The position numbers and the translations under genes are program-made. Shown in pieces: positions 1-64,000 of a DNA stretch of 64,000 nt. Under the pieces are notes generated by a model. It searched no databases and was not told where the DNA came from. It saw nothing but the letters and a program-made list of their open reading frames with translations. The stretch's first letter is position 1. Every line of letters begins with the position of its first letter. The stretch comes from Clytia hemisphaerica (taxonomy: Eukaryota > Cnidaria > Hydrozoa > Leptothecata > Clytiidae): positions 1,272,373 to 1,336,372 of the forward strand of contig CACVBU010000362.1 in the NCBI GenBank assembly GCA_902728285.1. Direction: 5' to 3'.

Positions 1-148
1 TATGTTTCAATCTTTAAAGCATTAAAAGCTTTATCTCGTCAACCTGTTCCGACAAGCTCGTTTCTTGAACCCGTCTTACATTTAAAATCTATTCCATGTA
101 AATTGGAAGTTTGTTTTGCTACCATGTACAAACCACTCTCAAGGAAGA

Positions 149-411
149 TACTCTCGGGTATCTAATAAACGTACATGTACGTTTATTAATTTTAACAAAA
201 ATTTTCCTCAATTTCAAGTGCCTACTTTTGTTTCTAATGATAAATATCCATCTTTGACTTTTGAGGTTTGTTCTACTCGTCAAAAGAAAGCAAATTACCC
301 AATATTTACCCCCTAGCCTCATTAAAAAGATCCTTCAATTAGGTTTGCATGCCTCCATTTTCGACCCTGTACGTTTATTCGCTACTGTACGTTTATTAGG
401 TACTCTAGTAG
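149..411. mobile_element. MITE, TACTCTCGGG family, copy 1
   Basis: Short inverted-repeat element of about 263 bp. The left end reads TACTCTCGGGTATCTAATAA and the right end is its diverged inverse (..TTATTAGGTACTCTAGTAG). The TA at each edge is best read as the target-site duplication, as for Tc1/mariner-type elements. Just inside the left end is a 24-bp palindrome built on ACGTACATGTACGT (about 167-190). No coding capacity. Two further copies lie at 3393-3690 and 39640-39898; this one is the most diverged. Confidence 0.6.
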
Positions 412-1524
412 TCTAATTACTCTGATATGGTTTCCACATGATAGCAAAAATGAATGCCAATTTAAGTGGAATAAACTTTAGCTTGCAAAACATAAGAGTC
501 ATTTCTTTTTAATTAGATTTTTTCATGTCTTCGTCGAAACCTTAATTATAACTAGGCCATCGTTTTTATTTATTTAGATGGAGTGTTATTGTTATTATTT
601 TCAGGAAAAAAGAAAATCTTTTATTTCTTCGTTTAACCAAACGTGTAGTTACTTACTATTTTTTTGTTCCCATGCATTTCTTATAATCTTGCAATTGACA
701 TTGTTATGATTATACAATTTATTATAGAATTCTTTAAATATTATATTGCTGCGGTGGCATGTTAGTGTAAGCTATGTACTAGTTGTAAATAGTTTGTAAT
801 TAGATATTTCTTGTTTCTTGCTTGTATTTTATTGCTAGTTTATGTCATTAGGATACTTTAATTGTTGTTTGTTAAGGGTCTCATGTGTATTGCGTGTATT
901 GTACGATTATATTGTGATTTGTGAATGTAATAAATTGTGAGCAGTCTTGTGTGTTTGTTGGAATAGTAGTATGAGAGCTGTCGTGCTAATGTTAGAGGTG
1001 TTCGCCCACAGTGTTTTAGTAAGTGTTTATTGGCCTAGCGCTAGCGAGTGGGCCTTTAAAGAGAGTGTCACTATTTTTTTGTCCGTGTTTCCTTCTGTCT
1101 GTCCGTTTTGGTAGAAACGGCGCTTCATACCAGTACCACACTTTTTGCCGTCTGGACAGGGAAAGGCTTGCAAAAGTCGGATACTGGGTAAAAAAGATAT
1201 ATTTTCTGGCTCCGCGCTCCTTAAACAACAAACGTTTTCAAAACAAAACAAGATGGCGGTCGAATCGAGGAGATTGTTTTCATGTGTTGATTCATACTTT
1301 CTTTAACATTTTCTTTGCTTTAGTGGTCAAGTGACTTTCAAACCAAAGAAACTTTGTAGTGATTTTTCTTTGTAAACTTTTTCAACATTCTGTCACATCT
1401 TATACTTTTCATAAAGCTTTCTGAGTGAAAACTTTACCTTAAATCACTTTCATTTTTAGTTTCTTGTTTTCAAAAAGACTTTATTTTTAGGAAATAATGG
1501 CTTCTGATATAAAAATAAATAGAC
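412..1524. other. gene-free AT-rich stretch
   Basis: I see no exon, RNA gene or clear repeat here. The open frames around 1016-1334 overlap on both strands, lack flanking splice signals and match nothing I recognise. Confidence 0.5.
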
Positions 1525-2215
1525 AGAAATGCAGCTCATGTGTAAATTTGAATATTTCTTGATGCTACACAAGGTTACTTCTGGATCTGTCGCTGTTAGC
1601 GACGGTCAGTGACATTGGGGGGCGTGGCTAGGACGTGGCATGATTTTCAAACTCGACACAGAATCATTTCAAGTAAACTGATTCTGGAATTTGTTGATGG
1701 ACACTAAAATGGAGTTCATGTGTAAATTAGAACAAGATTGGAACTTTTTCCATGATGCTACGTGTGAAAATGGTTATTTCTAGATCTTTCTCGTTTAACG
1801 AATTGGTGGTTTGATTTTTCAAACTCGACACAGCATTATTTCAAATACCGATTAAATTGAATATGGCAATGGAGACTAACATGCAGCTCATTTGTAAATT
1901 TGAACAAGATTGGAACTTTTTCCATGATGCTACGTGTGAAAATGGTTATTTCTAGATCTTTCTCGTTTAACGAATTGGTGGTTTGATTTTTCAAACTCGA
2001 CACAGCATTATTTCAAATACCGATTAAATGGAATTTGGCAATGGAGACTAAAATGTAGCTCATGTGTAAATTTGGAACAAGATTGGAACTTTTTTCATGA
2101 TGCTACACATTAAATGAAATGGTCATTTCTGGAGCTGTCGCATTTAACGGTCGTCGATGGCTTGGATTATTCAAACTCGACTCACATAATTGTTTTCAAG
2201 TCGAATTGACCTTGA
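1525..2215. repeat. tandem repeat, about 172-bp unit, four units
   Basis: Four diverged head-to-tail units. Landmarks recurring in each are GCAGCTCATGTGTAAATTTG, CATGATGCTAC and TTCAAACTCGACACA. The CATGATGCTAC landmark falls near 1559, 1751, 1923 and 2096, so the inner units are 172-173 bp long and the first unit carries an insertion of about 20 bp. Units two and three are nearly identical. The stretch is non-coding and looks like a short satellite array. Confidence 0.8.
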
Positions 2216-3232
2216 TTGAGGAAAGAGGGAGAAGATGATCAAAGACACTGTACAACGAAGAAGCTCAATAAATCGATGCGGCACCATTTTTGCATTTTTT
2301 GATGATGTTTCTTATATGGAAGTTGAATTTAATGATATTTTGGATTTGATTGTTTACCTTCGGGTAGAAAGTTTCGAGCTTTCAACATTCAATTCATTTT
2401 TCATTGACTACATTATGTTTCATTTATTTTTTCACTTCCCTGTTCTAAGAAATGAAGAAAGGGAGAATTATCCTTGTCGACTTATTTTTCATTTTGTTTT
2501 GCTCGACGCAGTAAAATTTTAAATCCTTTGGCTATCCCTTTCCTGGGGGAAATTTTTAAATCTTGTTAAAAATTTTTTGAATTTTTAGAAATTCCGAAAA
2601 TCGGAAAAATTTCGCTTTTGCTGGGCCTTCACGCCCAACAGGCTTCTTTTTTGTATATATTTCTTACTTAACTTTGTCCTTGTATTCTAGTCTAGTACTT
2701 TTACTTGTACTGTTTTCTTGTGTTATTTTGCTATATTTAAGACTTTGTACTTGTGTTTATTTATAGCCGTTCAAAACCATATCCTTGCTGTCGTTCATGC
2801 CTGACAGAGTGGCCTACGGCAGTAATACTTGTTCTCTTTGAATGTGAATAGGAATGAAAGCCTCTTTCTCGTCGGTTGCAGATGTCACAGCGTTTTCGAT
2901 ATCTTAGTCATGAACAGCAATTAAGTCTTTTCTTTTGTCCTTCTTGTGATGGTTGCTGAAGGTGCTGTGAGTCTTCCTCTTCTTAGCAGCTGCTATGATA
3001 CAATTCGATTTTTCTGAACATTGCAGTTTCGAGAATACGACTTGAAAGGTTTGAACGACGTGTGATGCAAATCTCAAAATCTACCATTTTTATGAACACG
3101 CGAAATCCTCAAACGCCCCTACCGCCTCACTGTTCGATTTTCTACGAAAACGTAAATAAATACACATACTTTCGTACCGAAATACCGATAAAAATCGAAT
3201 AAATAAATATCGAAATACCACCCAAAAAACAG
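2216..3232. other. gene-free stretch
   Basis: No supported gene. Open frames at 2235-2522 (+) and 3090-3311 (-) have no family resemblance and no convincing splice context. Confidence 0.4.
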
Positions 3233-3255
3233 GTACCTTATCGGCCCTTTTTACG
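3233..3255. repeat. solitary end of the GGCCC/ACGCC element
   Basis: GTACCTTATCGGCCCTTTTT here repeats the left terminus of the full element at 22650-23201. Only one end is present, so this is a truncated or decayed copy. Confidence 0.6.
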
Positions 3256-3392
3256 AAACTAGCAACTCCCAAACTCCCCAACTCACCAACTAGAACATTA
3301 CCTAGACTCATTAAAAACTGGTCACGTCAAAAATCAAAAAAAGTTTTTTTGAGATTTTTTGTTTCAAGCACTATTAGTTTTATTATCCAACT

Positions 3393-3690
3393 TACTCTCG
3401 GGTACCTAATAGCCGTCCCCCCGCTAATTAATTTTTCGAAAATTTTCCATCCAGGACATTCTTATTTCAACCCCCCCCCCCCGCTTATTCATTTTTGGGA
3501 AAATGTTTTTAAAAGTTGTATTGTCCTAATTCAGCTGTATTAGCCTCCTTTTCAAACATTTTCCACCCAGGACATTTTTATTCCAATTCCCCCTCCCCCA
3601 TTTATTCGTTTATTAAGTTTTGAGATTTTTTCCAACACCCCCCCCCTCCCCCTATTCCAATCAACCCGGCTATTAGGTACCCGAGGGTAG
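3393..3690. mobile_element. MITE, TACTCTCGGG family, copy 2 with C-runs
   Basis: The left end TACTCTCGGGTACCTAATAG and the right end ..CTATTAGGTACCCGAGGGTA are inverted repeats flanked by TA. The interior holds several C-homopolymer runs on the + strand, including one of about 14 C near 3470-3483, separated by a recurring CCA(T/C)CCAGGACATT phrase. The copy at 39640-39898 is the same element in the opposite orientation, there with G-runs. Confidence 0.75.
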
Positions 3691-4502
3691 TTTCACAAGC
3701 AGTTTTCCCTTGACCCATTCGACGAATTTAGCTGGGCCAACACATCTTTTTGTTACAATCCTAGACATTCTTTAAATCGTAAAAACTAAATTGTTGCGTT
3801 CCAATAACCTTTCTCTTGTTCTTCTATATCCTAGTGTAAGGACTTTAGACTCCGATTCTATATTTTCGACACCCCGGGATGGCCTGATTTCAAAATTGGA
3901 GCTCTTAGATCAAAAGTTTCTGATAGGCTGACATTTCTAATTAGCGGACATTAGCCTGTTTTCCCGATGGTGTCTGCTAATTAGATGTTCCACTGTATTT
4001 CAGTTTTCAATGAGCGAAATTTTAAGTTACAATCCATCCTATGGTGTATGGTGGTGTAAACCCTGTCCCCTTCTTGTTAGTTGGGAGGAGCAAATGAAAC
4101 TACAAATAAGCCTTAATGCTAGTGAACTCCTTTGAGAAGTCTTTTATATCGAGGATAAATCTCAGAATTATTGAAAGTGCAAAAATCCTCCCCTCTGTCT
4201 CCAAGTTAATACATTCTTAATATAATAACAGTAGGGTCCATGCCTTGATTTTAAAAGTGGGCCAAAAATGTAGTGCGTCGACCGGAAAATTTATCGATTT
4301 TATTCCCTAAATTACTTAAATTTGGCAGAATTGTCGCCATTTTAGGCATTGTACTCTATTTTTACTATTGTTGCTCTCATTTTGCCTTAAATATTGCCAT
4401 ACCAGGCTTAGCATTGTTCTTAATTCTTTGAGCGTTGTTAATATGTTGTTGTTCATAAATTGTTCTTATAAAAAAGGGTAGACACATAACAATGCCTTTA
4501 TA
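3691..4502. other. gene-free stretch
   Basis: I see nothing that can be named here; it is ordinary AT-rich non-coding sequence. Confidence 0.4.
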
Positions 4503-4764
4503 CCGTCGTTTTGAATAAGATCCCCATTTCTGCACTAAGATTCTTTTCAATATTCCGGAATCTTTCCGCTATTTTTCCCGAGATAAACGGCATGAAATTG
4601 GAAAGGGTTTGTTTCTAAAGAGACGGAAAATCTTGTGTTTATTCAGGAACCTCCATAACTTTCCGAAGCTTATTTTTCAACTACCCGAAGTCCTGGTCAT
4701 TTTCCGCTAGAAAAGTGGCAAAGGAATCTTAGTGCGGAAATAGGAATCCTATACAAAACGATGG
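4503..4764. mobile_element. TA-flanked MITE, 262 bp
   Basis: Begins CCGTCGTTTTGAATAAGATC and ends with the inverse of CCATCGTTTTGTATAGGATT. The two ends pair over about 45 bp (both continue to CTGCACTAAGATTC or CCGCACTAAGATTC). The dinucleotide TA flanks each end (4501-4502 and 4765-4766). No coding capacity. A related fragment (AGTACGGAAATACAGGAATC) appears near 20978. Confidence 0.75.
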
Positions 4765-5275
4765 TATGTATTTCCATGTATACATATCACTCTTGTCATA
4801 GAATAGTTTATCACTAAATGAAAACTCAAATCTTTTTGACATCGCAAATGATAGTTATGCCATGATGACACTGTTTTGACCTCAATTCATATATATGGCT
4901 TTCTCTCAAATGCAATGATATTTTGTCTTTTTTGTGTTTGCCGATTATTTTCTTTGTGTGAACATGGTCAAAAAGATTGTTATGATGTATCATATGTAAA
5001 GCATATTCAGCTATTTCTTTCAGAGGTCTAAAACTCTTATTATTTCAAAAGTTTCTCGCTTAGCATTTGAGTAACAGTAGAAATATCATCAAATATTTAA
5101 AAAAAATGGGTCAGAAAAGGCTGAAGAAAGGAAAAAGTTATGACAAATTTTAGTGAACTTTATACGAGAACTCGATACCAAGAAGACAATTTTATAGTTG
5201 AAAATATATACTAATATAGCAACAGCAAAATTATTATGGGAACAAGGGTTGAGTTTTGAACAACTATTGTATAGC

Positions 5276-8200
5276 ATGAAGGACTTTTTTGCAAATATTT
5301 TTCAATTCGAATTAACAACGCAATGTAATTGGCTTCCAGCGAATCAGTTTTTATTCCAGCTGGCAAACATTTCCCTTGTATTGACTTATTTTGTTAAACC
5401 AAGTGGTCTTTATGAATTGATCCAGCTTCGCGTCTCTCTTACATGCGCTGGACTCTGTTTCGGACTATGGGGAGGAACTGTGATCTGCTCATTAGACTGT
5501 ATGGTATGGAATCTAGCCTTTACTGTTGGAAACGCATGTCATTTAGTGTACATTCTAGCCAAAATGTGGCCATCTCCTTTCAAAAATAGTCACCACGAAT
5601 TAATTTTTGTTAACGTTTTTGGACCTGTTGGTTTGAAAAGATATCAATTTAGGACATTGATGACTAAGGCTAAAGAGATACAACTACAGACTGGGGAGTA
5701 TTACGCAAGACAGGGTTACACCGATTCGAAGCATATTTCAATATTAGCTGACGGATGGTAAGCGCTGGCTACAGTAGAATATATTTATGTAATCTAGTAA
5801 GCTAGGTTGAATACTTGATTGTAAAAAAAAAGTCCCAGCCTTTATACCAATTTACTCTGGATTTCTGCGCTATGATAATGAATTCAGATAATATTAAAAA
5901 ACCCACTGATCTTATGTATGCACCAGGGGGATCGGTTTCTAGTTCACTTATTCTCTGTTTTCCGTGAGCGTGTTAACTCAATAATTCCAGATAATTTGAC
6001 GCCATTCAAAATTTGTGAATCTGTATCGGCTTTACAAGACAAGGAGCTTTTTGGGTACAATGGTGATGTTTGTTTCCATATGAAGTGTTATAATTCGAAA
6101 ACTACATAAAATTACAATGAAATTAATTTAGATTTATTTCAATTGCTCTGTTAACTTATCAATACTAACTTCAACAGGGTTAAGAATTTAGTTTTCTATA
6201 GGTACCGATCTTGATTCTTTCTTTTGATACAGTGTGGAAGTTTTGATTAATGGACAGTCGACCAACTATGTCGAACTATTCGAATTCTTAGATTCACCAG
6301 AATGGCTGACTCTGACGGATGATGATGCACCTTCAAAATATCAGGTTTCTACCTTTTGCTTATCTAATATTCTAATTTTATTTGCTTGTCACGCAAAATT
6401 CTTTGCTATTATTATCACGATCTAGAAAAATCGCTGAAATTCATCACCATGCAGTAAAAAGTAGCCCAAATCACGCATCGCATCCTTTAAATTCTTACCC
6501 TTTTGCACAGCACTTTGCGAAATCTTTATTTCTCCATCACGCAAAAAAAAATTTGGACTCATGCCACCACCACGCAAGGAAAAAGTCCTGATCACCAAAT
6601 CACGCAAACCCTCCGGGAGGGGGATGCTGGACTGATCCCTTAACTGGGTTAAGCCTACTATAAATGAGGTTAATTCAACTTTTAAGCGAAGAAGTAAGTT
6701 GATAGCCACTAATTTTTTGATTTGGTGAAAACGACGGAAACGTTTGTAGGGTAATCTAGTTTTCCCCGGCTCTTTTCGTCGCGTAGACTGCGTAAACTGT
6801 CTAAAGTAAATCTATTTCTTAGATCATCACTTTTCCATCAATAGGTTTCTTTAGTAGCTGCGGAAGATTCGGTTATCTATCAATTCCAAAGAAAAGACTT
6901 GTTTACAATCTTTCGTAAAGATGAACTCCTAAAGAATATCTTTGATTCCATCATTGGTAAAGACATCTGCAAGAAATTGTATTCATTACATCAATCCTTC
7001 TTGATGAAAGATTGTATAACCATAGTATAAGAAAGCCGCGGCTGGAATATGTACCGCATTGTCTTTTGAGTTAATTGCTGTTCCATCTCTGTCTCCGAGC
7101 TTTATAAGAACATCAAGATGCTCAGTTTATTATTGGTAGATAGTTTTTGAAATTTTTCCCTTATTCTCCTTTACAAAAAGCTTTTTTATTGCTAAATATC
7201 TTTGAATCTGTACCCAATAGAACACTTGAACTAATTTTGGACATATTTTAGGGGTATTTTGTGGAAGCAATGGTTTTTTGCCAAAATTGAAATTATAAGA
7301 ACCATATTCAAGATGAAACTTTCCTGTCAGTTTGAATGATAAATTTTGAAGGTGCTGGTTTGAAATTTTCACAGTAGTATCTTGATGTACTTTTTTATTG
7401 ATTTCTAAAAATATTTCACTGAAATATTGTGAAGGCATTCGAGGCACTTTATTAATTTTTGAGTTCTTTCAGCCCAGCCGTTTTGTGCTTGTTTAAAATT
7501 CTTATTGTTGATCTCTCCTTTACAATGATTTTATAATGCAAGTGTAATATCAAGGGCATATCGTTAATGTTTAAAACGCACTGAGAAGTGAATATTAACG
7601 ACAAAGCAATAAAGTCTACCATTAAAGATGCTACATTACTGATTTCTTGATCAACAAATAGTCTTCAAATACGACAGAGATAGAACAACAGAAATTCAGA
7701 TGTTATCATTCCAGCCGCGGCTTTCTTATACTATGGTATAACTTCGAAATTATGCGACCAGACTAAAGACGTATCATTCATCACTTATTCAGCAGGTTAA
7801 CTTTTATTAGCTTGTGATTTAAATACTCTCGCAGTTAATTGAAAATATAAGGGTAAATTTACTCAGGTAAAGCTTCTTCGTGTGCACAAACTTGTTATAG
7901 GCAAACTAAAATGATCGATTTACCATTCAAACCCGGCAGACGTGTATGCACCTTTTGAATTTGCTAATATACCGTTTCCTAGACTCGAGGCTATAACTCC
8001 TGACCACTTGATTTAAAAGGGTATAAACCAAATGCTTTTAGAAAGAATATAAAAATACCTTTTCAATGGTACCATAACCATTGCCTAACTTTCAAATTAC
8101 AAGCTTTTATGCCAATTTGAAATTTTGAAGTAAAAGAAAAAGTTGGAAATTTTCACATTTTTCAAAAAACGTCGCGCGCTGGAAAGGTTAAGATGGTGGG

Positions 8201-8715
8201 AAGGATTTGACCATTCTTCCACTACACGATATCATCACTCTTTTGCTGAACGGTAAAAATAAGGGTGAAAATTAGAAGGTTGACTATCTTGTGTTTAAAT
8301 TGGAGTTTTTTTTGTTCATTTTACAGCTAGTTTGTTGACTTCGAAACACCAAACATCGATCCCCGTCCCAATCACAGCGTCCACATTCATTCATTCACCA
8401 TGGCAACAAAAGAAAGAACTTCTGTTCCATACCAATAATGATTCCGCTGACATTAGCATAAATAGCACCAAAGCAACTGATATTACATGCAAGCGAAGAT
8501 CAAGTTACAGGACGCCAGAATTTCCTCATTTGACACCTGACCAGAGCCATTCTACACATTCGATGTCCATAGATTTTCCATTTGAACGAATTATTTCTCG
8601 CAATAATAAAAGTGACTCGTTCTATAAAGAAAGTGACGATACGATTGATGATCTCAAACTTAACCCTAACCTCGACAAACAGAAATTGATCAATCTTAAA
8701 GAAACTGATTTGTAA
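5276..8715 (+). CDS. Popeye-domain (POPDC/BVES-like) membrane protein, four coding exons, exon 3 split by a mobile element
   Basis: Popeye proteins are three-pass membrane proteins whose cytoplasmic Popeye domain binds cAMP. Exons: 5276-5757, 6233-6344, 6845-7018 plus 7741-7795, and 8327-8715. All joins use GT/AG and keep phase, giving 403 aa if the insert at 7019-7740 is left out. The start is the first Met of the open frame; a stop lies upstream in frame. A short extracellular N-terminus with a Cys is followed by membrane segments at about residues 25-40, 51-66 and 75-95. The Popeye domain follows, with FLDSPEW (179-185) and YQVS (197-200) standing for the family's phosphate-binding motifs FxDSPEW and FQVT, then IGKDI..KLYSL. 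The last exon is a Ser/Thr-rich tail. As the DNA stands, reading through the insert gives a stop four codons after the intact Ile256. The gene is therefore broken, or the insert is removed by splicing (donor at 7014, acceptor at 7714, in frame). Confidence 0.9.
5918..6109 (+). pseudogene. possible transposon-protein remnant in Popeye intron 1
   Basis: An open frame of about 63 codons with a run reminiscent of Cys/His-containing regions of cnidarian transposon-encoded proteins (..GYNGDVCFHMKCYNS..). It lies between Popeye exons 1 and 2, but those exons join in phase without it and give an uninterrupted Popeye domain, so I do not count it as a Popeye exon. The identity is a weak impression. Confidence 0.25.
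6365..6640. repeat. CACGCA-rich repeat in Popeye intron 2
   Basis: TCACGCA and close variants recur irregularly across this intron segment, ending in a CCCTCCGGGAGGGGG palindrome. A similar CACGCA-rich patch occurs at 56930-57265 in an intron of the second JmjC gene, which suggests a dispersed repeat family. No clear unit length and no coding potential. Confidence 0.5.
7019..7737. mobile_element. 719-bp terminal-inverted-repeat element inserted in a coding exon
   Basis: The left end ACCATAGTATAAGAAAGCCG and the right end match as inverted repeats over 30 bp without mismatch. The trinucleotide ATA flanks both ends (7016-7018 and 7738-7740), consistent with a 3-bp target duplication. The interior shows no transposase, so it is non-autonomous. 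Removing the element and one ATA restores an open Popeye frame (..KDCI then TSKLCD..), which shows the insertion came after the exon was in place. The right terminal repeat supplies an AG acceptor (TTCCAG ending at 7714), and the host sequence supplies a GT at 7014. Confidence 0.9.
7918..8031 (+). repeat. dispersed repeat, copy 1
   Basis: About 114 bp that reappear in reverse orientation at 27319-27419. Shared phrases are TTCAAACCCGGCAGAC (TTCAAACCCAGGAGAC in the other copy) and CTCCTGACCACTTGATTTAA. This copy is in Popeye intron 3 and the other in FGF intron 2. Confidence 0.6.
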
Positions 8716-9479
8716 TTGTTGGCATGAATGCTGAAGTTGGGAGGCATACTCGGGCAAATTAAGACACGTCTAAATTTACCGTAATTTTTTATCGCCACTT
8801 CCACTTGTCAAATCATATCACTTCCAACATCGAAAGTTGTGTATTAGAGTGTAGATCACTGGAGTGGCTGTGTCATAATCAATTTAACCAAAAAATGATA
8901 TTAGGCAAAAACCAAGAAATAATTTCAGTTTGACTGGTGGTATAAACATGAAATTTGGACCAAAGTTGCACATCATTAGAAGGATCATTATGGTTGTTCA
9001 TTTGTAGCAAAACTCTATATTTTTCATTTAATGAAACATTTTTTCATTTAGTGAAATATTTTTTCATTTAGTGAAATACTAGACGGTTCCCGTCGTCGCA
9101 AACGCCAGTTTAGCTTGCGCATCAAAAGCCCTTAGGATGATGAATATGGTATTGCTGCCGATGCTCTCTAACTTTATTTTTGAAGGGAATTCGAATTAGT
9201 TTTCATCAACCACAGCTCAGCTCCTATCTTGTGTTACAGACATTTTTCATAAACGCCGTCACCCGGCGTCGCACCCGCTGAGTAGAGTGTTGTTGAACAT
9301 ATCAAAAGCCCTTTGGATGGTGGGGGAGGGTAATAAGCTTGAATTCTAAGACCAAATAACGAAATATTATCACTTGTAACTGATTGAAGTTCGAGAAATC
9401 GCATATTTAAAGTTTTTGACGTCATTTGGGCCCTAAATGACGTCATTGAAAGGTCAATAAATTGTGCACTTCACTGAAA
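8716..9479. other. Popeye 3' flank with a dispersed repeat
   Basis: Presumed 3' untranslated and intergenic sequence; no AATAAA is obvious close to the stop. About 8985-9085 holds a repeat (TATGGTTGTTCATTTGTAGC followed by TTTCATTTAGTGAAAT units) that recurs inverted at 18060-18235. Confidence 0.4.
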
Positions 9480-9945
9480 TCAATTTTCCATTTACCCAAA
9501 AGATTCTCTCGATGATTTCCGATCCATTGAGGGGTCAAACATTGCTTAATTCTTTCTAAAATTCGACATATTGAATTTTTCAGGTTTTGAGGACGTCATC
9601 GGACCCAAAATGCCTCAATTTGAATACATTTATCTTCAAAAGTTTCTCTATACCCACTGTTACCCCTCCCGTCTTATTCCCTATAGAAATTCCGATCCAA
9701 TGAGGGGTCAACCATCTCCTAACTCCTTTCCAATCTCGAGATATCGCATTTTTCCTGTTTTGACGACGTCATCAAGTGCCAACGCCTCAAAATTCAGCCA
9801 AATTTCAGTCACACTCAAGCCTCATAACCCCTCCCAACTTGTTCCCCATAGAATTCTCGATCCAATGAGGGGTCAACGACATCCCAATTCCTTCTCAAAC
9901 TGAATTGAAGTTTTCCCAAATCTGTGACGTCATTCGGTCCCTTTA
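9480..9945. repeat. tandem repeat, 165-173-bp unit, three units
   Basis: The phrase GATCCAATGAGGGGTCAA (first copy GATCCATTGAGGGGTCAA) begins at 9521, 9694 and 9859. Each is followed by a TTC-rich stretch, a GACGTCAT block and a CCTCAATTT or CCTCAAAATT block. Units are diverged and non-coding. Confidence 0.75.
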
Positions 9946-10048
9946 CCTCTAATTTTGCCAATGGTCAATTCGCGAATTTTGGAATTTTTTCGGTCAACAG
10001 GTACCTTGTGCCCCAAGGGTCCCAAAAAAACAAAAAAAGTCTATCATT

Positions 10049-10202
10049 GGGATGAGCTGGAGTTTTTATAAGATGCTTCACTAATTGGTCATTTGAAGTA
10101 ATAAAAATGACGCGTTCTTTATGAAAAGTAACAAAATTGTTTTATTACTGGTTAACGACCAACCAAATCAAACGAGAGCTTGTAAAAACTCCAGCTTGTC
10201 CC
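10049..10202. mobile_element. 154-bp foldback MITE, copy 1
   Basis: The left arm GGGATGAGCTGGAGTTTTTA and the right arm are imperfect inverted repeats that extend inward to AGTAATAAAA. The trinucleotide ATT lies outside both ends. A second, slightly shorter copy is at 31290-31427. The element could form a hairpin along most of its length. Confidence 0.75.
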
Positions 10203-10829
10203 ATTATTTCCACGGGAAAGTGGGTTTTTAAATTTGCGAAAGATTTACACTGCAACGACTTCTTCTTAAAAAACGCTAATATATTACCTATATCCGTATC
10301 CTCTTACGGTTATGTGAAGCCCGTGACAGACGGAGATGTATCTTAATGCTGGGCTACCGTATTAATTTTTTTATGTACCTATTTTACAAAGACAAATATT
10401 TGTAAGATTTAATTTTTCTTTCAGCGAGGATTTAAAAGATTCAATCTAGAGGATTTGAGCTTAATATTTTCAGGAATTCATTCCAGAGCAGGCTTCCTCG
10501 AAATAAAAAGGATTGAGTTCCAAAACGAACAGAGCTTGCCTTTGGTATTGACATTAAGATTTTGTTTCGGAAGTTGAATTTGATTTTCTTTGTTACGTAA
10601 ATTTGTTGCATGAACTTTGGATTTAATTTGTTCTCAGATTTATAAACTTCAGTCACATAGTAAAAATAAATATGAATTTCATGCACAGTTTTACATTCGG
10701 CGTTTTGCAACAATACTTCATAATCATTTCTAAAATCACAGAGTAATATTCTCAAAGCCCGTTTGTGAACGAGCCATACTCTTCATCTGGCTTTAGAACA
10801 AAGTTGATTGATATGAATATCAAAAGAAA
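10203..10829. other. gene-free stretch
   Basis: Open frames on both strands at 10441-10755 and 10137-10346 overlap repeats or lack any family resemblance. I see nothing else. Confidence 0.4.
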
Positions 10830-11113
10830 ACACCCCTGTCTCAGTACCCCGGTGGAGCCTTTTCCCTCAGCGGTGATAAAAATTTCTATCGAAATCTCAA
10901 TGAGGATAGAAAAGCTATTGTTTCCAGCTCAAAAATTCCAGTGGGGATGGTTTTGGAGTCCAATTTTTTCCATTCAATTTTAAATGGGGATAGAATCATA
11001 GGGTAAATTCCTAGTGGGGTTGAAAATGTAGGGTATTTTTCCACCGGGGACCATTTTTTGGCCTATTTTTCCACCGGAGCGGGGGGTCCACCGGGTCTGT
11101 AACACAGGGGTGT
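10830..11113. mobile_element. CACCCC/CCGGTG MITE family, copy 1
   Basis: Begins CACCCCTGTCTCAGTACCCC and ends with the inverse form (..GGGTCTGTAACACAGGGGTG). It is one of about six copies or fragments in the window (18387-18610, 22250-22452, 34281-34750, 35528-35836, 37571-37869). Shared features are ACCCCnTTCTCAG-like ends, a CCGGTGG block, and internal GTGGGGATnnAAAA phrases. Confidence 0.65.
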
Positions 11114-11335
11114 AATAATAGTGATACCAAGGAGCTCAACAGAGTTCGTAGATCTGATAGTAGTTATATTTCTAACAGTAATTTCTACAGGAACATTTCG
11201 ATTTCCTAAAACCAACATTTGAAACTTTCCGGGATTTGCGGCAAGGTAGTTGTTTGAAAACCAATCTAAGATTGCTTCTAGGTCAAACTCAAGATTTTTT
11301 GTTCTCTGATAGCGATTACTTAGATAACATTTCAA
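11063..11335 (-). pseudogene. reverse-transcriptase fragment, probable non-LTR scrap
   Basis: The frame contains LDWFSNNYLAANPGKFQMLV followed by LGNRNVPVEI and SVELLGITI. This matches the usual pattern after the YADD motif in cnidarian and vertebrate non-LTR reverse transcriptases (a W...N....N..K...M.. block, then a LLG block). No upstream polymerase motif is present and the frame ends in the neighbouring MITE, so it is a short dead fragment. Confidence 0.55.
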
Positions 11336-11764
11336 AAGTTCAAGACTCTTTGTATCGAGACCATAGGCTCTGAGCTGAAACCCGAAACGTGACCCGCGTA
11401 GTTTTCACACAAACAAACGGAAGAAACGGAACAGCAAAATTCCAAAATGTGGAAAAAAAGAATTCAATCTAGCAGTGCAAATTTTAATCTGGCCTTATCT
11501 GTTAACTTCAAAATTACTGGGTTACGAAAATTTTTTGAAATGATGAGAGGGGACTACAATAAATTTGAGATGAGCTAATTTTCCCTGAAATAAGCTTTTT
11601 TTAATACAAATGATAAAACTAAATAAAAACATGATAAAATGATATAGAAGTTACATCTTGAAAACAAATAATTTCATTAAAAAAAAAAATTTCAATGATC
11701 TTTCCCCTTAAATTACAAATAAAAAAAGTATAAAACCCGCTAGAGAAAACTAGTATTGATTTTT
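11114..11764. other. 3' flank of the CTHRC1-like gene
   Basis: AT-rich sequence holding the presumed 3' untranslated region of the minus-strand CTHRC1-like gene. The frame at 11063-11335 (-) resembles the end of a retroelement reverse transcriptase only vaguely (..LDWFSNNYLAANPGKFQML..), so it may be a retroelement scrap overlapping the MITE edge. Confidence 0.4.
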
Positions 11765-12853
11765 TTATGAAACAAGATCAGACTGTGGCCCCTCCATTTC
11801 TTCGACGTAAATGCGTGTTGCCTGTTGCCACCCTGTAAACGCATCAGCGGTATTTTTACCTGCACCTGCACATTCACCAACATTGAAACCCACATTGATA
11901 TAACCAATTTTCGAAATCTTGCAACGTCCAGTAATAACTTGTGGTCGGTGAAGATTCTTTTCACGATTTCCTTTACCAAATTTCATATAGACTGTACCGT
12001 CTATCGGCACGGGTGTACATTCTTGTCCATTGAAAGTGACAAACCATCGGCTGCAGCAATCATCACAATTCCATATTCTTAGATTTGAAATCACCTCTAC
12101 CCTTAAATATGTTTCAATCGATTTCTTTCTGAACGTGCAAATCTGTAAAACGGGAGAAAAAAATTATTCACAATCAAACGATTTCTAAGTTCCAAAATGG
12201 AAAGCAAATGTTTTTCTCACCCAGAAAAACTGATCGCCTCGAAATGTTTTTCGAAATGTTTGAAATACTGAATTTTTGAAATTCTAATATTTTTAGTTAT
12301 CAGAGATCTTATCAAGCAAAAACACAACACAGTTTTATCTACCATGAATTCAATTTTAAAGTGCTTTACATACCTTAAGAAGACCTGCATCTAGTTCACT
12401 ATAAAAGCTTTTGTCCCAAGCACATTCTTTCCAATGTCTCTTCGGTGAGTCTTTTCCATTCATTCCATTTGCTCCGTTTATACCGTCTAATCCATCAATT
12501 CCATTTGAATCGTTTAACCCGTCCCTTCCATCGACTCCATCCCTTCCATTTGTTCCGTTCAAGCCGTCTTTTCCGTCAATTCCATTTAAGCCGTCTTTTC
12601 CGTCTTTTCCATCCATTCCATCTTTTCCATTTGTTCCGTTTAACCCATCTCTTCCACGCATTCCCATTTTGCAATCTTTTCCGTCCTTTCCGTGGATCCC
12701 ATCTTTTCCCTCTTTTCCGTCTACACCGTTTATTCCATCAATCCCATCAGCCCCATTTTTACCAGGTTTTTCTGCTGGTCCTTGTTTTCCATCTTTTCCA
12801 TCAATTCCGTCACGTCCGTCACGCCCGACTTTACATGAACTGTTACACTCTCC
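11765..12853 (-). CDS. collagen triple-helix repeat-containing protein 1-like (CTHRC1 family), two 3' exons
   Basis: Secreted glycoproteins of the CTHRC1 family join a collagen-like stalk to a Cys-rich globular domain. Exons 12374-12853 and 11765-12142 (minus strand) join in phase 0 (donor GTATGT, acceptor TTACAG) and encode 285 residues. The first exon is about 40 Gly-X-Y triplets, dominated by GKD, GRD, GID and GLN, with a few interruptions; proline is almost absent. WKECAW starts the globular domain. The second exon continues with NLRIWNCDDCCSRWFVTFNG, QECTPVPI, NLHRP, VGFNVGEC and FTGWQQATRIYVEEM, all family landmarks in order. The N-terminal exon with the signal peptide was not found; it should lie above 12853, probably beyond the retroelement at 13.4-16.5 kb. 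The stalk is clearly longer than in human CTHRC1. Confidence 0.92.
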
Positions 12854-13398
12854 CTAGAATAAAAAAGAGTTTAACTATTGTCATTACTAAATAATTTTAT
12901 GTTATCTGGGATGAGAAGCACTCCTCTTACCCACGCGGTGATTCTTTGATTTTAGAACATCATCATCAAAGAAATTTATTCCATCGAAAGATATAGTCCA
13001 AAGTTTATCACTGATTGACTTTGAAAACAATCAAAAACGTCAAGAGCCTTTTTTTTGAGTCAACCAGATCAAAGTTTTTTAAAGATGTATTATTTGACTG
13101 AATGAAATTCTGAATTCAAGTATACTGCCAATGGGATTAAAGCTTTGAAATTCCATACACTCTGACTCAGTATATCGCAAACTTAAAAATCTTTGGCTGA
13201 GAGCGAGAGATATAAAGTGAAGCAAAGAAAGGGATTAAGTTTGCAAATATTTTGTAATCGGAATGTCGAGACAATGCAAAAAATAATCAATAGCAATAAT
13301 AAGAATCAGGGTCACTTTTTCGCAAATTTTGATGAATTTTACGAGTCCACGTAGGGTCTATTTTTCGAACCTCAGCGGAACACCCCGTCGGTCGGCAA
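12854..13398. other. intron sequence upstream of the CTHRC1-like collagen exon
   Basis: No signal-peptide exon could be recognised on the minus strand here. A candidate donor at 12929 (GTAAGAG) is preceded only by a frame with stops, so I do not use it. Confidence 0.4.
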
Positions 13399-16300
13399 TA
13401 ATAATAATAGTAATAATAATTTATTTACAACCACCCATTACTGGGTAAGGTTGGACATAGAGTCAGGACTCTCGCCCATGAGGCCTATTCACTTCAGAGA
13501 GTTACGACTCTATGTCGAACTATCAAAAAAAGAAAAAAAAACTTCAAAATTACTTTTTCTTGCTTAAGGCAAGAGTAAAATATTGGTTTAATAAAACATT
13601 TTTAAACTCCATAGCTTGGTCAAGTAACGATTTCGTTGACCGACCTCTTTTAGTGTAATGATCGTTATTGAAAGTTAGTAATTTACCAGTTCGTGTTACT
13701 GGCATACGAATGATATGACTAACGTAATGATGTTCCTGAGATTTTATAAAGAAGCTAACATCAGATGTTCCACATATATTATGAAGTTGATTGTTGTTAA
13801 TTGCATATCGATAGTCATTAGCATCCAGATTCACAAATCTGAATCCACCACGAATCATTCGACGGAGGAGATTTCGATACACAACATCCAAACGGTCAAA
13901 TTGTCTTTGGGTCAGATTCCAGTTCTGACAGGCGTATACTAGCCTACTTCGCACAAAGTTGTTCAGGAAAAGTATGCGAGTTTTCAGATTAATTTGAATA
14001 TTCTGAATTAAATTTGACATTTGTTGAAATTTAGTGTTAGCAAGCTGGATGCGGTAGTTTATCTCCTTTTCACCAGTGTTCGGCTGGTTACAATCGAGAT
14101 AGGCTCCCAGGTATTTGAATGCAGAAACATTGGCTAGATGGCATTCGTTTAATTCGACAATTGAGTTTGGATATGGAGAATCTACTGGATAATTGAGAAT
14201 CATCGTCTCTGTCTTTTGAGCATTGACAGATAGACCGAACTTGACGAAAACATTATCAAGAGGAATTGTTGCAATTTATAAACTCTCTTGATCTTTCAAG
14301 GAATAAGACTAAATCGTCGGCGTAACCGCTCCAGGGTAATATTGATAAGTTTGAGAGATTAGTGTTCTTTTTACGAGTCGATAATCTCTCTGCTCGTGAA
14401 AGAGAGCTAGTGCTGATTTGGTATTTGTGATCAAAGAACTTGATATCATCATTTAAGTGTGATTTCTCGAGTATCAGACGCATGACGAAATCGAGATATA
14501 AGTTGAACAAAAACAGGCTTTCTGGTCCACCCTGGTGGACAGACAGAAGATGTTTGGAATAATTCTCCTTCATAGGTTAGAGAGGTGTGTTGATAAAGTT
14601 TTTCCAATATCTTGATCATAATCGGTGACTTTTTGTCGGTGAAACGAAGACAAATTGTATCAAACAGCCATTTACGGGTTATATGATCGAAAGCGGCTGA
14701 GAGATCGACAAATAATAGATACAACGACTATTGTTTTCGATGACTGATTTGGTGTATTCTCTTTACTGTGTAAATCCCATCAGTAGTGGAGTCGGAATAA
14801 GATGATATTCGCAACGAGCTTGCAGATAGTAGATCCGATACTAAGACCCCGATACTTTGATACGTCCTTTTTTGAGCCTTTTCCTTTCCAGAGTGTTTTC
14901 AGATGGGAGTTCGGCGTTCGGTAAATCTAGATTTTCCAACAAGTTGTTGGTGATTCTTTGGATTACTTGAATCATTATCGGATGTGAACATTTCTTCAGT
15001 AGCTCTGCTTCAACGTCATTGCTTGCTTTATTATTTTTGAGGAGACGGATGTGTTTTTCTATTTCATCGGCTGTAGGTGGGAGGTCGTTGACGACAGTAC
15101 TGTCAGAAATCTTTCGAAGTTCCTTAACAAATTTCGGAAGTGTCTGATTTATTTCCTCAGGTGACGTATCAATTGATGGGTCAGTAGGGTTAAAATGTTT
15201 CTTAAAGTGTTCTAAGAGTTTATCGGTTGGCCGGTTGGGCAAGCATTGTTTGTTGGTTTGAGGGTAGTTTCCTGTCTTTTGGCACGATGAAATAGCTTTT
15301 CGATCTGCTTGTTGATAACCAAAATGTTCATTTTCTCAGCTTCAAGCCTGAAGTGTTCGTTTTTGAGATGACAAGCTCGTAGTCGAATCTTTTTACGAAT
15401 TCCCTTGATATCCTCAGGATTAACATTTTTTGATGGGAGCTCAGATTTTGTTTGGAAAAGTTCTGGGAGTTTGGCATCTGTTTTCCATGGAGGTGGTTGA
15501 GATTCAGATGTCATTGTAGGAAAGTAGATATTGGCAGATTCTTTGATCGTGTTTACAAGTTTTTCGTTTAGAAAATCGTTAGACTCTGAGTTAAGAACGT
15601 CATTAGAGTTAAGCTTTACATCATCTTTGAAAAGTCCAGTCATTGCTGGGGTGACTGCTTCGAAATCGATTCTCTTTTGACGTTTGGTATGGGTTCTGTT
15701 GATGTATCTTGCTTTCTTTGATGTTGGTGTACAAAGGTGTGCAACAACAAGACGGTGGTCGCTATCAAAGTCGAAAGAGTTAAACATGCGACAGTTTATA
15801 ACCAACTTGCACAGAGGATAAAATCGTATACCTTTTTCGACTTTCCATCTGGGGAGTGCCACGTAATTTGTCTGCAATTTTTATGCGTAAACCAAGTATT
15901 CAATACAGAAAATTTATTCAGTTCAAACAATTCGTGGAATCGTTCTCCATTGTCATTAACAATCAAATCGTTAATTATACTTCCTTCTCGTAACAAAGTG
16001 TTCGACCAAGCGGCGGATGTAGAAGCGTTGAAATCTCCGATGCAAATCAGTTTTTGGTTCTTTTTCAATGATTTAATTTGTTTACAGTATTCAATGTTCT
16101 ATAAAAAAATTTCTTTGACGACTCGATGCTTTCCTCTGTAGGAGCGTAACAGTTTATTATTTTCAATGAGCAGCTACGGATGATTGCATCAACAACAATA
16201 ATTCGAGCATCTACTGGTATTACTTCAACAATTTCTATCGACGAGTCTACTTTAATAACAATACCAACACCATGGGTTCGTTTGTTACTATGTCCCGACC

Positions 16301-16498
16301 GATGTATCTCGTATTTTTTGCCAGAGTTCGATTTAATCAGAGCTGATCCTTTGTTTAGACGTCGAACTTCCTGTAACCCACACATATCGAGAGATCGGCT
16401 TTATCAATTTCGTCAACTACACGTTCGAGCTTTTCATCATCTTTCCCTGTTCTAATGTTTATTGTTCCAATTTTCCAGTTGTGAAAGATCATTTCGTA
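13399..16498 (-). mobile_element. decayed APE-type non-LTR retrotransposon, RTE-like
   Basis: A minus-strand element with endonuclease first and reverse transcriptase second. The 3' end shows an (ATT)n-type tail (about 13399-13417 on the + strand), usual for such elements. The coding region is broken into several frames by small indels and has lost part of the polymerase fingers region around 14725-14840. It lies just upstream of the CTHRC1-like exons. The 5' limit is set at the first Met region near 16490; untranslated sequence may reach to about 16680. Confidence 0.85.
13550..16490 (-). pseudogene. endonuclease/reverse transcriptase coding remnant
   Basis: Frames, in order on the minus strand: 16490 to about 16385 (start of the endonuclease, IGTINIRTGK); 16385-16065 (CGLQEVRR, INCYAPTEE); 16068-15796 (LICIGDFNAS); 15877-15212 (FDFDSDHRLVVAHL, then linker); 15242-14841 (RT N-terminal linker); 14724-14449 (LLFVDLSAAFDHI); 14573-14256 (WSGYADDLVLFL, the catalytic YADD); 14203-13550 (FKYLGAYLD and C-terminal domain). 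At about 16383-16387 a duplicated GT breaks TGTGGGTT into TGTGTGGGTT. At least five frame breaks make this copy inactive. Confidence 0.85.
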
Positions 16499-16734
16499 AG
16501 TTTTGATAGTTTTGATAGTTTTTCAACCACATTTAAGGGTGTGCGTGGTTAGTTCATCACCCCGAGACAAACAAAATCATCATATCATCATCATCAGTGA
16601 CTGTTGTTGTTGATGTTTAGGTGTGGTGGTCCCATTTAATTGAGGAGATTTTTCTTTCCACCACCATACCTTTCTTTTTTATTGATCTATAAGAACAACT
16701 TAGACTCAAATTTGGAGTTATGGTGTTTCTTTTT

Positions 16735-17640
16735 GGACCTACCTCCGGGTGCCCCGGTGGAGGTTCTATAAATTAACCCATGTCCGTTCGTCCGTTCGTT
16801 CGTCCGTCTGTTACCAGCTTTTCTCAGGATTGGCTCAATAGTTTTTTCTGATCTTTTGCATAATGATGCAAAATAGCAATGCCCAGAACGTGACGGAGCC
16901 CGATTTTTAAGAAAAAATTTATTTGGGCAAATTTGGGCCAAAAACTACCTTTTTTGGACTTTGTGCAAAATCCTGTCATTACTTTTTTCTGATTTTTTGT
17001 ACAAAGATGGAGGGCAAGATTCTCTAAAGAATGGCTGCAGTGGTTTTTTCCGGAAAATTCTTTTTCGCCCTAAAAAACGGATTTTCGTTTTTTGGGGAAA
17101 TTCCCTTTAACCAAATAAGAAAATATAGCTTTTCTCAAAGTTGACTCATTATTTTTTTCTGATTTTTTGCACAATGATGCAAAATGGCAATGCCTAAAAT
17201 CTGACGGAGCCAGATTTTTGAAAAAAAATATATTTGGGCAAATTTGGGCCAAAAACTGCCTAAAGTAGGGTTTTTTGGACTTTGTGCAAAATCCTGTCAT
17301 TACTTTTTTCTGATTTTTTGTACAAAGATGGAGGGCAAGGTTCTCTAAAGAATGGCTGAAGTGGTTTTTCCCGAGAAATTCTTATTCGCCTTAAAAGACG
17401 GATTTTCGTATTTTAGGGAAATTCCCTTTAACCAAATAAGAAAATATAGCTTTTCTCAATGTTGCTCATAATTTTTTTCTGATTTTTTGCACAATGATGC
17501 AAAATGGAAATGCCCAAAATTTGACGGAGCCAGATTTTTAAGGAAAATTATTTTGGGCAAATTTGGGCCAAAAACAGCTTAAAAGGTTTTTTGGGCCTGA
17601 ATGGTTTAAGTGATTTTCGTATTTGGGGAAAATCCTTTTT
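16735..17640. repeat. tandem repeat, about 311-320-bp unit, three units
   Basis: Preceded by GGTGCCCCGGTGGAGG and a short run of GTCC/GTTC tetranucleotides (16782-16810). Units share AATGATGCAAAATGGCAATG, GACGGAGCCAGATTTTT and GGGCAAATTTGGGCCAAAAA. The first phrase starts near 16861, 17172 and 17492. The third unit is shortened. Open frames within it (16687-16941 and 17070-17300, minus) are by-products of the repeat. Confidence 0.8.
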
Positions 17641-18755
17641 ACCATTTTACATTATTCAACACACAAGCTTTATTTTTCCATTCTGAATTTTTGTACAATT
17701 ATTGTCACTTTCTTCTTATTTTCATCTGATGTTAATCATTAGGTAGGTCCATTCAGCATGTTGCTTGTTTTTTTTTAAGGCAAGGGGTTATGTAAGCTTG
17801 CTGGCATGTCGAGAATTAAATTGATTGATTTTGACCAAGGATGTAGATACAGTAGGTGACTAACGTAGTGTATAGTAATAGAGTAAGAGAAGAGAAGTGA
17901 ACCCTCCGAATGACCCAGAATAGGCCCTATCCCTGGATAGATACCTACCATTTTTTGATAGGACAAAATACTGTCTAGAAAAATATAAACTATACAGACT
18001 AGCCTCGCGCCATATTTTTTCCCGGAACGGCGTCCCATAAAACCACAAAGAAAAAATATCCACTGAATAAAAGAAAAGTTCACTAAATAAAAAAATTTCA
18101 CTAAACAAAAAAATATTTCACTAAATAAAAAAAAATTCACTGAATAAAAAAAAAATTCCACCCCGCACTAAATAGTAAAACTTTTTCACGAAATGAAAAA
18201 ATAGTTTTGCTACAAATGAACAACCATAGATCATTTTTGCATAAAATATTTTTTAAATTTTGCTGACGTGTTTTTTCAGCACGTTCATACGGCACTAAGT
18301 TTGATTAAAACCCACCTTAGATTTAGTCTATTAAGAATTATTTTAACCAAACCCCAATTGTATGAATTAGGACTTCTGAATATATAACAACCCCTCAAAA
18401 GTTAGGCTGAAATCACGGCAAACTAAAACAGCTAGCGCTTCAGACATGTACGGCTATTATAATATAGATGTAGAAAACTGCACTCCAAAATTATCCAACT
18501 AGAATTTCTGACCTGAGAACATTAGAACTTCCTTCCCGATTGTGATTTCAATAGAAATTTCATGCCTGATGTGGGAAGAAGTTTCACCGGGGCTGCGAGA
18601 CAGGGGTGTGTATGATAGTGAGGTTTTCATATATTTTGGTTATGATGAATGGCCTTGGACATTATCGATGGTACTGTACATCCGAGCACTTTATTTACTG
18701 TCATTTTTGAGGAACCCAACATAATGCTATGATAGCTATAAAGATATAGTTGATA
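17641..18755. repeat. gene-free stretch with two dispersed repeats
   Basis: About 18060-18235 is the inverse of the 8985-9085 repeat (CACTAAATAAAAAAA units, then GCTACAAATGAACAACCATA). About 18387-18610 is a diverged copy of the CACCCC/CCGGTG MITE family, ending GGCTGCGAGACAGGGGTGTG. No gene is supported. Confidence 0.5.
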
Positions 18756-18928
18756 TAGCGACTGTAGCGCATCTGGCTACGGTGCACAAGCCGGGTCATA
18801 CCAAAGATTTCCGAAATGGTACTTGATGCCTCTCTGCTTGATGCTCAGCAATTAGGAGAAGGATCAAGGGTAAGCGTGGAGCCCTCTCCTACCTTTGGGT
18901 AGATAGCTATCGAGGTCGTAGACTTACT
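18756..18928 (+). mobile_element. tRNA-derived SINE, copy 1
   Basis: Flanked by an exact 11-bp duplication TATAGTTGATA (18745-18755 and 18929-18939). The head is a shortened tRNA-like region (TAGCGACTGTAG..GGCTACGG) with the box B part deleted. The body reads ACTTGATGCCTCTCTGCTTG, CTCAGCAATTAGGAGAAGG and CTACCTTTGGGTAGATAGCT, and the 3' end is GTCGTAGACTTACT. The same body occurs at 38097-38332, 43697-43958 and about 54590-54840. Confidence 0.88.
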
Positions 18929-18939
18929 TATAGTTGATA

Positions 18940-20223
18940 ATTTGCGTTGGCTTTTAAACCGTTTGAGTAAGATTTCTAGGAGGCATGGACAAAATAAAAA
19001 GTATGAAGATTTCAAAATAATCGTAGTATGTGTCTATTTTTTCTAAAACTTGACTTTAAAGTAATATATTATAGATATGTCAATTGTAAATTGCGCTACC
19101 TAGGATAGGAGGAACTTTTAAGTAAGTCTAAGAGCCCAATGTCCTCCATATAGAGTAATAGTGATAGTGTAATTGTTAGAGAGCAAACCAAGAAAATGAC
19201 ATGATCATTGATAATAAGATTAGGACTACTCCCGTCGTAACTTTGACGCGATAGGTGCTGAATTTAGTTATTTGGTTTAGAAATCAGATTTTTTGTCATT
19301 TCGAGACAGGTTTTTCTTTCTTTTTCAGATATCATTAAAGCGGGGATCATAGTTTATAAGTTTGTTCATTTTGCATCTCCCTTTCCCACATGATGCTTTT
19401 TCTTCCAGACTTGGGTTGATTTTACTTTTTGTTTGTTTGCTTGTTTGTTTGTTTGTTTTTAATGAATACGCTTTTTATTGATATGGTAACAGCAACACAA
19501 TAGTGGGTGCAATAGCACATAATTCTCCATTAAGGTTTATTAAATTTATTTGGTATTTCAATTAATGTAGAAAATTCTTTACCTCCTTTCTAATTCGTTT
19601 TGTTGATTGGGATTGTTTTTTTCCAACGCAGAAAGGTCACGCTACCGCAAGACTCAGCTAGGCTTCTGCTCATCCTCTAGCGAAAAAACTTTCTTATATA
19701 AAAAGTATATCTATAGAGGTCTGTGATTTAGACTATTACTCGGCCTGCTTTTGAATTGAACAGGTAAAGAATCATGTTTATAATCGTGTTACAGAATTTA
19801 AATGTAAGACTTAATTTTCCAAGAGGTCCATCATACAAAATAGTGCGAGTCTAGCACAAAATTTAAAAGGAGAAAGTGCACTCGAAGTCGTTAATTTTAT
19901 TCACTCCTTGAAATTTAAAAAGTTGAGCTGAAATATGTTTTCTCTTTCAACTAACACCGCGGAGAATGAGGCATATAATACCCCTATCTGATAAACTCCC
20001 CTCACCTTCACACAAATATATAAGGTTAAGGGCTGACATTTAAGGCCCGCTAGTAGATTTTCTTTCTCAAAAGCTATATGACGTTTGTCAAATCGATTGA
20101 TTGATTGACATTGGTTCAATCTCCAGTTTTTTAACAGGTGCTTCCCAGTGCCTTTCGTGAGCGCTATCTGAATCATGAAAAAGTAAACTAAGGAGCTGGA
20201 TGTGAGCTCGGTCCTCGAATATA
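18940..20223. other. gene-free stretch
   Basis: Contains a short GTTT microsatellite (about 19430-19458). The open frame at 19901-20233 (-) runs into the MITE at 20224 and matches nothing. Confidence 0.4.
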
Positions 20224-20397
20224 CAGTTGACATTCTCTAATTCGATCTTCAAGGGGAATTGGATCTTCATCGAATAAGGGAGTTTATTGGATAAGGGAGC
20301 GTCGTTTATGAGAGTTTCTTGTTGACGGGGACTTTTAAATTTCATCGAATAATGGAGCGTATCGAATATGACAACGTCGATTTAGAGGCGTCAACTG
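20224..20397. mobile_element. pogo/Tigger-type MITE, 174 bp
   Basis: Ends are CAGTTGACATTCTCTAATTC and the inverse of CAGTTGACGCCTCTAAATCG, flanked by TA (20222-20223 and 20398-20399). CAGT(T)GA-type termini with TA duplication are typical of pogo/Tigger elements. No transposase. Confidence 0.75.
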
Positions 20398-20399
20398 TA

Positions 20400-22649
20400 T
20401 GTTAATATCAACCTTACATTCTCTGTACAATTCCACACAAGTATCCTCCATCAACCTACATTCTTCCACATTAGTTCACCATTTATGTAATGACGTAATC
20501 TTGATAAATTGAATCGCTGCAGGCGCTCTTTTTAAAATAAATTTTTTACGTAAAAAGCCAGGAGAAAATAATTGGACATTCCTTATAAGGTGAAATGCTT
20601 AGATAAAGCGGGGATGACACATTCGATCTCATGTGGTCATCAGTTTGATAAACGCCCATTCAGCTCTTTTGTTTGAATTTGATGTTCGTCATTTTTGTCA
20701 TTTTTTTGATGATTTATCCTGATTATGATTGAGCTCTCAGGGTTTTTTCCGGGAACCAGCTGACATGTTCTCGTTTACCTACGCAGAAACTTTCTATCTT
20801 CCAGAATGCGAATTCTTTTGTTTATCAAGCAAAATAGCATACTCAGTTAATCGAAGTGATTTTGCTTTTTTTTGTTTTATGCATATCTTCCGGGTACAAA
20901 GTTGCTCACATTGATTTCTTAGCTAGAAATTTCCTTGATCGCCTATTTTCGATCAAAGGTTGGACAAGTAATTTTAGTACGGAAATACAGGAATCTTAAG
21001 GAATTCGTAAATTATCAAATGATTTTCTTGATTAATTTTGAGAACCTAGTTCCTTAGCTAACTTTTCCGGATACATGCTGATCATTCTTTAAAAGAATTT
21101 TCAACCTCCTCCAAAATCTATCTGCTTAATTTCCGTTTCACCCGTAAACTCAGAAACTTTGACACGCCTTTTTTCAACTATGCATCTTAAAACATATCTC
21201 ACCACCTTATGTTAACTTTTCCTTATATCTTTGTTGGAAATATTTTCAGGAAGGCCCTGCTGCATATTTGTCCTGTGAAGATTTCTCAAATTACGATGTC
21301 AAATTTCTGTTGAGCCAGGACTATGGAGTTAGATATTAAAAACTCAAATAGAAAAGCTCAAACATACCTAAATCGTAAATTCAAGAGATAATTTACCTTA
21401 CACCTATGGTAACATGGGGATTTTTACCTTGTAAGGAAATTACACTTGATAAAAATGGGAGAAGAATCTCTTCCAATAGCAAACATACCTACTTTGAATC
21501 GCAGACCTAAGCCACCAGTAGTATATGGAGCTCCACGGGGCTGCAACGTTGATTGATGCCAGCAGCTTGGAGCATACCTGCATTTCAAAAATGTTTGCAG
21601 AGTGTGTTTCCAGTGAGGATTTTTTTAATTTTACGGCAAAAAAACTATAAAACATATTTGTCTTCGGTGTTGTTTATCAGTGAAAAGTTGATAAAATTTG
21701 GAATATTTCCAACCTTTAATTTTTAAACTATAAATACTTCTTTCTATTTCAATCTTAATTTAATCAAGCTCTACTGTTGAGCGTACAATAATAGGATTCT
21801 AAATTACATCTAGAAAGGAATTACATTTTTTAGGTCAAAAAAAACGACACGCCGAAGTGTATTGCCAAGATTTCAGCTTTAACATAAAATGGTAACGGTC
21901 TATTTCTATAGTATTAAGAACTGGCGCTGTTCAATCCACTTTCAAAATCAACAGGACATACAGGAAATGAATTGACGCTTATTCATTTCCGTGTTACTTA
22001 TACCAATAGGTATTTTTTTTTAAATCGAGGGTAAAATTATATCTTTACCTTGCTTGCATGAATAATTCATGGTTTTCTCAATAAGAATTTAAAATCTACT
22101 CAACATTATACCCTAAAAATTTGGTCAAGAACACACAAGAACATTGTTTTAAGAAGCCCCCCAGCGGGCCCAAAATATACTTCTTTATAGAGATCGGGTT
22201 ATGCTAAAAAATCAAATCAGCAGGTGAAAATAACATAAAATTCATAACGCCTCATTCATCCCCGGTGGGGAAAATACCCTATCCTATTTTAGTTTTTGAT
22301 ACTCATTTGAAATTCAATGGTGAGAATTGCACTCAAATACCATCCCAACTGGATTTTTTGACCTGAGAACAGTAGAATTTCTCCATCTCCATTGGGATTT
22401 TGACAGTGACTGTGGGATGAAGATCCAGCAGAGCTGTAGGACAGGGGAGTTTTTTAAGCTATTTTAAAACCAAAATCTCTACAAACTTCTCCTTCCATCT
22501 GTTGGATTTATAATAGTCTGTTGCATCATACATTAAGGAACGACGCTGTTTTTAATGCACTTTCAGAATCAACAAAACATACAGCAAATCAGCAAATCGA
22601 CCCACACTGAATCCTCTCTTTATTAGTTGAATAAATATGAATCTGTTTA
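20400..22649. other. gene-free stretch with a MITE fragment
   Basis: About 22250-22452 is a partial CACCCC/CCGGTG-family copy (TCCCCGGTGGGGAAAATACC to GCTGTAGGACAGGGG). Nothing else could be named. Confidence 0.4.
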
Positions 22650-23201
22650 CCTTATCGGCCCTTTTTACGCCAGCCCTAATTTAACGCCGGCCCCTTTTAC
22701 ACTGCCCCTTTTTACGCCGGCCCTAATTTAACGCCGGCCCCTTTTACACTGGCCCTCATTACGCCACAGCCTAATTTTGGGCTTACGCCAATAAGGGCCG
22801 TTAATAACGCCAAAATTTGTAAAATTGGCTATTTATGCTTCAAATTAGTAAATAATGATAAATAATGACTAAAATTTACATTAAAATATAATTTTTCAGT
22901 AGTAAACTGTTGAAAAATCCATCGAAAAAATCACTGATTTTCAAATATATTAAATATTTCACTTAAGTTTTAGATATAGAGTAAAACAATGGATAATTTT
23001 CATCTTTGAATCATACCTAAAATCCTTTAAATTGAGACATAATGATAAAAAAATTAACGCCGCTTTTAGGTTAAAATTGGAAAATCTTGGCCCTATTTAC
23101 GCCGGCCCTTTTAACTCCGGCTTTTTTAAAAACCCGCCCTTTTAACACCGGCCCTTATTACGCCACGAGCCCAAAAATAACGCCAAAAAGAGTCAATAAG
23201 G
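22650..23201. mobile_element. TA-flanked element built of GGCCC/ACGCC islands
   Basis: Begins CCTTATCGGCCCTTTTTACG and ends with the inverse of CCTTATTGACTCTTTTTGGC; TA flanks each end (22648-22649 and 23202-23203). Both sub-terminal regions are strings of ACGCCGGCCC, TTAACGCC and TTACGCC motifs separated by T-runs, standing out from the AT-rich interior. No coding frame. A solitary end lies at 3233-3255. Confidence 0.8.
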
Positions 23202-23203
23202 TA

Positions 23204-24077
23204 TCTAAGTTTTTCGATTAATTTCAGCAAAATCTGAATAATGGTGAAGAATTCAAAGTTTTATTCTTCATTTTTTAATTAACAGTTGATTTCGGACAAA
23301 TTACTTTACTTTTAGAATCCTTCTACAATAAAGGTCACGTATATAAATTGCCATTAAACGCATGAAGTAAATAAATAGATGATACCGCACTGCTATCTAA
23401 TTCAATTTCTTAATTTTAATTTTTTTATCAATTTAACAATAAAGCATTTATAAATATTGAAATTTCGACTTTTAAAAATAGTAACAGCAGTGTTGCACAA
23501 CATCTTCAGCTCAATACCATCATACCATGCGGGGGTTTTCAATAAATTTAATACTACAAAAACCTTCTTTTCTGAAAAAAAAAATAAAATTGATCAAAAT
23601 CCCACGAAGAGTTAATGAGAAAACTGTGCGAAAAATGGCAGAAATTCAGACAGTTTTGTTCACCTCACAAAGAACAGGCGTCGAAAGTGCTAGCAAAGAA
23701 ATATATAGATGCATTTGATGTTGAACAGCAGTCCACACAGCAAGAAAAGGACATAACTTAGATGATAAAACCGACAATGTTCCCCTAAGGACAGGATGTC
23801 AAATCGCATTATTTTTTACTACTAGTACTATCATAGATAAAGGCGTAACGGTTTAATTAGGAAAGTAGAAAAATTCTAAATGGCCTGCCCCATCTAATTC
23901 CGATCCTTTTTCGTGCCAAAGTGGTGCTAGCCAGGACTCTTCTCTTTGTTCCACTTGTTTTTTGATAGCCAGAAAAAAACAGGCTAGACCTCACCCTGTC
24001 TTACCTTTACCACATACATTATCAAATTACTTCCCGATATTGAGGTCTTCATCTAGCGGTATGATGGTGCCTGATTT
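23204..24077. other. gene-free stretch
   Basis: No supported gene. The frame at 23527-23718 (+) has no recognisable domain. Confidence 0.4.
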
Positions 24078-24245
24078 TGAGTCTCTATAGCTCGAATCTG
24101 CACGGGGAAACAAATTTATTCGAGTTAAGGAAATTTGAGTTATGGAGTAAAGTATATGATGCATTGTTAACTGAAGGGACAGGAAAACTTGTTCGAGTTA
24201 AGGACACCTTCGAGTTGTAGAGGTTTGAGTTAAAGAAACTGTAAT
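24078..24245. mobile_element. TAACTCGAAC-family MITE, copy 1
   Basis: Repeated forms of CGAGTTAAGGA and TCGAGTTATGGAG flank a short core, with outer ends GAGTCTCTATAGCTCGAA and the inverse TTTCTTTAACTCAAAC. Further copies are at 40165-40285 and 40618-40780. The ends (CAGTTGAGTCTCC in the best copy) are of pogo/Tigger type. Confidence 0.6.
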
Positions 24246-26657
24246 GTAGAACATTTATAGGCTAGGCCTTTATTGAGCCCAGTGCACGTTTTCAACATGC
24301 TTTTGTGTTTTCGTCGCATATTCTGAGCTATCATACTACTCTCAGGTAAAAGCCACTTTGTATTATCACTTTCAAGAAGAAGATTTTTTTCTATTTCTCA
24401 TGTGAGATCCGAAATAAAATTCACATCACGCATTGTTTACGGAATTTGAAATACATGATTCATTTAACAAAATATCAGTCAAGATTCGGATAACCGTAAA
24501 AAATCAAAGAGTCGGTTCTCTCTTACAACCGCTGATGTAAGAGCACTGATAAAGGGTTGGTTTTTGGAATTTTTCCAAAAAGGTCTGGTGGGTAGTTGGT
24601 CTGACGTATTTCTGGTATCATAATTATAGGCTGCTGTCTGAGCGAACAAACAAATAAATGACCGACATACAAGTCAACAAGATGATAACCAATTGTATGA
24701 TTTGAGTTGGTTTTAGACAATGTCTTGTCACCTCTAGTAAGTAACATCACCACCAAACTCGGTACCTCCGAAAATATCGCAGGTATAAAGTAGATAACAT
24801 TGAAGCTCTATTCTTGTCAGTTTAAAAATCTGAACATTTTGTTAGTGAGACAGGGTTAAAAGTTCTTCTGAAGTTCCCTGTAAAATTTAGGTGTGTCGTA
24901 TACGTTTGGCCTTTTACCTTTGGCTGTTATTTTGGTTTGATATCCAACTTCGTCCGAAAGCATAACCATTGTATACTATGGTATAACTATCAGAGTGCAA
25001 GAAATAATTCCGAGAGTATGATACAGTCTCTGAAAATGTCAATATAAAAGAATTTTGAGAGTCGGGTACAGTCTTTATGAATGGTTTCCACATGGCGTGT
25101 TTTTTATATTTTTATAATCTCTCCAACTAAAAACATATCAATATGATGAGATTACGTAAACCATTAGACAGGTAGACGTAATTTGAAAACATGGTAGCTG
25201 TAATTAATTAGTTAGGAAACGCCTTAAAGGAAATACTCTTGTCGGAAACTTCAGATTTTATGCTTCTGTTATAGAAAAAGACATTCCTTAAAAACGTCAA
25301 TATACCACACAAAAATATATCTGTCAGACATGAAAAACAATTAGTCAGCAAACCTCTTACCATTTTAATTTCTTGGTGGTTTTGGCTTTCGGTGTGGTGG
25401 CTGTATTTGTTTTAAGTCTTGATTTCTTACAAACCTCAATCAATCAAAACAGTAGTCCAATTTAAAATCTTTAAAAAATTCCCGAAGTTTATTTTGAGGT
25501 ATTGTGGCGATAACAGCGTTTTCTACGTACCAAATTATAAACTAATTTATAGATGGCATCATCAGAATTTCCCAAACCCTATCAATCAAATCAAATGTCC
25601 ACCCAAAGAATTAAATATTGTTTTTCTCTCAGTCATATCAGTAACAGCAAACATCTCAATTCTAAATTAATCCCAGAAATCTCTTTAAATTTGAGAGCAA
25701 TTAATTACTAGGAAATATAGCTTTTTCCTATTTTTGAATTTTTTAATTTCCCGCTTTCGCATTGCTTTCTCATATTCTTTGACCAAGCGATTTTCCTTAT
25801 TTTGATGTTGTTATGAAATTTAAACTAGTCATTTTTTGTTAAAGATTGGTATACTATAATTTTGGATCATTTGCCGGAAATCATTATCGTTACCAAACTT
25901 CCCTAATACCTACTCTAAGATCAAAATGAAAATAAGAACCGCATTTTGACCGTGCCACAATAGGTTAGTTTGTTGGGAACGTGGTCCCAAATTATCCCCA
26001 AAACTAGTAACTTTACAATTTCTGATACATACTTTGCAATTAATTTTATCTTTTTAATTTTTCTCAAAAAAATTCATTATTAAATATCAACAATATTTTA
26101 CACATAATAATATATACTATATTCCAATTTAAAAATCTTTTTTCGTCTAATAATTTAGTGAGGGAAACTAGGACAAAAATAATTTATTGTATTTTGACCC
26201 CGGTCCCTCTTTATTTACAAAAAAATTATCAATTTTCAGTAATAATAAATAGTTGGTTTCTATAAACGTTATCTTGTGCAGCATATATCTAGTTCAAGTC
26301 CTTTCAGCTTAATTCTGCGAAAACAGTTCTCATATACCAGTTCTCATATACCATTAATATGGTCAGATTAAAGGTTCAAAATTTTGTTATCGTTTTTTTT
26401 GTAAATTTAATCGTAATTTGAAAAATTTGGGCTTTTTTTGTAAATAACATAAATATATAAAGAAAATAAATACTGACTAATTAAATTTTTCGATTAAATC
26501 TTTTTATTCTAAAAATACTACTATCAATTGGCACACCTCAAAGGTTTATCCGAAGATCCTGAATTTTTCATCAATATCATCTTTCAAATCTTATTGAACC
26601 TTAGAGTGTAATCAAACTTTAAACATATAAATATACCTACAATTTCCTACAGTTATA
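24246..26657. other. gene-free stretch downstream of the FGF gene
   Basis: Carries an 18-bp inverted-repeat remnant at 24965-24982 (see findings) and the presumed 3' untranslated region of the minus-strand FGF gene below 26658. No other gene is supported. Confidence 0.4.
26503..26508 (-). promoter_or_regulatory. candidate polyadenylation signal of the FGF gene
   Basis: AATAAA on the minus strand, about 150 bp beyond the FGF stop codon; the first clear hexamer in that direction. Confidence 0.4.
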
Positions 26658-28950
26658 CTACCGGTCTCTTTTGCAATAAAAACTTTGATCAGATTCTTGC
26701 AGGAAGGAAAATTGATCGCTACGACTGTCCGATTTCGTATTCTTAGCATTTTTGATTTTACACGTGTCACCTTTTACTTTGACTCCAATTAACAAATCTT
26801 TATTCGGCGCACCCTCAACATTTTCTTCTCTCATGTAGTATTTAGCTGATGCAAAAGTTTCTAAATACGTTATCTCTTCTAACGTGCTATAGAATAACGT
26901 CTCCAGATTTGATTTGTCCTGAAAATTGTAAAACATACAAACTATGGTTAATTCGAGACTCTTACTTAGGTCCAATAACTTAGGATGCTGCAAAAAATTC
27001 CTCAATCTCAATATTATGTAGATACTGAGAATTCAGTTTTCACAAAAATCTGACATTAATCATTTTAAGATGTTATTGAAACAGTAGCTTGGGAAACGTA
27101 AAAAGGTTTCACCGTGAAAATTCTTCTAAGATACTTACATTAGTGGCATTGATTCTTCCAAACTCGTTGATGATAAGGTAAAGACCAGTTGGAACGTATT
27201 TGATTCGAACTATACCAGTACCGTAGCTCTCAATTTGAAATATACCTGAAATAAACGAAATAACAACTTATTTAGCGGTCTTCATGATATTTAACTTTTC
27301 CAGACCGTAACATTTTTTGATTGGTTTATGCCCTTCTAAATCAAGTGATCAGGAGCTATAGGACTTGATATATTGACAGATTAACGTGTAAGCAAGTCTC
27401 CTGGGTTTGAAGGGTTAAATTAAATGGTATAATCATATTATATCATAGCTGTTGAATTTTTAGGGACATATTTCAAGTGAAACTGCTAGTTATTTTTAAG
27501 CGTTTTGTTTTGTCATTAACAAATTCAGAAAGCAGTATTGAATTTTGATAGACATCCTTTACTCTATTGATTTGGTATTTAAGAAGGAAACCCTGAGGCA
27601 TTGCCTGTTGTATGTCTTATGTAGACTTATAAAAAGCATGAGAACGGAAAAAGTAAACAAAGGTTACTAGGTATCATCTATTAGGCAGACATTCCAATTA
27701 TGTCTAAAGGATGTATTCTATTACGTCACTATATCTTGCTTTCTTTTCTAAAGGCTAGCCCTACTAGTTCAAAATGAAAGTTTTATCTTTTAAATGGTAT
27801 TTTAAGCATTTAAAATTTCTGAAAACTGTGATGAATTTTAACGATTTTAATGTCTCAATCATCAATTCTATCACAATTTGTCATAAGATCTATGTGTAAC
27901 TGTCATTAAAAAGCTTGGAATTCCTTCTGTCACCAGACTTGAACATGTGTTGCCTTTATCGTCGCTTTTCTCAGGTATTATCAGAATGGCTCTTAAAAAT
28001 TTTGAACTGTATATATTCAATTCTTTGAATAATAGTGTTAGAACAACATTGGTTTTGATCCTAAAAAGGTACTCGGAGTATTATGAAAATCCTTAAAATT
28101 TACCTTCATTCCCACGTAACTCTCTATTTGTTCCGATGAAGGAGCCATTTTCGTAAGTTAAATGTTGACAATATACTCCAGGTAGAAGTCTGCCAGCTCT
28201 ACAAATACTGAAATCTTCATCAGTGACTAGATGTGAAACGTCGCGTTCGTATATTTTCATTTTCTTTTTTGATTTTTTACCAGTCTCATAACCGTCCATC
28301 CAGATTCGTTCCATGTTTTTACGAATGATTTGTCTGACTGTTAATTTGGGTCTTGCTTCGATGTGTAATATACTGACCAGCAGAATCTGTTTAAAAAAGA
28401 ATTCCAAAAAAAATTTTGTAAGTGATTTTAAGTTGAACAATTAATATGGCGTCCTATCAATTCAGACTTCCTTGTTTGAGCCTCGAAGTTTTAAAACTAT
28501 AACACAAAATTAAAACATTATTGACAAAGCAGAGGTAATTAAAAACCAAAGTAATTAACCTTTAATTAATCAAAACATGCTAAAAATATGTTTGTTTTTT
28601 CTTTGGTTTGTACTTTTGGTAACTTAATTGCCGAAAGCAGTTCAAGGAAATCCTGTCCGTGCCTGAAATTAGTATCTAATTGTCCGCATTATCGTTCGTT
28701 TGTTAATTACAAAAAAATGATTTTGCAAAAACAATTAAAACTTATTGGTGCTTGGTTGATCATAAAATAAGCATATCTATTATTGATGAAAAATAAAATG
28801 TACATCCAGTAAATAATTCTTTAAGGGAGAAGGTCAAAAGGGGCAATTCTTTCCTAAAAAAGGAAGGTTATTTGATTACCCAATTTGAATGGAATATTCA
28901 TTAAATGATATACTTACAATTAAAACAACAAAGATAGTGTGAAGGTCCAT
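26658..28950 (-). CDS. fibroblast growth factor family protein, four coding exons
   Basis: FGFs are secreted beta-trefoil ligands of receptor tyrosine kinases. Exons (minus): 28918-28950, 28104-28386, 27139-27245, 26658-26918. Joins use GT/AG in phases 0, 1 and 0; total 227 aa. Exon 1 encodes only MDLHTIFVVLI, which with the start of exon 2 (ILLVSILHIEA) makes a signal peptide split by an intron. A basic patch KKSKKKMK (48-55) precedes the trefoil. Core landmarks: FSICRAGRLL (C73), YENGSFIGT, then GTGIVRIKYVPTGLYLIINE and FGRINATN, then LETLFYSTLEEITYLETFAS, matching the family pattern E-C-x-F-x-E....E..Y.T(Y/F).S with the usual Cys replaced by Thr148. The last part, DQFSFLQ, stands for the FLP end. 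The 107-bp middle exon sits where vertebrate FGF genes have their 104-bp exon. A subgroup cannot be assigned by eye. Confidence 0.93.
27319..27419 (-). repeat. dispersed repeat, copy 2, in FGF intron 2
   Basis: Inverse of the repeat at 7918-8031, sharing a TTCAAACCCAGGAGAC block and a CTCCTGATCACTTGATTTAG block. Confidence 0.6.
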
Positions 28951-31289
28951 ATTTGTTCTTTAATTAACCAAAATGACTTTCAAAACAAAAAATGCCAATG
29001 GTTTTTATCTTCAAAGAATTTAGAATTTCAAAATTTTATCTTGTCTCAAAAAGTATATAAGATTATCAAAATCCTTTATCTATTTCGTCTGTCAAAATTC
29101 TGACAAAAAACGACAAAATTGTTCTATGCCAGTTGATGTGTCCTCGTTAAGGATCAGAGGTATTAATAACCAGGCCTCGATGATTAGCCTGCTTTTTATA
29201 CGTAGACATTGTATAGCGGAAGACATCATAATCATTAATTGTCACTGTCAGAGATTTTTTTCTTTTCTTTATAATAAATATATTTTGGGACATTAACATT
29301 AAATGATAATTTTTTTCTATTTTTACATTTCATTTACAACAAGCCCAATTGGTGGCTTGACTGATTTTGAAAGACAATAGAGTAATATATAAGCAAAATT
29401 AAAAATGGGGTATTTCTATTCATTTTAGATTTTTTTTTTTGATGATTTTGATGATGCTGCTCTGACGATTTAATGGATTCGAAAAGAAGGAGATATGGTG
29501 ACTGAGCATAGGTTATTTCCTCATAGAGCGCAATCACTTTGAATATAAAACAATAGAATGATAATACAACAAAAGAAGTTAATAAAGAAAAAAGACTGTT
29601 AATTGATTAAAGGGGAACTAATGTTAATATTTAGAAGAAGAAAAAATATTTCTAATTAATTAAGAAAGATATAATTACAAATTAACGTATGTTAATTATT
29701 TAGTATATTTTTTTCTTATAAAAAAAGTTAAGTACCGTTAATCCTCTACTGACAATAATAGCCTCGTTAGCATTAACCAATTATATTGTTTGCTTAGACA
29801 ATCTATCTGCTAAGACTATTTTTTAAGTTGTAGCACCCCTCCCCTTTTGTTAAAACTCTATCATAAATTATGACGTCTCGTAATATATTCACACAAATTA
29901 TGACGTCATTAAAATGTCAGGGCCTATAACCATTATTATTATCCAAAATGGCGTGCATAAACTGTGTAGCACACTTCTAGAATTACTGAAGAAAAAAATA
30001 CGTTCAGGATTCTATTTAAGTTACTTAATATTTTTCGTAAGCATGCAAAAATCGTTATAATGGAGTGTACCATATAAAATATCAGAGACAAAACAATTTT
30101 TACTTACTTTATTATAATTCAAAACTATAACGAAAATCTTTTTTTATCAATAAAGTTCTTTTCGCGTAAAACAGCGGGTTATTCCGTGTTAGCTGACACT
30201 AGTAAGACAAGTGATATATATTTTATCCTATTTTGCAAAAGCTAAGCATGTGTCTGTATGTATGTAGCCTCTGCGCTGATTTGTTTCTTATTTTTAAGAA
30301 AGGAGAAAAACGTTATCTTAGCTTAAACGTGGGAATGGAGGGACAGGAAAACAGTTTAGACACAGGTACTCGACTGTTTTGTATAGATCATTCAATATAA
30401 AAGCTCATCATACTTTGTATATTTGTCCAAACGTTTTGGTGAGGCCTTTCTCTTTAGTTGATACCCTGTGGGGCTGATTTTTTTCTTACTTTTTTTGCTT
30501 TGCTTATGTATATTATCTCGTTTATTTCCTTGTAAAATTCTTTGTTTAAAGTATCATTTCAAAGGATGAGCTCATTATTTTATACGTGTCTGTAGAGTTT
30601 AATGCGAGGAGCACCTTGAAATTTATAATTCAAAGAAAAAAATTTTGTACTTACAATTGTCTAGAATCACGTCTTTAATGACCAGTATTTCTTGCTTCTA
30701 CTTTGCAGACGGACATCTTACCATCAGTCAGCTCATACAAATGAATTGAACTTGTTCGAAATTATCCTTTCTTTATGCCATTGTCAGTAATCAATGCTGT
30801 CAACGTTACATTTTATCATTTCAATAAGGCTTTAGTTTGTATCTCCCTATTTTCTTTACTTTCAAAGTTTCATTGAAAACTATCTATTACCTTTTTTTCT
30901 CCCCCTTTTCTGCGTTGACAATATAACTGTATCACATTAAAATACCACACTATTACACTTCCGGTATCACAGAGTGCACATCAGCAGGTATCTTTGTGTT
31001 AATACCTCGCTCTAAACGTCATATGAAATGACATTGCAAAATGACTTATGTTATAATCTTATTAATATGTCGTCATTTTTAGTTCACATAAAGAAATGCA
31101 AATCATTGACTTTACCAACAAACTCTGGTCTTGCAAAATAATTTTAAAGATTTTCTCTGGAATGACGCTTTTTTCCTATCATTTAGATCGTTTGAGATTA
31201 CACTGTGTTTATATCTTTTAAAAATACTTATTTTCATGGCCTTTCATATATACTTTGTTTCTGATATATTAGATCTTCCATTTTCCAGA
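28951..31289. other. gene-free stretch upstream of the FGF gene
   Basis: AT-rich; includes the presumed FGF promoter, with a TATATA near 29053-29058 about 100 bp upstream of the start codon. No exon, tRNA or clear repeat was recognised further up. Confidence 0.4.
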
Positions 31290-31427
31290 TCAGATTGAGT
31301 TTTTATAAGATACTTTAATAATTGGTCATTTGAAGTAATAAAACTCTTTAGAAAAACTATCAAAATTGTTTTATTACTGGTTAAAGACCAACCAAATCAA
31401 ATAAGAGCTTGTAAAAACTTCATCTCG
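31290..31427. mobile_element. foldback MITE, copy 2
   Basis: Same family as 10049-10202: GAGTTTTTATAAGATACTTT on the left, AATTGGTCATTTGAAGTAAT inside, and the inverted GCTTGTAAAAACTTCAT on the right. Confidence 0.7.
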
Positions 31428-32342
31428 TATCCCCCATTTTCCTTGAAAGATCTAGCCTAGCATTTGACAATCACATTTTAACAACCATCAAATGCTGATA
31501 CATTTTTTAGAAGATTAAGAAAAAACACACGGGAACGCTTATATCTTCGTTTGTTTCTCTGCGGTTTGATGCGCGTTGTCTTATCGACTATTGCACGCCA
31601 TATTATTGACTTCCGACCCGACGAATGTGCGACAGAAATTAAGCCGTTTCTGATTCGTTTGTTTGTAAACAAACTACTTATTGGTGCTATGTCCTGGCGT
31701 AATACAATGTCAATCCATGCAATGTTTGATGTATATCATCAAGGGATTTTAATAATGTCATATATTCAAGGAAAGTTTTGTTTTGTTATAATTGAAAAAA
31801 GTCTTCACCAATAGACTAAAGACCGTTGGTCTTAAATATAAATTTGATAATATCTCCTGGTTGTTCAGCCAAAACATTCAAAACTACGTTGTTTTTTCTT
31901 GAAAATGAAAGCGAAAGCGACTAGATTCTAATGTTTATGTTTATGATCGATGTTTGTTTTGGTGCGAATATTTTGCTAAACTAATCATCGTGCAAAAGCT
32001 TCGTTCAATAGGCCTTAGGGATTACATTGAGTACCAGAGGCCGAGTTTTCAAACAACATATCAACCTCTGACGACAAAGTAAAGAAATTATATCACGCAT
32101 GTGTCGATCTAGTCACCGTAGAAAAAATCAAAGATGAAGGAAAAGCTGAATAGAAATGCTATTTGCCGTTACAGGTGGAAATTTGATTTACACGGTTCTT
32201 AGGAATGCATATGTTCCAGTTCGGAGTACCATGGAGATACAAAGAAAAACAGAAGATGTATGTTATTATAACCAAGCTCACACTACGATTAAAAAAGTTA
32301 AGAGGTTTGTATGCTCATAATCTCACATATTGTGCATTTTTG
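31428..32342. other. gene-free stretch
   Basis: Open frames on both strands at 31478-31814 overlap each other and carry no recognisable domain. Confidence 0.4.
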
Positions 32343-32702
32343 ATGAGCTCATTTGCCCGGGGGGGGGGGGGGTACTTAGGCAAATGGAGGGTACGGTATG
32401 TGCCGCCCTTAAGGGTACCTTTTTTGGATTTCCAAAGTCCCGCTAAAGGTCGGAAAAATCAGAAAATCAAATTTCAGTCCCAGTAAGGGTCGGAAAAATA
32501 GGAAAATTTCAACTTTTTACCCTCTGAAAAATCGAAATTTGTTCAAAATTGGTCTAATTAGTCCCGCTAAGACTCGTAAAATTCCATAAATTTTCCTTTG
32601 TTTTCTCCTTTTTAGTCCCGGTAAGGGTCCAAAGCTCGAAAGTCGGGCGGCACCCCCCCCCCCGTCAGCTCGCAACCCTAGTACCCCCCCCCCGGGCTCG
32701 TT
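32343..32702. mobile_element. inverted-repeat element with G-run/C-run ends
   Basis: The left end is GAGCTCATTTGCCC, then a run of 12 G, then TACTTAGG..GTGCCGCCC. The right end is the inverse: GGGCGGCAC, C-run, GTCAGCTCGCAACCCTAGTA, C-run, GGGCTC. The middle holds three copies of AGTCCC(G/A)(C/G)TAAGG(G)TC with GGAAAAAT spacers. No coding frame. Confidence 0.7.
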
Positions 32703-32867
32703 TGTCAATTGGTGACACCTTATTGGCTTATTTCAGTTTTAGAAATTAGATGAGACGAGATCCATTGTTTCTGACATCGGCGTGAGAAAATATTTGGACT
32801 AAAGAAGGCCTGTATCTTAGCAGTCCTTCATCAAATGACAAGATCTTCCGATCAATGTTTTCTTTAA

Positions 32868-33578
32868 GGGCTCTGACCATAGTACAAAAATTAATTTTGG
32901 TATTTGAACATAAAAGTTATATTTCAGGTTCCTTAACACTTTTAACAAAGAATTGCATTTATAAATTGCTTTTTAATCGAATCCCTTAAGAGTAATTAAG
33001 AATTTAATTGCAAAAATGACGTTATGAACTTTAAAAAGATGTTAATAATATGTTGCATCACCCTCTTTTAAAAAAAGTGCTTAGTTTTAATGGGTAATTA
33101 ACTTTTTTGTTTCGAAACTTCTTTACACTGTCCGCAAAGAATTGAACTATTTTAAATTTTGCGGAAAATTTTTCTAAAAAGATGTGTCAAAAGTTATGAC
33201 TTTTTTTTTAAGCAAAATCCAGATGAAAAATTGATGAAAAACCACTATTTTGAAGATTTCGAGACAAAGAAGCATTTACAAAAATTTTCCGCAAAAATTC
33301 TTATTGTTCGGTAAAAGATACACCATCTACTGCGAAAAAATTTTCAAAATGTTCTTTCTTCGCCGAAACTAAGCTCTTCAAAGTTGAAATACTCTTCCTC
33401 GCAAAAGTCTTCATTTTCTTCTTCATCAAATTTTTTCAATGCAATTTTTGAATTTTCAGATTCAGGAATAGTTTGTCTAACAGAAAATGTATAACATGCC
33501 ATAGTTTTGTTGGTTATATCAGTCAAAAAACACATTTTAAACACGGCAATTATGAAAAATTCACTATGGTCAGAGCCC
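32868..33578. mobile_element. TTAA-flanked inverted-repeat element, piggyBac-like MITE
   Basis: The left end GGGCTCTGACCATAGT and the right end ACTATGGTCAGAGCCC are exact inverses. TTAA lies directly outside both (32864-32867 and 33579-33582). A TTAA duplication is the signature of piggyBac-type transposition. Sub-terminal inverted phrases TTTTGCGGAAAATTTTT and AAAAATTTTCCGCAAAA add to the symmetry. An acidic minus-strand frame at 33344-33544 lies inside and is not recognised. Confidence 0.8.
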
Positions 33579-33582
33579 TTAA

Positions 33583-34280
33583 GGTGAACTCATTGCTTGA
33601 TACTCTCTTCCAAAACTCTCCATTTACTTTTTGTCTAAAAATTGATTCTAAAGTCGCGTCGGAACAAAATTTAGCGGATAACGAAATGGAACAGAAACTT
33701 GTTTTGTGGTGCTAATTTTTTATTTAATTCTCATATATTAAAGTTAGAATGTTTAGAGCAAACTTGAGTTCTACTAAAATGTCTTATTTCACCGGGCGAG
33801 CTTAGAATTTCTTTTGATACATTTTATAAAACAAATCAAAAGACTTTAACCGACAAATTAAACTCCTGTTTTTCTTTATGCCTCCGCGGTTATAAAACAT
33901 AAACAAAATATCCAAAATTACAAACTTTCATGTGACTTGATTTATTGGAAAAGGAAAACTCGCTTGTTTCAGTCCAGAAAAACGGAATTAAGCAAAAAAT
34001 TGATCGGAATCTTGGAATTGGGAGAAATTATTCAAAATTTCCAGAAATTTGTACAGAAGTTTGAATTTTCAAGGAAATTTTTGGTTGCGGTATTTGCCAC
34101 CCCTGAACCCCCCTATGAACCTCTCGACTTTCATTAACTTTTATATTGAATAAAAGAATCGGAAAGTCGTGAATTTAGCAAAAATACCCTCCATTAACCT
34201 AAAGACAATCGTTATTGGCATCTTGAGAAAGAGGCGTTTTCCTGAAGTGACATTCCTTAAAACTAGCTTTCATCTTTGGG
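33583..34280. other. gene-free stretch
   Basis: No supported feature. Confidence 0.4.
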
Positions 34281-34750
34281 ACACCCCTTTCTCAGTGACC
34301 CGGTGACTTTGAAAATAGTAAAATTTTACCGGGTTTAATTTCGGGGTCTGGATTATATTAAGATTAGCCGGATAAAAAAAGGGACATTTTTGCTTTACTG
34401 GGTTGCCCTGCCACAAAGATTTTGGAATTTTTGACCGGGTTAATGAATAATGCATACATAATATAATTGATTACCGGGGTATGACTGGGAAAGATTTTGA
34501 TTAATTTTGATCGGGATCACTCAATATTTCATAGGCTATCCACCGGGATGGATCCGACCGGGACACTATTACTGTGGTATTGTAGAATCACATACTCTCT
34601 CGGATACCTTAATCAGGGATCAGAATAATCCAGAAACGGGGGTCTGGAAAAAGCAGGGTATCAACTGGGAATCAGGGTTAAATGGGGAACTTTTGAAAAT
34701 ACTTCTAAATTTGATATGTGAGGGGGTAAAAGAAAAATGTCATGGGTGTT
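34281..34750. mobile_element. CACCCC/CCGGTG MITE family, long diverged copy
   Basis: Begins ACACCCCTTTCTCAGTGACC and CGGTGAC; ends near ATGTCATGGGTGTTG. CCGGG and ACCGGGTT motifs recur inside. The limits are approximate because the right end is weak. Confidence 0.5.
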
Positions 34751-35527
34751 GAAATTTTCCAAAATATGATTTGCAGGAGACGCTTATTAGATCCTCAAGA
34801 GTAATTTTCTGATACATGCTAAATATATTTCGAGAATTTGGAGCTTTTCAATTAATATCCTGTCAAAACAACATGTAAACAAATAGTATAACGTGTAGAA
34901 AATTCCTGAAATATATCAATCTCATTTTGATTATACCGTGAACCTTTTACATGTAATGTATCCGTGAAAAACCGTGAGGCTGACATCTCAATGAAATTTG
35001 TTTTATAAAAGGAAAGATAACTGTTTTTACTTTCCATTAAGAACGGGGCACTTAACCAGCATGTCAAAGCTATATGATATCATTTTTCCAAATAAAAATT
35101 ACAAATGACTTGTTATAAAGCATTTACATACTGCAAATCCCTTTGTTGTGCTACATTGATGATGCAACTTAAATCTATCTTAGGTACGTCTTTAAGACAT
35201 TCAATAAACATTCATATACTCAAAAAGTGTTTTTTGGATACTCAATTGATTTGTTTTTCTCTGCGCTATCCCAGGGTATATCCGTACCCACCAAGAATTG
35301 CAGAAATTTTTAAGGTTGTTGTTGAAATTTTTCTTGAACAGTGACAGGAAATTAAAACTGGGAAATTTTAATTTATTCCTGGAGAGTGTTCCTTATCAAT
35401 GGAATGAGTCACACCAATTGATTTCAAGTTTATAGTCATATAAGCCCAATATACAGTCCGCTAATTCGAATTATTTGGTCAAGGCGGTCTTGATTACTCT
35501 TTTCAATACAAATATTCTGACCCTCAT
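34751..35527. other. gene-free stretch
   Basis: No supported feature; the open frames carry no domain I know. Confidence 0.4.
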
Positions 35528-35836
35528 AACAACCCCTTCTCACAGTTCCGATAGGAGTTTTTTCAGCTAGTGGGGATAAAAATAACGGACTGAAACTCGA
35601 TGGGGATTAACATTCCCATATTTTTTATGGCTTGAGATTTCAATTCTTTTATTTTCAATTCAGAAGATTCAGCTAGGATGGGAAAAATAGCATAAAATTT
35701 TGCAGTGAAGATTGGTTTTCTTGATTATTTTCAATTTAGGGACAAAAATTAGAGGATAATTTTCAACCGGTCAAGATATTTTGGCCAATTTTTCCAATGG
35801 ATAGGGGTCCCAGTTGGTCTGTGAGAAGGGGGTGTC
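35528..35836. mobile_element. CACCCC/CCGGTG MITE family copy
   Basis: Left end ACAACCCCTTCTCACAGTTC and right end GTCTGTGAGAAGGGGGTGTC are inverted repeats of about 20 bp. The interior is shared with 37571-37869 (TTTTTTCAGCTAGTGGGGAT, GGGACAAAAATTAGAG). Confidence 0.75.
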
Positions 35837-36171
35837 TTTTAGGATGGGATTAATGGGCATCTTGAAGCAGATATGCTCAGTCATTCATGACACAACGAAT
35901 TATGAGAAATATAATATTATTTCCCCGTGTCTCCAATTTTATCCAATTTTAAGAATACCCTTTATTGCCCTTATATCACTACTTTTAAGTTATTAACACG
36001 GCTTGGTGATTATCCCCGTTTACCAAAACTTGAGCTTCTGAGCTAATTTTCTAAAACTATGCCTTTTGCGCTAAAAGATTGTTGCACTCATTTTTCCCCG
36101 CGCGGTAAAATACCTGATTAGTAATATGAGTGTAAAAAGGTACGCCGGAATGAGAGTTGGTTTTACCAGAG
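35837..36171. other. gene-free stretch
   Basis: No supported feature. Confidence 0.35.
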
Positions 36172-36310
36172 GAATGTAAAGAGATGGAAAAACAGCTTTT
36201 CTGATTACTCAAAGTTCAACGATCACTTCTATTGAAAATTCTATTGTAAAAACGTTGATTAGGACATCAAATGAAAGTCCAGAAAAGACGGCTCGCCATG
36301 CAAGTCGGAC
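36172..36310 (+). repeat. inverted duplication, + copy
   Basis: Shares ACCAGAGGAATGTAAAGAGA, then TGGAAAAACAGCTT, and further on AAGACGGCTCGCCAT with the minus-strand sequence at 36742-36850, but carries extra sequence between the two blocks. Confidence 0.55.
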
Positions 36311-36741
36311 GGTTTCTACATGATTTGACGATAAAAATGAAAATTTGTTTTTCCTTTATTGCCAATTACTAGTTAAATTTTTAAGAATAAGGAGCAATAT
36401 TTTTACCAATGTATAGCAAAAGAAATTCTTAAAGCAATGATATTAAATTGGTTCTTGTAAAACTGTCAGAAGTCGAGTAAAATGAAAATGAAGTTATAAT
36501 TTTCTCGAGCTCTAGCTTTCCAAATTATGGTGCGGTCATGATGCGGTTATATCAGTAGAATTGTTAGGAAATTCTGAGCAAGAAGATATAGGTATCCTTT
36601 AGTATAGGAGAGGTGTACCCAAAATATAAGCCCTAAAAGTTTGCGCATAATCAGGCTTGAAACAAAAGAATTTTGTCACAACACGCTAATTATGCAGATT
36701 TTTTATAGCGACAACAAAAGAAACCTATTTACTCGACATAA

Positions 36742-36850
36742 ACTCCCTCAAGGGCAAGTGACCTGGTATATGACGAGCCGTTTTTCCATTGTTTTCAAGA
36801 AGCTGTTTTTCCATCTCTTTAGATTCCTCTGGTTTTACCCTTCTAGATTT
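36742..36850 (-). repeat. inverted duplication, - copy, with an open frame
   Basis: The inverse partner of 36172-36310. On this strand it is part of an open frame (36725-36985) containing KPEESKEMEKQLLENNGKTA; the + copy has the same PEEcKEMEKQL phrase, then stops. A plausible AG acceptor (GAGATTTCAG) precedes the block on the minus strand. I do not recognise the protein; it may be chance coding in a repeat. Confidence 0.4.
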
Positions 36851-37570
36851 TTGTAACTCAAAAAGGAGCTTTGAAACTGAAATCTCAACAAAGTTGGAAT
36901 AGAGAAAGCTTACCAAAAAATGCAGTAGAAGAGACCCAGGTGATAAGACTGTCTTTAGTAAAGTGAAGAGAATGATTGTTTTCAATCTAATAATTGTTCA
37001 TAAATGACCCACGTCGCAAAAAGTGTGCGATTTTCCCATGCGTGGGACATTTCTTTTGAAATCAAAGTAACAGCAGATTACTGAGTGTTTAAAGAGTTTT
37101 TGGAAAAAGTCTGACAAATATAGATTCAACCAAGAACGATTGATATAACTGTACTCGTATTGTCTTTTATTGAATCCATGTCCCACGATAGAATTTAACC
37201 AGTTTATATTTAGAAACTTTTATTTTTATTTGGAAGCTTTAAAAAGTAAAGGTGTGTCAATGATCGATGACTTTGTGCTTACTATCGCACAGTTTGATTC
37301 CCATTACTGGGTGCTTGGCTTGAACTTCTAAAAATAACTTGTATTTAATGATTTTATTGTGTAGATCATCTATAGTTTTACTTGAAAATTTTAAAAAGTA
37401 TACCCTTAATACTGGTTCAAAATAACCGTCAAAGTTATTTTGATCACACTAAATTCCAACATATCTTAACAATTGTCATTAGATCGACACTTAAATCGAA
37501 CCATTGTCTGGTTTAATGACAAACGCTAAACTATCAAAACATACCGTACGTGAGATTATGGAAGCTTAAA
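36851..37570. other. gene-free stretch
   Basis: No supported feature. Confidence 0.35.
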
Positions 37571-37869
37571 CACACCCCCTTCTCAGAGACCCGGTGAGAT
37601 TTTTTCAGCTGGTGGGGGTTAAAAATAGTGAACCAAATCTCGGATTGATATTCCCATTTTGCTCATGACTAGGGATTTGAGTTCCATTGCTTTCGAGCAA
37701 GACATTTCAGTGGGGATGGAAAAAATAGTGCAATGATTTGCAGGTGAGAATTGGATTATCTGGTTATTTTCAGTGGGGACAAAAATTAGAGCAAAATTTT
37801 CAGCCGGGGACGATATTTCGGGCAATTTTTCCAGTAAGAAGGGTTCCCAGTGGGGCTGTGAGCAGGTTT
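37571..37869. mobile_element. CACCCC/CCGGTG MITE family, best-preserved copy
   Basis: Begins ACACCCCCTTCTCAGAGACC, then CGGTGAG; ends with TTCCCAGTGGGGCTGTGAGC. Together with 35528-35836 it gives the clearest view of the family consensus. Confidence 0.7.
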
Positions 37870-38096
37870 AAACAGAAAAGTTGGATTCAACCCATCAGTA
37901 AAATCGCTTTAGAGGTCTTGATTTTTCTCGGCTGGAAATAATTTCAAGCCTTTTTGGCTTTAAATCTGATATCTGTTTACTCATAAGTAAAAGTTGGACT
38001 CGGCTCTAAAATAGTTAGAAACACTAGCGTGAAATTCATTGTCCACCGGGTCAGCTTCTTTTGAGAAAAATAATTCTTGGAAATCAATTCAAAATA

Positions 38097-38332
38097 AGTA
38101 AGTAAGGCTGCGACCGTAGTCGGAGGAGACCCAAAGGCTCCTCTTTCGATACCTATCTACCCGAAGGTAAGGGAGGATACCACTCTTTCTCCCTGGATTT
38201 TTTTCACTTACCCTTGATCATTCTCTCAATTGCTGAAAATAAAGCAGAGAGGCATCAAGTACCTTTTTTGGGGTTAAAACCACAACCTTGCGAACCTAGC
38301 CGGATGCTCTACCACTGCACCACGGTTCGTTA
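38097..38332 (-). mobile_element. tRNA-derived SINE, copy 2
   Basis: Minus-strand copy with near-matching 12-bp flanks CAATTCAAAATA and CAATTTAAGATA (38085-38096 and 38333-38344). The tRNA-like head on the minus strand includes GCAGTGGTAGAGCATCCGGC (box A part) and GCAAGGTTGTGG; the box B core is mutated. The body and (ACTT)n tail match the other copies. Confidence 0.85.
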
Positions 38333-38676
38333 CAATTTAAGATACAATCTTTTTAATTCTGTAAATTCTATTTCATTCCCCAATGTATCAAAATAATATA
38401 TATGAAAAGATAATGTACAGTATAGTCAAAATTCATAAAATTCATTATAAAAATCTAACGTATTGAGATAAAATTATAAAAAATAATCAAAAAATTTTAC
38501 AAAGTAAGACTATTGTTTTGCAATCTCGTACCCAGAACCGCTTGCCTGACTTTTTGATTTCTAATGGACGTAATATAATTTTTTTCTTTCGTGAAGGCTA
38601 TCAGAAACTAAAAGAGAGCTGGGTTCGAGTTTGTTTGTGTTGAGGATTAGGTTAATGGACCAGAAAAGAAATATTG

Positions 38677-39101
38677 TCGAAAAATTTCGCGATTTAGGTT
38701 AAGAGAATAATCTTGTAAATAATTTTGAGGAGCCACATTAACACTGCTTAGCATTAATACGGATGTTGAGCAATGTTGATCAGAAAGAGGAAAATAAAAA
38801 TATTTTTTGCTTATTATCAGCACAATATAACAATAGGCAGACACTGTCCTGATATGAAATATGTGTCTGATATGAAACGGGAACACTTATGTAAAAATAA
38901 AACCTTTAACTGGACCTAATTAATGATACTGTCAAAAAAATTGGCGATTTAGATTAAGAGAATGATTTTGTATATTTTTGATTTCGAGGAGCCACATTAA
39001 CATTAGAAAGCTCCAGATCTGCGATATTCCCGTGGCATGAACGATTAAAGGTCTGATATGAACTGGGAATACTTATGTAAAAATAAAACCTTTAACTGGA
39101 T
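38677..39101. repeat. diverged direct duplication, two units
   Basis: Units at about 38677-38916 and 38932-39101 share GCGATTTAGGTTAAGAGAAT, GAGGAGCCACATTAACA and CTTATGTAAAAATAAAACCT, then TTAACTGGA. The second unit has lost about 70 bp in the middle. The open frame at 38647-38886 (-) falls inside and is not conserved between units. Confidence 0.7.
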
Positions 39102-39639
39102 TCACAAGATACGTGGTTTAATTCTAACATACAGGAAATTAACTTAACCATTCTTTTTTCCTTCCAAACAAAGACCAAATAGAAACCACTATTCCAGTAT
39201 CCATTTATCCCAATGAAATAACTGTGTCAAACCCATCCCGTTGTTATCAGGAGAAAAAAAATGGGAGTGGCAAGCAGAGGTTGAGAGTATCATCAGTTTA
39301 AAAAAGACTATATAAATAAATTAGTATGAAAGTTTGTAGTAAAAAGTATATCCCCATTTTGGCCATTCATAGTAATATCGACCCATTCACTGTTATAATT
39401 CGTCTTTTTCTTTGCTCGATTCCCCTTGTTGGCTTCTCAGTTGTTCTAAATATAAAACAGAAAGCAAAAAAGTTACATTTAATGGTACGCAGTAGGCTCT
39501 CCTTTTGACATAATTAAAGTTATCATTCAAACGTGATTGTTAGCAGACTCGCGAATGTTTTAGGATGCTACCACGTACGGTACGGCAGTTGATCATATTC
39601 AGCAGGTACAGACTTTACATTCCACAGCCAACATTTAGA
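39102..39639. other. gene-free stretch
   Basis: No supported feature. Confidence 0.35.
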
Positions 39640-39898
39640 TACTCTCGGGTACCTAATAGCCGGGGGGTTGGAATAAGCAGGAGGGTTGGAAAAAATCACA
39701 AAACTTAATAAGTAAATGTCCTGGGTGGAAGGTTTTTAGAAAGGAGGCAAATAACTGCAGAATTAAGACATTTCAAAAACATTTTTCCAAAAATTAATAA
39801 GCGGGTGATGGGGAGGTTGGAGTAAGAATGCCCTGGGTGGAAAATGTTCTAAAAATTAATTAGCGGGGGGGAGGCGGCTATTAAGTACCCGAGAGTAG
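39640..39898. mobile_element. MITE, TACTCTCGGG family, copy 3 with G-runs
   Basis: Ends TACTCTCGGGTACCTAATAG and the inverse ..GGCTATTAAGTACCCGAGAGTA, flanked by TA. The interior carries GTCCTGGGTGGAA(A/G) and G-runs, the complement of the C-runs in copy 2, so the two copies lie in opposite orientation. Confidence 0.75.
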
Positions 39899-40164
39899 AT
39901 TTAAGGTTTAGGAGTAGAAAACAAGCCGTTCTTTGCCTATGTTTCCCAAAGGGGCCCGGCCATGCCATTGCAATATGCTGACTTATTTCGAGTCCGAGTC
40001 ACGTTTTTGCAGGATCACAAAACCCGGCGAAAAAAGGGCGGGGAAGTTATTAACCCAGTTGAATTTGAATGTTGAGATGAGGATGAAGAGGAATTAGAAG
40101 ATGACTAAGGTGTAGTGACGATTGAGAAATATCCCGAATTTCTGTCATTCTAATAAACTTGAAC

Positions 40165-40285
40165 CACTATATAGCTCGAATGTCTTCTCATCCCAGTTAA
40201 TAATCCTTACTCAGTAACTCCAAATTTCCTTAACTCGAACAAATCTGCCTTCCCCGTGCGTGTTCGAGTTATGGAGACTCAACTG
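40165..40285. mobile_element. TAACTCGAAC-family MITE, copy 2
   Basis: On the minus strand it starts CAGTTGAGTCTCCATAACTC directly after a TA, continues with GTTCGAGTTAAGGAAATTTG, and ends in the diverged inverse ATTCGAGCTATATAGTG. Confidence 0.65.
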
Positions 40286-40617
40286 TAAATTTTTAAGTAG
40301 CTGAAAGACATGTTCATTATGTTCATTATGTTCTTAAATTGTTCCTATGGTATTCTTCCCTTGACGTTATGTATGTTATCACGTGCTTAATCACGTGATA
40401 CGATCAAAATCCTCTCACATCCTCACTTCAATTCTTAGTTTCATAATAAATAACAGGAACTTTAACTATGGATGAAATATGGTGCAATTGGTAGGTAGTT
40501 GCTTTGTTATACAATTAAAGTTCACTTCAGTGCAAGTATCCAGGAAAAAAAACTCGTAATTCAATGAGTTGATTTGTCCTCTGACTCCGCTTTCCGACTT
40601 ATACGGTTCAATTACAA

Positions 40618-40780
40618 TAGTGTCTCTTTAACTCGAACATCTATAACTCGAATGTCTCCTTAACTCAAACAAGTTTTTTGTGACTTCAGTTAACAATTCC
40701 TTACGAAACCTTACTCTATAACTCAGAATTTCCGGATAACACGAACAAAAAGTTTGTTCTAGTTATGGAGACTCCACTAC
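40618..40780. mobile_element. TAACTCGAAC-family MITE, copy 3
   Basis: Left end TAGTGTCTCTTTAACTCGAA and right end the inverse of TAGTGGAGTCTCCATAACTA. Shares CCTTAACTC and ATAACTCAGAATTTCCGG with its relatives. Confidence 0.65.
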
Positions 40781-41832
40781 TATTTTGCATTGAATAAAAA
40801 ACCTGAAGTACCCAATTACCGTAAGCAGAGGATTGAAATATACTTTCTGGTAATCTGGGAGAATGGATCTTTTCCACAGAAAGTTTCCCTTAAATATTAT
40901 GATTATCTAAATATTGCCTCTATCCGCCCACTTTTATCAGGTCATTTAAAAATCGTCTCAACTCTAGCATAATTAAAATATTACCGGTAGCGGCGCAGTT
41001 AATTAATTGCGTCAAAATTCTCAAAATAACAAAAATTGAAATGACAGCCATTTGATAAAGGAAATTACTTCCCTCCATTACTATGTAACATCCATCTGCT
41101 ATGTAGTATTGGAAGTCCGAATCTCAATAAGGCTGTGACAAAAAGGATGCCGCACCCAATGTTTTCTTATCAAAAGGTTTTCTAATCTAGTGGAGCCAAG
41201 CACAGATTTATGTAAAGCGCGAAAAGCTAGATGCTCTAAAATTTTCCAAGCAAAAAAAAAGTGAATATCGCAAAAAAAATAGTTGCTATTGTTTTCGAAA
41301 ATCCGCGAAGTTTCTAATTGGTCAATCGCTGAAATTCTATTGTAATGTCACGTGACCTCGTTGAATTTCCTACCGAAATACGGCACACTTTTCAGCCAAA
41401 GCACGCCATAGCCCTTCGGGTTTTATAAATCTGTGGAGCCCAGAGTCAAAAAGTTTAGCCATATCTTTTTAGTACTATAACCAAAAGTTATTTAGAACAA
41501 AAGGGAGTACCACCATCTCACGCTGATTAAATTTGGGTGTAATTCACAAAATTAGGTCTACCGAAGAAAGTATTTTCTCCGTAAGCCCTGATTTAGCGAA
41601 GGAAGACCTGAATCACCGGGCCAAAGTCTCAAAAGTCGCAAAGTTTCCCAGGTCTTGGGCTGGTTGTTCAGGTCTTGGGCTGATAAATTAGGGCTGCCGC
41701 TTACGGAAAAAAGTTTTGCTCTGCCGAAATGATATACGGTGAAACTGCGTAGTCCAACCAAAATTAAATTTCCATGAAATTGTACCTCTTTTAAAAATTT
41801 CGTTATATTGGAGAAAAAACTCAATACTATAC
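40781..41832. other. sequence beyond the last identified exon of the first JmjC gene
   Basis: The terminal exon of the gene above is expected here or further left (about 70 coding bp ending in an ER-retention-like tail), but I could not recognise it. Contains a short direct repeat CAGGTCTTGGGCTG (41650-41683). Confidence 0.4.
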
Positions 41833-44800
41833 CTTGATGATGATCCTCTACCAGATCTTCAAAGAAATCTTCAATAACTGCAAACCCTTGGTTCAACACT
41901 TCTCCACTTGTCTGAAAGAAATCATGAAAGGAAAAGATTCATTATGAATGACCGTCATGGGAACCGGATTTTTCGGTGGTAAGTGAATTTTACACGGCTA
42001 TCATAAGGAGCGATGACCAAGTGGCGATGGCGCTAGGGCTTCGAATTCCCGCTTCTTTAAATGCTCCATTCAGTTCATAGATATCCGAGCCATCTGGCCG
42101 TGGACCGCATGAAAACAATAGATTGACTGTCTAAAAAGTCCTAGATTACTGGGCTATCCACGTAGTCTTTTTTTTCTATAATTTCTACTGAGGAAAAGTC
42201 TTCTTTACTTGGGTAGAACTTTTCAGTTTCATTACAGTAGCTTGAAGCAACTTTTCAGAGATTAACTTAAAATCGAAAAGTGTTATTCATTATGTAGGGT
42301 GAAGTTTGTTAGGACGTCTAGGGTAGTTTTTTTTTAATATCAATGACTCTTAATCGGCAATCTCAAATGAGCCTTTTGATGGGTAATTAATTAATTGTTA
42401 ATTATATAGCAGATTAATTAAGGGTCATTAACTATTAAAAAATAATGTAAAAGCAGGCTTGTGATGCTGAGCATAAGAGTGACGTCACATTGTAATGACA
42501 AGGTTAAGAAAATCAGAACCAGACAAGGCTATGAGTCATCCAAGTTTCTGTCAGTAAAAAAAACAGATTTGTTTTGAGAAATTGATTTATTTATCTTTTT
42601 CATTTTTGTTTTCCGGTATCCCACACGCGCGGAAAGTCTGGAGTTTTTTTTAAAAGAGAACGCGTGGGAATATAAACTACTTTTTTTGCTCCCAGAATCT
42701 CATTATGTTTATAACCTTATATGTCTTTGCAAGGCTTATAATATACATGATTAACATTCTGTTTTTTCCACGACCCTTTCCGTGTTATACTTTTCGTGCC
42801 AAAGCTCTCATATGCACCTTCTTCGTGTGAGAAAATAAAACTAAAAGCTTTCTAAAAGTTGGAGTAAGAAATAATATAAACCTTCATGTTTTGGCACTGA
42901 AACTGGGAAGTACACGCTTTTTTTATAAGAATAGTGTATTTTGGATGAGGGTCGAGTATTCTTAAGAAAGTGCCAAAATTGAGGGCGAAATATTCTTAAC
43001 GTATTCTTACTTTTTTAGACTTGACTTTTTTACAAACATGAGAAATGATCAATTTGAGAGTTTGGGACTTTTTAGTGAACATTTGGGTTAAAATTACACT
43101 TCTTCCTCAAAGCTTCAATTTATCTCTATGAAAGAAAGCAGTTTTTTCCGTTAACCAAATACAAAATGACTGTATTCTTATCACATTCTGTGAAATTCAC
43201 CCTAGAGGGTATTCTTAGGGTATTCTTACGATTTGGCCAATTTTCACCCTGATATTTATTAAAAAAGCGTGTAATAATCAAGAGCGGCCAAAACAAAGAA
43301 GTTAAGCTAGCATTTGCCGTACATACCTTTATTTGCTGTTCATCATCGATTTTTTCAATTTTGTCTAAATCTTCACTTTTGATAGCACCATCTTTCGTGA
43401 TATCCAAAACAGCAAACATCTTAGAAACAGAGGAAATTCATCAATAAAGTATTCTCCCAGACTGGTATAGTCAATAAATTACAATTTCTTTAAAAACAGA
43501 CGCATCTGAATTTAACCAAGAAACTTGAATTAATCGAATCTAGATATCACTCGTTTGCGGCAAATAAATACTTACCCTACTTACAGGAAAATTTTGTTAA
43601 CTCAATGCTATTGAAATATGTAGAGTACAGAGCACTATACTCTGCTATACTTCAAATCATAAACAAATTAAAGCAACAAGAAAGGCATATGTAGTAAGTA
43701 AGTAAGTAAGTCTGCGACCGCAGTCGGAGGCGACCCGAAGGCTCCTCTTTCGATAGCTATCTACCCGAAGGTAGGGGAGGGCGCCACTCTTTCTCCCTGG
43801 ATTTCTCCACTTACCCTTGATCCTTCTCTTAGTTGCTGAGCATCAAGCAGAGAGGCATCAAGTACCATTTTGGGAATCTTTGGTATGACCCGGCTGGGGG
43901 TTGAACCCACAACCTTGCGAACCGTAGCCGGATGCTCTACCACTGTACTACGGTCGCTATATGTAGTACCTCTTTGAGCGTTTTGACAATATCTTCAGGA
44001 ATTGGTGGCCTCACTTTCATCTTCATTGGATTCAAACGAGGATTCTGAAGGAAAAAAATAATTCAATGAAAGCAATTATAGCAAGGTATAGTGGTATGGT
44101 GGTCACCGTCCTTGTCTACCTCGTAGGAAGTCCGAGTTCGATGGTAAGGATAAAATCCATGTCATGTGAGTGGGATATGGTATAATAATTCAAGAGTGTG
44201 GGTGACATGGCAGTAACATGGTGTGCTGTTTTCCCTCCCTTTTTCCCTCTATTAAAAAGTAGGAATTCTTACTCCAAAAGGAGTAGAAACCATCATTCAC
44301 ACGAACTCCACATTACGTATATTTTGGGTCGGGGGTAAATTTTTTGCCCCTTTGCTGATATCTTGTATTTTAAAGACCGCAAAATTGCTCTTTTTTGCCT
44401 AAACAGCCCTAGGATACTGTACCTGATGATTGGAAAAAGCTATTGCCTTGAAATTTTGACAAGTGTTAGGTATTGATTATACAAGCTTGCAGCCAAAATT
44501 CCAGGAAAATCGGACGAGTGGTTATGCTAAAAGTGAGCATTTTAGGTAAAAAAACGGACCGGTCTGTAATATACCAACAACTCACGTGACTAAATTGAAA
44601 TTTCGCACACTGTCTGCGATGGTCAATATCTATCACTGGTGAAAATTTCATATCAAAAGCTCCATTAGTTCCTGACTTCCGGTAGGTGGTCAACGTGAAT
44701 TTACAGACCGGTCTGCAAAATGCCAAATACTCATGGGAACGAATTCTTTCTGTTACTAGTCTCTTTTATTTGACAAATCAGGCTTCAGGAACAAATTTCA

Positions 44801-47800
44801 GTCAAATCGGACGAGTCTAACGTCAATATATGATTTTGATCAAGTTTACATTCTGGTCTTTAAAATACCAAGCAGACATGTGGCCGAGCCAAAATTTTGT
44901 AAGTCATCTTCAATTATCCATATCTACCACTGGTCAAAATTTCAAGATCATAGCACTTGTCAATCTTGAGATTTTAAAAGGGGCCTCTAGCCTCCCCCCC
45001 AAGATGCCTCCCCTAGTAAAAAATAGGAAGATGAATTCTTATCTAACTCGAGAAAAACCTTGAAGATTGTAAACTGCAAGTTTAGAAACATAACAACTGT
45101 ACTTACCTTGAACAGCATTTTCACGAACAATTTTAACGAAATTGATTTCTTCTTCTCCAAAATATATTCGATAGTCGACAGCCTAAAAATATTATGATAT
45201 GAAATATTGCGATGTACTACAGACGTTGTATGAAATAGCATATGTTCCAAATCCTCCTCGTCTTATCATTACCAAGTTTATGTATCGGATGATATCGAGC
45301 TCGACGGTAAGTGAAATGATACAAAACAAAGTCGATAGTTGATGCACGGCTCTATATCGCCTTTGCTCACCTAAACAGACGACGGTATTTTGGTGTTTTT
45401 ACCGTCGTCGAGCAAAGTGGACGGTGATTTTGGAGATATGTTTTATACCGTTCCCATCGATTTATCTCGAATACATAAACTCGCTATTATAGCTAAAGTC
45501 AATTTTAGTTTTATGGGAATATCATCTTGACAAACTGTTTTTGTTATTATATGACATTCAATCAAACCCTCGAAAGTCTTTTTGGCAAAAAGAAGTTTAA
45601 TTGATGTAGAGTAGGAAAATAAATCTCTTTCAGCAGGTATAAATTACTTTAGTTTACTTTGACTATTGACTTTGTTCTATCTCTGTTTTTCTCTTTTTGG
45701 ATTACCACCTGTGGAGTCACACTTTGACTGTAAAGCATTTTTTTCATTTTCGAATCAAATTACTTTGATTTAGCCCTATTGAAGGAACATAAAAGTAGTA
45801 AAAAGTAAACATTGCGCGAACAACGTGTCATTAAAGAGAACAATTAAAATCACGTGTCCAAAACAAACTTGTAAAACAATTGAAACAATCAAAATCAGCC
45901 ATATTTGTTTCGATTTTGTATCCCGCTGCATATGGTTTGTTTACAAATTTCGTCAGTACTTTTATGTCCCTTTAAACGATATCATAGCGCCCGGTTCCCT
46001 ATTATACTCACAATGGAAATTTCTCAGTGTCTTCCTCATTCATTTCATTTTGGCCATCTTCTGCATTGTCTGGTTCATCTTCAGCGAATTTATATTTATC
46101 AAGAGTAGCGTTGATTGGTGCAATATCACATTGCTGCGGTCGATGTCCAAACACGTGTTGAAACCATACCTATTATGTTATGTGGAAGATGTTGGTGATG
46201 TATTCTCAAAACGAGTTTTAAAAAAATTTGAAATATAGATCTAAATTTATAAAACTAAATAATACACTTTTTTGTAAGAATACCAGGGTGATAATCAACC
46301 AAAGAATACTTAAAGAATACTTTAAGAATAATTTGCCTCTGCAGACATAGACATATGCTGAAAATTGAAATAGAATATGTACTTACTTACCGGGTCGAGC
46401 GAGCTCGGCATCTGATGACTTGATCTTTCCACCGTGTTCGATCTCTCATAAGCACCGGGAGGTCTTCTTTCAAGCAGCCTAGATCTTGACAGAGTTGGTC
46501 AAGATACCTCTTTGCTGGTCTACCGCGTGTTTTGAAACCGTGATTTGGTTGCCAAAGGACAAGATCGCTAGCTAGCTCATCTTTGCTCCTAAAACAATGT
46601 CCAGCAAACCTGAGACGTCTGTCCTTCAATGTTTGGCTTATTGGTGGAAGATCTCCGTAGAGTAATCTCTTTGTTGGATGTTCTCTCCACAAAATATTCA
46701 GAACTGCCCGAAGCATTCTTGTGTAAGCGCCATCCAGCATTTTCTCGAGGGTTTTAGTTAGGGTCCACGAGGTAGCTCCATATAGAAGAACTGACTCGAC
46801 TGTAGCTCTGAAGAAATTCCTTTTTAATTTTGCTGATAGGTTAGATTTCCATATTTTGTCCAGTTTGTTGAGGGCTGACCAGGCTTTTGCTAGTCTGATT
46901 TCCATATCTCGTTTTGTAGAGGAAATGTTACTGCCAAGGTAGGTAAATTCTTGAACAGCTTGGATGTTTTGGTTTGTTCGGGATTTAATTGAACCTGAAT
47001 GCGCTTGGTTGAAAACCATGAACTCTGTCTTTTTTGCATTGACACAGAGACCTATTTTGATGGACGCTTCTTCAATACGATGTAGGAGGACAGTTGCATC
47101 ATTGAGAAGGTCAGAAGTGATGCAAAGATCATCGGCATAATCAGCATCAGTAATCATATCGGGGGGATGTCCACGGCTTGTCTGTTGTTTTAGAGTAAAG
47201 CCAAGATTCTTATTATCTTCGGTTGCTTTCCTCATTATATAATCAAGGCAAATTACAAAGAGGTATGGTGCGAGCGTGTTACCTTGCAATACTCCTTTGG
47301 TTATATTAAAAAAATCAGTGTCACCGTCTGGAGATCTGACCATGGATTTTGTATTCTTATAGAGCATCATTATTGCTGAAACTGTTTCTTCAGGTGTGCC
47401 ATACGAGAGTAAGATCTGTTTCATTTTGGTTCTATTTATGGAATAGATAATGCTTTAGAAAAATCGATAAATAGAAGGACAAGTGGGAGATTCTTTTCTT
47501 TTGCTCCTTCGATTTTCGGCCAGTTATCTCATTGATTATTTTCCAGGCTTCAGAAGATTGTTGGTTAATGGATTTTGATGCAATGTCATCAATTTTCTGG
47601 TTTAGATAATTTGTTTGTTCCGATTTGTATGTATTTTCAAGGTCAATCCTTGCAGATAGGTATTTATTGATGTTGGTCTGGGAAGGGTTTGAGTTTTTTA
47701 CTTCTGAGCATTTGCGGAGCTTATCTCTTTTTAGGGATATGTCGTTTGTGTCCCAGGGTATGTGCCTTTTGGCTTTCTTTTTTATTAGTATGCTATTATG

Positions 47801-50800
47801 TGCTGCTTCTTCACAGGCAATGACATAGTTGTTGAAGGTTTGGTTAGGTGAATTGGTTTCATTTGTGTTTTGTAGGGGATCGAATCTGTTTCTTAAGGAT
47901 ATTGTAAAGCGATTTGATATATCTTGGTCATTTTTGAGATAAGACCAATCAAACGTCGGAGATTTTTTGGATTTACTTTTATTAGCTCTAAGTGTCAGTT
48001 TGATATGAGCAGAAACAATTCTATGATCTGTTCTGACTCCTTGAAATGAGTTGAAAGCTCTGCAGTCTTTTGCACTATTTCGCCATTTAGTGTTGATTAG
48101 AAGATAATCGAGTTGAGCCTTTGTTCCGTTTGGTGCAGTGAATGTCCATCTTTGACCAACACGTTTCTGAAAGGATGTGTTAAGAGCTAAGAGGTTTTGT
48201 TCCTTGATGAAATTATTCAGCATGGTTCCGTTGCGATTCGTTGTATGGTGATAGGCAAAATGATATCCGTCTTCTTGTCCGAGGTGAGCGTTAAAGTCAC
48301 CACCTATAAGCAGCAGGTTATGCTTAGGGACTTGTCGAGTGACGGAGGTAAGTTCAGAGTAGAAGTTTTCGACAACAGTTTCATCTTCAACGTTAGTTGG
48401 ACTGTAGCAGTTAATTATGGTCGTTTGTGGGTTTCCGTGAAAGGTAGCTATCAAAATTCTCTTAGTAATGCTCTCAATTGATTTTAGAGATTTGTAAGCT
48501 AAGGGGCTTAAAAGTAATCCAATGCCGCCAGTGGAAGCATTGACGCTGTTTTTCCAAGCTGAAGATGTGATAAATTTCCATTGTTTTCCTAGATCGTGCT
48601 CTTTAATCGGACTTTCTTCATGTAGGTAACGATGTTCTTGAATAAAAATAATCTCTTGTTTTAGCTGTTCAGCAGACGCGACGAGTTCGTAGATTTGGGT
48701 ATCCCTCAGAGTGCGAGTATTGAAGGTAGAGAGCCATACAGATTTCTTGCATTTAATAAGTCTATCATTTGGGACATTTTGTGTCGCAGGGTCTACGTCC
48801 TCAGTAGCACATTTTTCGACTGTAACCTGAGGTGCATTGACAGGACGCGCTCCTTTGTTGACCACGCGACGAGCGATGCGGGATGAACGTCGGGGTAAGT
48901 TTGTAATCATCATAATGCTTTCATGACTAGATATAACTTGCGGGCGTCAGTCCTACAAGAGAGAGCAGTGCCCCGTTTTGGAGCGGGTGTGCTTCGCCAA
49001 ATTGCATGGAGAGGTTTCCATGTCAAATTGCCTCACCACAGGTTTGCAAGCCAAAATCAAACTTTGATATCGCCTTGGTTACCATCCGACATCCTGCATT
49101 CCAATGTCTTCACCGCTAAATGTCGATAGACCAGTCGGTAATCGGTCGGTATCAGCATCTGTAGGGACACACTCATCCTGCGGTGGGAGAGAGGGGTTGT
49201 TTTGTCGAGGTTTTCCTTCCTCTAGATCGGCTGTGTTCTGTTCCAAACAGGGGCACCTCGTGAAGGATGTGGCTCCTACCACACACACAGCAGTCTGAGA
49301 AGGTGAGAGGCTATGTGGTAACGCGTCAACCTTCCCTGCTTACTTTCCCTCACCGAAACACCACCCCTGGCTCCCGTAGTACAGGTTGAACTGGTGAGCG
49401 ATGAGGTTTTCGGCCCACCCCCAAATATGTAAAAACACTGTAAAATACTAATCCAATCGTAAATAATCTGTTAAAAATAAGAAAATACTAAAAAGATCTC
49501 TCACAGGTTGGACGAATTTCTGAGAATACTTCACACTTAGCCATAAAGCACTATTCTTATAAAAGCGTTTAATCAGTACAGGTAGCACATGGGTCCAATA
49601 TAAAATGCAATAGCTAGGGAATAGGTCTAGCAAGTCTAGGCGTAGGGGTAAATTAATTTCACTCACATTAACAGCCAGATTTTGTCCACCGTCACTGGCA
49701 ATAGAATTGACTTGATGGAACCAATGATAAGGAATGAAAAGACAATCACCTTCTTCCATGGTCACGTGATGGTACTGGTCAACAAACCGCAACGCTGGAT
49801 ACCTGGCAAGCGGAACAAACCAAAATCATTTGTTGTTTTATAAATAACTTTTTTTGCGATGACTTATTCTCCTCTTCGTTTGTTTGCATTGGGTGTCATA
49901 GCGTTTATACCCTCGATTGAGCTAGCAGGGGGGGGTTGTAATTCCTAGCTCTTGTCTACCATTTTTAATGATTTTGATCGGGATAGAATAACACAAAGTT
50001 TTGCATTTAAACATTAAATAATGCTTAGTTGAAGCTTAGATTGTGCAGTCTTTGGAGTGAAAAGTTATATACATTGATTTCTTAATTTTAATTTGAGTTA
50101 ATGAGATGACAATTGCCAATTTTAAGGCGATTTCCCTGACTAATATTATTTCCTACACGAATATTCTAGAGGGGTTCTCCTTGGTAAAATTCATCTATAT
50201 CTCCTAAAGATAATCAGAGGCTGGATACCTCAATCGGAGAGCATACATTTTGCAATAAAGACGGCTAATGAGTAGCTTAGATTTGGTAACCTGATCTAGG
50301 TGGTAAGTGACTGGGGTCCGAGAGCAGGTGTAGCGCTCCAACTCAGCACTCAACCTCCCAGATCTAGCGCAAATAGAAAAGGAGATAGATTCTCTCACTC
50401 CCGGCTCAACCGACGGAGACAACTTTGTATAAATCAGAAAAAACATTTACTTGGTGTAGTCTACACTGTCGACATCTAATGAAGAGTAGCCTCCTTCTGG
50501 ATGATCAAGTGGAACGTGTTTCTTGTTTTTGTTATACTCTATGAATAGGAGTTCTTTAGAGCCACGATATAAACAATTAATATTATCCACGTCATCGTTG
50601 TGCAGAACTGACTTGGTACCTCCGCTGCTGAACCACGTTACCTGTGCGGAATTCGTATAATTTGCGTCATTTTTCCCAAACGAAAATAAACCCAAAAGCC
50701 TGATTTTCTTGCGGCGGTGGATGTCTTATGACCAAAATGTCACGAAACACCCTGAATTTATGACAAGTCGAAAATGAGTCAAACCGATCAAGAAAAAGGA

Positions 50801-52485
50801 AAGAAATTCAAGGCATAACCAAAAGTCGCAGATCTAGAAAGTTGACAGTAAAGGATTGTTTGTTGAATTCATATTAAATTAAAGAACTAAAGAGCCTTCT
50901 TTGGAGAGATATTGAAGACTGAAACCTGGCAACTGAGGATTGGATTGGATTTTTTTAGTCACTATTAATGGGAAAATATGAAACCTTTAGAAAGTCATTC
51001 CAATAATTGACCAAAGATTTTAAAATAGATGCACTCCAATTACTGTTTTGGTGATTGTACATACCTGTGAGGATAGTAATTCTTTAGTTTCTTCGCAGCG
51101 TAGTGGAGCTGGCATTAACACATGTTTCCTGCGAAAAAAAAGAGAAACATATATGGTTTACAGCATTGATTAATAGATTTATAAACATTGGTTGTATCAT
51201 GTCGTAGATTAATTCATACAAATCAAACCCTCTCACTCGAGCTTCCAAAAGAAGCTTTTCATTCAAAATTCGAAAGCTTTCGCAAATCTTTTTCAACAAA
51301 ATTCCAAAAAAAATTCCATAAAAATTCCAAAAGATTTTTCTCGAGCTTTACTTTGCGATAAAGATTCTCGAACTATTCGAGTACTAAGCACTGACCTTTA
51401 TATAACCCTGGACCAAGCAATATCTGCCATCTTTGATTGGAGTTTTTTTGGAATTGGTACCCGAGGAGAAGCCATTGCAGTGTTAAAAATTAACGTCTAA
51501 CGCCGCTACATCATCAAAAGAATTTGAGGAAAATTAGACCTAGCGCTCTCGATGCATTTACACCGCTATTGAGTAGTGCCGCCATTAGGGTACCAATTTC
51601 CAAAAAACTCCGGTCAAAAATTTTGCTTGGCTGGGATTGAGAAGCTTGGTCCAGGGTATATAAAGGTCAGTGGTACTAAGTCATAAGTTCTGAGATATAA
51701 CCAAAAGTAAAAAAAAAAAGATGAATAAAAATGTACATAGAATTCAAACCTGAGTTCTTCTGGCAAGGCATTCACCATATACAAAGATTCATTATGATAA
51801 CGACTCACAAAGTCATGAAAAGACATATAAAGCGGTTGAGTTTTTCTTATTTCTTTCTTGTGAGGTTCAGCTGACACTTGAAACTCCTTTGAACCTGGAA
51901 AGTCTTTGAGAAATTCATCAGTAAAGAGTTTATATGCTGGCGAACGTTTGGCTAAACCTTTGAAAACTACTGGTCGATTCTTTTCGACATATTCTTTGAA
52001 GAAATCTATAAAAGATGAAAACAGATAATTCATCATGGTTTCAGACTTTCTGTGTTATAGGAGAAGATTGGAATCTACCGTTAAAACTGGCGAAATGCGA
52101 AATTTGCAAAGCTGATGTTCAGTGCTGTGTAGATTTTGGTGATAATTAGATCATCAGGTTCTGCTCATCACCTAACAAAAAATTTCCTATATAGGAAAAA
52201 TCTGTAGAAGTCTTCGGACAAGAATTACTAGAGGACCTACTGTGAAGGACTGTTTTTTTAGATGTCTTGTAAATTGTATTTTTAAAGAGTTCGATTTAAG
52301 TTCATACCTATAGGTTCAGGCCAATAGTCAATTTGTTCGACTTCAACTGTCGTTTGCTTGGCACCAAAAGGCTGTAGATGACCAGGCCATAATGTTGGAT
52401 CTTGTTGACGTAACTCATCTAGTGAAGTTGCCACTAATAACTGGATTGTCAAACACCAACATACCAATCCAGCTATCTTCTGCAT
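41833..52485 (-). CDS. secreted JmjC (cupin-8 type) protein with EF-hand, catalytically intact paralogue; last exon not found
   Basis: JmjC proteins are Fe(II)/2-oxoglutarate oxygenases. Ten exons (minus): 52308-52485, 51750-52005, 51065-51128, 50451-50641, 49667-49802, 46012-46169, 45107-45182, 43970-44044, 43327-43419, 41833-41911. All joins keep phase: 435 residues plus one base. The signal peptide is about residues 1-20 (CLTIQLLVA). LWPGHLQPFG and IDYWPEP follow. Residues 61-280 form the JmjC fold: FFKEYVEKNRPVVFKGL, SGGTKSVLHNDDVDNINC (H180, D182), GDCLFIPYHWFHQV (H259), LAVNVWF. So the HxD...H iron triad is complete. An acidic linker (about 299-325) precedes an EF-hand loop DITKDGAIKSED (384-395). 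Its paralogue starts 904 bp upstream (53389-58895). Intron 5 holds a retrotransposon; intron 8 holds a SINE. By analogy, a last exon with about 23 residues and a KDEL-like tail is expected. Confidence 0.9.
42009..42070 (+). repeat. tRNA-like SINE head, decayed
   Basis: GACCAAGTGGCGATGGCGCT resembles a box A region, and GCTTCGAATTCCCGC resembles box B, with roughly tRNA spacing. The arms do not pair well enough for a functional tRNA. It lies in intron 9 of the first JmjC gene. Confidence 0.4.
43697..43958 (-). mobile_element. tRNA-derived SINE, copy 3, full length
   Basis: Flanked by the exact 10-bp duplication ATATGTAGTA (43687-43696 and 43959-43968). On the minus strand the head reads TAGCGACCGTAGTACAGTGG and TAGAGCATCCGGC (box A), GCAAGGTTGTGGGTTCAACC (box B GGTTCAACC). 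The body CTCTGCTTGATGCTCAGCAA follows, then AGGGAGAAAGAGTGG and CGAAAGAGGAGCCTTCGGGT. The 3' tail is (ACTT)n. The right-hand duplication overlaps the 5' splice site of the JmjC exon ending at 43970 (GTACTACATAT), so the element landed at that splice donor. Confidence 0.92.
44085..44160 (+). repeat. tRNA-like SINE head in intron 7
   Basis: TATAGTGGTATGGTGGTCAC (box A-like) and GTCCGAGTTCGATGG (box B-like) are about 40 bp apart. The pairing is poor, so I read it as a SINE relic, not a tRNA gene. Confidence 0.4.
44455..45000. repeat. degenerate two-unit repeat, about 297 bp, in intron 7
   Basis: AAATCGGACGAGT recurs 297 bp apart (near 44507 and 44804), with GACCGGTCTG and TATCTA(T/C)CACTGGT(G/C)AAAA as further shared phrases. 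Non-coding. Confidence 0.5.
46387..47424 (-). pseudogene. retrotransposon reverse transcriptase ORF, N-terminally truncated
   Basis: A 345-codon frame beginning within the palm. Out of frame just before it lies PLVLLFIDFSKA (motif A). In frame: GVLQGNTLAPYLFVICLDYI, then TDADYADDLCITSDLL (catalytic YADD), LCVNAKKTEFMVFN and FTYLGSNIS. The C-terminal part ends RTRWKDQVIRC. Fingers and upstream motifs are missing, so it is inactive. Confidence 0.88.
47432..48913 (-). pseudogene. retrotransposon endonuclease ORF, truncated downstream
   Basis: A 493-codon frame. The APE endonuclease motifs appear in order: STFNTRTLRD, IFIQEHR, TIINCYSPTN, LLIGGDFNAHLG (catalytic GDFNA), QLDYLLI and GVRTDHRIVSAH. 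After the linker (EAWKIINEITGRKSKEQKK) the frame should continue into the polymerase but jumps into motif A sequence in another frame, a sign of an internal deletion of roughly 150 codons near 47510. Confidence 0.88.
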
Positions 52486-53388
52486 TTTTTCAATTTTATT
52501 AATTTCGTTTTTTATTTTATGCTTCTGGAAAAATGAAATTTGAATAGTTTGTTGTATGTGGTCTAAACAATCGTAAACAGATTTATGCAAGTGAACAATT
52601 TCAAGTTTGTCAAGGTTCTGATTGGTACATTGATTTTTCAATGGAAATTATTTGAGGTTTCTGGTACATGTGATAGTCCTTCCATGGATTTGAAAAATAG
52701 ATTCTTATGTTTAAAGTGAAATTATTTATGGGAAATTCTGTATTTTGTTGATAATAAGAATTGGGAAGTAATAAATGAATGAATTCTGAAATTGGGGAAT
52801 ATGTACAAAATTATTCACCTATTTACAAAATTTCCTTGCGAACTCTAGAAAAATAAAAAAATTCATACTAAAAATGTTTGATAAAAGTCATGTAGAAAAT
52901 TATGAATGTGGAAAAAAATTTCAAAATGTACAAAAAACGGTATTAAATCTGATTAAATAAAATGTACAAAATTATAAAATACACTATCACCGCTGGTATA
53001 AAAAGGACTTATTTATGTTGTTAAGCTGAGGCGACACCGAATTAATTTATTGCTCTACGGGCCCGACCGACCCTGTTCTTTCCAAAACTGAAAAAAATAA
53101 TATTGAATTGAAATTCATTTTTATTACACCGAACGATCGAGCCATATTTTTCTGAAGGTCTGCCCGTAGAACAACATATCAAATTTGTTTCGCTTGACTT
53201 TTTCAAGAGAATATTGAGCAGGATTCTTAAGCAAAATGTTAACTTAACATAACGAGTATTTTATTCAAAGTTTTTTTGATTTCCATCTTATTTGATTCCC
53301 TAGAATTCTGAGCCTAAAGACTTTGCATAAATTTCGTATCTGCTTCAACCAAGGTAAGTTAAACTTGACCAAAATCACAAGAAAGATA
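52486..53388. other. intergenic spacer between the two JmjC paralogues
   Basis: About 0.9 kb, AT-rich. It holds the 3' untranslated region of the upstream paralogue and presumably the promoter of the downstream one. I see no repeat or exon. Confidence 0.6.
53260..53265 (-). promoter_or_regulatory. candidate polyadenylation signal of the second JmjC gene
   Basis: AATAAA on the minus strand, about 125 bp beyond the TGA stop at 53389. Confidence 0.5.
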
Positions 53389-56300
53389 TCACAGCTCATC
53401 AAATGCTCTTGCTGATTTAAATTCTTCCATTTTCCTCCGGTCAAATTCATGAATCGTTTCGTCTAAAAGAATGAAGACAAATATCCTTTGTATCATGAAT
53501 AGTTTCGTCCGCCTCTGTTCAAAATATTAAATTTTTTTTCTTAATCCTTATTTACGGAACAGAAACATAGTAGGTAAGACCAATTTTGCATTGTTCAAAT
53601 TTCCGAAACAATGAAAGATCCTTCTGATCATCACTTTGAGTACGTCTCAAAAGAAACTTTAATTAAAAATTAGAAGGAAATATCTTGAAATGATCTTCCA
53701 CGTTAAAGCCTCAAGGACTTTGAAAATATAAAAATCAAATGTTCCGAAGACAAATCGTGATTCTTTAAAACTCATACGGAAATCATCTTGAAATTATCTT
53801 CATAGACTTAAAAACTTCAAAGTCTTTTAGAAAAGTATAATAAATCAAATGTCCCTTATATAGTTTCCCATCGCATAAAACTTACGGTGTTGTGACTCGT
53901 CCAAATCTTCAATATAGTCTTCGATGCGAGCCGTTTGATATTCAAGGTACTGAATCATCTTTAGGTATCTTGGTGATCCTTTATCCTTCTCAATCATTTG
54001 GAAGTCGTGCAATGTTAATATATGATCTCTATCTGCATCCAAAAGCTGAGAAGATGTTTTAAAGTTAAACTTGCTTGCATATAGATTTACTTACTACGGA
54101 CTCGTACTGCCGTGGACAATAGGGCTTACGATAACAGGGCATTTAGTATTTAAGGTGTTCTCAAATTAAGAAATTATTAGCATTGTGTAAATTTTGTTAA
54201 GGGCTTTTTAAGATATTATATATTTTAGGGCCAAGCTTGATCATCATTGGCAACTAAGGAAGATGACTCTACTAATCGTGGTGACTTCGGCAATTTAACA
54301 TTCCATAATACCTGGGAAACACTTTGAATAATCGGAAGGTTATGTTCAATTCCATAGCCGCTAAAGATCAACGTAAACTTTGAATGCTATTAATTTAAAG
54401 CAAAATTAAATTATGAATGTCCCAATATAATAAAGTATACTTACCTCTTCTATGAGTATATTAAAAGATTTTGGAAATTTCGATTTATATTCCTCATGGT
54501 TTATCAAAGGGTCCTAAAACGAGGAAAAGGAATTGTAATTCAGATGAAACGTCCCATACTGTTTTTTAAAGATCTTATAGGAGTTGAAAAGATCTCCCAA
54601 CCACAGCCGGAAGATCCATTAGTCTCTTTTTCCACAGCTATCTACCCGAAGGTAAAGGAGGGCCTCATTCTTTCTCCCTGGATTGTTTCACAACCCTTGA
54701 TAATTCTTTTTAACTGCTGAACATCAAGCAGAAAGTACCACATTGTACTAAGTGCGAAATTTTGATATGACCCTGCTTGGGATAGACCCATCTTGCGCAC
54801 CGGAACTGAATACCTTACCTAAACACTACAGCGGCTCGCTATATCAAGATACTTATATACAAAATATCATACCCTTTTAATGATGTGATAAAATCTTGTA
54901 ACAGTAATGTTTTTCTTCGTAAAAACTTCGACATATCTTTTGAAATGATACCTGTATGAAAATAACAAAATTTGTGTAATTTGACCTTTGGAAATTTACA
55001 GTGTTGTAAAAACTACAGAAAACTACCTGCATAGACACATTCGTTAACGCCCTATTGAGGGTACTCTTCCCCAAAAACTATTTATTTCCTTCGTATCAAT
55101 TTGAAAAGATGCCACTGAATATCAAATTCATGTCACCCTGAGCAAACACGTTAAATAATCGTTATGAATTACTTGCGACTAGATGATTATTTTAGGGAAA
55201 AAAGCCCTTTCCTCATGTTATTCGAGATTGCAATGTAATTCACACCGACTTATCCAGCTAGTTTGATTCGTAACATAGACACCAGAGTCAAACGAATTTT
55301 TGTTCAAAAATATATCATACGTTTTAAAAAATTTCTTTGTGACAGAAAAAGATTCTTACAAGATATTCTCATTCTGTTTCTGCGTGATTTCTTTACCATC
55401 TTCTTTTTCGATTTCATTCCCTTCACCTACTACTCCTTCTTCCTCTTCAATCTCCTTTTCTTCCCGATCGTCAGAATATCCATAACGGTCAAGTGTAGAG
55501 ATGGCATCACTGGTAGGTTGACATTGTGGAGGATTCTGTCTGTGGGTATGCTTAAACCAAATGTTGAATGCAATACTCTGACCTTGATTGTTCGCGTAGC
55601 TGTTAAACTGTTTGTACCTTGAAAATAATTATCGAATTTGAACAAGCCATTGCGCAGAAAGGTTTGTTTATATTATCGGTAAAATATGAGAACGTACTCC
55701 ATTGTACAGGCTTATTACAAAAATTAGTTTTCAAAGAGTAATCGATAGCCCTTTTTATTATTCCATTTGTTACGTAATGACAAAGAAAAAAGAGGGAGAG
55801 CTCAAAATACAATTTTGTGAATACGCACGTTAAACTTTCTACTCATAGTTGTATTTCGACTTTTTTCCGGGACACCCTGTATGGAGTATGATACAATAAT
55901 AGTTTAGAAGAATAACTTCTTGAAATTGAACAATAGTTGGTGTCAACATTTAATAATCAAAAGCTTTATAAAGTTAAAAACGCTCATACCATCTATAAGG
56001 CACATATAAGCAATCACCAGGCTCCAATTGAACTTTGATATACTTATCAATCTTTCGTAAATATGGATATTTAACATAATCCACTCGGTCAACGTCCACA
56101 GTTGAGTATCCACCTTGTGGCATATCGATCACATATCCTTTGTTTTTGGTGTATTCGATTAAGAGGTAATCAACAGATCCACGGAGAGCACAGAATATGG
56201 ACTCAACATCATCGTTGTACACGTGTGATTTGGAACCTCCCTGACTCATCACAAGATTCTAGCAATATAAAAAAATATTTTCTTATAAAAGCTAGCTAAA

Positions 56301-58895
56301 CGTTATTTAAGAGGAGGTCGCAAACGCTATGAAAAAACTATGAAAAACCTTCATTTTTTAATTTTTCTTTAAAAGGGAGGGGGGAGTATCTTTTTCAGAA
56401 AATTGGAAAAGGGTAGGCAAAATCGTTTTCAAAATTCTAGGGGGGAGGGCAATCAAAAGGAGGGGGAGAAAAAAATAGCTCCAAAAACTCAAGGGTGGGG
56501 AGAAAATATCTGAGGAAAAAAAATTTCTGTTCTCTTGTGTCAAACATAAAACATAAAATATATCTGTTCAACTTCAAGCTAAAAACATGTAATAGTGTTT
56601 TATATTCGAGGCGGTGACAATTAACATTTTTTCTTTGTATATAGGGGCGACATAACATAAATAGAAGCAGTATTATGTTATGAGCAAAAAATCTAAAAAC
56701 ATTTCCAAGGGGGGAGGGGAAATTATTTTAAAAAACTTAGGGAGGGGAACTAAAAGGGGGGGGGGGCAGAGGGATTTTTTTCAATTTTCAAGGGAGGGGA
56801 ACCAACCTACTAGGACACTATGGTAAATAATTTGCATTGCTTTTTCAAGATCAGCAAGCAGCTTCATATGTAAAGATTAGCTTTAACACCAAGTTTCAAG
56901 ACCCAAAGTTTAATATTAAGGAGGCCCCCCCCCCAGCGGACATTCAATTCACGCAATCACGCAATTTTTTTTCGAAATTTACGCATTCACGCAAATTTTC
57001 CTCGAGTTTCACGGAATAACCCGATTTTTCAGGAAATCGGAAAAATTTCGGGAAAAATCGGGAAAACTGCACATGACCGGTGGAAAAAAAGGAAAAATTC
57101 GCGTATATACGCACAAAATAGCCCAGATTCACGCATTCGCGCAATCAAAAAGTGAATTATCACGTTCACGCAAGTTTTTTCAATTCACGCATTCACGCAT
57201 TTTTTTTCTCCAATTTTCACGCATCCGCGTAACCGAAAATGCCCATTCACGCATTCACGCAAACCGCAGGGGGGCCCATTCAGTCAATTTCTCATATCTT
57301 TTGGTTTTTAACGAATGTTTCTTTTTCTTTTTAAAGGGGCGTTCATTTGTAGAGGCCATTGAAAAACGAGCTTATTTAATACGAATTGAAAAAGCAAAAA
57401 GATGTCATCATTTATAAAACCATTGATCTTTCACGTAGTGAAGTGAAGGAAAATGAGAATAGTCTTTCTGTATTGAGAGGAGTAAAGGACCACCATGATG
57501 GTTTTTATACAAAAATACATATCGAAAAGGTGTTTTATTTGGAAATATTCTTGTGTACACTGGGGGTACACTGAGATGGGTGAGATGCAAGGTGTAGTTT
57601 TACTTACAGCAGCCACTAAATCTTCTGATGAAACATTGCACCTCAAAGGTTCTGGAAGTGTCAAATCTTTCCTAAAGAATAGAATTTAAGTAATGAACGA
57701 TGTAATGATGTATGTACGGTAAAATGACTGGTCAATTTAAATTTCACTTTCTTAAAATGAAAAAAATCTTATTTTAAGATTTAAAAAGAAACCTAAGAGA
57801 AATCAAATTAGGACTTTACCGTGACTTAGACTTAGAAGCGAGATTTTTAAGGTTTGAAATACATACTAGCTAAATACAACCATTTATACTCAAGGTATAG
57901 ATAACAGAAGAATAAATAATCATAAAATAAACATATACCTGAGATATTGAGGCATTGGGGAATATATAAGACTTGGCTGTTTGTGGTAAGTACTCATAAA
58001 TTCGAAGAATGACGCACGTTTTCCTGTCGAAGAGCGGTTCTCTTTTAGGTTAGGCTCTACCAGGACTTTATTTTGTTTAGAAGCTTCAACATTTTGTAGA
58101 AGATATTCATCGTTCCAACTTCTGACTGGTTTTGAATGTTTATAAACTCCACGTACATGAACAGGTTTCACTTTGTCCACGTACTTGCTGTAAAACTCTG
58201 AAAAAGGGTTGAAAAACATAAATTTACAAGAATTATTTTATGGTAATGGAAGGAGAGCGCAGCTTTCTCTCATATACTATCATGGGTTAAAAAGAGATTC
58301 AAAGTATGACTTAACAAAAAGAGGCGTTTGGTTGATTGGAACCAACACATTTTTGTGAAAATTTTTGTTGTGCTCGTTATGGTAAGCTTTATATATTTTT
58401 GAATGAGACAACGATAAACTTGCTAAAAGCTAATGTTTTTTATTAAGATTCTAGAAACTTAATAATCAACCCGATAATGCCACCAAAAAGAGACTTTCTA
58501 CCAATGATTATTTCGTAATGAAATAAAAAGGATTGGTGAAGATACCATAAAAGAATAGAGTTTTTTATTAAGCTAATCTTTGTGAATCAATCATTAGACA
58601 TTGAAAAGAAGAAGAATATAAATTTTGTCATTGGCCAGTTATTAGAAAAGAAGAAATTCCCACAACGACGGATGCAACCCCGTCGTTTGTTCGAACCTAT
58701 CACAAAAATAAACTAAAATATTATACCTGCAGCTGAAGGCCAAGCATATTCAATATCTTGAATCTGGACTACGTTTTGTTTTGATCCAAATGGTTCTAAG
58801 TGACCTGGCCAATTACTTGGATCATCCACAGGAATTGTGAAAACAAAAGGAATGGCTATGCATGCCAATAGTTTCTTAACAAGCATCACAACCAT
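53389..58895 (-). CDS. secreted JmjC-fold protein with EF-hand and FDEL tail, predicted pseudo-oxygenase
   Basis: Nine exons (minus): 58727-58895, 57939-58197, 57608-57671, 55990-56258, 55360-55617, 54873-54951, 54445-54513, 53886-54045, 53389-53462. All joins keep phase; complete protein of 466 aa. The signal peptide is within residues 1-20 (LLACIAIPFVFTI). WPGHLEPFGSKQ follows, then the JmjC fold: FYSKYVDKVKPVHVRGV, QGGSKSHVYNDDVESIFC, GDCLYVPYRWYKQF, SIAFNIWF. Against the paralogue, the first iron His is Tyr178 and the last is Lys256; only Asp180 is kept, so iron binding is not expected. A strongly acidic linker runs about 304-332. One EF-hand loop, DADRDHILTLHD, spans 392-403 (His in place of the usual Gly at loop position 6). 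The C-terminus is ARAFDEL; xDEL tails are recognised by KDEL receptors, which suggests residence in the ER lumen. Enzyme loss is inferred from sequence only. Confidence 0.92.
54590..54840 (-). mobile_element. tRNA-derived SINE, copy 4, diverged
   Basis: In intron 6 of the second JmjC gene. Retains GCTATCTACCCGAAGGTAAA (+ strand), TCTTTCTCCCTGGATT and GCTGAACATCAAGCAGA. The tRNA-like head is heavily mutated and no clean target duplication is visible; limits are approximate. Confidence 0.75.
56350..57265. repeat. G-rich and CACGCA-rich low-complexity DNA in intron 3 of the second JmjC gene
   Basis: About 56370-56810 is dominated by GGGGAGGG-type runs in a poly-purine context. About 56925-57265 repeats TTCACGCATTCACGCAA and CGGAAAAATTTCGGG phrases. 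Together they fill the middle of the 1.35-kb intron. The CACGCA part is related in style to 6365-6640. Confidence 0.6.
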
Positions 58896-59436
58896 TCAGG
58901 AATTTTTAAATCAATCTTGTCTGTTATTAATAAAACAACCATACAAAATATCTGGTGCAAGCTTTCTCCTATTTCTTCATCTAAATTCATACAATCAAAC
59001 CTAGTTCATCTTGTAGAGTTTCAAAAAAGAAAAAAAAGAGGGGTCATACACCTACTAATGATAAGCGATTCCGGTGATATTGAGATTTTGGTTCCGCTAA
59101 AATAGCACCTTTTTAGACATTTGAGGTTGATAATTTAGCCCAGAAATGGCACATAAAATGGCACCGAAATATGCTGCAAAAATTGAAAATTCAAGCTTTT
59201 GTATTGAGTCAAGATATTCCAGATATCTTCATTTTGACTGCAGACTTTTATCAAATTCTTTTTGTAATGGCTTGCTAACACTTCAAGGAAGAAATGAAAA
59301 GACGTTTTTTTGAAAAAGAAGACATTACATTGCAAAAAACAATAAAAACGTTATAAAGCGGAAGAAAAAATTGCTGAACATACCTATCTTTGTAATCAAA
59401 GTGCTGCAGAGGAAAAATTCCCCATGGCATATAAAT
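58896..59436. other. upstream flank of the second JmjC gene
   Basis: Presumed promoter and 5' untranslated region of the minus-strand gene. No motif can be supported. Confidence 0.4.
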
Positions 59437-60623
59437 GGGTTATTTTAAAAAGCATGGTACCCCAATTGGTGCACCAATTGGGGTACTTGTTGGGGTACCA
59501 CTTTCTGTCCTTAATTTTGTTAAATGACACTTAATTTCATTATAATATAGTGCTACAATCTTTCAGTGATGATTTAATAAAGTTAGATTTTAGGATTGTC
59601 ACAAAACTTTTGTCACAATTGCCGTTTTCCGACACAAAGTGAAAATCTACTGCTTTTTTATTAAATCAGCCGCCATCTTGCTTTTCTCCTTTCCTACTTC
59701 AAAAATTTACAGACCAGAATAAGTAAGACAAGAATAAATTCAGTAACCAAACCAAACAGTATTCCAATCCAGTAACCAACATCATATTATAGCTTAAAAT
59801 CAGGAGAATTGTAAGGTACTGGCTAGTAACATCTCGTTAATATCTTTTCTTTTTACATGTCAGAATGATGACAACAAATGACACTTTCTTGCAAAAATAT
59901 TCAAAAAATATTGAAACATAATAATCGTAAGTCAAATTCCTCCAAAAAGATTTATTACTCGTTTTGGCGCGAAAACTCGTCACCATTGTCACCATACCCT
60001 GAAATTCTTTTTTTTTATGATTAAAAAACAGCCAATTTATCTATTCAGTAGATCCCTAGAAACTAAAACTATAGTTATATACAGATAATGTTATTGAAAT
60101 CAATAATTAATCATATAAAATAATGGTATACTGAAAGTGATGCTTATTGTACAAAAGGATACAAATTGACAGTCATTTTAGCCTTGGAAAATCTGTAGAG
60201 ATGCTTTTAGAGCAAGAAAAGCAGTGTCATTTTCTTTTGTCATTTTTATCACTAAATAGACACTTTCTACCAAAAATTTTGATGACATCATAAAATACAA
60301 TAGTTCTAAGGTTGCCTTGATTAAGAATTACATATATACTCAATATGATGCAGGAAATATAATTGGATATGAATTGACAGTAGGAAGTAGTCTTTGATTC
60401 TCTAAAACACGTGTTTTAAAGCAAACGAGCATAAACACATATTATATCATTTGTATTACATGTTATTATTACATGTATTAATTATATCAGTCTACATTTA
60501 TTTTTAAAAGCGTATGTTATTCTTTTTCACACGATTTAACTCTGGTCAGTAAATTAAATGGATACCCCAATGAGTACCCCAATTGGTGCACCAATTGGGG
60601 TACCATGCTTTTTAAAATAACCC
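59437..60623. mobile_element. 1.19-kb inverted-repeat element with palindromic tips
   Basis: The ends GGGTTATTTTAAAAAGCATG (left) and its exact inverse (right) continue on both sides into a perfect 30-bp palindrome centred on TTGGTGCACCAA (59457-59486 and 60574-60603), then GGGGTAC(C). The arms are about 50 bp. The interior (about 1 kb) is AT-rich and non-coding. The target duplication is not clear; both sides are ATATAAAT-like. Confidence 0.82.
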
Positions 60624-61197
60624 TATATAAATAACTGTTTTAGGCTAAAAAAGGGTAAAATCTTTCAGTGGTACCACTCTCTATAATTCTAGTCCTCATT
60701 TTCAGGCTGAAAATCCTTGCCAAAGTATGAAAAGTAAAAAATAATAACTTTAATGAAAGAATTAATTTCAGAGAGTAGCACCATTGGATTTCTCAGGTAT
60801 TTTCTGATAAATATTGGGGAGGTTGAGGCTCGCGCCTGCGGCAGTAACAAAAGCAGGATTTTTGAAAAATGATCTTCAAACTTTCATAAATCCAGGAAGG
60901 AAAAGTTTTCTAGCACAAATTCTTTTTCCAACTTCAAGAGAATTTACTGTATTCAGCTTTCTTTTGCAAAAGAAATTATCAAGATATGTCTTTTCGTTCT
61001 TTCAAAATTTGAAAATGAGTACTCGCGGGTGCGCTTTTACAAACGTCTTGTTCACGGCACAGGAAATTTTTTTACCGGGGGTTACTAAAATCAAAAGCGC
61101 TAGCCACCCGAGTCAGCTATCGGCCTGAATTTTTTTACATTTTCCCCCGTAACAGTTTAGCTTTCGAAACATACCACGTTGGCTGACTAGAGTGTTC
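60624..61197. other. gene-free stretch
   Basis: An open frame at 60814-61128 (+) has no recognisable domain and no splice context. Nothing else is seen. Confidence 0.4.
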
Positions 61198-61199
61198 TA

Positions 61200-63872
61200 C
61201 CGGGTGCGCCACAAAAAAGTTTCTCTCTTTGAAACTAATTTTCTTGAAATCTAAAAATTTTAAAAGAACCACTCCTATTTCATTGGAAAGAAGATAGATA
61301 AACTTAAATTTTGATGGGTCATATTTATTAAATTCGATTCATTCGATCAAAAGTTTACATGATTTAAGAGCATTTTTCAGTAACAAAACACATAAATTTT
61401 GAAACTGAAGGGTTGAAAGGGTTTGTAAAATCTTCATCAAAATCAATTTAATTTAGTTTTACCGAGATTTTCCTCATATTTTTGGTTCTAAACTGGATAA
61501 GGTCTATGTAAGGCTGGATCTACCTCGAAACCCATATTTGATGTATTTTTATGAATTTTACCAGATTATTTGGCCTTTTATGACGAATCTTCTTCCTTTC
61601 ATTGAAATTCAACCTTCCTTTAAATAACAAAAGGTCATTTAGACAGCTAATTATCATTTTAATGACTGAAACGAAAATACTGATATATCATGTAAGCGTT
61701 TTTGAGCATTTTCCGAAAGTAACTTTTTTATTTGATTGAGCATAACTTTTGATCTAATGAATCAAATTCAATAAATGACCCATCAAAATTTAAGTTTATC
61801 TTTCTTCTTACCAATGAAATGAATGGTACTTTTAAAACTTTTAGATTTCGAGAAACTACCGGGTGACCCACGAAAAAGTTTGGACAGTTTTCGGCGTCTC
61901 GAGGCCGAAGAAATGTCTCAAAGTGCTTGAAATTTTCATATGTAGAAAGTAGATATTCTAACTTAAAGTTTGAGCTATTACTTTTTAAATTTGACCCACA
62001 AGTTCCCTACTTATGAGCTTATAAAGTCAAAATTAACTTTTCGGAATGAGCGAAATTACGTCAAAAAAGAGGTATCAAATTGTTTTATTATCAATCAATC
62101 AATCAAGCAAGGTCGTTAAATCGTTAGAAAAGAGCATGTTAGATATTTTTATTTAATTTTAAAACTTTTTTTAGATTCTTTACTTTCACAAAGTTTATTA
62201 ACAATTTATTCGTTCAGAAAAGAACCACCACCATACACTTTCTAGCATATTCCAGGCAAACCCACACTCTCTGTTCTTTCATAAGACACGACATTTTCAT
62301 AAAGAAGCAAATTATGCCTATTTGCAAAATATTTTTGATAAAAATATTTACAATAAATTTATATAAATCTACTTCGTTGTTAATTTATTATTTTACAAAC
62401 TTTAATTACATACAACACTAATTAACGAGGTCAAAACATCAGCACACTCGAAAAACACAATGTTAAAGATAAAGAAAACATTTATAATTTGATACCTCAT
62501 TTTGACGTGTTTTTGCACTTGCCGATAATTGAATTTTGACTTTAAAAGCTCATAAATGAAGAACCACTGAACCAAATTAAAAAAGTAATAGCTCAAAGTT
62601 TAAGTTAGAGCATCCTCTATCTTTAAAAAAAAGATTGAGTTTAAATTACTTTTATTTCAGACCCTAGCCAACGAAAACCGTCCGAACTTTTTCGTGGGTC
62701 ACCCGGTAGTTTTAAAGCATGTGCGTTTGCATAGGGTAAAATGGCGAAATGCGAAAATCGAATTTGGCGAAAAATTTTTGAAAAATGACCCTACAAGATT
62801 TGACTATATCTTTTTATTCCATGAAGAGATTACTTTCAAATAAAAAATGTATTAACAATGAACGGGTAAGCTTTCTAGAAATCCAAACATAAATTGCATA
62901 GCTTTTACCAAAAATTAGCACTTTAGGATCAGAAACAGTCAAAAACCAGCTTTTTCCAATTTTCTTCGAGTTACAGGAATTAATTCCTTGTTTGTTTTGA
63001 TCTGAAATATTCAGTAGGGGTGGCCAACATGGTTCCCTTGCTCATATCAGGGGGGCCCGAGACGGGGGTAAGAGAATTAAAGTTTCTAAGTAAAATCTTA
63101 ATTATCACCCAAAAAAGTGCCTTTTTTTATGTCCATATCTTTTAAATAGATGTCCAGCCTATCCTCTTTCAGTAAAGCTTCCTATACCTATTGTCCTTCA
63201 GAAAAACCAAAAATATTGGCCTTAATTGCTTACTTTCAGTTCCTGTAGCCAGTAGTGTGACCCCCTGTATTTCTATTTGTGACCCCTGTATTTCGTAGGG
63301 TTTTTTTAATAGAGATGTCACATGACTCAAATCCCGCAGTCTTATTGGACTAAAGAAAGCGAAAGTGAAATTGCGCGATCTGATTGGATGAAAAAAGACC
63401 GTGGGAGCTGGAAACGAATGGAATTCTCTAGAATTCTCATTCGAAAACAAAATGGTGGCAAGAAAAGCACGTCTTTTGCTTTGGACGAAAGCTTGTAAAT
63501 TCTGGTTGATTTTAAGGTTTTACCTTATCTCATTTACTTTAATTAGTAGAGGCTTCTTCAATGTTTGGCGAAGGAAAGTCTATAAAAGTTAATTGTTTTT
63601 TGGTGGAAAAAAGTGTTTAAAAAAGCATTTTTTGTGCTCAGTTTATTTTCTTCGCAAATTTTTGTCCATCTAAAATAGACGAACGAGTACGACTGATGGG
63701 ATGATTTTTTCACAGAACATAGTAAAACTATTCAGGAACTGAGACCTTTTACGAATTTCAAAAAACTGTTAGTCTGGAGATATATGAAAAGTTTAGACTG
63801 GTATTAGCGTTCGTGTTTCGGTTCCCAAACCAAACGCACGTGAAAGAGAGAAACCTTTTTGTGGCGCACCCG
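61200..63872. mobile_element. outer TA-flanked element, 2.67 kb, containing a nested insertion
   Basis: The left end CCGGGTGCGCCACAAAAAAG, then TTTCTCTCTTT, is mirrored at the right end (AAAGAGAGAAACCTTTTTGT, then GGCGCACCCG), with TA outside both (61198-61199 and 63873-63874). Inside, 61243-61365 and 61733-61853 form a further inverted pair of about 120 bp, sharing AAACTTAAATTTTGATGGGT. The element at 61859-62706 sits within it. No transposase was recognised in the remaining interior. Confidence 0.72.
61859..62706. mobile_element. nested TA-flanked element, 848 bp, long inverted repeats
   Basis: Starts CCGGGTGACCCACGAAAAAG and ends with its exact inverse; TA flanks both sides (61857-61858 and 62707-62708). 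The arms extend roughly 250 bp inward with moderate divergence (TTTGAGCTATTACTTTTTAA against its inverse; GAGGTATCAAATT against its inverse). The loop is AT-rich and non-coding. It shares the terminal CCGGGTG and CCAC with the surrounding element, so the two are related families. Confidence 0.85.
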
Positions 63873-64000
63873 TACTTTTTTCAGGAATTTAAAATAAGCC
63901 TTAAACGCAAATATTTCCATTTAAATTTCACATATTTTCAACCAACGTAGTATTTTAACAAGATAAATGTTTTTCTTTCCAAATCTGAAAGAATCTTTAA

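Follow-up and report, generated by a model that had tools for sequence, protein, structure and literature searches.

A recent MITE insertion into a coding exon of a Clytia hemisphaerica Popeye gene, with candidate splice sites in its duplication and end repeat

An exon of a Popeye (POPDC) gene in the hydrozoan Clytia hemisphaerica is interrupted by a short DNA element, which raises the question of what becomes of this element in the mRNA. It may be kept and end the reading frame, or it may be spliced out and represent an intron just after its birth. The original prediction named both outcomes: either a knock-out that is fresh and allele-specific, or intron birth caught as a snapshot. Animal intron gain is rarely caught early. 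We examined the locus within a stretch of 64,000 nucleotides (hereafter, the window), along with other copies of the element in the genome.

The host gene was modeled with four exons, all of whose borders are GT-AG (Table 1). When the element and one duplication are taken out, the frame runs for 429 codons to a TAA; the predicted restoration of the frame is thus seen in the sequence and extends through the next exon. Exon 4 stays open in 10 of 20,000 mononucleotide shuffles. The predicted protein matches PF04831 over the cut-off (1.5e-32, 113 bits). This query included a further candidate exon, 5927-6054, that was later dropped for breaking the frame; identification as Popeye is unaffected, because exon 1 alone gives 86 bits in a profile search of the organism's own genome. 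A PDB sequence search with the same query returned no matches. The genome (417 Mb, 951 contigs) has POPDC matches at four loci, including the interrupted gene. Its mitochondrial cox1 piece (PF00115), beside which cob was recognized by eye, translates cleanly under table 4, with TGA as Trp and AGA/AGG as Arg. AGA/AGG falls at conserved arginine positions of cox1, so that a tunicate host is rejected; the code fits a cnidarian, and the cob-cox1 order makes a hydrozoan probable. Read by eye, none of the three paralogues has an intron at the insertion point, and in all three the homologous exon ends in phase 1, as it does in the interrupted gene. A search of the genome with the flanks, in one assembly, found this locus once and no empty allele. 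Intron 2 holds a dispersed repeat of another kind (window 6427-6630), with 39 further places scored at 71-76% identity.

Table 1. Features of the interrupted POPDC gene, its element, and related palindromes (window positions unless a contig is given; a slash marks the exon border)
Feature	Position	Strand	Remarks
POPDC exon 1	5198..5757	+	donor ATG/GTAAGC; provisional 5' end; first Met is residue 27 of the open frame
POPDC exon 2	6233..6344	+	acceptor GATACAG/; donor CAG/GTTTCT
POPDC exon 3, interrupted by the element	6845..7795	+	donor CAG/GTTAAC, phase 1
Stronger exonic cryptic donor TTG/GTAAAG	6957..6962	+	in frame with the 7714 acceptor; use would delete GKDICKKLYSLHQSFLMKDC
Left target-site duplication GTATAAC, 7 bp	7014..7020	+	source of the candidate weak 5' splice site ATT/GTATAA
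Short DNA element with inverted ends (MITE), 715 bp	7021..7735	.	from copy comparison
Left terminal inverted repeat, 28 bp, CATAGTATAAGAAAGCCGCGGCTGGAAT	7021..7048	+	holds a weak GT at 7025 and the in-frame TAA 7028-7030
AATAAA within the element	7608..7613	+	candidate premature poly(A) signal; ATTAAA also at 7621-7626
Right terminal inverted repeat	7708..7735	-	perfect reverse complement; + strand acceptor ATTCCAG ending at 7714
Right target-site duplication GTATAAC, 7 bp	7736..7742	+	
POPDC exon 4	8327..8715	+	hydrophilic C-terminal tail; 129 codons; stop TAA
Palindromes with perfect 7-bp duplications (L093-L096)	G000:C25:218151-218186, C43:99969-100004, C65:426284-426319, C108:337856-337891		

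An element with perfect inverted ends had been recognized inside an otherwise open exon, and this reading stands, while its details change. Copy comparison gives an element of 715 bp, where 719 bp had been claimed, and terminal repeats of 28 bp in place of 30 bp. The ATA first taken for the duplication belongs to a palindromic-looking border, and the true duplication is the 7-bp GTATAAC. The repeats of the POPDC copy start with CATAG and are perfect; the first 19 bases match the window at 2 places, against 0.02 expected. Of the stop-to-stop frames listed for the interior of the element, none exceeds 112 aa, and Rfam at gathering thresholds gave no match in the window. Near-perfect terminal repeats, duplications of fixed length and many short copies mark the element as a MITE.

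The family is dispersed through the genome, in which a 22-base end motif occurs 826 times exactly and 1,070 times with at most one mismatch. Subtracting two ends for each of 80 short palindromes described below, we estimate a family of roughly 450 copies. Our sample of it is a selected one: 40 loci match the POPDC copy best, and the rest are the first listed by contig number. Both ends were located at 80 sites, 75 of them long copies and 5 short palindromes, and the 7-bp duplication is perfect at 70. The consensus of these duplications is nTnnnAn: 57 of the 70 have the T at position 2, and 64 have the A at position 6; G comes first in 33 of 70 and C last in 34, and the preference reaches slightly into the flanks. 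Among 71 copies, 62 left ends and 63 right ends carry an identical 28-bp repeat. These 71 full copies, once aligned, differ from their consensus by a median of 26 substitutions. The POPDC copy has two private changes among them, one substitution and one missing base, and its nearest relative (L002) differs at 10 columns. Because its private changes are so few, the POPDC insertion is, by this sequence comparison, young within the sampled copies. Together with its identical end repeats, intact duplications and a frame intact on both sides, this bears out the description of the insertion as fresh. The intact downstream frame is uninformative on continued function.

The MITE probably derives from the P-element superfamily. 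In this regard, its duplications fall in the 7- to 8-bp class with a palindromic GT..AC preference. Galileo, a P-superfamily transposon, is described with 7- to 8-bp duplications and the motif GTANTAC (PMC4168063); the preference found here, GTnnnAC, is similarly palindromic. The genome also holds 150 scored matches to PF21787, a P-element-type transposase, some of them in open frames of 600-900 aa. An autonomous P-type element with identical ends was not found, long sampled insertions included. Namely, three candidate partners, L062 (1202 bp), L074 (2379 bp) and L077 (6864 bp), are element copies that carry other insertions; the one in L077 (G000:C108:442600-449800) is a 6.1-kb near-perfect inverted repeat (99%), each arm of which contains a C2H2 zinc-finger frame. 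The hAT superfamily, for which an 8-bp nTnnnnAn duplication is given (PMC3878927), was rejected on the 7-bp nTnnnAn duplications seen here.

The element ends also occur as short palindromes. Palindromes of 36 bp, exact or with one mismatch and joining 18 bp from either end of the element, are present at 80 places in the genome, 12 of which lie in a tandem array with an exact 1965-bp period (G000:C248:159304-180954). A search for 11-base ends with a spacer of 0-30 gave 71 places. Among the 50 distinct palindromes listed, 47 measure 36 bp (35 of 38 without the array), and the others 26, 28 and 29 bp. Five perfect palindromes were inspected with their flanks: four have perfect 7-bp duplications (Table 1), and one on C327 differs at 1 of 7 positions. 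A one-mismatch palindrome in L013 has a 7/7 duplication. On the simplest reading, these palindromes are probably excision scars in which long overhangs were joined in the style of P transposase. This enzyme leaves a 17-nt 3' extension (PMC10983969), which end-keeping long footprints would fit, with 18 bp per end here. Deletion by annealing of the self-complementary GCCGCGGC would yield the same 36 bp, and it is possible that the palindromes are tiny mobile elements. The cnidarian host and the unusual uniformity at 36 bp set this family apart from Galileo and P elements, and the palindromes are perhaps a readable excision record of a seemingly P-type element in a cnidarian.

What would the element do to the POPDC product? 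If it is retained, the frame ends as ...MKDCITIV-stop, ten bases into the element, so the immediate stop that had been foreseen is confirmed. Retention is predicted to remove 148 residues of tail; the Popeye domain is spared, because the Pfam match ends before the insertion. The exon had been called conserved, which holds for its part of the Popeye domain, whose end it contains. The insertion itself falls about 7-8 residues past the last Pfam-matched residue, and the tail beyond it has no Pfam match. "Knock-out" is therefore too strong a word to draw from the sequence: the Pfam-defined domain lies upstream, and retention predicts the loss of the C-terminal tail. The predominant transcript most likely includes the element, either in full or up to a premature end within it, and would encode POPDC without this tail. 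A 36-bp scar placed in POPDC keeps the same stop; therefore the allele would not revert by excision.

The alternative fate, removal by splicing, depends on the sites available. These were scored with approximate human weights. The GT at 7014 and the CAG ending at 7714 are present as originally predicted, and joining 7013 to 7715 replaces one C with SAAFLYYG, a net gain of 7 residues, and leaves the frame open. The donor scores -1.68, which 55% of the GTs in the window equal or exceed; the corresponding values for the three native donors of the gene are 8.98, 1.55 and 3.51. For the acceptor the score is 7.2, within the top 3.9% of AGs in the window, and the gene's own acceptors score 7.24, 8.26 and 8.94. 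With donors sought between 60 bases upstream of the duplication and 250 bases downstream of its start, seven in-frame GT-AG pairs were found, against a mean of 5.29 and a minimum of 3 in 100 shuffles of the interior. The top combined score belongs to 6957/7714 (10.99 versus 5.52 for 7014/7714), and 16 of the 100 shuffled interiors reach it. Since shuffles nearly match the observed number of pairs, an in-frame splice is a chance offer of such an element; the part beyond chance is the decent acceptor in the end repeat.

A broader version of the intron idea concerns the whole family. Of the 826 exact ends, palindrome ends included, 308 have a duplication that opens with GT, versus a GT frequency of 5.1% in the window. 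In the sample, 58 of 140 ends begin with GT and 13 score at least as high as the weakest of the gene's three native donors; among the 58, the donor at the POPDC insertion comes 31st. Splicing from a GT in the duplication to the CAG of the repeat takes out the first duplication together with the element as far as this CAG, leaving 21 nt, CCGCGGCTTTCTTATACTATG, with no stop in any frame. This remainder is the same in both orientations because the element ends are inverted, and 69 of the 71 copies have ATTCCAG at the right end, with the same number, 69 of 71, at the left. Such frame-neutral geometry is, as far as sequence can tell, the strongest form that the original intron idea could take. On this basis (a duplication opening with GT, in some cases GTAAG or GTGAG, ATTCCAG in both repeats and the 21-nt remainder), the family could be an inherent source of frame-neutral introns in an animal, with the POPDC copy as an intron just after birth, a proposal we regard as quite improbable. 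GTAAG or GTGAG occurs at nine ends genome-wide, and no convincing coding exon was seen at strong-donor ends (both flanks of six and 16 bases of one side for a seventh). The longest frames on the donor strand at GTAAG/GTGAG sites are 72 aa across the site (L067) and 77 aa ending there (L094), neither of which was assigned a Pfam family.

A family of introners would be expected to have many copies serving as introns in coding genes. We joined the flanks at 79 sites (75 long copies and 4 palindromes; the full copy of L013 was omitted, a palindrome in its flank having been paired automatically instead) and collected frames of at least 40 aa across the site, an approach that recognizes only frames with Pfam domains. 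There were 94 such frames, and 17 sites had none. Pfam was run on the longer arms of 89 of these frames and on the 23 shorter arms that have at least 25 aa. The shorter arms gave no match at 0.01, and the longer arms, at E up to 0.01, matched eight families with one member each: POPDC (the window copy), OTU, WWE_4, WWE, GIY-YIG, 7tm_3, PspA_IM30 and NPV_P10. In L025 (about 1735-2178, - strand), the element sits within an open frame of 166 aa, some 60 residues beyond an OTU protease domain in the same frame; the frame may be a host exon, and the insertion a second exonic one. The insertion falls outside the matched part of both the WWE frame in L060 and the 7tm_3 frame in L083, the latter match being below the cut-off; these two insertions are perhaps intronic. 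The GIY-YIG match in L014, also below the cut-off, looks like a retroelement, and by eye so do the L065 and L073 frames. Two long frames without a match at 0.01, of 263 aa in L041 (weak intein-domain match, 0.012) and 139 aa in L061, may be host exons. Overall, just one of the 79 sites lies clearly in a Pfam-recognized exon, and none of the other 78 sampled copies is clearly exonic by this Pfam-based measure. Nor is there an excess of open frames at insertion sites relative to points 500 bp away: the 59 sites with full flanks have 1.22 frames of at least 40 aa per site, 12 of them of at least 100 aa, against 1.43 per point, with 32 of at least 100 aa, at 118 control points.

The insertion of a MITE into a coding exon is already a familiar type of event. 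Maize Ds is a hAT element of a plant, and Giroux is reported to have found in 1994 that Ds in a coding exon makes a new intron, which is removed by splicing. Like Ds, the element in POPDC is a non-autonomous DNA element within a coding exon. Unlike Ds, which belongs to hAT, lives in a plant and reportedly had its splicing demonstrated, the POPDC copy is an animal case whose splicing is hypothetical. A literature search judged by titles and the openings of abstracts found no paper on introners of hydrozoans or cnidarians. Introners have been described that recruit the duplication for their 5' splice site, in Symbiodinium, or that add codons, in Aureococcus (PMC9860276). In the features outlined there, our elements resemble them: they are short, make duplications, have a potential donor in the duplication and an acceptor in the element, and would add codons. 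Two differences stand out against that outline, namely the lack of enrichment in open frames here and the standing of the family's copies, which are at most hypothetical introns.

Considering these results together, the event is real, young and of an ordinary kind, a MITE in a coding exon. The account in which we place good confidence is a recent MITE insertion, probably of the P superfamily, with mRNAs that keep the element or end in it, a tail-less POPDC, possible minor splicing and no reversion. The MITE would have entered exon 3 of one of the four POPDC loci by cut-and-paste, duplicating GTATAAC. The main mRNA would then retain the element or terminate in it, meet the stop ten bases in and encode a whole Popeye domain with its tail lost. 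A minor share may be spliced to the right-repeat acceptor from 6957 or 7014, and a typical excision would leave the 36-bp palindrome plus a second duplication, adding 43 nt. It is unlikely that the insertion acts instead as a new intron between the 7014 donor and the 7714 acceptor, with a POPDC longer by seven residues. Such an intron would benefit from the open frame, from an acceptor as good as the gene's own and from a remainder open in all frames; two of the three POPDC donors are also weak (1.55 and 3.51), GT is frequent at the start of the duplication, and the donor-from-duplication and codon-adding introners of PMC9860276 offer precedents. Yet the donor is one that 55% of window GTs equal or surpass, a better in-frame donor lies at 6957, in-frame pairs are expected by chance, none of the 78 other sampled insertions is clearly in a host exon, and the strongest-donor copies have no convincing coding exon as far as their flanks were read. 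Intron birth is thus a possible reading, given its open frame, but one disfavored on these grounds.

A splice from 6957 to 7714 would also keep the frame, giving a protein that lacks the 20 residues before the insertion and has a damaged end of the Popeye domain. We consider this outcome distinctly unlikely as the main one: it has the best combined score of the seven pairs, but a score equaled by 16 of 100 shuffled interiors, and its donor is exonic, lies in ancestral coding sequence and would remove conserved residues. It is most improbable that the assembly wrongly joined the element into the exon. One assembly represents the locus; against such an error, the clean 7-bp duplication fits the rule of the family, the coding frame is intact on both sides within one contig of 1.96 Mb, and the empty-site frame is exact. 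Even if the POPDC copy is merely disruptive, as in the account we favor, hundreds of like insertions provide a clean natural test of intron gain, in which the target preference supplies a possible 5' splice site and the repeats a possible 3' site that stays constant, in a genome whose RNA could be read.

Two further features of the window lie downstream of the gene. Broken frames at 13550-16100 (- strand) resemble a non-LTR retrotransposon by eye, and an open frame of 165 aa at 12356-12853 (- strand) is collagen-like, with glycine repeats.
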